This document shows, piece by piece, positions 1-35,051 of a stretch of 35,051 nucleotides of DNA (position 1 is its first letter; the number at the start of each line of letters is the position of its first letter). The translations under genes were made by a program, and so were the position numbers. The stretch covers positions 1 to 35,051 of the forward strand of contig CAIVSK010000270.1 of the NCBI GenBank assembly GCA_903908495.1, given 5' to 3'. Below the pieces are notes generated by a model. The model was not told the origin of the DNA and did not search any database. It was given only the letters and a program-made list of their open reading frames with translations. The DNA comes from Akkermansiaceae bacterium. Its GTDB lineage: Bacteria > Verrucomicrobiota > Verrucomicrobiia > Verrucomicrobiales > Akkermansiaceae.

Positions 1-225
1 CTTGGTCTGCGGCTGCTTGGTCTGCGGCTGCTTGGTCGGCTGCTGCTTGGTCGGCTGCTGCTTGGTCGGCTGCTGCTTGGTCGGCGGCTGCTTGGTCGGC
101 GGCTGCTTGGTCGGCTGCTGCTTGGTCGGCTGCTGCTTGGTCGGCTGCTGCTTGGTCGGCTGCTGCTTGGTCGGCGGCTGCCTGGTCTGCGGCTGCTTGG
201 TCTGCGGCTGCTTGGTCGGCGGCTT
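1..225. repeat. 15-base tandem repeat, about 15 copies
   Basis: The unit on the plus strand is CTTGGTCGGCTGCTG, with variants differing at a few positions. There are 15 units between 1 and 225, and the array continues beyond the window. On the minus strand it encodes the pentapeptide DQAAA in frame with the coiled-coil gene. The unit length is a multiple of three, so copy-number change would alter protein length without breaking the frame. Confidence 0.9.
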
Positions 226-1153
226 TGGCAGCGGCGAGGCGCTCTTGCTGGGCGTGTTCCTCGGTGAGGCGTGCTTGTTCGGCGGCGAATCCGCCCTGGG
301 GGGGTCTGGCGGCGGCGGTCAGCTCGGCGGCGAGGCGTTCGGCTTCCTTTTGGGCGTTGAGGGCATGCAGGCGTTGGACTTCCTCCTTGGCGTCGGTGAT
401 CTTGGAGGAAACGGCCTCCTTGGCGGGTTTGCGGAAGTTGCGTTCGGCCAGTTCCATGGCGGGCAGGAGGCTGACCGGGTCGGTTGAGGTGGTGGCTTGT
501 TGGGTGGCAGCTTCGAGTTTGGCCTGGCACTTGGCGAGGGTGATGGCGGAAGAGGACTCCTGTTTGCGCAGCTCGCCGATGACGCGGGTCGAGTTGGTGA
601 GGGTTTCGCGGAGGCGGTCGATTTCGGATTGAAGGGCGAGCGAGTTGTCTGGGCGGGCCTCGAGGATGGCGAGGGCTTCGCGGGTTTTGGAGAGCTCGTT
701 TTCGATGACGAAGGTGCGGTCGCGCAGGCCTTTGTTAGTCTCGGCGGTGGCGGAATTGAGGGTGTTGAGGGTGTCGCGGGCCTTTTTGAGGTCGGTCTCG
801 AGGGTGGAGATGCGTTTTTGATCGGCCTCGAGGCGGTGTTGGGCGTCGGAGAGATCCTTGGCGGCCTTGTCGAGGGTTTGTTTGGAAACGGTCTTGGCCT
901 GGAGGGATTCGAGGTCCTGTTTGAGGGATTTTTGCGCGGTTTCAGACTTGGCCAGGGCGTTTTCGAGTTTTTTGACGCGTTCGCGGGCGGGCAGGTCGTC
1001 GGGGGTGTGGGGTTTGTGGCTGGAGACCACCGGGGCATGGAATTTGCGGCGCAACCACCAGCCGAACAAGCCGAAGAGCAGGGCGGTGACGGCGAGGAGA
1101 GGAAGGAGTTTGATGATAAACCAGAGGTTACCTGGGAGGATTTCAGCGATCAT
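1..1153 (-). CDS. Membrane-anchored coiled-coil protein with DQAAA repeat tail (partial)
   Basis: I do not recognise a family. The reading frame opens at an ATG at 1153 ([11 protein letters not shown]) and stays open to the window edge, giving about 384 residues without a stop, so the C-terminus is missing. Residues about 9-33 form one hydrophobic segment followed by WWLRRKF, which suggests an inner-membrane anchor. From about residue 50 to 300 the protein is rich in Lys, Glu, Leu, Ala and Gln in heptad-like order and is probably a long coiled coil. The last 75 visible residues are a tandem Asp-Gln-Ala-Ala-Ala repeat. The gene starts 47 bases after the stop of the BON-like gene and is probably cotranscribed with it. 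A role in the cell envelope, for example as a stalk or spacer, is inference only. A conserved domain such as OmpA could lie beyond the edge. Confidence 0.6.
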
Positions 1154-1200
1154 GATGGGGTGGTGGGATGGAGAGTTGCTGCGGATGAGGGGTGGATGGC

Positions 1201-2067
1201 TTATCGTGGGGATGTGCCCAGGCCGCCGTTGGGGCCTCTGAAGGGGCCGAGGTTTTTATTGAGCTCGGCGGGTGCCTTGTCCTTGGCTTTGGCGGCGGCT
1301 TCGGCGGCGGCTTTTTCGTCGGCCTGTTGTTTGAGTTCCTCGGGGGTGAGGTTCTTCCAAGCGCGGAGTTTGGTCAGGGCGTGGGTGATTTCGTTGGCGG
1401 GGACTTTGCTGGCGGTGAGGGCGGCGGCGATTTCCGCGTTGGAGGCGGCCGCTGGGAAGCTCGCCCACTTGCCGTCGCAGGCGCTGGCGATGATGGCGGA
1501 TTGCTCCTTCGGGGTGCTGCTGAGGTCGGGGATGGACGCTTGGGTGCTGTCCCAGTTGGAGGCGGGGAGGGCCGTCTCGGCGATGGAGACCTGGTTGTTG
1601 AGCGGGGTGGCGGGAGGCGGCAGCTTGGTGGCGAGGGCGGTGAGGAGGTCGAGACGTTGCGCGGCGGACGGCAGCACGCCGTCGATGCGCTGATTGCCGC
1701 CGAAGAGCGTCACAATGAGCCATGGACGCGGCCGGAACGGGGCTTTCTCGGGATCCACCGCGATCTTATTGATCACGCCGGTGACCGGATTCATGGTGCC
1801 GGTGAACCAGCCGGGCAGGCGGAGGTGTTTCTCGATGAGGGCTTTCGCCTCGGCCTGTTCCGCTGCGGTGGCCACCGAGCCGCTGAGCGTGGCCTCCTGG
1901 CCATCGAACTCGGCCTTGACCTGGGCAAACACGCCGCCCTTGTCGGCCGCCAATTTCACCTTGGCGGCCTCCTGCAGTTTGCCTTCGATGGACGGCAGGT
2001 AAATGAGGACCCCGAAGAGCCATAAGATGAGGACGAGGATGATGCCGGATTGGAAATACTTTTTCAC
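1201..2067 (-). CDS. Membrane-anchored BON-like domain protein
   Basis: This 288-residue protein starts at GTG (2067); an in-frame stop lies about 33 bases upstream, so no ATG is available. Residues 7-26 form one hydrophobic helix, and the rest is probably periplasmic. Residues about 38-85 (VKAEFDGQEATLSGSV, then an Ala/Glu-rich helix and IEKHL) resemble one BON domain, a fold that binds phospholipid or other envelope components. The match is by eye. The middle, residues 115-200, is not recognised. The tail is Ala/Lys/Glu-rich and ends in a Gly/Pro-rich stretch. A perfect 7-bp inverted repeat (CCGCGCG at 2069-2075, CGCGCGG at 2094-2100) directly precedes the start codon and could hinder initiation. 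It lies 112 bases after sufD and just before the coiled-coil gene. The two envelope genes probably work together. Confidence 0.6.
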   Translation of the reverse strand: MKKYFQSGIILVLILWLFGVLIYLPSIEGKLQEAAKVKLAADKGGVFAQVKAEFDGQEATLSGSVATAAEQAEAKALIEKHLRLPGWFTGTMNPVTGVINKIAVDPEKAPFRPRPWLIVTLFGGNQRIDGVLPSAAQRLDLLTALATKLPPPATPLNNQVSIAETALPASNWDSTQASIPDLSSTPKEQSAIIASACDGKWASFPAAASNAEIAAALTASKVPANEITHALTKLRAWKNLTPEELKQQADEKAAAEAAAKAKDKAPAELNKNLGPFRGPNGGLGTSPR

Positions 2068-2179
2068 GCCGCGCGTGGATGACAGTTGCGGCGCGCGCGG
2101 TCAACTCCCAAATCCCAAACTGCCTAATCAAGCCAGCGTTCCACTGCGGCGCGGGCGTTCAGCCCAATACTGTTGACTG

Positions 2180-3457
2180 TCACGACCCGCCATTGGCGAT
2201 GCTGGCGAACTTCGCATCAATGAAGCCGATGACCAGCGCTTCGAGTGCCGCATCGCCGAGGCGTGCGAGCACTTCGATGGAAAAGCCGCGGGCGATGAGT
2301 TGGCGGGCGGCGGCGGGGTCGATGCCCCGGGCCCGCAGATAGAAAATCTCCTCCTCGCTGATTTGCGAGGACGTGCTGCCGTGCGAGCATTTCACTTGGT
2401 CGGCGTTGATTTCCAGTCCGGGCATCGAGTTGGCCTCGCAGGTGTCGCTCATCAGCAGATTGCGGCATGTCTGGTAGGCATCGGTGTGATGTGCCCCCTC
2501 ATCGACCGAAATGAGCCCGGAAAAGATCGTGGTGGAGAAATCGTAGAGCGAGTTCTTGTAGAGGAGGTCGGAGAACGCACCCGGCGACACATGATGTTGG
2601 AATGTGCGCTGGTCGTATTCCTGAGCAGCTGCAGCGATGGAGACGGCCAGCATGTCCGAGCGGGAGCCTGCGCCTTCGAGTCTCGACAGCGATTCGTTGC
2701 GCGCCCAGGCAGCGCCGGTGTTGAGGATGAAGCCGGTGGTGGAGGCGTCGCGAGCGGCTGCGGTCTCATTGATCTGGATGACGCGGCTCACCTCGTTGAA
2801 CGCCTGGATGGCCACGTAGTCGAGCTTGGAGCCGGGGCCGGCTGCCAGGTCGTTGAACGCGATGGCCAGCCCGGGCTGCAGTTCGTCGGCCGAACGGAAC
2901 ATTTCGACCACGCGAACCTTGGCATGGGTTCCGGTGACTACCAGAGTGTGGGGGAAAATGACGGTGTTGTCGCCGGCCAGCCAGTGGTGAATTTCGATGG
3001 GGTGGGGGATTTCGACATCGTTCGGCACGTGAATGAACATCCCGTTGGTGAGCGATGCCTCGTGCAGCGCCGCAAACTTGGCGGAGCCCAGCCGCGTTTC
3101 CTGCTGCATGAAATGCGCTTCCACCAGCTCGCTGTGGGACACCAAGGCCTCGGCCAAGGGCAGGCAAATGACCCCCGCTGGAAGCTCGCTTTCCGCATGG
3201 GCCAGAATTTCATTGATGAAGACAAACTTCGCGGAGGTGGCTTCCAAGCCGGTGGAGCGGGCGAGCAGTCCCGTCGCCGACGGCGCGCCCGAACCGCGGG
3301 TAAACCCGGTGAAATCGAGTTGCTTGATGTTGGAAAATCGCCAGGATTCGTCACCGCGCTTGGGCGTGGGGATGGCCAGATAGCGGCCCCAGGCCGCCTG
3401 TTGGCGGGTGGTGAACCAAGCGGGGAAGGCGGCGGTGGCGGATGGGGAGGTGGTCAT
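2180..3457 (-). CDS. sufD: Fe-S cluster assembly protein SufD
   Basis: SufD is the partner of SufB in the cytoplasmic SufBC2D scaffold that builds Fe-S clusters. This 425-residue protein has the usual SufD length. Its N-terminal helical part contains GDESWRFSNIKQLDF, typical of SufD. The beta-helix core carries the conserved C-terminal block with FSGLISVDEGAHHTDAYQ and KCSHGSTSSQISEEE, followed by an FYLRARGI helix. His359 in CSHG matches the conserved SufD histidine (His360 in E. coli). It follows sufB by 45 bases and is the last suf gene of the operon. No sufS or sufE/sufU follows; the next gene is a BON-like protein. SufD and SufB are paralogs, but the shorter length and CSHG block fit SufD. 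Confidence 0.93.
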   Translation of the reverse strand: MTTSPSATAAFPAWFTTRQQAAWGRYLAIPTPKRGDESWRFSNIKQLDFTGFTRGSGAPSATGLLARSTGLEATSAKFVFINEILAHAESELPAGVICLPLAEALVSHSELVEAHFMQQETRLGSAKFAALHEASLTNGMFIHVPNDVEIPHPIEIHHWLAGDNTVIFPHTLVVTGTHAKVRVVEMFRSADELQPGLAIAFNDLAAGPGSKLDYVAIQAFNEVSRVIQINETAAARDASTTGFILNTGAAWARNESLSRLEGAGSRSDMLAVSIAAAAQEYDQRTFQHHVSPGAFSDLLYKNSLYDFSTTIFSGLISVDEGAHHTDAYQTCRNLLMSDTCEANSMPGLEINADQVKCSHGSTSSQISEEEIFYLRARGIDPAAARQLIARGFSIEVLARLGDAALEALVIGFIDAKFASIANGGS

Positions 3458-3502
3458 TTAGTGCGGTTTAGTGCGGTGAAAGTTGCTTGACGATCGGGCG
3501 TG

Positions 3503-4939
3503 TTAGCCGACCGAGCCTTCCATTTCGAGGTCGATGAGGCGTTTGAGTTCCACCGAGTATTCCATGGGGAATTCGCGCACCAGGTCATTGATGAAGCCGT
3601 TGACGGCCAGCGACATGGCCTGGCCCGGGTTGAGGCCCCGCTGCATCAGATAGAAGAGCATGTCCTCGGATACCTGTGAGACGGACGCCTCATGCTGGGT
3701 GGAATGGCGGTTGCCCTTGACGGTGATGGCCGGATAGGTGTCGGTGCGGCTGTTGGAGTTGATGAGCAGGGCGTCGCACTCGGTGTTGTTCTTGCAGCCC
3801 TTGAGGTGCTTGGGAATGTGCACCTGGCCGCGATAGGTGGCCCGGCCCTTGCCCACCGAGATGGATTTGGAAACGATGTTAGAGGTGGTTTCGTCGGCGG
3901 CGTGGATCATTTTGGCACCGGTATCCTGGTGCTGGCCGGTGTTGGCGAGGGCGATGGAAATGACTTCGCCGCGGGCGCGGCGGCCCTTCATGATGACGCC
4001 GGGATACTTGATGGTCAGGCGCGAGCCGATGTTGCAATCGATCCAGCGCACCTCGGCGTCTTCCATGGCGATGCCGCGTTTGGTCACCAGGTTGAACACA
4101 TTGGACGACCAGTTTTGCACGGTGACGTATTGGATTTTGGCACCCTTGAGGGCGACGAGTTCGACCACCGCGGAATGCAGCGTGGCGGTCTCGAACTTGG
4201 GAGCGGTGCAGCCTTCCATATACATCAATTCGGCACCTTCATCGGCAATGATGAGGGTGCGCTCAAACTGGCCGAAGTTCTCCGAATTGATGCGGAAGTA
4301 GGCCTGCAGCGGTTGCTTGAGCTTGACGCCCTTGGGGATGTAGATGAACGAGCCGCCGGAAAACACCGCCGAGTTGAGCGCGGAAAACTTGTTGTCGGAC
4401 GTCGGTATCACCTTGCCGAACCACGGCCGGAACACCTCCTCGTGCTGGTGCAGGCCTTCCGTCGAGTTGACGAAAATCACCCCTTGCTTGGTCAGCTCCT
4501 CCTTGACGTTGGAATAGGCCGCTTCCGAGTCGTACTGGGCTTCCACCCCGGCCAGAAACGCGCGCTCCTGCTGCGGGATGCCGAGCCGGTCGAAGGTGCG
4601 CTTGATGTCGTCGGGCACCTCGTCCCACGAGCGCTTCGGCTTCTCTCCATCGGATAGATAATAGCGGATTTCGTCGAAGTTGATGTTGTTCAGATCCGGG
4701 CTCGCCCAGTGGGTGGGCATCGGCTTGTCGAGAAACACCTGCAGGGCCCTGTGGCGGAAATCGCGCAGCCATTGCGGGTCGTTCTTCACGTCGCTGATGT
4801 AGTCGACCGTCTTGGAGGTGAGTCCCCGGCCGGCATCCAACTTGTTGCGCTCGGGAAAGGTGAAGTCGCCCTTGCTGCGGTCGATGGAGATCGCATCATG
4901 GGTTTCCGCATCGAGGGTGGCACTGGCTTGATAGGACAT
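3503..4939 (-). CDS. sufB: Fe-S cluster assembly protein SufB
   Basis: SufB is the main scaffold subunit of the SufBC2D complex, on which nascent Fe-S clusters form. The 478-residue length is normal. Diagnostic blocks are visible in order: an N-terminal [14 protein letters not shown], the [19 protein letters not shown] block near residues 192-210, [16 protein letters not shown], the [17 protein letters not shown] block and [20 protein letters not shown] near the end. The gene starts 44 bases after sufC in an AT-rich spacer and is followed by sufD after 45 bases, which fits one transcript fur-sufC-sufB-sufD. Nothing is truncated. Confidence 0.95.
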
Positions 4940-4983
4940 GTTGAAATTTTAATTTTTGATTTTTAAACTTGAGTGGTTGAGGC

Positions 4984-5736
4984 TCAGGCAGGGGTGAGGT
5001 CCTTGAGGAATTCGTAGCCATTTTTCTCCAGTTCGTGGGCGAGTTCGGGGCCGCCGGAGCGCACGATGCGGCCTTCGGCCATGACGTGGATGTAATCCGG
5101 GGTGATGTAGTCGAGCAGGCGCTGGTAGTGGGTGATGAGAAGGAAGCCGCGATCCGGCGAGCGCATGGCATTGACGCCCTTGGCGACGATTTTAAGCGCG
5201 TCGATATCGAGGCCGGAATCGGTCTCGTCGAGGATCGAGTATAGCGGCTCGAGCATCATGAGCTGGAGGATTTCGTTGCGTTTTTTCTCGCCGCCGGAGA
5301 ACCCTTCATTGACCGAACGGGCGGTGAACTTGCGGTCAATTTCCAACAAATCCATCTTGGCGTAGAGGCGGTGGTAGTAGGCCACCGCGTCGAGTTCCTC
5401 GCCTTGGGGCAGGCGGGCCTGGAGGGCGGCGCGGATGAAGTTGGCGTTGGAGACGCCGGGCACTTCCGACGGGTATTGGAAGGCGAGGAAGATGCCGGCG
5501 CGGGATCGTTGGTCGATGGACATCGGGAAAATGTCCTGGCCATCGAGGGTGACGCTGCCGGAGGTGACGAGGTAGCCCTCATGGCCGGCGATGACCTTGG
5601 AGAGGGTGCTTTTGCCCGAGCCGTTGGGGCCCATGATGGCATGGACTTCGCCCTTGGGGATGTCCAAGCTGACGCCTTTGAGGATTTCGGTGCCGTCTTC
5701 GAGGGTCGCGTGGAGGTCTTGGATATGCAGGCTCAT
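4984..5736 (-). CDS. sufC: Fe-S cluster assembly ATPase SufC
   Basis: SufC is the ABC-type ATPase of the SufBC2D scaffold; it is cytoplasmic and drives conformational change of SufB-SufD. The 250-residue protein has Walker [10 protein letters not shown] at residues 36-44, the SufC-specific signature [13 protein letters not shown], Walker [17 protein letters not shown] and the switch histidine in [13 protein letters not shown]. The LDETDSGLD string separates SufC from ordinary transport ATPases. It is the second gene of the operon, 80 bases after the Fur-family gene and 44 bases before sufB. Confidence 0.95.
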
Positions 5737-5816
5737 GGGGTGGGGGGCGGGGTAGTTGGGGAGATTGGGGTGGGAAAAAAGGCGGGGGCGGCGGGCGATT
5801 TAAGGGGAAATGCGGG

Positions 5817-6248
5817 TCACGCCAAGCTCAACTGGCCGCGCAAGTTGATTTCCACGTCCTGAATGACCGCGCCGTGGGGCAGGTCGAGGACGTCGGCGAG
5901 CTTGATGCCGGGTTTGAATTTCACATCGTGAATGACCCCGGTGTCGCGGTCGTGAAAGTGCCCGTGTTCCTCGAGGTTCGGGCAATAGCGGGACGGCTCG
6001 CGGTCGAAATTGACCTGCCGGACCAGGTCGTGTTCGACCAGTGCCTCCAGGCAGTTGTAAACGGTGGCCAGCGAAATATGCGGCAGTCCGTCCTTCACCC
6101 GCATGAACACGTCATAGGCGGTCGGGTGGTCCCGCTGGGCCAGCAACACACGGTACACCTCCCGCCGCTGCCGCGTCATGCGCAGCTCGGAAGGCTCGTC
6201 GGCGATCCCGGTATTCGCGCTGCGCTTGATGGATGGTTTGGCTAGCAT
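5817..6248 (-). CDS. Fur-family metalloregulator leading the suf operon
   Basis: This is a 143-residue dimeric metal- or peroxide-sensing repressor of the Fur/Zur/PerR superfamily. The winged-helix DNA-binding part contains RMTRQRREVYRVLLAQRDHPTA and the recognition helix in ISLATVYNCLEALVEHDLV. The sensing hinge reads SRYCPNLEEHGHFHDRDTG. Candidate M-site ligands are His41, the Cys six residues before the first His of HGH, both His of HGH, and the Asp of VIHDV. A Cys at that position is seen in Zur M-sites, while Fur and PerR have Glu or Asp. The structural-zinc CxxC pairs are absent. It is the first gene of the suf operon and sits behind a promoter with a palindromic operator candidate, so autoregulation and suf control are likely. 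The metal or signal sensed cannot be decided from sequence. Confidence 0.85.
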   Translation of the reverse strand: MLAKPSIKRSANTGIADEPSELRMTRQRREVYRVLLAQRDHPTAYDVFMRVKDGLPHISLATVYNCLEALVEHDLVRQVNFDREPSRYCPNLEEHGHFHDRDTGVIHDVKFKPGIKLADVLDLPHGAVIQDVEINLRGQLSLA

Positions 6249-6284
6249 GGCTGGCGGAAATTACGAGTGAAACAACCGATAGCA

Positions 6285-6320
6285 AGAACTATTCTAAATT
6301 CACGCGTGATTTTTTGCCAA
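6285..6320 (-). promoter_or_regulatory. Promoter and operator candidate of the fur-suf operon
   Basis: Read on the minus strand, TTGGCA (6320-6315) and TAGAAT (6296-6291) are each 5 of 6 matches to the sigma-70 boxes, separated by 18 bases. The predicted transcript start lies about 36 bases before the ATG at 6248. An inverted repeat AGAA-CTA-TTCT (6285-6295) overlaps the -10 box, and a second perfect palindrome TCACGCGTGA (6300-6309) lies in the spacer. Either could be the operator for the Fur-family protein encoded next. Confidence 0.55.
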
Positions 6321-6372
6321 AGTTCACGATGGGCACGGCTGGCTGGGGCAAGGCCGCAGCTTTATCATGCGC

Positions 6373-8394
6373 TCACCAGATGGCGACGCGATCGGCGGCG
6401 GGGCGGCGCATGGGGGCATTGTCGGGCACGTTGAAGGCGCGGGCGAATTCGTCCAGGTTGGACAGGGGGCCGCGCACGCGCCACTCGGCGGGCGAGTGGG
6501 GATCGGTGTTGAGGCGCTTGCGCTGCTCCTCGGGACGCACGATGGTGCACCACAGGCTGGCATAACTCAGGAAAAACCGCTGTTCCGGCGTGAATCCGTC
6601 GATCTTGTCATGGGGCTTGCCAGCCAGCGCCTTTTGCATTGCGGCGTAGGCGATTTTGAGACCGCCAAGGTCGGCGATGTTCTCACCCTGGGTCAGTTCG
6701 CCGTTGACGGGCGCGTCGGCCGCGGTGTAGGCGGAAAATTGTTTGACGACGGCCCCGGCGCGCTGCTTGAAGCGGGTGGTGCACTCGGCAGTCCACCAAT
6801 CCTTGAGGTTGCCCATTTCATCGAACTGGCGCCCCGAGTCGTCGAAGCCGTGGGTCATTTCATGGCCGATGACGGTGCCGATGCCGCCGTAGTTGAGTGC
6901 GGCGTCGGCCTGCGGGTCGAAAAAAGGCGGCTGCAGGATGCCAGCGGGAAAGGTGATGCCGTTAGACTGGGGCGAATAGTAGGCGTTGACGGTGGCGGCA
7001 GACATGTGCCACTCGGACTTGTCCACCGGCTTGCCGATTTTCGCCAGTTCGCGGGCGATCTCGAACTGGTTGAGGCGCTGGACGTTGAGCACCAGCGGCC
7101 CGCGGTCGATTCTAACGGAACTATAGTCGCGCCACTTGTCGGGATAGCCCATCTTGACGTCGAACGTCTCGAGTTTGGCGAGGGCCTTGGCGCGGGTTGG
7201 TTCATCCATCCACTCGAGTTGTTGGATGCTGACGCGCAGCGCGTCGCGCAGATCGGTGACGAGTTGGAGCACTTGGGCCTTGGCTTGGGGCGGGAAATGT
7301 TGGGCGACGTAGAGCTGGCCGAGCGCTTCGGGCAGGGAACTGTCGGTCATGGTCACCACGCGTTCCCAGCGGGTTTTCTGTGTCTTGATGCCGGACAGGG
7401 TGGCGGCAAAAAAGCGGAAATTTTCCGCGGCCAGCGGCTCGCTCAGATAGGGGGCTGCGGCATGCAGCAACTGCCAGCGCAGATACGTCTGCCAATCGCC
7501 AAGCGATTCGGATTTGAGGGCGGCGGCAAACACCTTGAAAAATTCCGGGTGGGCGAGGTTGAGCGCGCTGAACTCCGGTGTGCCGCGGGCCTTGAAGTAG
7601 CCCGCCCAATCGACGTCGCCGGTGGTGGCGGGCAAGTCGGCCACCTTGACCTTGTGGAAGTTCAATTGCGGATTGCGGCTTTCCACCCGGGTGAGCCAGC
7701 CTTTGGCCAGTGCGGTTTCGACCTTCAGCACCGCCGCCGCCCCGGCTGCAGCCGCGTCCGGTGCCGCGCCCGCCAGTTCCAACATTTTTGCGACATGTTC
7801 GAGGTACTGGTTGCGGATGGCGGCGTATTTGGCATCCGGGTTGAGGTAGTAATCGCGGTCCGCGCCGTGGCCGCCGGGCAGGCAAATGCCGCCCTGGCCG
7901 AGCTCGGCCACCACGGTGTTAGAATCGAGGGCATCCGGTCCGCTGCCGAATTCGAAGCCTGCGGCGACGCCGATGGCGTGCAAGCGGGCGATGGCGGGCA
8001 GCAGGTCGGCGGGCGTGTGGATCGCGGCGATGTGTTCGAACTCCGCCTGCAGGGGCGTGATGCCGGCCGCGTTGATGGCGGTTTCATCCATGCCGCTGGC
8101 AAAAAAATCGCCGACCATGCGCTCGACCGGTGTACCAGCCGTCCCCTTGGCCGCGGCTTGTTCGCAAATCACGCGCAGGGTTTTGCGGTTGCGATCCGCG
8201 AGTTCGACGAAGCCGCCCCAGGTCGCTTGGTCCGGCGGGATGCTGGCGGTCTTGAGCCAGCCACCGTTGGCGTAACAAAAGAAGTCGTCCTGTGGCTTGA
8301 CTGAGACGTCGAAGTTGGCGGGATCAAGCGCGGCTTGGGCGACGGCACAACATGCGAGGGCCGTCGCGCAGGCGAGAAGCGGTGAAGAATGCAT
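6373..8394 (-). CDS. Exported M13-family zinc endopeptidase (neprilysin/PepO type)
   Basis: This is a 673-residue peptidase that cleaves oligopeptides and is probably periplasmic. The chosen start at 8394 (MHSSPLLACATALACC) gives a clean signal peptide ending near AQAA; the upstream start at 8436 only adds 14 Arg/Trp-rich residues. The mature part opens with the M13 N-terminal block PQDDFFCYANGGWLK. The zinc site is HEMTH at residues 511-515, with the third ligand Glu571 and Asp575 in ENIADLGG. The family strings NAYYSPQSNGITFPAGILQPPFFD (read here in two parts, NAYYSPQSN and FPAGILQPP) and DPHSPAEWRVRGPLSN are present. The C-terminus ends in RVAIW rather than the usual CxVW, a small departure. 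The gene stands alone between hemB and the suf operon, preceded by a REP-like element. Confidence 0.93.
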   Translation of the reverse strand: MHSSPLLACATALACCAVAQAALDPANFDVSVKPQDDFFCYANGGWLKTASIPPDQATWGGFVELADRNRKTLRVICEQAAAKGTAGTPVERMVGDFFASGMDETAINAAGITPLQAEFEHIAAIHTPADLLPAIARLHAIGVAAGFEFGSGPDALDSNTVVAELGQGGICLPGGHGADRDYYLNPDAKYAAIRNQYLEHVAKMLELAGAAPDAAAAGAAAVLKVETALAKGWLTRVESRNPQLNFHKVKVADLPATTGDVDWAGYFKARGTPEFSALNLAHPEFFKVFAAALKSESLGDWQTYLRWQLLHAAAPYLSEPLAAENFRFFAATLSGIKTQKTRWERVVTMTDSSLPEALGQLYVAQHFPPQAKAQVLQLVTDLRDALRVSIQQLEWMDEPTRAKALAKLETFDVKMGYPDKWRDYSSVRIDRGPLVLNVQRLNQFEIARELAKIGKPVDKSEWHMSAATVNAYYSPQSNGITFPAGILQPPFFDPQADAALNYGGIGTVIGHEMTHGFDDSGRQFDEMGNLKDWWTAECTTRFKQRAGAVVKQFSAYTAADAPVNGELTQGENIADLGGLKIAYAAMQKALAGKPHDKIDGFTPEQRFFLSYASLWCTIVRPEEQRKRLNTDPHSPAEWRVRGPLSNLDEFARAFNVPDNAPMRRPAADRVAIW

Positions 8395-8495
8395 GGCTCG
8401 GACCATCCACCGCCACGGCCCGCGGCGCAAGCGCAATGTGCGTGGCGGTGAGCATCAAAGAAGGGAGCTGGCGGGCCGCCCAATACTGTCGATTT

Positions 8496-8614
8496 AGCAG
8501 GAGGGCAGGCATCCTGCCTGTCATGGACGACGGGCTTCCAGCCTGGCGTCTCAAGCGCAGACAGGCGGGACGCGCTGTCTTCCCTCACAGGCTGGAAGCC
8601 AGTCTTCCGATCAG
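8496..8614. repeat. REP-like palindromic intergenic element
   Basis: The 300-base gap between hemB and the M13 peptidase holds several perfect inverted repeats. GGCAGG (8504-8509) pairs with CCTGCC (8513-8518) around a 3-base loop. GGCTTCCAGCCTG (8533-8545) pairs with CAGGCTGGAAGCC (8588-8600). An AGACAG/CTGTCT pair lies inside the second loop. Minus-strand translation gives DRQDACP, GWKPV and GFQPV strings, which I recall from spurious ORFs in Verrucomicrobiota and Planctomycetota intergenic repeats. I see no gene here. Confidence 0.7.
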
Positions 8615-8694
8615 AGAGCGATACATTGCCACTATTGGGCAGGCTGCCCCAGCCCCTCTTGAGGCTCCCGCCAGGCCTGCCGCTTTCGCCTGCC

Positions 8695-9672
8695 TCAGCG
8701 CAGCCAGGCAGCGGCGTGCTTGGCAAAATAGGTTAGAATCATGTCGGCGCCGGCGCGTTTGATGCCGGTGAGGCTTTCGAGCACGATGGCGCGCTCGTCG
8801 AGCCATCCGCCGGCCGCGGCGCTCTTGAGCATGAGGTACTCGCCGCTGACCTGATAGGCGGCGACCGGCAGGGTGGTGGTGTCGCGCACCTTGGCGATGA
8901 CGTCCAGGTAGGGGCCGGCGGGCTTGACCATGAGCATGTCGGCGCCCTCGGCTTCATCCAGCAGGGCTTCGCGGACGGCCTCGCGGGAGTTGGCCGGATC
9001 CATCTGATAGGTCTTCTTGTCGCCATCCTTGGGGGCGGAATCCAGCGCGCCGCGGAACGGTCCGTAAAAGGCGGAGGCATATTTGGCGGTGTAGCTCATG
9101 ATCGAGACATCCTGGAAGTCGTCGGCATCGAGGGCTTCGCGGATGGCGGCCACGCGGCCGTCCATCATGTCGGAAGGAGCCACAATGTCTGCGCCGGCGC
9201 GGGCATGGCAGAGTGCCTGTTCGCACAGGATGGCCACGGTCTCGTCATTGAGGATGGTCAGGTTGCCGTGTTCATCGCGGCGCACCACGCCGTCGTGGCC
9301 ATCGGAGTTATAGGGATCGAGGGCGACGTCGGTGATGACGCAGAGGGTGGGGATGGCGGCCTTGAGGGCGCGGATGGCGCGCGGCACCAGGCCGGCGTCG
9401 TTGCTGCATTCCTCGGCCAGCGGGGACTTGAGGGATTCCTCGATTTTAGGAAACAGGACGATGGCGGGAACGCCGAGGGCGTGGGCTTCGGCGGCCTCGC
9501 GCAACAGCCCGTCTAACGACCATCGGGTGACCCCGGGCATCGAGGCAATCGGGGTGTCCACCGCGTCTTCATGCAAGAACAGGGGGAGAATGAAATCGGC
9601 GGGCGAGAGGGTGGTCTCACGCACCATCGAGCGGATGGCGGGACTGCGGCGGTTGCGGCGTGGGCGGATCAT
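8695..9672 (-). CDS. hemB: Delta-aminolevulinic acid dehydratase (porphobilinogen synthase)
   Basis: HemB condenses two 5-aminolevulinate molecules to porphobilinogen in cytoplasmic tetrapyrrole synthesis. With the start at 9672 (MIRPRRNRRSPAIRSMVRE) the protein has 325 residues, typical for the family; ATGs at 9684 and 9708 are possible but add atypical residues. Schiff-base lysines are Lys197 in SYTAKYASAFYGPF and Lys250 in MVKPAGPYLD. The metal segment reads DVALDPYNSDGHDG, with Asp where zinc enzymes have Cys, so this is the magnesium/potassium-dependent type. No Shine-Dalgarno site is evident. The gene appears monocistronic. Confidence 0.95.
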   Translation of the reverse strand: MIRPRRNRRSPAIRSMVRETTLSPADFILPLFLHEDAVDTPIASMPGVTRWSLDGLLREAAEAHALGVPAIVLFPKIEESLKSPLAEECSNDAGLVPRAIRALKAAIPTLCVITDVALDPYNSDGHDGVVRRDEHGNLTILNDETVAILCEQALCHARAGADIVAPSDMMDGRVAAIREALDADDFQDVSIMSYTAKYASAFYGPFRGALDSAPKDGDKKTYQMDPANSREAVREALLDEAEGADMLMVKPAGPYLDVIAKVRDTTTLPVAAYQVSGEYLMLKSAAAGGWLDERAIVLESLTGIKRAGADMILTYFAKHAAAWLR

Positions 9673-9708
9673 GGGGGGGAGCATGAAGACTCGAGACTCG
9701 CGACGCAA

Positions 9709-10007
9709 GGCAGAAGACGTCGGCAGCAGGCACCGCCGGCACAGGCACCACAGCCAGTCAGGCGATCTCGCGGCGGCCGGCTGTGGTTTCTTTTACCTGG
9801 CATGGCCGGAGGCAAGAGGAAGATGGCGGCACTGCCTGGCTGGTCGTGCCTCACTGAGGAGCCCACCTCGGGACCATCTTCGGATAAGGGGACAGAGAAA
9901 TAGTCGGAGAGATCGTCGAGCCTTGGTGAAATTGGGGCCGAAGGCTGCGTTTTGGGGATGGAGTTGGCGGCTGCTTAGCGGTCCATTTCTCCACACGACA
10001 GTCCTCA
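9709..10007. other. Intergenic region, no gene seen, one inverted repeat
   Basis: About 300 bases between acpS and hemB hold no convincing coding frame. A perfect 9-bp inverted repeat ACCACAGCC (9747-9755) / GGCTGTGGT (9779-9787) is followed on the plus strand by TTCTTTT, which resembles a terminator, but no plus-strand gene precedes it. For acpS on the minus strand the same stem lacks a T-tract. Confidence 0.4.
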
Positions 10008-10400
10008 TCAAGTCATGCTGGCCTTGACTGCGACGGCATTGGCGGCGGCGTAGGCATGGGTGTGGGTGAGGCTGATTTGGACTTCGCGGATGCCATGGGA
10101 GTTGGCAAAGGCGGCGGCTGCGCCATGCAGTGAGAGTTTGGGGGCACCACTGGCAAGGTGGGTGACTTCCAATTCGAGCCAACCGGCGTGGGCGCCGATG
10201 CCGGTGCCGAGGGCTTTGGCAACCGCCTCCTTGGCGGCAAAGCGCGCGGCGTAGTGGATGGCCGGAGCCTTCTTGGTGTCACAGTATGCACGCTCGGCAG
10301 CGGTGAAGAGGCGGGCGACAAACGCCTCGCCATGGCGCTCGATGGCGGCGGCAATGCGCGCCACCTCCACCACGTCGATGCCAATGCCGTGAAGTGTCAT
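10008..10400 (-). CDS. acpS: Holo-[acyl-carrier-protein] synthase
   Basis: AcpS transfers 4'-phosphopantetheine from CoA to apo-ACP and is needed for fatty acid synthesis. The start at 10400 (MTLHGIGIDVVEV) gives 130 residues, normal for a bacterial AcpS. Magnesium-binding residues are Asp9 in GIGIDVVE and Glu58 in RFAAKEAVAKALGTG. The QISLTHTHAYAAA block near the end is also typical. The ATG overlaps the pdxJ stop codon by four bases (ATGA), so the two are translationally coupled, the familiar pdxJ-acpS pairing. A frame extending upstream to 10526 is only overlap with pdxJ. Confidence 0.95.
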   Translation of the reverse strand: MTLHGIGIDVVEVARIAAAIERHGEAFVARLFTAAERAYCDTKKAPAIHYAARFAAKEAVAKALGTGIGAHAGWLELEVTHLASGAPKLSLHGAAAAFANSHGIREVQISLTHTHAYAAANAVAVKASMT

Positions 10401-11149
10401 CGCGCCGCAGGGTACGAGCTCATGAGTTGCTTGATGTCGCGCACGGCCTGGCTGAGTCCGACGCGCAGGGCGCGGGCCACGATGCTGTGGCCGATGTTCA
10501 GCTCTGTCAGATAGGGAACGGCCCACAGGCGGGTGAGGTTGGTGTAATTGATGCCATGGCCGGCATTGACTTGGAGGCCGGCACTCATGCCGTTGCGGGC
10601 GGCGGCGGCGAGGCGGGCGATTTCGAGGTCTTGAGCGTCGTCGGCGGCGTTGGCGAAGCCACCGGTGTGGAGTTCGATCATGCGGGCACCGGAGCGGGCG
10701 GCGGCCTCGACTTGTGGCAGTTCAGGATCGATGAACAAGCTCACCCGGATGCCGGCGTCCTGCAGTTGGGTCACTGCGCTGTGGACTTGCGCGAAGCGTC
10801 CTGCCACATCCAGTCCGCCCTCGGTGGTGAGTTCCTCGCGGGATTCCGGCACCAGGCAGGCGTAGTCCGGTTTGAGTTTCAGGGCGATGGCGATCATTTC
10901 CGCGGTGACGCCCATTTCAAAATTCAGTGGCAGTGGCACTTCGGCCCGGATCCGGAAGGCATCCGCATCCTGCATGTGGCGGCGGTCGCCGCGGACGTGG
11001 ATGGTCAGTGAGTCGGCTCCGCCTTCCAATGCATCGAAGGCGGCCACCAGCGGCGAGGGTTCGGCGGTGGATGCGTCCGGCGTGCGGGCGTAGCGCGCCT
11101 GGCGCAGGGTGGCGATGTGATCGATATTGACGCCGAGAAGCAGTGGCAT
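10397..11149 (-). CDS. pdxJ: Pyridoxine 5'-phosphate synthase
   Basis: PdxJ makes pyridoxine 5'-phosphate from 1-deoxyxylulose 5-phosphate and 3-amino-2-oxopropyl phosphate in the DXP-dependent vitamin B6 route. The start at 11149 (MPLLLGVNIDHIATLRQAR) matches the invariant family N-terminus; an ATG at 11203 would add 18 unusual residues. The 250-residue length is normal. Conserved blocks include SLTIHVRGDRRHMQD, FEMGVTAEM, LVPESREELTTEGGLD, VNAGHGINY and LNIGHSIVARAL. It overlaps acpS by four bases. Confidence 0.96.
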   Translation of the reverse strand: MPLLLGVNIDHIATLRQARYARTPDASTAEPSPLVAAFDALEGGADSLTIHVRGDRRHMQDADAFRIRAEVPLPLNFEMGVTAEMIAIALKLKPDYACLVPESREELTTEGGLDVAGRFAQVHSAVTQLQDAGIRVSLFIDPELPQVEAAARSGARMIELHTGGFANAADDAQDLEIARLAAAARNGMSAGLQVNAGHGINYTNLTRLWAVPYLTELNIGHSIVARALRVGLSQAVRDIKQLMSSYPAAR

Positions 11150-11255
11150 GCAGCGAGCGTAGCGGACGGATGCGGTGCCGGCAAGGCGGAAGGGAGGGAG
11201 CATGGTAAGCCAATGCGTGGTGGCTAACCGCTCCCGATTGCTTCCTCATGGTTCT

Positions 11256-11328
11256 GGGCGATTCGGAGATCGCCCCTCTTTGGCGGCTGGCTCTTGCGCT
11301 TGGCATGGTACGGGGACCAGTGTCCCCG
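11256..11328. repeat. Two perfect intergenic hairpins
   Basis: Between pdxJ and the amidase, GGGCGAT (11256-11262) pairs with ATCGCCC (11269-11275) around a 6-base loop. CGGGGAC (11311-11317) pairs with GTCCCCG (11322-11328) around a 4-base loop. The second lies just after the amidase stop codon on the minus strand and could act as its transcript end, but neither has a T-tract. They look like REP-type elements. Confidence 0.5.
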
Positions 11329-11336
11329 CTCCGGGC

Positions 11337-11939
11337 TCAATAACTGCTGCGATAGCGCATGATGCCCTCGGCAATGCCGCGGGCGAGGGAGTCGCGGAAC
11401 CAGGCGGATTTCATCCGGTTGCGCTCGCTGGTGTTGCTGACAAAACCACATTCGACCAGGATGGACGGGATGGTGGGGTAGCGAATAACGTAAAAGCGCG
11501 CGGTCTTCAACCCGCGATTGGCGGAGGCGACGCGGCTGGTGATGGCCGTGTGCACGCACTGGGCGAGTTGCTGGCTTTGTGGCGTGCAATAATAGGTTTC
11601 CAAGCCATTGGCATCGGGCTTCCAAGTGTAGTTGTAATGGATGGCGACGAAAATCGCGTCGCGATAGCCGTTGGCGATGTTGACGCGTTCGGGCAGGGTC
11701 ACGAAATAGTCGCTGCGGCGGGTCATGACGGTGTTGATGCCGTGTTCGCGGAGTTGGGCTTCCAAGCGCGTGGCGGTGTCCAACGCCAGATGCTTTTCGT
11801 AAACCTGCCCCCACTGGCCACCCCGGTCCTGGCCGCCATGGCCGGGATCAATCACCACCGTGCGGAAGGTCGCTGCCTGCGCTGGCGCAGCCAATGTGAA
11901 AATGACCAAGGCCGTCGCAAATTGAAATAGCGTTTTCAT
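11337..11939 (-). CDS. Exported N-acetylmuramoyl-L-alanine amidase (Amidase_3)
   Basis: This 200-residue periplasmic enzyme cleaves the bond between N-acetylmuramic acid and L-alanine in peptidoglycan, needing zinc. Residues 1-23 are a signal peptide ending AQAA. The Amidase_3 fold has zinc ligands His34 (DPGHGG), Glu48 (YEKHLAL) and His101 (FVAIHYN), and the catalytic Glu163 (SILVECGFVSN). The usual HxNA after the third ligand reads HYNY, a mild variant. No cell-wall-binding or SPOR domain is attached, so it is a minimal catalytic unit. An AT-rich leader lies upstream (11940-12010) and probably holds its promoter. Confidence 0.93.
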   Translation of the reverse strand: MKTLFQFATALVIFTLAAPAQAATFRTVVIDPGHGGQDRGGQWGQVYEKHLALDTATRLEAQLREHGINTVMTRRSDYFVTLPERVNIANGYRDAIFVAIHYNYTWKPDANGLETYYCTPQSQQLAQCVHTAITSRVASANRGLKTARFYVIRYPTIPSILVECGFVSNTSERNRMKSAWFRDSLARGIAEGIMRYRSSY

Positions 11940-12037
11940 TGGGATTTTTGGCGTTACAGATAGTTTGGAAATATTGATATTTTCCTAAACTTGTAAAGCT
12001 ATTTTTTTGGAAAAGTGGGTTTTGAGCGGGGGGGGGG

Positions 12038-12901
12038 CTAGAAAGTGAGGGACGGGCGTTCGGAGAGTTTGCGGAATTTGGCGCGGGCTGCAGCGGCGGC
12101 TTTGGGGTCGTAGAGGATGCTGTTGGTGACGCTGACGCTGCCATCGGGGGCGGTAACGAGCTGCGGATCGCCCTGCGGGCCGCACTGGTGGACGGCGCGA
12201 TCGGCGAGTTTGCCATCGGTATCGATCTGGCAATGGACCCATGCGTTTGGGCTGGCGAGGAAGAGCACGTGCATGCGTTGGTTTTTATCCACGGTGACGC
12301 TGGGATTGCGCAGGAGGAGCGCCTCGCCGAGCGTGAATGTGCGGATGGGCAGCCCGCTGCGGCCATCGAGAACCTGGGCATACAGCTGGGATTTTTGATC
12401 ACCGCTGAAGTTCAGGACGCGGAATTCGCGGGTCTTGCCGGAGCGTCCGCCGACGCCGACTTTCTGGGTCCAATACGGGCGGCCGGGGCTGACGGTGATC
12501 AGGACGCGGTTGGTGGTGGTGGTTTCGCCGTCGCGGCCGGGCATGCGGACGGTGGCGGAGGTGGAGTAGGTGCCCGAGTCACTGAGTTGGAACAGTCCGG
12601 AGATATCGACCTGGCGGGACAAGGTCTTGCCGGCACTGATCTGCATCACCCCGAAGGCGCTGCGACCGAGCGGGCTGACAGGCTCGCCCTGGGCGTTGGT
12701 GATGACGAAGTCAAGCCACGGTCGTAGCGCCTCACCTTGGAACACGATGTCGCGCCCGGCATGATTGGTGATGGTCACGGTGGCCACAATGGGTTCCCCG
12801 GACAGGTACTGGGTCTTGGAGAGACGCAGGGAAGTGGCAAGCTGGGCCTGGACCAGGCCGGACATGGCGAGCACCGGAACAATCAGTCGGAAAAGTGACA
12901 T
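12038..12901 (-). CDS. Exported beta-sandwich protein of unknown function
   Basis: I do not recognise a named family. The start at 12901 (MSLFRLIVPVLAM) gives 287 residues with a signal peptide ending near VQAQ; an upstream ATG at 12946 lies before the hydrophobic core and is less likely. Residues about 22-130 read as an Ig-like beta-sandwich (KTQYLSGEPIVATVTITNHAG, here partly quoted as EPIVATVTITNHAG), of the type seen in BsuPI-like and other secreted proteins. Residues 135-260 are mostly beta. A segment RPWLDFVITNAQGEPV resembles KPWLDSLQLVVRDSQGKPG in the lipoprotein at 15094-16056, which suggests a shared domain. A good -35 box TTGACA lies at 12946-12941. A run of ten G directly follows the stop codon. 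Confidence 0.6.
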   Translation of the reverse strand: MSLFRLIVPVLAMSGLVQAQLATSLRLSKTQYLSGEPIVATVTITNHAGRDIVFQGEALRPWLDFVITNAQGEPVSPLGRSAFGVMQISAGKTLSRQVDISGLFQLSDSGTYSTSATVRMPGRDGETTTTNRVLITVSPGRPYWTQKVGVGGRSGKTREFRVLNFSGDQKSQLYAQVLDGRSGLPIRTFTLGEALLLRNPSVTVDKNQRMHVLFLASPNAWVHCQIDTDGKLADRAVHQCGPQGDPQLVTAPDGSVSVTNSILYDPKAAAAARAKFRKLSERPSLTF

Positions 12902-12940
12902 GGTAATCAACGTGGGTAGGGTAGTGGTATATTTACGGGG

Positions 12941-12946
12941 TGTCAA
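12941..12946 (-). promoter_or_regulatory. Consensus -35 box before the beta-sandwich gene
   Basis: The minus strand reads TTGACA at 12946-12941. Seventeen bases on, TACCCT is only a weak -10 box, so either the -10 element is poor or another sigma factor is used. The ATG lies 40 bases downstream of the -35 box. Confidence 0.35.
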
Positions 12947-12954
12947 ACTAACTC

Positions 12955-12975
12955 CTTGCTAACGGTCGGAGCAAG
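12955..12975 (-). terminator. Possible hairpin after pta, no T-tract
   Basis: Six bases after the pta stop codon the minus strand can form CTTGCT / AGCAAG with a 9-base loop. No run of T follows, so this is at best a weak or Rho-assisted transcript end. Confidence 0.3.
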
Positions 12976-12981
12976 CATCGG

Positions 12982-14055
12982 TCAATAGTCCGAGTCCGGA
13001 TAGAGCTGATGGAACTTGATGGCTTCGACGGCGACGGCGGCGGTGGTGCCGAAGATCGTTTCGACGCTGGCGGTGCGTGCGATTTGAGCGGCGGGGCGGG
13101 ACAGGCCGAGGATGATCTGGCCGTAGGTTTGGGCACCGGCGAGGTGTTGCAACAATTTGAGCGAGATGTGGGCGGCGTCCAGATTGGGAAACACCAGCAC
13201 GTCGGCGGCCAGCCGTGATTCGGCGCCGGGGAGCTTGATTTCAGCGGCTGCCGGATCGATGGCCACGTCGGCTTGCACCTCGCCCGCGATGTCGATTTCG
13301 AGGAACTCGGCAGCGGCCCGCTCGCGGGCAAGGGCAGCGGCAGCGGCCATGCGCTTGGCATCGGGTGTGTTGGCGGAGCCATTGGTGGAGTGGCTGAGCA
13401 TGGCCACGCGCGGGGTGCGGCCGAGGAAGTGGCGGGCGAGTTTGCCGGTTTCCAAAGCGATGGAGGCGAGGTCCTCGACGGTGGGATTGGGGATGAGTCC
13501 GCAGTCGGCCAGAAACAACAGGCCGTCGTTGCCGAGATGCTTGAAGTGCGATCCCAGAATCACGCTGGTGGCGAAGATTTTGGCGACGTGGGGGAGCGGT
13601 TTGATGGTCTGGATGAGGGCGCGGAAAAACGCCGCGGGTTGCGATTGGTTGCCGCTGACGATCGCATCGGCCTGACCATATTGGACCATCAGCGCGCCGA
13701 AATAATGCGGGCGGGCGACAATTTCCGCTGGATCGGCCGCTTGCAAGGTGCGGTAGCGGGCCATGTTCTCCATCCGCCGGCAGAACAACCCGAAATCGGT
13801 GGCGGTGGGCGGATCGATGATGTGAATGAAGGTCAGTGGCACACCGTGGGCGGCGGCCAGGGCGCGGATGCGCTCGCGGTTGCCCAAAAGGATGGGGGCG
13901 ACGGCCTGTTCTTTGACGAGGTAGGCGGCGACCTGGAGGATGCGCAGGTCCTCGCCCTCGGTGAACACGATGCGCTTGGGATGGCGACGCAGCTGGTCAA
14001 GGAGGAGCGTGGTGACCACGTTGTCGGCGGGGAATTCTGGGGGAAAATCGGACAT
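12982..14055 (-). CDS. pta: Phosphate acetyltransferase (PTA/PTB domain)
   Basis: The enzyme interconverts acetyl-CoA and acetyl phosphate in acetate metabolism; it is cytoplasmic. The start at 14055 (MSDFPPEFPADN) gives 357 residues, the size of single-domain class I enzymes. Visible blocks are KRIVFTEGEDLRILQVAAYL, the YFGALMVQYGQADAIVSG segment, FLADCGLIPNPTVEDLASIA, RVAMLSHSTNGSA and the C-terminal GLSRPAAQIARTASVETIFGT (quoted in part: GLSRPAAQIARTASVE). Its 5' end is divergent from the histidinol-phosphatase gene with an 84-base gap. No acetate kinase gene adjoins it, which is unusual. A phosphate butyryltransferase role cannot be fully excluded. Confidence 0.85.
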   Translation of the reverse strand: MSDFPPEFPADNVVTTLLLDQLRRHPKRIVFTEGEDLRILQVAAYLVKEQAVAPILLGNRERIRALAAAHGVPLTFIHIIDPPTATDFGLFCRRMENMARYRTLQAADPAEIVARPHYFGALMVQYGQADAIVSGNQSQPAAFFRALIQTIKPLPHVAKIFATSVILGSHFKHLGNDGLLFLADCGLIPNPTVEDLASIALETGKLARHFLGRTPRVAMLSHSTNGSANTPDAKRMAAAAALARERAAAEFLEIDIAGEVQADVAIDPAAAEIKLPGAESRLAADVLVFPNLDAAHISLKLLQHLAGAQTYGQIILGLSRPAAQIARTASVETIFGTTAAVAVEAIKFHQLYPDSDY

Positions 14056-14139
14056 TGGGGAACTGGCGCTTGCGCCGTGGCCGCAGTCTAGTATGACATT
14101 GGGCTTCCGTTCAACCCCGATTCCCACCGAAAATTCGCC

Positions 14140-14952
14140 GTGCCAGCCGATTATCACAGTCACACCCCGTTGTGCCGCCACGCCGATGGTACCGCAGAAG
14201 CGTATGTGGACGCCGCCCTGCTGGCGGGCCTTAGCGAATTCGGGATTTCCGATCACGCGCCCCTGCTGCCGGAGCCCTTCGACGACTGGCGGATGCTTGA
14301 GCGCGACTTGCCGGACTATTTCCGCTGGATCGAACGGGCGCGGGCCCACGCCGACGGACGCCTGGCGATCCGCGCCGGGCTGGAGTGCGACTGGCTCCCT
14401 GGCTGCGAGCCGTGGGTCGGCCAACTCGCCGCGCGCCACGACTGGGACTACCTGATTGGCTCGGTGCACTACCTGCCCGACGCGGCGCTGGGAGTCTGGG
14501 ATTTTGACAACCCGAAATGGCTGGGGCGGTGGGCTGCGCAGGATGCGGAAGAGTGCTGGCTGAACTATTGGCAGGCATATGCCGCCATGGCAGAGAGCGG
14601 ATTGTTCGATATTCTGGGCCACCCGGATTTGGTGAAAAAATTCGGGTTTTTCCCGGCGGGCGAATTGGAGCGGTTTTACGAGCCGGCGATTGACGCGGTG
14701 GCGGCGTCCGGCTGCGTCATCGAGTTGAACACGGCGGGTTGGCACAAACCTTGCGCCGAATGCTATCCGGCCCCGCGGTTTTTGGAGCTCGCCTGTTCGG
14801 CCGGCATTCCGCTGGTGCTGTCCTCCGACGCCCATGCCCCCGACCAGGTCGGGCGGGATTTTGCCCGGGCCATAGGCGTGGCCAAGGCCGCAGGTTACAA
14901 GGAAACGGTGCTGTTTGACAAGCGCCAGCGGCGGACCGAACCCCTGCCTTAG
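14140..14952 (+). CDS. PHP-domain histidinol-phosphatase (HisJ/HisK type)
   Basis: This 270-residue enzyme probably removes phosphate from L-histidinol phosphate, the penultimate step of histidine synthesis. The PHP metal site begins DYHSHTPLCRHADG (His6, His8, His14), continues with GISDHAPLLP, the AGLECDWLPG and DYLIGSVHYL blocks, LFDILGHPDLVKKF and LSSDAHAPDQVG, all in the order of the HisJ family. Translation starts at GTG (14140); the nearest in-frame stop is at 14089 and no ATG lies between. It is divergent from pta. A more general PHP phosphoesterase role is possible. Confidence 0.87.
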   Translation: MPADYHSHTPLCRHADGTAEAYVDAALLAGLSEFGISDHAPLLPEPFDDWRMLERDLPDYFRWIERARAHADGRLAIRAGLECDWLPGCEPWVGQLAARHDWDYLIGSVHYLPDAALGVWDFDNPKWLGRWAAQDAEECWLNYWQAYAAMAESGLFDILGHPDLVKKFGFFPAGELERFYEPAIDAVAASGCVIELNTAGWHKPCAECYPAPRFLELACSAGIPLVLSSDAHAPDQVGRDFARAIGVAKAAGYKETVLFDKRQRRTEPLP

Positions 14953-14960
14953 CGATGCCG

Positions 14961-15034
14961 GGCTGCGCGCTGCTTGCGCAGCCAATGTGTGGAGTGCGGC
15001 GCGAAGGGGCGGAGCCCGCCACGCCGCTTTGGCT
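14961..15034. repeat. REP-like palindromes in a convergent gene gap
   Basis: GGCTGCGC (14961-14968) pairs perfectly with GCGCAGCC (14976-14983). GCGGCG (14996-15001) pairs with CGCCGC (15022-15027) and encloses GGCGG/CCGCC (15008-15012, 15016-15020). The motif TGTGGAGTGCGGCG with CGCCGCTTTGG is of a type I recall from intergenic repeats in Verrucomicrobiota. It may also end the histidinol-phosphatase transcript, as it starts nine bases after the stop, though without a T-tract. Confidence 0.55.
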
Positions 15035-15093
15035 TAACCGGGCGCGCTGCGGAGTTCCCGGCAGGCGCAACCCGTCCCGCGGATAGACAGCTG

Positions 15094-16056
15094 CTACTTA
15101 TCCTTGGTCAACAGCTGGTTGATAAGGGTTCGGCGCTTGGCCATAAGCGCTTGTGACGGCTCATCGTAGGAATCCTTCGCCATTTTGGCGTAGGCCGCCA
15201 CGGCAGTATCGTAAGCGGTCATGGCCTCCCGCGGCTTGCCTTGTTGAGCTAGCAAATCGCCCTTGAGTTCCCAGCCGCCGACGTCTTCGGGCTGGTCAGC
15301 CAAGAAGCTATCAATCTGCGCGGAGGCCGCCGCCCAATCCTTGCGATCCATCGACTCACGCATCAGCAGTTGACACTTGCGGGCCTTGTCGGCGGCAGAC
15401 AGCCCGGCAGGTTCCTGGGCAATGCGGACAATCGCCGGGCGAGATTCCACCACCTCTCCCGCTTCAGTTTTCAATAGGGCGCAAACCGAGTAGACACCCT
15501 GTGCCAGCTTTGCGCTGTCCTGTGACGCCAAGCGCCACATCGCCCTGCCGGTCGTCTGGCCTGAGAGTTCCAGCCGGCCCGCAGGCTCGAATCGAACCCG
15601 CGTCATCTTCCAATCGACTTGCCGGCCGGGCTTCCCTTGCGAATCCCGCACCACCAGTTGCAGCGAGTCGAGCCACGGTTTCTCCGTCGAGCCGAGTACG
15701 ACGGGTGGGCTGCCCTGGCCAGCACCGAAGCGGGCGGGATGGGACAGCACAACCATGAATGTGACCGGCCAGCCGGATGCGACCTGGCAATCAGTGGTGT
15801 CGTTGGCCGACAGCGATAGCACCGGCTTGAGAGGCTTTTCGCGGCGGGCCGCGGCGGGTCGCTCGGCGGGGGCGGCCGTGGGCAGTGGCTCACCGGCAGT
15901 CGCAACTGGCTTATTAGGTTCCGCCGCCGGCGCGGCTGACTTCCTGCGCGAGCAGCCTTGAATGCTCAAGGCGATTGCAGCCGACGCCGTCAGGGCCGCC
16001 AGGGCGATCAAGGTGGGTTTCCGTCGGGCATGGGACGAAATGGCAGTCATCGGCAT
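15094..16056 (-). CDS. Probable lipoprotein with beta-sandwich and TPR-like tail
   Basis: I do not recognise a named family. The 320-residue protein has an N-terminal Arg pair, a hydrophobic stretch and LSIQGC with Cys35, a somewhat weak lipobox, so it is probably lipid-anchored. Residues 36-75 are an Ala/Pro-rich linker. Residues about 78-215 form a beta-rich domain (KPVLSLSANDTTDCQVASG, KPWLDSLQLVVRDSQGKPG) that resembles the exported protein at 12038-12901. Residues 225-318 are helical with Ala spacing (SAQIDSFLADQPEDVGGWEL, AMTAYDTAVAAYAKM), like one or two TPR units. It follows the metzincin-like gene by 33 bases and is probably cotranscribed with it. Confidence 0.65.
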   Translation of the reverse strand: MPMTAISSHARRKPTLIALAALTASAAIALSIQGCSRRKSAAPAAEPNKPVATAGEPLPTAAPAERPAAARREKPLKPVLSLSANDTTDCQVASGWPVTFMVVLSHPARFGAGQGSPPVVLGSTEKPWLDSLQLVVRDSQGKPGRQVDWKMTRVRFEPAGRLELSGQTTGRAMWRLASQDSAKLAQGVYSVCALLKTEAGEVVESRPAIVRIAQEPAGLSAADKARKCQLLMRESMDRKDWAAASAQIDSFLADQPEDVGGWELKGDLLAQQGKPREAMTAYDTAVAAYAKMAKDSYDEPSQALMAKRRTLINQLLTKDK

Positions 16057-16089
16057 CGTTGGGTTGTGATTTTACCGAGCATCGGACTA

Positions 16090-18414
16090 TCATTGCCTGC
16101 GCTCGTCGGCATCGAGGGCATCATTGACGCACACCTGGTGTTTGCAATTGCCGCGTCTGGCGGCCGCGTTGGCGTCGCCATATCGCGACTGCGGCGCGTG
16201 ATCGGAAGCATTGACACCGTTGCCGGCGGGATCTTCGCACAGGAACATACCGGTCATTTCCAGCGGAACGAAGTAGCGGATGGCAGGGTCCGCCTTGCTG
16301 ACATAGCCGTTAGAGCAGCCATAGCGCATGATGCAGTCTTCCATGCCGCTGTGCTGGCCGTTTTCCCGGCCGATCCATGGCTGCTTCGTCGGCGTGTGAC
16401 CCGAGCTCATATCGATTGGCGCTTCGTCCTCGGTGCGGAGCGTGATGTTGTACCAAGGTCCTCCGTCGATTGATTCCTGCGCACCATTGACGCCCGATGG
16501 CTTCCTGACTGCGCGCCAGCGGACATTGTTGTGATCGGCCTCGCCATGATGCCAGACGCTTGCGGCATGCAACAACTCATGGGCGATGGTGCTGGCATAA
16601 TGGTCGCGCCGAACGACTCCGCCGTCTTTGCCGGGCGTCTCATTCCAGCCGTCGGCTGTCTTGTCGAGGGTGGTCAGGATGCCAACATAATCGATCATCC
16701 GCGGCAGGCCCGGCCCGCCATGGGCTCGCGATTCGCCGGGGGCGTCGTTGTCCCGAAGCACCACGCCGTGCTGCAGGACCGTGTGAGGAGTCTCGTTGGA
16801 AAAATTGAGGTTGATGACCCGGCTGGGCCGGAATTCATCATCGGTGAATTCGTGATGAACGACCAAGCCGCTGGCTGCGGCGAACATCGCGATGCCGTCC
16901 TTGCTGCGGCCGCCCAACGTGTCGCGGATGAAATAGTCTTTCTTGAGCGGGTCCGCGTATTGGTGCACGCCACCTTCATAAAACCCGCGATATTCCTCAT
17001 AAAGCGTCAGGCCATCGCCGGCACGTTGGTCGCCTTCCGGGTCCTTCTCGTCGTCGGCATCGTCGGGTTTGTCGGATGCACCGTTATCTTCTTTCCAAAT
17101 ATCGGCGATCTTGGAATCGGGCTTGCGCTTGGGCAGGAGGACCTCCTCCTGGTCCTTATGCCCCTGCAGGTATCCAACCACTTCCTCCCCGTCCTCCATT
17201 TCCGCCGTTACCTTGAGCTTGCCCCACGCGCCCCAGTCGTGGCTGGAAATCACGGCGGTGGCTTCGGTCAGGTCCTTGCCGACGTAGTTCAACGTCTGCA
17301 GCTCGTTGGAGACGAGGGGATTGGGCCCCCCGGTCTGGTCTGCCGGCCAGAGCTTCAGGTCAAAGGATGTTTCAGCGTCTTGGGTCGGGAAGTTGATTGC
17401 GATGCCGGGCTCACGGCTGACTTCTAGAAGTTCAAAGCGGAATCGCGTCGCCTTCTGTTTGGGTTTTCCGCCATTGCGGTCCTGGAGCTTGGCCATCACG
17501 GTCAACTGGTTGCCGGGCTCGGACGATGTGACGCTTGCCATCGGCCGCCAACTTTCGTAGTTTTTCGGCTCGACGACGACCTCCACCTCCTTGGGTTGAG
17601 TGCGAACATTCCAGCCAATCGACAGCGCTCCCTGCCACGGCCCGGTTAGGCCGTTGGAGCTTGGCTCGAAATTTTTGGGGTTCTGCGCCAATGCCTTGAC
17701 CAGCATGGCCGGCTTGGCAACCCAGTCCCAGATGCCCTTGCTCGGCTGGTTGCCGGCCCCGCGGAATGTGAGGACATCGCCCTTCTTCTTGTAGGGTGAG
17801 GTCGTGAACATGTGCCGCCCCATGCCCGTCACGTTGTCGGGATTGTATCCGATCAGGAATATTTTGCGTGCGTTCGATGCTCCGGGAACCACGATTTCCT
17901 TGCCGTCCTGGATGAACCGGGTGTGAATGTCGCACTCCAGCGAGCACAGGAATTCGACCAACTCGTCCCTGTTGTCGATGTGGGCGTGGCAGAAGGTGTT
18001 GGTCGGCTTGCCTTCTGCGGGCTTGGCCATGGCTTGCGACATGGACCCGAATAGATGGGTGACGGACCTGTGCGTTTGCGGCGGGTTTGCGCTGTTGTCG
18101 ACGGTGGTGTAGGTGCAAGTCTCGTCGTAGCTGACGCTGCCGGTGCCCGTGGCGTAGGCCTCGTTTGACCAAAGCCCATCGAACCCGCCGTTAAGAGTGA
18201 CTCCCGCATTGACCCGGCCCGAGTACTCCCAGTGCTCTTCCACTTTCCCGTTGACGCGGTCGGTCTTGCCTTGGGCGTTCCACGTCAGGCCGATCCGCCC
18301 GTAGAGTTTTTCCAATGGCGTGATGCCAGTCTTCGCCTCGCCGGACTCGCTGCCGGCTATCGTCAGAAGGCAAAGCAAGAGAAATTGCGGCGGCTTCTTC
18401 ATATTCATATTCAT
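16090..18414 (-). CDS. Putative exported metzincin-like metalloprotease, new family
   Basis: The 774-residue protein begins MNMNMKKPPQFLLLCLLTI, with any of three ATGs (18414, 18408, 18402) possible; the signal peptide ends near residue 28. Residues 30-440 are mostly beta and not recognised. Residues about 460-500 hold an acidic stretch (DDADDEKDPEGDQRAGDG) leading into LTLYEEYRGF, like calcium-binding loops in secreted proteins. The likely zinc site is HELLHAASVWH at residues 612-622, which matches the metzincin pattern HExxHxxGxxH except for Ser in place of Gly. A Met-turn candidate CIMRYG has Met696. Several Cys near the C-terminus could form disulfides. It heads a two-gene unit with the lipoprotein and is divergent from the glutaminase-like gene. 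Protease function is inferred from motifs only. Confidence 0.65.
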   Translation of the reverse strand: MNMNMKKPPQFLLLCLLTIAGSESGEAKTGITPLEKLYGRIGLTWNAQGKTDRVNGKVEEHWEYSGRVNAGVTLNGGFDGLWSNEAYATGTGSVSYDETCTYTTVDNSANPPQTHRSVTHLFGSMSQAMAKPAEGKPTNTFCHAHIDNRDELVEFLCSLECDIHTRFIQDGKEIVVPGASNARKIFLIGYNPDNVTGMGRHMFTTSPYKKKGDVLTFRGAGNQPSKGIWDWVAKPAMLVKALAQNPKNFEPSSNGLTGPWQGALSIGWNVRTQPKEVEVVVEPKNYESWRPMASVTSSEPGNQLTVMAKLQDRNGGKPKQKATRFRFELLEVSREPGIAINFPTQDAETSFDLKLWPADQTGGPNPLVSNELQTLNYVGKDLTEATAVISSHDWGAWGKLKVTAEMEDGEEVVGYLQGHKDQEEVLLPKRKPDSKIADIWKEDNGASDKPDDADDEKDPEGDQRAGDGLTLYEEYRGFYEGGVHQYADPLKKDYFIRDTLGGRSKDGIAMFAAASGLVVHHEFTDDEFRPSRVINLNFSNETPHTVLQHGVVLRDNDAPGESRAHGGPGLPRMIDYVGILTTLDKTADGWNETPGKDGGVVRRDHYASTIAHELLHAASVWHHGEADHNNVRWRAVRKPSGVNGAQESIDGGPWYNITLRTEDEAPIDMSSGHTPTKQPWIGRENGQHSGMEDCIMRYGCSNGYVSKADPAIRYFVPLEMTGMFLCEDPAGNGVNASDHAPQSRYGDANAAARRGNCKHQVCVNDALDADERRQ

Positions 18415-18470
18415 GCGTGCACGGGACTTTTACGGGACTGCCGGGATGGCTCTTGCAGGTCATGCCGCGA

Positions 18471-18512
18471 GGGTCGGGGCCGGAACTCGCCCGACCCCGG
18501 GAATTTTATAAT
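18471..18512 (+). promoter_or_regulatory. Palindrome and -10 box in the divergent gap
   Basis: In the 163-base gap between the metzincin-like gene and the glutaminase-like gene, GGGTCGGG (18471-18478) pairs perfectly with CCCGACCC (18490-18497). Ten bases on, a consensus TATAAT (18507-18512) faces the glutaminase-like gene, 65 bases before its ATG. No good -35 box is seen; the palindrome sits where it would be, which fits an activator- or repressor-bound site. Confidence 0.4.
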
Positions 18513-18577
18513 CAATAGAATTGCTCTCGCCCGAACTTTCTTTCACCATCCAGCCTCGATCTAGCACCCACCCACCC

Positions 18578-21163
18578 ATGAAACATCCCGTCGTTCCACT
18601 CCCACGCTTGTTGCTCGTGGCAAGCCTAGCGCTTGCCGCCTCGGCCGGTCTTGGCACCGCCGCCGAATTGAAGCCCGCACCGCGGCCGCCAATGGTGCCG
18701 TTGATTGTCCACAATCCGTATTTTGGCATCTGGTCGCCGTCGGATGCGCTCAATTCCGCGGATACCCGCCACTGGACCAACACGGTCCAGCGCCTGCAGG
18801 GCTTGATCCGCGTCGACGACCAGACTCTGCGGGTGATCGGCAGCCAGCCGGACACGCTGCCCGCGCTGCCCCAGACCGGGATGCGGCTGTTTCCCACCCG
18901 CACGGTGTACTCCTTCGCCAACAAACAGATCCAGCTGACCCTGACGTTTCTGACGCCGGTGCTGCCGGATGACATCGAAATTCTGGCGCGGCCGCTCTCG
19001 TACGTGGTGTGGAACGTGACCTCGGCCGACGGCAAGGGCCACGCGGTGTCGCTCTATCTGGCTGTCGGCGGCGAGTTGGCGGTCAATGGCAACGAAATGA
19101 TCCAGGCCACCACCGAAAAAATCAGCGGTTTGGCCGCCGCCAAGGTTGGCACCGTGGCGCAACCGGTTCTCGGCAGCGCCGGGGACGACCACCGGATCAA
19201 CTGGGGCTACGCGTGGATCGCGGCACCGGGTGAGCAAGCCGCCGCAACGGTCGGCGATAGCGCTGCGCTGGCCGCGTCCTTCGCCGCCACCGGCAAAGCC
19301 GCTGCTGCCGACCAATACGGTCCGAAGCTCTCCGGCGACGGCGGCGTGATCGCCGTGAGCCAATCTCTCGGCACCGTCACCAAGACGGCCACCGCCTATC
19401 AGATGGTGGCCTACGACGAGGTCCGCGCGCTGACATATTTCCGCCAGCAGCTCAAGCCGTTCTGGCGCCGCAACGGTGCCGAACCCGCCGATTTGTTTGC
19501 TGCGGCGGTCAAGGACTACGCGGGCCTGGCCCCGCGCTGCGCCGCCTTTGATGCCGCGATGACGGCCGATGCCGAACATCTGGCCGGCCCGAAGTACGCC
19601 TACCTGTGCGCGCTGGCCTATCGCCAGGCGCTGGCCGCCAACGGCCTGGTTGCCGACGCCAAAGGCGCGCCGTTGATGATGCCCAAGGAAAACAGTTCCA
19701 ACGGGTGCATTGCGACCATCGACGTGCACTTCCCGATGATTCCCGAGTTTCTGTTGTTTTTCCCCTCCCTGGCCAAGGCCACCCTGGTCCCGCCCTTTGA
19801 CTACAGCGCCTCCGCCCAGTGGCCCTACCCCTATGCGCCGCACGACCTCGGCACCTACCCGCTGGCCAACGGCCAGGTCTACGGCATGGGTGGGTCCGAC
19901 GGCGACCGCATGCCCGTCGAGGAGTCCGGCAACCTCATCCTCATGATCGCCGCCGTCGCCCACGTCGATGGCAACGCCGACTTCGCCAGCAAGTGGTGGC
20001 CGCAACTCACCGCCTGGGTCGGCTACCTCGAAAAGGTCGGCTTCGATCCTGCCAACCAGCTCTGCACCGATGACTTCGCCGGCCATCTGGCCCACAACTC
20101 GAATCTGTCGGTGAAATCGATCCTGGCCATTGCCGCCTACGGCCAGCTCGCCGGCTTGCGTGGCGACAAGGTGACCGCCGCGAAGTACCAGACGATGTCC
20201 AGGGATTTTGCCCGCAAATGGATGAAATCAGCCGACGACGGTGACCACTACAACCTCGCCTTCGACCGTCCCAAAACCTGGAGCCAAAAGTACAATCTGG
20301 TGTGGGACCGGATTTTGGGGCTCGACACCTTCCCGCTCGAAGTCGCCCGCAAGGAAATGGCCTTCTACCGCAGCCACCTCAATCGCTTCGGCTTGCCGCT
20401 GGACAGCCGCAGCCCGCAGACAAAATCCGACTGGTCGGTTTGGTGCGCCACGCTGACCAACAAGCGCGAAGACATGGTCGCCATCATTGATCCGCTCTAC
20501 GACTTCTACACCCAGGTGCCCGAGCGCCGCGCGATGGTCGATTGGTACAATACCCAGAACGGCAAGATGATTGGTTTCACCGCTCGTTCGGTGGTGGGTG
20601 GGGTGTTCCTGCCGTTCCTTTACGACGGCGCGTTGTGGCGGAAATGGGCTGCAGCCGACAAGGCCAATCCCAAGACCCACATCTGGGCGGCCCAGCCCAA
20701 GCCGCCGGTTGAAGACACGGTAGTGGTGCCCAGCAGCGAGAAAGAAGCCGTCGTGTGGCGCTACACGACCAGCAAACCGGCTGCCGGTTGGGAAACCCCC
20801 GGCTTTGACGCATCCAGCTGGCAGGAAGGCAAAGCCGGCTTCGGTTCGCGCGGCACGCCCGGCGTGAAGATCGGCACCGAGTGGCGCAGCAGCGATATTT
20901 GGCTGGAGCGCGACATCGCTATCCCGGCCAGCGCGCCAGCCAACCTCGGGCTCTCAGTCCATCACGATGACGCGGTGGAGGTCTACATCGACGGCCACCA
21001 GGCAGTCGCTGAAACCGGTTTCACCACCCGCTTCGAAGCGTTCGAGCCGGAAGCGGCCGCCAAGGCCTGTCTGAAGCCGGGTGCGACGGTGCGGGTCGCG
21101 ATTCATACCCATCAGGACGCTGGTGGCCAGTGCATCGACTTGGGCATCATTTCGCTCAAGTGA
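18578..21163 (+). CDS. Exported glutaminase A-like protein (fungal GtaA type)
   Basis: The start at 18578 (MKHPVVPLPRLLLVASLAL) gives 861 residues with a signal peptide ending GTAA; an ATG at 18521 would bury the signal. Residues about 30-700 follow the DUF5127-DUF4965-DUF1793 order of fungal extracellular glutaminase A, with FGIWSPSDALNS near the N-terminus, KENSSNGCIATIDVHFP, YPYAPHDLGTYPLANGQ, EESGNLILMIAAVAHVDGN and WYNTQNGKMIGFTARSVVGG. The family is alpha/alpha-barrel-like in its C-terminal half. Residues about 725-861 add a galactose-binding-type beta-sandwich (SVHHDDAVEVYIDGHQAVAE). It probably acts outside the cytoplasm, releasing glutamate from glutamine, or on a related substrate. 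Its stop lies 11 bases from the convergent giant gene. Confidence 0.78.
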   Translation: MKHPVVPLPRLLLVASLALAASAGLGTAAELKPAPRPPMVPLIVHNPYFGIWSPSDALNSADTRHWTNTVQRLQGLIRVDDQTLRVIGSQPDTLPALPQTGMRLFPTRTVYSFANKQIQLTLTFLTPVLPDDIEILARPLSYVVWNVTSADGKGHAVSLYLAVGGELAVNGNEMIQATTEKISGLAAAKVGTVAQPVLGSAGDDHRINWGYAWIAAPGEQAAATVGDSAALAASFAATGKAAAADQYGPKLSGDGGVIAVSQSLGTVTKTATAYQMVAYDEVRALTYFRQQLKPFWRRNGAEPADLFAAAVKDYAGLAPRCAAFDAAMTADAEHLAGPKYAYLCALAYRQALAANGLVADAKGAPLMMPKENSSNGCIATIDVHFPMIPEFLLFFPSLAKATLVPPFDYSASAQWPYPYAPHDLGTYPLANGQVYGMGGSDGDRMPVEESGNLILMIAAVAHVDGNADFASKWWPQLTAWVGYLEKVGFDPANQLCTDDFAGHLAHNSNLSVKSILAIAAYGQLAGLRGDKVTAAKYQTMSRDFARKWMKSADDGDHYNLAFDRPKTWSQKYNLVWDRILGLDTFPLEVARKEMAFYRSHLNRFGLPLDSRSPQTKSDWSVWCATLTNKREDMVAIIDPLYDFYTQVPERRAMVDWYNTQNGKMIGFTARSVVGGVFLPFLYDGALWRKWAAADKANPKTHIWAAQPKPPVEDTVVVPSSEKEAVVWRYTTSKPAAGWETPGFDASSWQEGKAGFGSRGTPGVKIGTEWRSSDIWLERDIAIPASAPANLGLSVHHDDAVEVYIDGHQAVAETGFTTRFEAFEPEAAAKACLKPGATVRVAIHTHQDAGGQCIDLGIISLK

Positions 21164-21174
21164 GGTGGGTCCGC

Positions 21175-24100
21175 TCAGGGAGTGACCGGGATGGTGATCC
21201 GGAGTCTTGCGAATTTTCGCGGGGCTCCGGCGGAAGCAATCACTACGGTGACATCATCGGCTGCGGTTCCATTTTCCACGACGGTCAGGGGCGGGCCCGT
21301 GATGGCACCATTGGTAAGCACCAATGATGCCCACGGACCGTCCAAACTCGTGGCGCTTTCGACCGCCACCGCGTAGCTCTTGGCAGCGACAACCCGCTTG
21401 AAGTGCAGCACCAGATTCCCCGCGCTATCCAGCGTGGTCGAAATCGGGCCTGCACCGGCCGGGGTCAGCGGTGATGTTCCGGTTAGAAATTCAATGCCGT
21501 TAGGCACTCCGTCATGGTCCGGATCAGCGTCGGGCGCTTGGTCCGCGCCGATGAGCGAGGGATAGTCAGCAAGCCAGGCCTCATAGCCGGCCAGGACCGG
21601 GGTGGCGTTGACCTGGCCCGAGTTGGCGCTCTCCCCGCCGGCATTCACGGCGGAAACCACGTAGTAATAGATGGTCCCGTTGGTCAGGCCGGTGTTGATG
21701 TAGCTGCTGCCGGTTGGACTTGCGACGTTGGTGTATGGGCCGCCGCTCACTGTCGAGCGCTTCACGTTGTAGCTTGTCGCGCCGCTGGCTGCGGTCCAGC
21801 TCACGCTCGCTTGGGCGTTGCCCGGGGTGGCGGCCAAGCCGATGGGGGCCGGTGGTGCCGGGACTTGTGGGGTGGCGTTGATCTGGCCTGAGTTGGCGCT
21901 CTCCCCGCCGGCATTCACGGCGGAAACCACGTAGTAATAGGTGGTCCCGTTGGTCAGGCCGGTGTTGATGTAGCTGCTGCCGGTTGGAGATGCGACGGTG
22001 GTGAAGGAACCGCCGCTCACTGTCGAGCGCTTCACGTTGTAGCTCGTCGCGCCGCTGGCTGCGGTCCAGCTCACGCTGGCTTGGGCGTTGCCCGGGGTGA
22101 CGGCCAGACCGATGGGGGCCGGTGGTGCCGGGACTTGCGGGGTGGCGTTGACCTGGCTGGTATTGGCGCTTTCTCCGCCGGCATTCACGGCGGAAACCAC
22201 GTAGTAATAGGTGGTCCCGTTGGTCAGGCCGGTGTTGATGTAGCTGGTGCCGGTTGGACTGGCGACGGTGGTGTATGGGCCGCCGCTCAGCGTCGCGCGC
22301 TTCACTTTGTAGCTCGTTGCGCCGCTGGCTGCGGTCCAGCTCAGGCTGGTCTGCGCGTTGCCCGCAACCGCCGCCAAGCCAGTGGGGGCCGGTGGTGCCG
22401 GGACTTGCGGGGTGGCGTTGACCTGGCCGGAGTTCGCGCTTGCCCCGCCGGCATTCACGGCGGAAACCACGTAGTAATAGGTGGTCCCGTTGGTCAGGCC
22501 GGTGTTGATGTAGCTGCTGCCGGTTGGACTGGCGACGGTGGTGTATGGGCCGCCGCTCAGCGTCGCGCGCTTCACGTTGTAGCTCGTCGCGCCGCTGGCC
22601 GCGGTCCAGCTCAGGCTGGTCTGCGCGTTGCCCGCAACCGCCGCCAAGCCAGTGGGCGTCGAGGGAACCGGCGTGCCATAGACCGCGATCTCCGAGTAGC
22701 CGACCCAGCCGTTTTCCGAGGCCGGGGTGGTGAAATCAAACTTCACCGCCGCCACATTCGCCGCCAATACCCCGGTGGCCGGGGTCAGCGTCGCCCGCGT
22801 TGCCGACTGCACGGCCGCCGGATTGGCTGGATTGTAATTCACCGTGCCTAACGCAATGAATGTTGCTGGTGCGGCCACCGTTGAATAAGAAACCGTATAT
22901 GCCTGCTGATCGCGTCCGGCGTCCCTCCAGCCACCATAGACCATGATCTGGGTCAGCCCGTAGCCACCAGCACTGGCGGGAAGGGTGTAAACCACCGACG
23001 AACCGGATCCATAGGCATTGCCACATGATAGATAGTTGGGCCCGCTGTCTCCTCCAGCGGTCGGAGCGATTGCCAGACTGTCGCCAGCGGTCAGTGCGCT
23101 GGCTGTCGCGGCGGATGTATCCAAGCTGAAATTACCCGTCGAACTGGTGGGGGCCATTCCCGCAATCAGACTGTTGCTCGTGTCGAATGGCCAACTTGGT
23201 AGAAAATTGGTAAAGCCCCCCAAGCCGGTTTGTGCGGCCATTGAGGTCACCACGTTGTTCACTGCTGCCGCCACGCTGTTAACCTTGAGAGAACTGGGCG
23301 AGCTGAGCGCCACACCGTTGGCATTGGATGCCTGAAGCTGGTAGCTTGCCGTGTCGCTCAATTGCAGGTTGGTCAACGTCAATGTGGCATTCGTCGCTCC
23401 GGAAATATTGCTCGCCACACCGTTGGTGACTTTTTTCCATTGATAGGACAACGGAGCGGTGCCGGTGATGGCCGCGGTGAAAGTCACCTGGCCGCCCACC
23501 ACGTCCGCAGCGCTCGCCGGCAACGTGTTGGTGGTCACCACCGGTCCGACGGATGTGCCATATGCGGCGATTTCCGAATAGCCACAATATCCATTCTCAG
23601 AAGTCGGCGTCGTGAAATCAAACTTCAACGCCGCAACGTTGCTGGCCAGCGGAGCGGCACTCGCCGAGCTCAAGGTCGCCCGCGTGGCGGATTGAACGGA
23701 ATCGGGATTGGCCGGGTTGTAGTCAACGCTCGCCAACAGGACGAAGTTGGTGGGATCGGCCACGGTGGAGTAATAGACGGTGTAGGCCTGTTGATCGCGG
23801 CCTGCATCGCACCAACCGCCATACACCACGATGTTGGAAAGTGCATAGCCGCCGGCGGATGCCGCGAGTGTATATGTGACCGACTGCCCCCCATTGGTAT
23901 TGCCGCATGAGACTTGGGTCACGGTGGGTGCCCCTAGACCATAGGTCAAGCGGCCAAAGGTGCCATCGGTCAGCACGCCGACGTTGTGCTCGAAATTGCC
24001 ACCTCCCACCGCGCTGGGCGATTGGCCGGCAATCAGACTGCCGGGTGCCACGGTCCAGGTGGGGGAGAAATTCCCGCTCACGCTGCCAAGCCCGGTTTGG

Positions 24101-27100
24101 GCGGCGTAGCTGGTGATGACGTTGGCCACCGCTGCGGCCGCGCTGGAGACGGTGAGCGGAATCGCGGTGCTCACCGCGCTGCCAAATGAATTCGCCGCCT
24201 CTAACCGGTACAAACCCGTGTCACTCAATTGCAGGTTAGAGACGGTCAATGTCGGGGTCGTCGCCCCTGCGATATCCGTCAATTGACCGCCAACAATCTT
24301 TTGCCACTGATAGGTGACCGGCTGGGTGCTGCTGAAGGCCGCCGACAAGGTCACCTGGCTGCCCACCACATCCGCCGCGCTCGCCGGTAGGGTGTCGCTC
24401 ATCAAGGTCGGTGTCGGGGTGGTTGCCAGCGGCGGACTGATGCTCACCTTGTCAATGAAAACGGTGTTGTCGCCGCCGTTCAAGTTGGTGCCTGTAAAGG
24501 CCAACGTGTGTGCCACCGCCGATGCCGTGAAACTCGCCGTGTAGGTGGTGAAACTGGTGGCAGCCGCTCCTGGGTTGTTAGAGCTGATCGCCGTGCCATC
24601 AATATCGACGTTCCACGTCTGGCCGCCGTTTTGGACCGCCCCGCGCTGCGCCGCCGAGTATGTGAGGGTGTAACTGGTGCCCGGCACAAAACCTGACAGG
24701 CTCTGGCTCAAGCTGCCGCTGCGTTGCACCCAGGCGGTCTGGCTGCCTTCCGGTGCATTGGGATTGTTAAAGCCGCTGCCATTGGCGGCGATGCCGGTGG
24801 CATCAAACGTCCAGGACGCGCCACCGGGAGAGGCTGAATAGTTGCCGGAACCCAGGCTGGGACTTTCAAATCCCAAATTCGGGTTGGCGTTTGCGACGAC
24901 GATGTCGACGGGAATGGAATCCGCAAAGCTGCCATTGTTGAAGAGCACCCGGGCCACCATGGAATGAGCACCCTCGCCGGCATTCGCCCACGCACAGCTG
25001 TAGGGCGCGTTGGCGCTTTGGCTGATCATGGCGTCGTCGATATAGAACTGCACGCCATTGATGAGGTTGCCATTGGCGGTCACTGACGCCGCCAGATTGA
25101 CCGGCGCATGGGCCGCAAAAACGCTGTTGTTCGCGGGGTTGGCCAAGGCAACCCCGGCGGCCACCGGTTGCAACGGCGACAGCAGGCTGAGGGTGACGTT
25201 GTCGATGAACACGGTGTTGTCGCCACCGGCCAGATCGGTTCCGACAAAAGTGAGCGTGTGGGTGGCTGCGGTGGCCACGAAGATGGCCGTGTAGGGGGTG
25301 TAGCTGGTGCTGCCCGGGCTGTTGGATTGAATCACCGAACTATCGATTTTCACATTCCACGATTCGCCACCATTGCTGCCTGCCCTCTGTGCTGCCGAGT
25401 AACCCAGCGTGTAAGTCTTGCCAATCGTTAAGCCCGATAGAGTTTGGGAAATGGAGCCGAACTCCTGGATAAACGCCGCCTGGGTTCCCAGCGGCGCGTT
25501 GGGGTTGGAAAAGCCGCTGCCATTGGCGACGATGCCCGAGCCGTTGGGGCTGGCACCATTGAATGCCCACGAGCCGCCCGTAGGATTGTAGCGATAGTTT
25601 CCGGTCCCAATCCCCGGGGCTTCAAAGCTGGAATTCAAGATCGGCGTGGCGACGCTGATCTGCACGTTGTCGATGAACACGGTGTTGTCGCCGCCAGCAA
25701 GATCGGTTCCCACAAAGGCAAGCGTGTGGGTCGTGGTGGTGGCGGTGAAGGTGGCGCTATAGCTGGTGAAGTTGGTTGATCCCGGGGTGTGGGTTTTGAT
25801 CACCGTGCCGTCGATGACGACGTTCCACGACTCACCAGTCTGCGACCCGCGTTGCGCTGCAGCGTAAGAAATGGTGTAGAGCGTCCCCGGGGTGAAGCCG
25901 GCGAAGGTTTGTGAGATGGCGCCAAACTCCTGGATGAATGCCGCCTGCACACCTTCCGGGGCATTCGGATTGGAAAACCCGCTGCCGTTGGAGACAATTC
26001 CCGAGCCGCTGGGACTGGTGCCTGCGAAGGTCCATCCGCCCCCGCCGGTGGGATTGTATTGAAAGGTGCCTGCGCTCATGATCGGGGATTCAAAGCCGCC
26101 TGCCACCGTCAGTGCCAAGCTGCCCGCTTCCGTTGAGTTATAGCTTTCGCCATTCGCGTTGACTGCCGATACCACGTAGTAATATGTCACCCCATTGGTC
26201 AGGGCCCCATCGGTATAACTGGTGCCGGTCGGACTGGCCAGCGTCGTGTAAGGTCCGCCATGAGTGGTCGATCGTTTCACGTGATAGCGGGTCGCACCAA
26301 AGCTTCCGGCCCACGCCAGGTCAATCCGCAAACTGCTGTCCAAGGTGGCGGTCAAGGTCGTTGGCACCGGTGCATATAATTGTTGCACGGCGACGACGAC
26401 GCGCCGGTTGGATTCCGTCAGTGCCGGGTTGTTCACATTGGTGATGTTCATGAACAACTCGAACTGTGCCGCATAGAGAGACGGATTGGCCGCCAGCGCG
26501 TAGTAGTCGAGCAGGGTGTTGTCGGCCACGCGGACCACGCCGGAGTTGTCCACGGAAAACGTCGGGCCGGTATTGCCCGCGGCAATCGCATAGACCAACG
26601 GGCTGCCGTTGGGATTGGTGGCGGCCACCGAGCCGACCACCGTGTTGTTAGCCGCGTGTTCCGCCACGCTCAAGCGGCTGGGCATCCGCGCTCCCGCCAC
26701 ACTGCCGGAGATGGAATAATAGCCGAGGCTCGCGTAGCTCGAAAATCCATTGGTCACCGGATCGTTTTTCCCGGCACCGGTGACGCGGAAGGTATAAGTT
26801 CCCGCTGGCAGGTTGGCCGTGATGGTGGAAGACACCTGGTCCTGGGCGTTGTTGCTCGCGATGACGGCATCACTCGCATCCGCCAAGCTGGCCATGGTGG
26901 CCAGGTCGCCCCAGTCACCGACGGCCACCGGGCTGACCGTCAAGCTGACCGCGCCGCCGGTGGTGGTGGTGAATTGGAAAGCATCGGTGTCGTCGCTGCG
27001 CTCGATCACGCCCTCGGCAAACACCGTGTGGTCGTTGTTAATTTCCAGATAGCGCGAGGTCGCCAGCGTGTCGCCGGTGTCGTCGCTGCGGTAATGCACA

Positions 27101-28455
27101 TTGTTGTTAGCCGTGGTTATCGTCTGCAACTCGTCCTGGTGTTGGCTGGCATTGTTGAATTCGCCTTTGGCCCAGGTGCTCAGCGCCTGATAGTAACCGA
27201 CCCCCATGATCGGAGCCCAACCGGTCTGGCCGCCGCCCTGACCTCCATAGTACTCATTGTGGGTGCCATCGGGGAAATCCTGGGTCTGATGGGCCAGGCC
27301 GAGCGTGTGGCCGGGTTCATGTGCGCCGACTTCTGCGGCGGCCTTGCCGGCACAGTAGACTGACCAGCAGACCGTGTCGTTGCCCCAGTTCCAGGACCCG
27401 AAATACGCCACGCCGGCGGCAGTCACCGGGGTGGTGGTGAAACAGCAACGCTGGCGGCTTGCCGCCGGGGCTGCCTGAAACACTTTGATATCGGTAGTCA
27501 CGTTGATGTTGAACGGCATGTAATCTTCCGCCACCCGCTTCCAAACGTCCTTGATCGTATCGTTGCTCACGTTGGGGCGCGCATAAGTAACGCCACCCCA
27601 ACCGGAGGTATAGCCACCGGCAAAATCCAGCAGCAGCACGGCGGGTGAGCCGGGATAACTCTGCAGGGAAACTATGTCGGAGTTGTAGCTCGGCACATAG
27701 TACGGCACCAGATCGGGACGTAGGGGGACGATATTCCCGGTCTCCTCAGCCGCGTCTTGTGCCGCCTGCAGCTTCGCCGGATCGACGGCCGGCATATCCA
27801 TGCAAATAACTTCGTCGAGCCGCCGTTGCCAGAATTCCGGGGCGCCGTCGGCTGCGGTTGGTTCAATGCGGTAGGCGGTCTTGCTCGCCGGAAACTCCAC
27901 CACACCGACCGCCTTGCCGGCCTTGCCACCGGCGGGTGGTGTGAGGAAGAAGAACCTGCCGGCCTCCGGTGCTGTTAGCTCGCCGGAGACATAACTCACC
28001 GCGCCGTCCCGGAGTTGAATGATTTTGACGGATCCGGCAGCCATGACGCCGTTGGTGAGTTCAAAGCGAACTGGATCACCGTCCTTCGCGTGTTGGAAAC
28101 TTTCGATATAGCCCACATCCCATGCGCGCTTGGATTTGCCGCGCTCACGCAAGCCGCCGGCATAGGGGCTCACCGCAATATCCATCTCGCGGGCAACTCC
28201 AGCCTGAGGAGGCGCAGGGGCGGTAGCAACTGTGGTGGCGGCAGTTGTGGGTTGGCGGGGTCCGGTGGTGTTGGCGACTGACGTGCTTGCAGCAGGGGGT
28301 ACCGCGGGCTTGCTGCTGACCGTCGCTGCCGTCGCGAGTGGGGATGGCGCGCGGGAGGCAGGCGCGTGCTGGTGCCAACGCAGCGCTCCAGCGCACAGCG
28401 CCACGACAAGGCAGAGCCCGATGATCCGACGCGAGAAGAAGGATGGGGGTGACAT
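21175..28455 (-). CDS. Giant exported metzincin protease with PPC, cadherin, Ig and Fn3 modules
   Basis: The 2426-residue protein starts at 28455 (MSPPSFFSRRIIGLCLVVAL) with a signal or anchor helix. The catalytic domain spans about residues 250-455: zinc site HEPGHTLGLAH at 379-389, a full metzincin HExxHxxGxxH, and Met-turn WAPIMGVGYY with Met417. Then come a PPC-type domain (about 470-595), a cadherin-like domain (595-695), one Fn3 (695-782), two lectin-like NPNAPEG/GESWNV modules (786-936, 939-1089), an Ig-like domain (1092-1188), a third lectin-like module (1189-1339), two Ig plus discoidin-like pairs (1347-1636, 1639-1929), four near-identical Fn3 domains (1930-2286) and a tail with a DADPDHDGVPNGIEF calcium loop. 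No PEP-CTERM or sorting helix is visible. It probably degrades external protein while the modules bind carbohydrate or surfaces. Domain limits are estimates. Confidence 0.88.
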   Translation of the reverse strand: MSPPSFFSRRIIGLCLVVALCAGALRWHQHAPASRAPSPLATAATVSSKPAVPPAASTSVANTTGPRQPTTAATTVATAPAPPQAGVAREMDIAVSPYAGGLRERGKSKRAWDVGYIESFQHAKDGDPVRFELTNGVMAAGSVKIIQLRDGAVSYVSGELTAPEAGRFFFLTPPAGGKAGKAVGVVEFPASKTAYRIEPTAADGAPEFWQRRLDEVICMDMPAVDPAKLQAAQDAAEETGNIVPLRPDLVPYYVPSYNSDIVSLQSYPGSPAVLLLDFAGGYTSGWGGVTYARPNVSNDTIKDVWKRVAEDYMPFNINVTTDIKVFQAAPAASRQRCCFTTTPVTAAGVAYFGSWNWGNDTVCWSVYCAGKAAAEVGAHEPGHTLGLAHQTQDFPDGTHNEYYGGQGGGQTGWAPIMGVGYYQALSTWAKGEFNNASQHQDELQTITTANNNVHYRSDDTGDTLATSRYLEINNDHTVFAEGVIERSDDTDAFQFTTTTGGAVSLTVSPVAVGDWGDLATMASLADASDAVIASNNAQDQVSSTITANLPAGTYTFRVTGAGKNDPVTNGFSSYASLGYYSISGSVAGARMPSRLSVAEHAANNTVVGSVAATNPNGSPLVYAIAAGNTGPTFSVDNSGVVRVADNTLLDYYALAANPSLYAAQFELFMNITNVNNPALTESNRRVVVAVQQLYAPVPTTLTATLDSSLRIDLAWAGSFGATRYHVKRSTTHGGPYTTLASPTGTSYTDGALTNGVTYYYVVSAVNANGESYNSTEAGSLALTVAGGFESPIMSAGTFQYNPTGGGGWTFAGTSPSGSGIVSNGSGFSNPNAPEGVQAAFIQEFGAISQTFAGFTPGTLYTISYAAAQRGSQTGESWNVVIDGTVIKTHTPGSTNFTSYSATFTATTTTHTLAFVGTDLAGGDNTVFIDNVQISVATPILNSSFEAPGIGTGNYRYNPTGGSWAFNGASPNGSGIVANGSGFSNPNAPLGTQAAFIQEFGSISQTLSGLTIGKTYTLGYSAAQRAGSNGGESWNVKIDSSVIQSNSPGSTSYTPYTAIFVATAATHTLTFVGTDLAGGDNTVFIDNVTLSLLSPLQPVAAGVALANPANNSVFAAHAPVNLAASVTANGNLINGVQFYIDDAMISQSANAPYSCAWANAGEGAHSMVARVLFNNGSFADSIPVDIVVANANPNLGFESPSLGSGNYSASPGGASWTFDATGIAANGSGFNNPNAPEGSQTAWVQRSGSLSQSLSGFVPGTSYTLTYSAAQRGAVQNGGQTWNVDIDGTAISSNNPGAAATSFTTYTASFTASAVAHTLAFTGTNLNGGDNTVFIDKVSISPPLATTPTPTLMSDTLPASAADVVGSQVTLSAAFSSTQPVTYQWQKIVGGQLTDIAGATTPTLTVSNLQLSDTGLYRLEAANSFGSAVSTAIPLTVSSAAAAVANVITSYAAQTGLGSVSGNFSPTWTVAPGSLIAGQSPSAVGGGNFEHNVGVLTDGTFGRLTYGLGAPTVTQVSCGNTNGGQSVTYTLAASAGGYALSNIVVYGGWCDAGRDQQAYTVYYSTVADPTNFVLLASVDYNPANPDSVQSATRATLSSASAAPLASNVAALKFDFTTPTSENGYCGYSEIAAYGTSVGPVVTTNTLPASAADVVGGQVTFTAAITGTAPLSYQWKKVTNGVASNISGATNATLTLTNLQLSDTASYQLQASNANGVALSSPSSLKVNSVAAAVNNVVTSMAAQTGLGGFTNFLPSWPFDTSNSLIAGMAPTSSTGNFSLDTSAATASALTAGDSLAIAPTAGGDSGPNYLSCGNAYGSGSSVVYTLPASAGGYGLTQIMVYGGWRDAGRDQQAYTVSYSTVAAPATFIALGTVNYNPANPAAVQSATRATLTPATGVLAANVAAVKFDFTTPASENGWVGYSEIAVYGTPVPSTPTGLAAVAGNAQTSLSWTAASGATSYNVKRATLSGGPYTTVASPTGSSYINTGLTNGTTYYYVVSAVNAGGASANSGQVNATPQVPAPPAPTGLAAVAGNAQTSLSWTAASGATSYKVKRATLSGGPYTTVASPTGTSYINTGLTNGTTYYYVVSAVNAGGESANTSQVNATPQVPAPPAPIGLAVTPGNAQASVSWTAASGATSYNVKRSTVSGGSFTTVASPTGSSYINTGLTNGTTYYYVVSAVNAGGESANSGQINATPQVPAPPAPIGLAATPGNAQASVSWTAASGATSYNVKRSTVSGGPYTNVASPTGSSYINTGLTNGTIYYYVVSAVNAGGESANSGQVNATPVLAGYEAWLADYPSLIGADQAPDADPDHDGVPNGIEFLTGTSPLTPAGAGPISTTLDSAGNLVLHFKRVVAAKSYAVAVESATSLDGPWASLVLTNGAITGPPLTVVENGTAADDVTVVIASAGAPRKFARLRITIPVTP
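21598..22660. repeat. Four 270-base tandem repeats encoding Fn3 domains
   Basis: Nearly identical blocks recur with a period of exactly 270 bases; for example GGTGGCGTTGA recurs at 21601, 21871, 22141 and 22411. Each encodes one 90-residue fibronectin III domain of the giant protease. Core stretches of about 75 bases are almost unchanged among copies, which points to recent duplication or gene conversion. Confidence 0.93.
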
Positions 28456-28520
28456 GATGGGTTTTTAAGATACACGGACGACAGACCGAATCGGGACTGT
28501 TGTGGGTTCGCCACGGATTG

Positions 28521-29012
28521 CTATTTGACGAGCTTGTCGAACTGCGCCAGCGCGGCTTGATAGATTGCCTGGTGGCCGCCGGCAGTGGGGTGGGCGTCGT
28601 CGGCGACGTCGAAGCGGACGGGGCCGAGGTCGAGCAAGTGGGTGTGGGCGTCCTTGCTGGTTTGCAGATACGATTGGACGGCGGCGCTGACCTCAGCGCG
28701 GGCCTTGCCGGAGATGGGGACCATGACGATGATGCGGGTGAGCACCACGCGCTGGGTATCGAGGAACGCGAGCTTGAAAGAGGCACCGCAGACGGGGGAA
28801 TGCACTGCGTCGGTGCTGCGGATCCAGTTGAGCGGCGACAGGCCGGCGAGGACTTTCGGATCGGTGATGGAAATGAGTCTGGAGGCGCTGCTCGCGGCGG
28901 TGGCGGCCCCGATCGAGGTGTCGTTGGCAGGGCGCACCGGCAGCGGTTCGGCGACGGTGAGTCCGGCGAGGCCAAGAAGCATTAGCGGGCTGAGGAGGAG
29001 TGGATATTGCAT
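28521..29012 (-). CDS. SGNH/GDSL hydrolase-like remnant lacking its catalytic core
   Basis: The start at 29012 (MQYPLLLSPLMLLGLAGL) gives 163 residues with a signal peptide ending TVAE. Residues about 35-85 resemble the N-terminal beta-sandwich found before many SGNH esterases (DPKVLAGLSPLNW, GASFKLAFLDTQRVVLT). Residues 86-163 resemble the last part of an SGNH domain, with IIVMVPISGKARAEV and the block V Asp/His in DDAHPTAGGHQAIY. The GDS nucleophile block and the Gly and Asn blocks, normally between these halves, are absent. The frame is unbroken, so the simplest reading is an internal in-frame deletion near position 28740. It is probably not an active hydrolase. It sits 65 bases before the giant protease gene and may share its transcript. 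Confidence 0.6.
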   Translation of the reverse strand: MQYPLLLSPLMLLGLAGLTVAEPLPVRPANDTSIGAATAASSASRLISITDPKVLAGLSPLNWIRSTDAVHSPVCGASFKLAFLDTQRVVLTRIIVMVPISGKARAEVSAAVQSYLQTSKDAHTHLLDLGPVRFDVADDAHPTAGGHQAIYQAALAQFDKLVK

Positions 29013-29324
29013 GACTGTCTTGAGTGGGCGGCGGACACGTTTCGCCTGCAGCCATGGTTGCCGAATGGCTTGCTTTGGCAACGCATTTCCGCCCAATCAT
29101 GCAGCTGCCGAGCGACCCTGGATGCTTGGCCGATGATTGGCATCAAGGGAAATTGCTTCATCGGCACAATCCTCGCGGCCCACGAGGGCGCACGGATGGT
29201 GTGCTGGAAAAATGCAGGACGACTTCAGGCAGGAATCTCAGTTGCTGGAAACCGCGACCCGGAAGAACGTCGGTTTCTCCTCGCCTCGGGCGGTGGTGAT
29301 GAACAGCGGGTATCCCCGATCCCC
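29013..29324. other. Intergenic region, no gene seen
   Basis: The 312 bases between the secDF stop and the SGNH remnant hold only short overlapping frames with no recognisable product. A GTTGCC/GGCAAC pair near 29057-29083 is the only hairpin noticed. No terminator with a T-tract was found after secDF. Confidence 0.4.
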
Positions 29325-32030
29325 TTACGGCGCGGCGGACATGGACTCGGCCTTGGCGACGGTGGCGAGGACGTCCTCGCGGATGCTCACGCCCTTGCGC
29401 TTGCTCCACCACAGCACCACCGGCGAGGCGATGAAGATGGACGAGAAGGTACCGACCACGATGCCGATGAAGATGATCACGCCGAAGTCGCGCAAGGCGG
29501 AGCCGCCGAGGAACGCGAGGATGGCCACGCTGATGAGGGTGGCGCTGGAGGTGAGCAAGGTTCGCGACAGCGTGGCGTTGATGGCCTCGTTCATGATCTT
29601 CTCCACCGAGTCGGTGCGGATCAGCAGCATTTCCCGCACCCGGTCGAACACCACGATGGTGTCACTGATCGAGTAACCGGCAATGGTCAGCACGGCACCG
29701 ACGTGGATGAGCGAGAGCTCGCCGCCCATCAGCACGACCATGCCGACGCAGATGATGACGTCATGGAAAATGGCGACGAAGCCGCCCAATGCGAACGAGA
29801 ACTCGAAGCGCATGGTCATGTAGAGGACGATGCCGATGAAGCCCATGGCGATGGCGATGAGCGATTGGATGAGGAACGAACCGCCGATGAGGGCGGAAAC
29901 TTCTTCCTGGGAGGCATCGATGGCGAAGTCGGTGGAATCGGTGACTTTGGTGCCGAGGGTGGGCACGGCCTCCAGCAGCTTGGCGCTCACCGCCGCAGTG
30001 TCCTTGGCGGCGCATCGCACGGTGACGAGGGTGACGGTGCCGGCGCTGCTGTCCTCCTTGGCGGTGGCTGGCTTGGCGAGGCCGGCCTTCAGGTCATCGA
30101 GGGTCTTCTGAACTTGCTCGAGCGGCGCTTTGGCGTCCTTGCCCAGCTGGAACACGATGCTGGCGTTATCGCCTTTGGCACCGAGGACGGGAATGGATTC
30201 GCGCAGTTTGCTGATGATGTTGCTCGCGTCCTTGATGTCCTTCTTCGCGTCATCGGTGGCGCAGCGCACGGTCAAAAGCGTGCCCGTCGTCACGTTGCTT
30301 TCCAATTGGGGATAGGCGGCTTTCGACAGCTTGATGCCGTCGATGACCTTCTGCACCGTTTCGAGCGGAATCTTGGTTTCCTTGCCGAGCAGGAAGATGA
30401 TGCGGGTGCCGCCGGTGAAGTCGATGCCCAGCGCACGCTCGCCGCGCACCCCGAAGGCGATGAATGACAGGACGATGGTGGCCAGCGCGGCACCGATGCA
30501 GATGCGGCGTTTGCCGAGGAAATCGTAGTGTGCGGACTTGATCAGGTCCAGGAAGGTGAGTTTTTTCCACCAGTTGAAATCCACCCCCCAGCGGAAGATG
30601 ACGCGGGTGACCAGAATCGCGGAGAACAACGAAGCGGTGACCCCGATGGTGAGAGTGATGGCGAAGCCCTTGATGGTGCCGCTACCCAGCCAGAAGAGGA
30701 TGAGCGCGGTGATGAGCGAGGTGATGTGGGAGTCGAAAATGGCGGTGAAGGCGTGGTCGTAGGCCGATTCGATGGCGTTCTTGATTGATTTGCCGCTGCG
30801 CATTTCCTCGCGCAAGCGTTCGTAGATGAGCACGTTGGCGTCCACCGCCATACCGATGGTCAGCACCATGCCGGCGATGCCCGGCAGCGTGAAGGTGAAC
30901 CCGAACATGGCCATCACCCCGAACAAAATCACCGTGTTGACGATCAGTCCGACGATGGCAATAATCCCTGAAATATGGTAATAAATCAGCACGAACAGGA
31001 AGGTCAGTGATAGCGCGAGCACGCCGGCGACGAGCCCTTGCTTGACCACCGCGGAACCGAGGGTGGGGGAGACGTTGCGCATTTCATCGACCTTCAAGGC
31101 GTTTTCCAGCGGGTTCATCAGCGCGTTTGAGAGGCTTTGGACCTCACCGGGCTCATGCAGCCCTTCCACAATGAATTGCTTGCCCAGCGGCGTCGAGTTG
31201 ACCACCGGCGCACTGATGACGGTGCCGTCGAGGACGATGGCGATCCGGTCCCGGCGCGGGGTCATGTCCTTGGTGAGGGCGATCATTTTGTCGGTACCTT
31301 CGTTGTTGAGGGTGATGGAGACCGCGTCGGCCTGTTGCGGCGACGGGGTGGCCAGGGCGATGTCGTGGCCGCCGAGGGCGGAGCGCTTGTTCAGCAGGAT
31401 CGGCGTTTTCATCTCGTTGCCGTCCGCATCCTTGTGCTTGTAAATGAACGCTTTGTAGCCAGGAACGATTTCAGCCCCAGATTCGACGCGGGCGGCGAGG
31501 GTCTTGCCATCGGGGCCGGTCTCGTCGTTGCGTGAGCTCACCTCGCGCAGTTCCAGCTTGGCCACCTTTTCAAGCGTCAGGCGGATTTTGGCGCTTTCTT
31601 CCGGTTCGACGCCGGGCATTTGCAGCAGGATGCCGGCGGTGCCTTGGCGGGCAATGATCGGCTCGGCCGTGCCCATGCCGTTGAGGCGTTTTTCGATGAC
31701 CATGATCGCCTGGTCGACTTGCGACGGGGTGACGGGCATTTCGCCGCCATTGGCATCGGTTCGCGGTTGGATGTGCAGCGAAAACGACGAACCGCCGAGG
31801 ATGTCGATCCCGCCCTTGAGCCGCTCCTTGGGCGGCAGGGTCGCCAGCACGCAGAGCGACACCACGCCGATGGTCAGGATGGTGCCGATGTTGCGTTTGC
31901 GGCGCTCGATTTCGGTCGCAAAATACCAGAAAAACAACAGCATCAGGACCAAACCGACAACAAACAAGGTCAGCGGATCTTCGTAAAAGGACTTGGCAGT
32001 AGCGACGGCTAGAAACATGGCAGGATGCAT
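29325..32030 (-). CDS. secDF: Protein translocase subunit SecDF (fused)
   Basis: SecDF is an inner-membrane RND-like protein that uses the proton gradient to help the Sec translocon pull proteins into the periplasm. This 901-residue fusion holds SecD then SecF, each expected to have six membrane helices. The SecD half has the P1 periplasmic domain (about residues 65-325) and the GIAGMVLTIGMAVDANVLIYE motif (quoted in part: GMAVDANVLIYERLREE) near 390-415. The SecF half has GIDFTGGTRIIFLLG and the GYSISDTIVVFDRVREM motif near 770-800. Between them the SecF periplasmic segment appears twice (about residues 545-622 and 623-692), both with PLE-VQK and LTVRCA-type strings. ATGs at 32030 or 32018 are possible. 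It ends the tgt-yajC-secD'-secDF operon. Confidence 0.95.
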   Translation of the reverse strand: MHPAMFLAVATAKSFYEDPLTLFVVGLVLMLLFFWYFATEIERRKRNIGTILTIGVVSLCVLATLPPKERLKGGIDILGGSSFSLHIQPRTDANGGEMPVTPSQVDQAIMVIEKRLNGMGTAEPIIARQGTAGILLQMPGVEPEESAKIRLTLEKVAKLELREVSSRNDETGPDGKTLAARVESGAEIVPGYKAFIYKHKDADGNEMKTPILLNKRSALGGHDIALATPSPQQADAVSITLNNEGTDKMIALTKDMTPRRDRIAIVLDGTVISAPVVNSTPLGKQFIVEGLHEPGEVQSLSNALMNPLENALKVDEMRNVSPTLGSAVVKQGLVAGVLALSLTFLFVLIYYHISGIIAIVGLIVNTVILFGVMAMFGFTFTLPGIAGMVLTIGMAVDANVLIYERLREEMRSGKSIKNAIESAYDHAFTAIFDSHITSLITALILFWLGSGTIKGFAITLTIGVTASLFSAILVTRVIFRWGVDFNWWKKLTFLDLIKSAHYDFLGKRRICIGAALATIVLSFIAFGVRGERALGIDFTGGTRIIFLLGKETKIPLETVQKVIDGIKLSKAAYPQLESNVTTGTLLTVRCATDDAKKDIKDASNIISKLRESIPVLGAKGDNASIVFQLGKDAKAPLEQVQKTLDDLKAGLAKPATAKEDSSAGTVTLVTVRCAAKDTAAVSAKLLEAVPTLGTKVTDSTDFAIDASQEEVSALIGGSFLIQSLIAIAMGFIGIVLYMTMRFEFSFALGGFVAIFHDVIICVGMVVLMGGELSLIHVGAVLTIAGYSISDTIVVFDRVREMLLIRTDSVEKIMNEAINATLSRTLLTSSATLISVAILAFLGGSALRDFGVIIFIGIVVGTFSSIFIASPVVLWWSKRKGVSIREDVLATVAKAESMSAAP
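31131..31563. repeat. Direct repeat, copy in secDF (P1 domain)
   Basis: This part of secDF, coding for the second half of the SecD P1 domain, is highly similar in DNA to 32151-32583, at a constant offset of 1020 bases. Examples are GGCGATCCGGTCC against GGCGATGCGGTCC and long shared stretches around GCCGTCGAGGAC. It marks a tandem duplication of the SecD periplasmic domain. Confidence 0.85.
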
Positions 32031-32066
32031 ACGGTTGGGTGGGTGAGAGGGATCGGGAAAAGCTTT

Positions 32067-33038
32067 TTACTTGGATTCGTTGGGTGGCGGAATGCTGCGT
32101 TCCGTCTCAATGACGACGGAAAATTCCAACGGGCACGACAGGGCGCACACGAGACTTTGCACTTCGCCGGGTTCGCGCAGACCTTCGATGATGAAGCTTT
32201 TGCCCAGCGGCACAAAGTTGACGACCGGGGCGCTGATGACGATGCCGTCGAGGACAATGGCGATGCGGTCCTTGCCGCGAGCCATGTCCTTGGTGAAGGC
32301 GATCATTTTGTCGGTGCCGGGTTTGTTGAGGGTGATGAACACGGCGTCGGCCTGTTGCGGCGAGGGGGTCGCCAGCGCAATATCGCCGCCGCTGATGGCG
32401 CTGCGGCGGTTCAGTAGGATCGGCGTGGTGGTTTCGTTCCCGTCCGCATCCTTGCGTGTGTACGGGTAAATCCTGTAGCCCGGGACGATTTCCTCCTTGG
32501 CCGCGACCCGTGCGGCGAGCGTTTTGCCGTCGGGGCTGGCTTCGTCGTTGCGAGTGCTGACTTCGCGGAGTTCAAGCTTGCCGGTCTTTTCGAGGAGATT
32601 TCTGACCGGCTTGGCGGCATCGGCGGCCACCCCGGGCAATTTCACCACGATGCGCTCGATGCTCTCGTCATCGCCTGCGGCGACTCGGGCATCGCGCATG
32701 CCCTGCGCCTTGAGCCGCTTGTCGAGCACCGCGATGGTCTGTTGGAGTTGCGCCTTGGTGATGAGTATGGAGGCCCCGGTGTCATCTTCGCGGGGCACTA
32801 TCCGCAACTCAAACACCGTGCCGCCGTGGGTCACGAGGGATTTTTTTGGCGTTAGAAACCCCGGCAGCTCGACGGCGGCGAGGGCACTGGCACCAAGGCC
32901 GGTGACCAGCAGACCGAGCAGGCAGGCCGGAAATCCGGCGGTGGCTGCGGCCCGCTGCAAAACCCGCCATGACCCGACGCCACCGCGGACCCATCGGGTC
33001 AGCGGGCGATCGTTGCGGGCATGGGCGGCAGCGAGCAT
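32067..33038 (-). CDS. SecD P1-domain-only paralog
   Basis: The 323-residue protein has an Arg-rich N-terminus, one hydrophobic segment (GFPACLLGLLVTGLGASAL, residues about 35-53) and a periplasmic domain strongly similar to the P1 domain of the adjacent SecDF. Shared strings include KLELREVS-RNDE, DGKTLAARV, EIVPGY, TPILLN-RSA, DIALATPSPQQADAV and LREPGEVQSL against LHEPGEVQSL. It stops where the second SecD membrane helix would begin, ending in a diverged IETERSIPPPNESK tail, so it lacks all transport helices. It lies 16 bases after yajC and 36 bases before secDF. It may be an accessory substrate-binding unit or a decaying duplicate; the intact frame and conserved core favour the former. 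Confidence 0.85.
   Translation of the reverse strand: MLAAAHARNDRPLTRWVRGGVGSWRVLQRAAATAGFPACLLGLLVTGLGASALAAVELPGFLTPKKSLVTHGGTVFELRIVPREDDTGASILITKAQLQQTIAVLDKRLKAQGMRDARVAAGDDESIERIVVKLPGVAADAAKPVRNLLEKTGKLELREVSTRNDEASPDGKTLAARVAAKEEIVPGYRIYPYTRKDADGNETTTPILLNRRSAISGGDIALATPSPQQADAVFITLNKPGTDKMIAFTKDMARGKDRIAIVLDGIVISAPVVNFVPLGKSFIIEGLREPGEVQSLVCALSCPLEFSVVIETERSIPPPNESK
32151..32583. repeat. Direct repeat, copy in the SecD P1 paralog
   Basis: This is the partner of the secDF stretch 31131-31563, 1020 bases away and in the same orientation. Differences fall mostly at third codon positions, which suggests selection on protein sequence after duplication. Confidence 0.85.
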
Positions 33039-33054
33039 GAAAGGTGCGGCGGAC

Positions 33055-33393
33055 TTACTTGGACTCGCGCTTGTGGACGGCCGCGATGGCGACTTTGTCG
33101 AACTCGATCATGGTGCCTTCAGAGACCTTGATGACCACGGTGTGCTCCTTGATGTTGTGGACCAAACCGTGGATGCCGGAGGAGGTCACCACGCGGTCGC
33201 CGGTTTGGAGGGCGGCGATGCGGGCTGCCATTTCCTTGCGCTGGCGCTGTTGCGGGCGGATGAGCAGGAAATAGAACATCACGAACATCAGGCCCATCAT
33301 GACCAGCGGGTTGCCTAACAGGCCGCCGATGCCGTTGACGGGGGTGGCGTCGGCGGCGGCAAGGATCGTGGAAAGCGTGGGGAATGCGGTCAT
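33055..33393 (-). CDS. yajC: Sec translocon accessory protein YajC
   Basis: YajC is a small single-pass inner-membrane protein that associates with SecDF and the SecYEG holotranslocon. The 112-residue protein has a periplasmic N-terminus, one membrane helix (PLVMMGLMFVMFYFLLI, residues about 29-45), the invariant FLLIRPQQRQRKE motif at its cytoplasmic end, and a C-terminal beta-rich domain (LQTGDRVVTSSGIHGLV). Its ATG overlaps the tgt stop codon by four bases, so it is translationally coupled to tgt. Confidence 0.95.
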   Translation of the reverse strand: MTAFPTLSTILAAADATPVNGIGGLLGNPLVMMGLMFVMFYFLLIRPQQRQRKEMAARIAALQTGDRVVTSSGIHGLVHNIKEHTVVIKVSEGTMIEFDKVAIAAVHKRESK

Positions 33394-34523
33394 GGGGCAG
33401 TGGGGTGGGTGTAGCGTTGGATGAAAGAGTCTTTGAAAGTCTGGTAGGTGCCGTCGGTGATGGCATCGCGCGCACCAGCAACGAGGCGGAGGAAGAAATG
33501 CAAATTATGGAAAGAAAGCAACCGCAAAGCGAGAATTTCGCCAGAGCGAAACAAGTGGCGGAGGTAGGCGCGGGAAAAACCGGCCACGTGGGGGTGGGCG
33601 GATTCGCACAACGGGCGGGGGTCTTTGGCGTGGATGAGGTTTTTGATGTGAAGCGGGCCGTCGAGGGTGAAGGCGATGCCGTGGCGCGCCACGCGGGTGG
33701 GCATCACGCAATCGAAGAGGTCCACGCCGCGGGCGATCATCTCGAGGATTTGCGGCGGGGTGCCCAGGCCCATGGCGTATCGTGGCTTGGTCTGCGGCAG
33801 GAAAGGCACCGCGTTTTCGATGGCGCGGAACATTTCGTGTTGTGGTTCGCCCACGGATACCCCGCCGATCGCGTAGCCGTCGAAGTCGAGCGCGACGAGT
33901 TCACGCGCCGATTGTTCGCGCAAATCGGCAAACACCGAGCCCTGAACAATCCCAAAATGGTGTTGGCGGCCATCGCCGGAGCGGGGTTGGTTGGCCTCGA
34001 CCCAATCCTTGCAGCGCCGCGCCCAGCGACTGGTCAGCGCCATCGACTTGGCGGCATAGGCCTCGTCGCAGGGGTAGGGCGGGCATTCGTCGAAGAGCAT
34101 CGCGATGTCGGCACCCAGGGCGGCCTGGATGTCCATGCTCAATTCCGGGGTGAGCAGCATTTTCGAGCCGTCGAGGTGGTTTTGGAAGCGCACGCCCTCC
34201 TCGGTGATTTTTCGCAGCTTGGCCAGCGACCACACTTGAAAGCCGCCGGAATCGGTCAGCAGCGGGTGCTGCCAGGTGGTGAAAGCATGCAGCCCGCCCA
34301 TCTCGCGGATCAGCTCATGGCCCGGGCGCAGCCACAGGTGATACGTGTTGCCGAGGATGATTTGGGCCCCGAGCGCCTCCAATTCCGCCGGATGCAGCGT
34401 CTTGACCGAGCCCTGGGTCCCCACCGGCATGAACATCGGCGTGCTCACCGTGCCATGCGGCAACACCAATTCACCGCGGCGGGCGGAACTGCTGGAATCG
34501 GTGGCGAGGACGGTGAAAGACAC
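33390..34523 (-). CDS. tgt: tRNA-guanine transglycosylase with altered zinc site
   Basis: Tgt exchanges guanine-34 for preQ1 in GU(N) tRNAs on the way to queuosine. I choose a GTG start at 34523 (product begins MSFTVLATDSSSSARRGEL), ten bases after AGGAG; this gives 377 residues, the usual size, while the ATG at 34571 adds 16 atypical residues. Catalytic features are Asp91 in LLTDSGGFQV and nucleophile Asp271 in VDLFDCVMPTR. The usual CxCxxC zinc cysteines are missing: equivalent positions are Ser308, His310 and Val313, with His339 (FHNLHF) kept. Cys306, His310, His312 and His339 could form another metal site. It is the first gene of the sec operon. Confidence 0.94.
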   Translation of the reverse strand: MSFTVLATDSSSSARRGELVLPHGTVSTPMFMPVGTQGSVKTLHPAELEALGAQIILGNTYHLWLRPGHELIREMGGLHAFTTWQHPLLTDSGGFQVWSLAKLRKITEEGVRFQNHLDGSKMLLTPELSMDIQAALGADIAMLFDECPPYPCDEAYAAKSMALTSRWARRCKDWVEANQPRSGDGRQHHFGIVQGSVFADLREQSARELVALDFDGYAIGGVSVGEPQHEMFRAIENAVPFLPQTKPRYAMGLGTPPQILEMIARGVDLFDCVMPTRVARHGIAFTLDGPLHIKNLIHAKDPRPLCESAHPHVAGFSRAYLRHLFRSGEILALRLLSFHNLHFFLRLVAGARDAITDGTYQTFKDSFIQRYTHPTAP

Positions 34524-34663
34524 GGGAATGCCACTCCTGATAGCCGCTGACCCCGCCCCGGCCAAGCCCAATCCGCCTCACCCACCACCCAAATTCAAAG
34601 AAATTCAAATTTCGGGCAACTTCCCCGAGCTTGCGGAGTTTGCTCACTCGCGTAGGAAATTTT

Positions 34664-34692
34664 TTGCATTAAAGAAATTTTGTGAATAATTT
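34664..34692 (+). promoter_or_regulatory. Sigma-70-like promoter of the CxxC repeat gene
   Basis: TTGCAT (34664-34669) and TAATTT (34687-34692) are separated by 17 bases in an AT-rich island. A transcript would start near 34699, about 70 bases before the ATG at 34769. The island separates this gene from the divergent tgt. Confidence 0.5.
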
Positions 34693-34768
34693 CCTTCGGC
34701 ATGGCTCCCAACGATGGGCTTGGCCTGATGCCAGACCACCTGCAATCCACCAAACCAACCAAACCACT

Positions 34769-35051
34769 ATGAAATCGAAACTCAGCATGCTGCTTGCGGC
34801 ATTTATCATCGCCCCGCTCGCCCTCGCCTGTCCAAGTGACAAGACCACGGGTCGCGACCAGACCAAGAAGGACGCCGCCACCGTTGCCGATTGCGGCAAG
34901 TGCAAGAAGGGCGACAAGGACAAGGACAAGGACGGCACCCTCGCCGAATGCGACAAGTGCAAGAAGGGCGACAAGGACAAGGATAAGGACGGCACGCTCG
35001 CCGAATGCGACAAGTGCAAGAAGGGCGACAAGGACAAGGACAAGGACGGCA
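34769..35051 (+). CDS. Exported CxxC/DKDKDKDG tandem-repeat protein (partial)
   Basis: I do not recognise a family. The ATG at 34769 opens MKSKLSMLLAAFIIAPLALAC, a signal peptide; Cys21 after LALA allows either lipid attachment or ordinary cleavage. After a short polar linker (residues 22-41) the protein is a tandem array of a 19-residue unit, CDKCKKGDKDKDKDGTLAE, with two full units and part of a third before the window ends. Each unit joins a CxxC pair with a strongly charged Asp/Lys stretch ending in DG, so metal or redox chemistry is possible: the CxxC could bind soft metals and the Asp-rich part calcium. The frame is open to the edge, and the total repeat number is unknown. A frame on the other strand over the same bases is Leu/Ser-only and spurious. 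Confidence 0.75.
   Translation, partial: MKSKLSMLLAAFIIAPLALACPSDKTTGRDQTKKDAATVADCGKCKKGDKDKDKDGTLAECDKCKKGDKDKDKDGTLAECDKCKKGDKDKDKDG
34892..35051. repeat. 57-base tandem repeat
   Basis: Units start at 34892, 34949 and 35006; the last is cut by the window edge. The copies are nearly identical in DNA (for example GGATAAGG against GGACAAGG), which suggests recent expansion. The unit is a multiple of three and stays in frame with the exported protein. Confidence 0.93.

Follow-up and report, generated by a model that had tools for sequence, protein, structure and literature searches.

The DNA analysed here, a stretch of 35,051 nucleotides from an Akkermansiaceae bacterium (contig CAIVSK010000270.1 of assembly GCA_903908495.1; hereafter, the window), carries on its minus strand the genes tgt, yajC and secDF and, between the last two, a further gene that codes for a stand-alone copy of the P1 domain of SecD (Table 1). 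As the first-pass annotation had described it, the frame of this gene is intact, with no internal stop codon in its 323 amino acids, and it is separated by 16 nt from yajC and by 36 nt from secDF. A consensus scan of the minus strand from the tgt start to secDF revealed no promoter-like site. A search of the whole genome, a 432-contig assembly with 4.8% contamination, returned only two P1 matches, the stand-alone gene and SecDF.

Table 1. Features of the tgt-yajC-P1-secDF cluster; residues kept refer to those invariant in 12 SecDF of the genus
Feature	Position	Strand	Basis and remarks
tgt	33390..34571	(-)	Profile matches; 4-base overlap with yajC
yajC	33055..33393	(-)	Profile matches
Stand-alone SecD P1 gene	32067..33038	(-)	ATG start, 323 codons; open reading frame list and genome search
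N-terminal hydrophobic segment, residues 38-56	32871..32927	(-)	KD scan; ends in an A-x-A site
SecD_1st (P1 base), residues 98-161	32556..32747	(-)	Pfam match; 15 of 28 residues kept
SecDF_P1_head, residues 202-300	32139..32435	(-)	Pfam match; 47 of 50 residues kept
secDF	29325..32030	(-)	901 aa; SecD and SecF profiles
SecDF P1 region matched by the stand-alone gene	31065..31796	(-)	SecDF residues 79-322; protein comparison
Internal tandem duplication, P4 region of the SecF half (about residues 544-693)	29952..30401	(-)	45% identity over 76 columns

A P1 domain without transport helices

Residues 72-318 of the encoded protein align with the P1 region of the neighbouring SecDF at 58% identity over 247 columns (E = 3e-90), which is far beyond chance, and both P1 subdomain profiles, PF22599 and PF21760, were matched, at 60.2 and 32.3 bits (Pfam gathering cut-offs 27 and 27). 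The Pfam scan gave no match to SecD_SecF_C, the RND-type transport helices, and the gene ends where TM2 of SecDF starts; the NCBIfam secD model TIGR01129 was matched in part, over positions 33-240 of 397, at 79.2 bits, below its cut-off of 244.4 bits. The first reading of the gene as a repeat of P1 devoid of the transport helices is thus confirmed. At the DNA level, the constant offset of 1020 bases between the gene and secDF was recovered, and the similarity extends over about 480 bases instead of the 430 or so initially proposed: eight 60-base blocks, spanning 32120-32599, are 63-87% identical, the block that follows falls to 52%, and the remaining five that were tested lie at 23-38%.

The structure of the protein was predicted from a 25-row alignment with a mean pLDDT of 88.5, and a Foldseek search with the model (E <= 0.001) returned nine matches, all of them SecDF chains. 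With VIA-align 2 the top match was 3aqo, the isolated P1 of Thermus SecDF (Z 20.6, rmsd 2.4 Å, 207 aligned), followed by four more SecDF entries with Z of 12.0-13.8 and then by a row at Z 7.3; phmmer against solved structures (E up to 0.01) found four chains, again all SecDF. The protein resembles the P1 of SecDF and SecD (PDB 3aqo, 3aqp, 5xam, 5xan, 5yhf) in its fold, in its head and base profiles and in its gene neighbourhood, but it is the product of a separate gene and has neither the transport helices nor the SecF half, so that it would lack an ion-driven stroke.

In the first 110 residues a single non-overlapping 19-residue window with KD > 1.6 was observed, at residues 38-56; windows starting at 258-266 also reach 1.99, and in the model these are strands of the P1 fold. 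The counterpart of segment 38-56 in SecDF, and in the orthologues of two genomes of the same genus, G250 and G238, is by alignment the second N-terminal segment; these two orthologues keep both N-terminal hydrophobic segments and align with SecDF from its residues 7 and 6, respectively, to the end of P1. The window copy aligns with these orthologues from residue 1, with a first segment that is less hydrophobic and has gained arginines; the model still draws a helix at 12-34, which might be amphipathic or weakly inserted. The single segment previously noted is, hence, correct for the window copy, but it does not describe a general design, since the in-operon orthologues have two and other lineages show signal-peptide-like or lipobox-like N-termini; single-pass topology is a local state and not that of the family. 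The A-x-A cleavage rule and the lipobox motif were applied by eye: in the window copy an A-x-A follows the hydrophobic stretch, preceded by a long n-region, and may be cleaved, and no lipobox was seen in this N-terminus. P1 would come to lie outside in either case, whether the segment acts as a signal anchor or is cleaved as a signal peptide.

Elsewhere in the window, the region 21175-28455 encodes a modular protein of 2426 aa with DUF642, Ig and four fn3 matches, a 270-bp tandem repeat (21598-22634) and a zinc-protease-like HExxH motif. The first-pass annotation had connected the P1 gene with the export of such giant proteins. This connection was not borne out, as the match counts in seven genomes (G000 28, G238 46, G259 11, G250 9, G254 3, G255 2 and G217, which is 71% complete, 0) do not cleanly separate P1 carriers, the non-carrier G259 having 11 against 9 in the in-operon carrier G250, and are confounded with genome size and kinship. 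At the left edge of the window (1-224) there is a 15-bp tandem repeat of about 15 copies, and at the opposite edge a plus-strand open reading frame with a signal-peptide-like start (34770-35051) runs off the window and contains a 57-bp tandem repeat (34879-35051) that codes for Cys/Lys/Asp-rich units.

Relatives in the genus and selection on the gene

Some match was found in 66 of the 73 same-genus genomes searched, and an in-operon P1 gene in three of the 73: the window genome, G250 and G238, the last being large (12.6 Mb, 6%). The order tgt-yajC-P1-secDF is therefore present in related genomes, and absence from all close relatives, which had been proposed as a mark of a decaying duplicate, does not apply. 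Copies located elsewhere were found in G254 (two, G254a and G254b), G224 (one) and G237 (a partial one resembling G254a). In a tree of 18 of the 21 genus rows (both G237 rows and G263 set aside) and ten SecDF rows, the copies of the window genome, G250, G238 and G254a formed one clade with a support of 100/99, with the G254b and G224 copies outside it. The four members share a C-terminal PPP and are set apart by five fixed differences from the 12 SecDF used for comparison. A recent duplication of the own SecDF was considered and rejected, since the sister placement fails on the whole P1 (p-AU 3e-6); grouping the window base with the own SecDF and that of G217 was likewise rejected (p-AU 0.0003), and for the head alone the same grouping was not (p-AU 0.26).

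Judged by SecDF, G217 is the closest relative (P1 region 94%), and its yajC-secDF gap measures just 35 nt; a scan of genome contigs gave one locus, an ordinary tgt-yajC-secDF. The patchy presence in the operon, together with the absence from that of G217, indicates that the gene is dispensable, and the short gap in G217 that it is easily lost; the direct repeat formed by P1 and secDF could collapse by recombination. A doubled P4 region in the SecF half is shared by 6 of 11 same-genus SecDF aligned (window, G217, G250, G259, G238 and G255; the other five are without it), that is, in all three in-operon carriers and in three genomes without an in-operon gene, so that the co-occurrence of the two traits, spread over few lineages, is a lead.

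The selection acting on the gene was evaluated by a codon model on a fixed, hand-set tree, using 240 codons and 14 of 21 sequences (set aside were G254b, G224 twice, G237 twice, G246 and G263). Omega was 0.233 for the P1 clade, which evolves faster than SecDF (0.078), and 0.20 for the window branch, and omega = 1 was rejected for both the clade (2dlnL 163) and the window tip (2dlnL 28.4). As judged from these comparisons, the gene is under purifying selection and is a copy that is neither recent nor in decay: the dN/dS check that had been suggested for the duplicate gave no signal of decay, and an omega below 1 argues against a decaying pseudogene.

The two halves of the domain differ in this respect. 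In the base (residues 79-165, 87 codons) omega was 0.365 for the P1 clade (2dlnL 28.2) versus 0.063 for SecDF, and for the window tip, on the base alone, it was 0.33, with omega = 1 rejected at just 2dlnL 6.2; in the linker and head (residues 166-304, 139 codons) it was 0.163 (2dlnL 140.6) versus 0.073. The residues invariant in the 12 SecDF of the genus tell the same story: beyond the head and base counts of Table 1, the window copy keeps 12 of 13 in the linker, 7 of 10 ahead of SecD_1st and 4 of 11 in the final stretch that leads up to TM2. Compared to its own SecDF, it is 78% identical in the head and 39% in SecD_1st; the same comparison between the SecDF of the window and of G224 gave nearly even values, 69% and 67%, so that the imbalance is a peculiarity of the free copy. 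The DNA tree of the base resolves the clade (99/93). By contrast, that of the head did not recover the four-copy clade, which was not rejected either (p-AU 0.09), and paired the G238 head with its own SecDF (90/94), suggesting that gene conversion may help to keep the heads alike.

Detached P1 genes in the family and phylum

A separate P1 frame lies beside secDF in 16 of 97 genomes of the family sample, the window genome included, as read by eye from gene-place tables; two of the 16 frames, L041 and L050, are shortened to 184 and 108 aa, their open frames counting 192 and 111 codons. In G014 and G066, P1 copies lie away from secDF. Among 99 genomes of other families of the order, at least one, G104, carries a P1 gene within this cluster too, there upstream of tgt, and among 93 genomes of the phylum outside the family one (G283) encodes a head-only, lipobox-bearing protein just upstream of yajC-secDF; for small frames of the latter sample four loci were examined (G283, G280, G345 and G336, with no match in G336).

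On a tree of 36 chosen rows, 13 of them free copies, the free-copy label must be gained or lost 10 times, each change being forced by well-supported branches; on a larger tree from hand-picked loci, with 70 of 72 prepared rows (all but the second G083 copy, L069, and the masked frame of G046), it needs 11 changes, of which 8 are forced. Because of long branches, the position of some free copies is uncertain. A single ancient, family-wide P1 gene was rejected on the 36-row tree (p-AU 2e-71 for one clade). Several free copies group with the SecDF of their own genome, for example those of G009, G014 and G058 (100/99, 99/99 and 100/99, respectively). This is not the case for G254b, which groups with the SecDF of the window genome and G250, so that transfer, or a foreign contig in the G254 assembly, is possible. 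Repeated gene conversion could mimic some of the own-genome pairings; it is less likely for G014 (8 kb off), G224 (about 440 kb off) and G254b (on another contig), which are not beside secDF.

In 12 of the 14 pairs checked (L041, L050, G254a, G104 and near-identical copies of the genus g16 were set aside) the end of the free gene lies 0-17 residues ahead of TM2 of SecDF, and G254b and G052 have short extra tails. Among the N-termini, inspected by eye, new kinds appear repeatedly: signal-peptide-like in G009 and G052, with a lipobox in eight g16 copies, G254b and G224, and with two hydrophobic segments in G022, G250, G238 and G014. The genus g16 keeps the lipobox version in 8 of 10 sampled genomes (G027 is without it and G077 gave no match at all), with omega of 0.01-0.28 in the 25 of 28 P1 pairs that converged (G037-G016, G016-G062 and G016-G083 were set aside; in G083-G046 dS is saturated); for SecDF of this genus the pairs G016-G054, G016-G083 and G054-G083 stuck at the optimiser start and others were saturated. 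The model of the g16 protein (pLDDT 84.2) also matches P1 (Z 18.0, 3.3 Å, 202 aligned).

Other P1-head proteins occur in the phylum. Those at L071:1874-3058, L144:2674-3876, L090:1333-1818, L153:828-1448 and L154:2844-3335 start, as judged by eye, with a signal-like or lipobox-like N-terminus, and some of them continue into long C-terminal parts. The 556-aa protein of L072:1185-2855 (genus g3) has a single Pfam P1 head, and its frame contains another head match that is weaker. All six share with the stand-alone gene the P1 head, a signal- or lipobox-like N-terminus and the lack of SecD helices in the frame, but they consist of the head only, or of the head with other parts, and do not lie beside secDF; no base profile was found in L144 and L072, the two scanned. 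In addition, a P1 head of G237 is fused to about 100 residues without Pfam match (L140:1-609), and the 700-bp yajC-secDF gap of G012 (L053) contains a diverged P1 match of 110 residues, 32% identical to the own SecDF.

Possible roles of a free P1

The explanation that we favour, with evenly balanced confidence, is that the motor-less P1 works in trans as a binding or docking arm at the translocon exit. A P1 without helices could not be driven by ion flow and binding is what is left to it; moreover, a retained head with a relaxed base fits binding. The gene would stem from a tandem duplication that copied only part of secDF, its 5' end, and is probably co-transcribed with secDF. The hydrophobic segment would take P1 across the inner membrane to its outer face, either staying in place as an anchor or being cleaved off as a signal peptide. 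At this face, near the SecYEG exit, the head may bind emerging preproteins, or the chaperones and outer-membrane machinery met by the SecDF head, and the protein would hold or hand over substrates with no ion-driven stroke, possibly to the benefit of export. The 'second substrate-binding arm' of the first-pass annotation is an inference of the same kind, with which the head-biased conservation would agree.

Several published data are consistent with a binding role. The P1 head holds a substrate-binding pocket, has been proposed to pull chains by movements coupled to ion influx, and contacts PpiD (PMC11470409); AlphaFold models place SurA on the P1 head (PMC9987972); and the SecDF-caused co-migration of Sec with outer-membrane fractions (Sec-BAM) was abolished by P1 removal (PMC7695460). 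PpiD/YfgM and SurA are anchored or soluble periplasmic factors by the SecYEG exit, the place proposed for the P1 protein (PMC11470409, PMC9987972), but they are different proteins, and binding by the P1 protein is our proposal. An extra copy of SecDF components is also described for Vibrio SecD2/F2 and for the fused and split SecDF of Streptomyces (PMC11470409, PMC4139356); those, however, are whole motors, whereas here P1 alone has been copied, repeatedly. By title and abstract start, no paper on a P1-only gene was found in the open-licence literature.

The same conservation pattern, head kept and base relaxed, would also fit a free P1 that took up the sites at which the SecDF head meets its partners (translocon, chaperones, BAM) with no motor behind it, damping or timing SecDF, and the shared cluster could set its dosage together with that of SecDF; however, sequence does not tell a competitor from a helper, and the relocated copies (G014, G224, G254) no longer share the place of secDF. 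We consider such a tuner unlikely. That the protein instead docks into SecDF through its base, as a second P1 of the same complex, seems to us quite improbable: the gene is adjacent, P1 is complete with its base, and the P4 of the SecF half is doubled as well in the window SecDF, but the base is precisely the relaxed part and the g16 copy has an N-terminal lipobox.

It might also be argued that partial secDF duplications arise often, linger, in part by gene conversion, and vanish, with little or no function. Patchy presence, the shortened copies L041 and L050, the diverged match in the G012 gap and the unresolved head tree are in line with this by-product. Nevertheless, the codon model speaks strongly against it for the window clade, as omega stays below 1 in residues 166-304 and also in the base, for which the tree does resolve the clade; furthermore, most sampled g16 genomes keep the gene (omega < 0.29 in converged pairs), and neither a stop at the domain edge in most pairs nor new signal-like N-termini would be expected for junk. 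We hold it, therefore, to be improbable. Least credible, and in our opinion very improbable, is a secretion monitor whose nascent chain stalls and sets the translation of the downstream secDF. VemP is likewise encoded just upstream of a secDF gene (PMC11470409), and the position of the P1 gene and the C-terminal PPP shared by its clade speak for such a monitor. In contrast to VemP, no regulated junction structure was found for the P1 gene: the P1/secDF junction RNA folds no better than shuffles in any of the three junctions tested (z 0.80, 0.91 and 1.00), so that none of them showed an RNA structure that could hide the secDF start, and on this ground an arrest peptide was rejected. Moreover, the relocated G254a retains the PPP with no secDF match in its 5.9-kb locus, and the whole folded domain is conserved.

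Returning to the trans-acting arm, the repeated spare arms of the relatives suggest that a P1 arm is able to do useful work without the motor. More broadly, and only as a tentative and rather doubtful generalization, P1 may be an autonomous export factor: within a single bacterial family it would have been separated from its motor on many independent occasions, in most cases at a common boundary, and re-tethered in the periplasm, where it would occur membrane-anchored, soluble or with a lipid anchor. The forms with a lipid anchor might get as far as the outer membrane and connect the Sec exit with outer-membrane assembly. A natural motor-less P1, with its head under selection and its base relaxed, bears on how much of SecDF function depends on the ion-driven stroke and how much on binding by P1; it would be a ready-made test of P1 acting alone, and its repeated origin offers many natural versions to compare, with two segments, with one segment, signal-peptide-like or with a lipobox.
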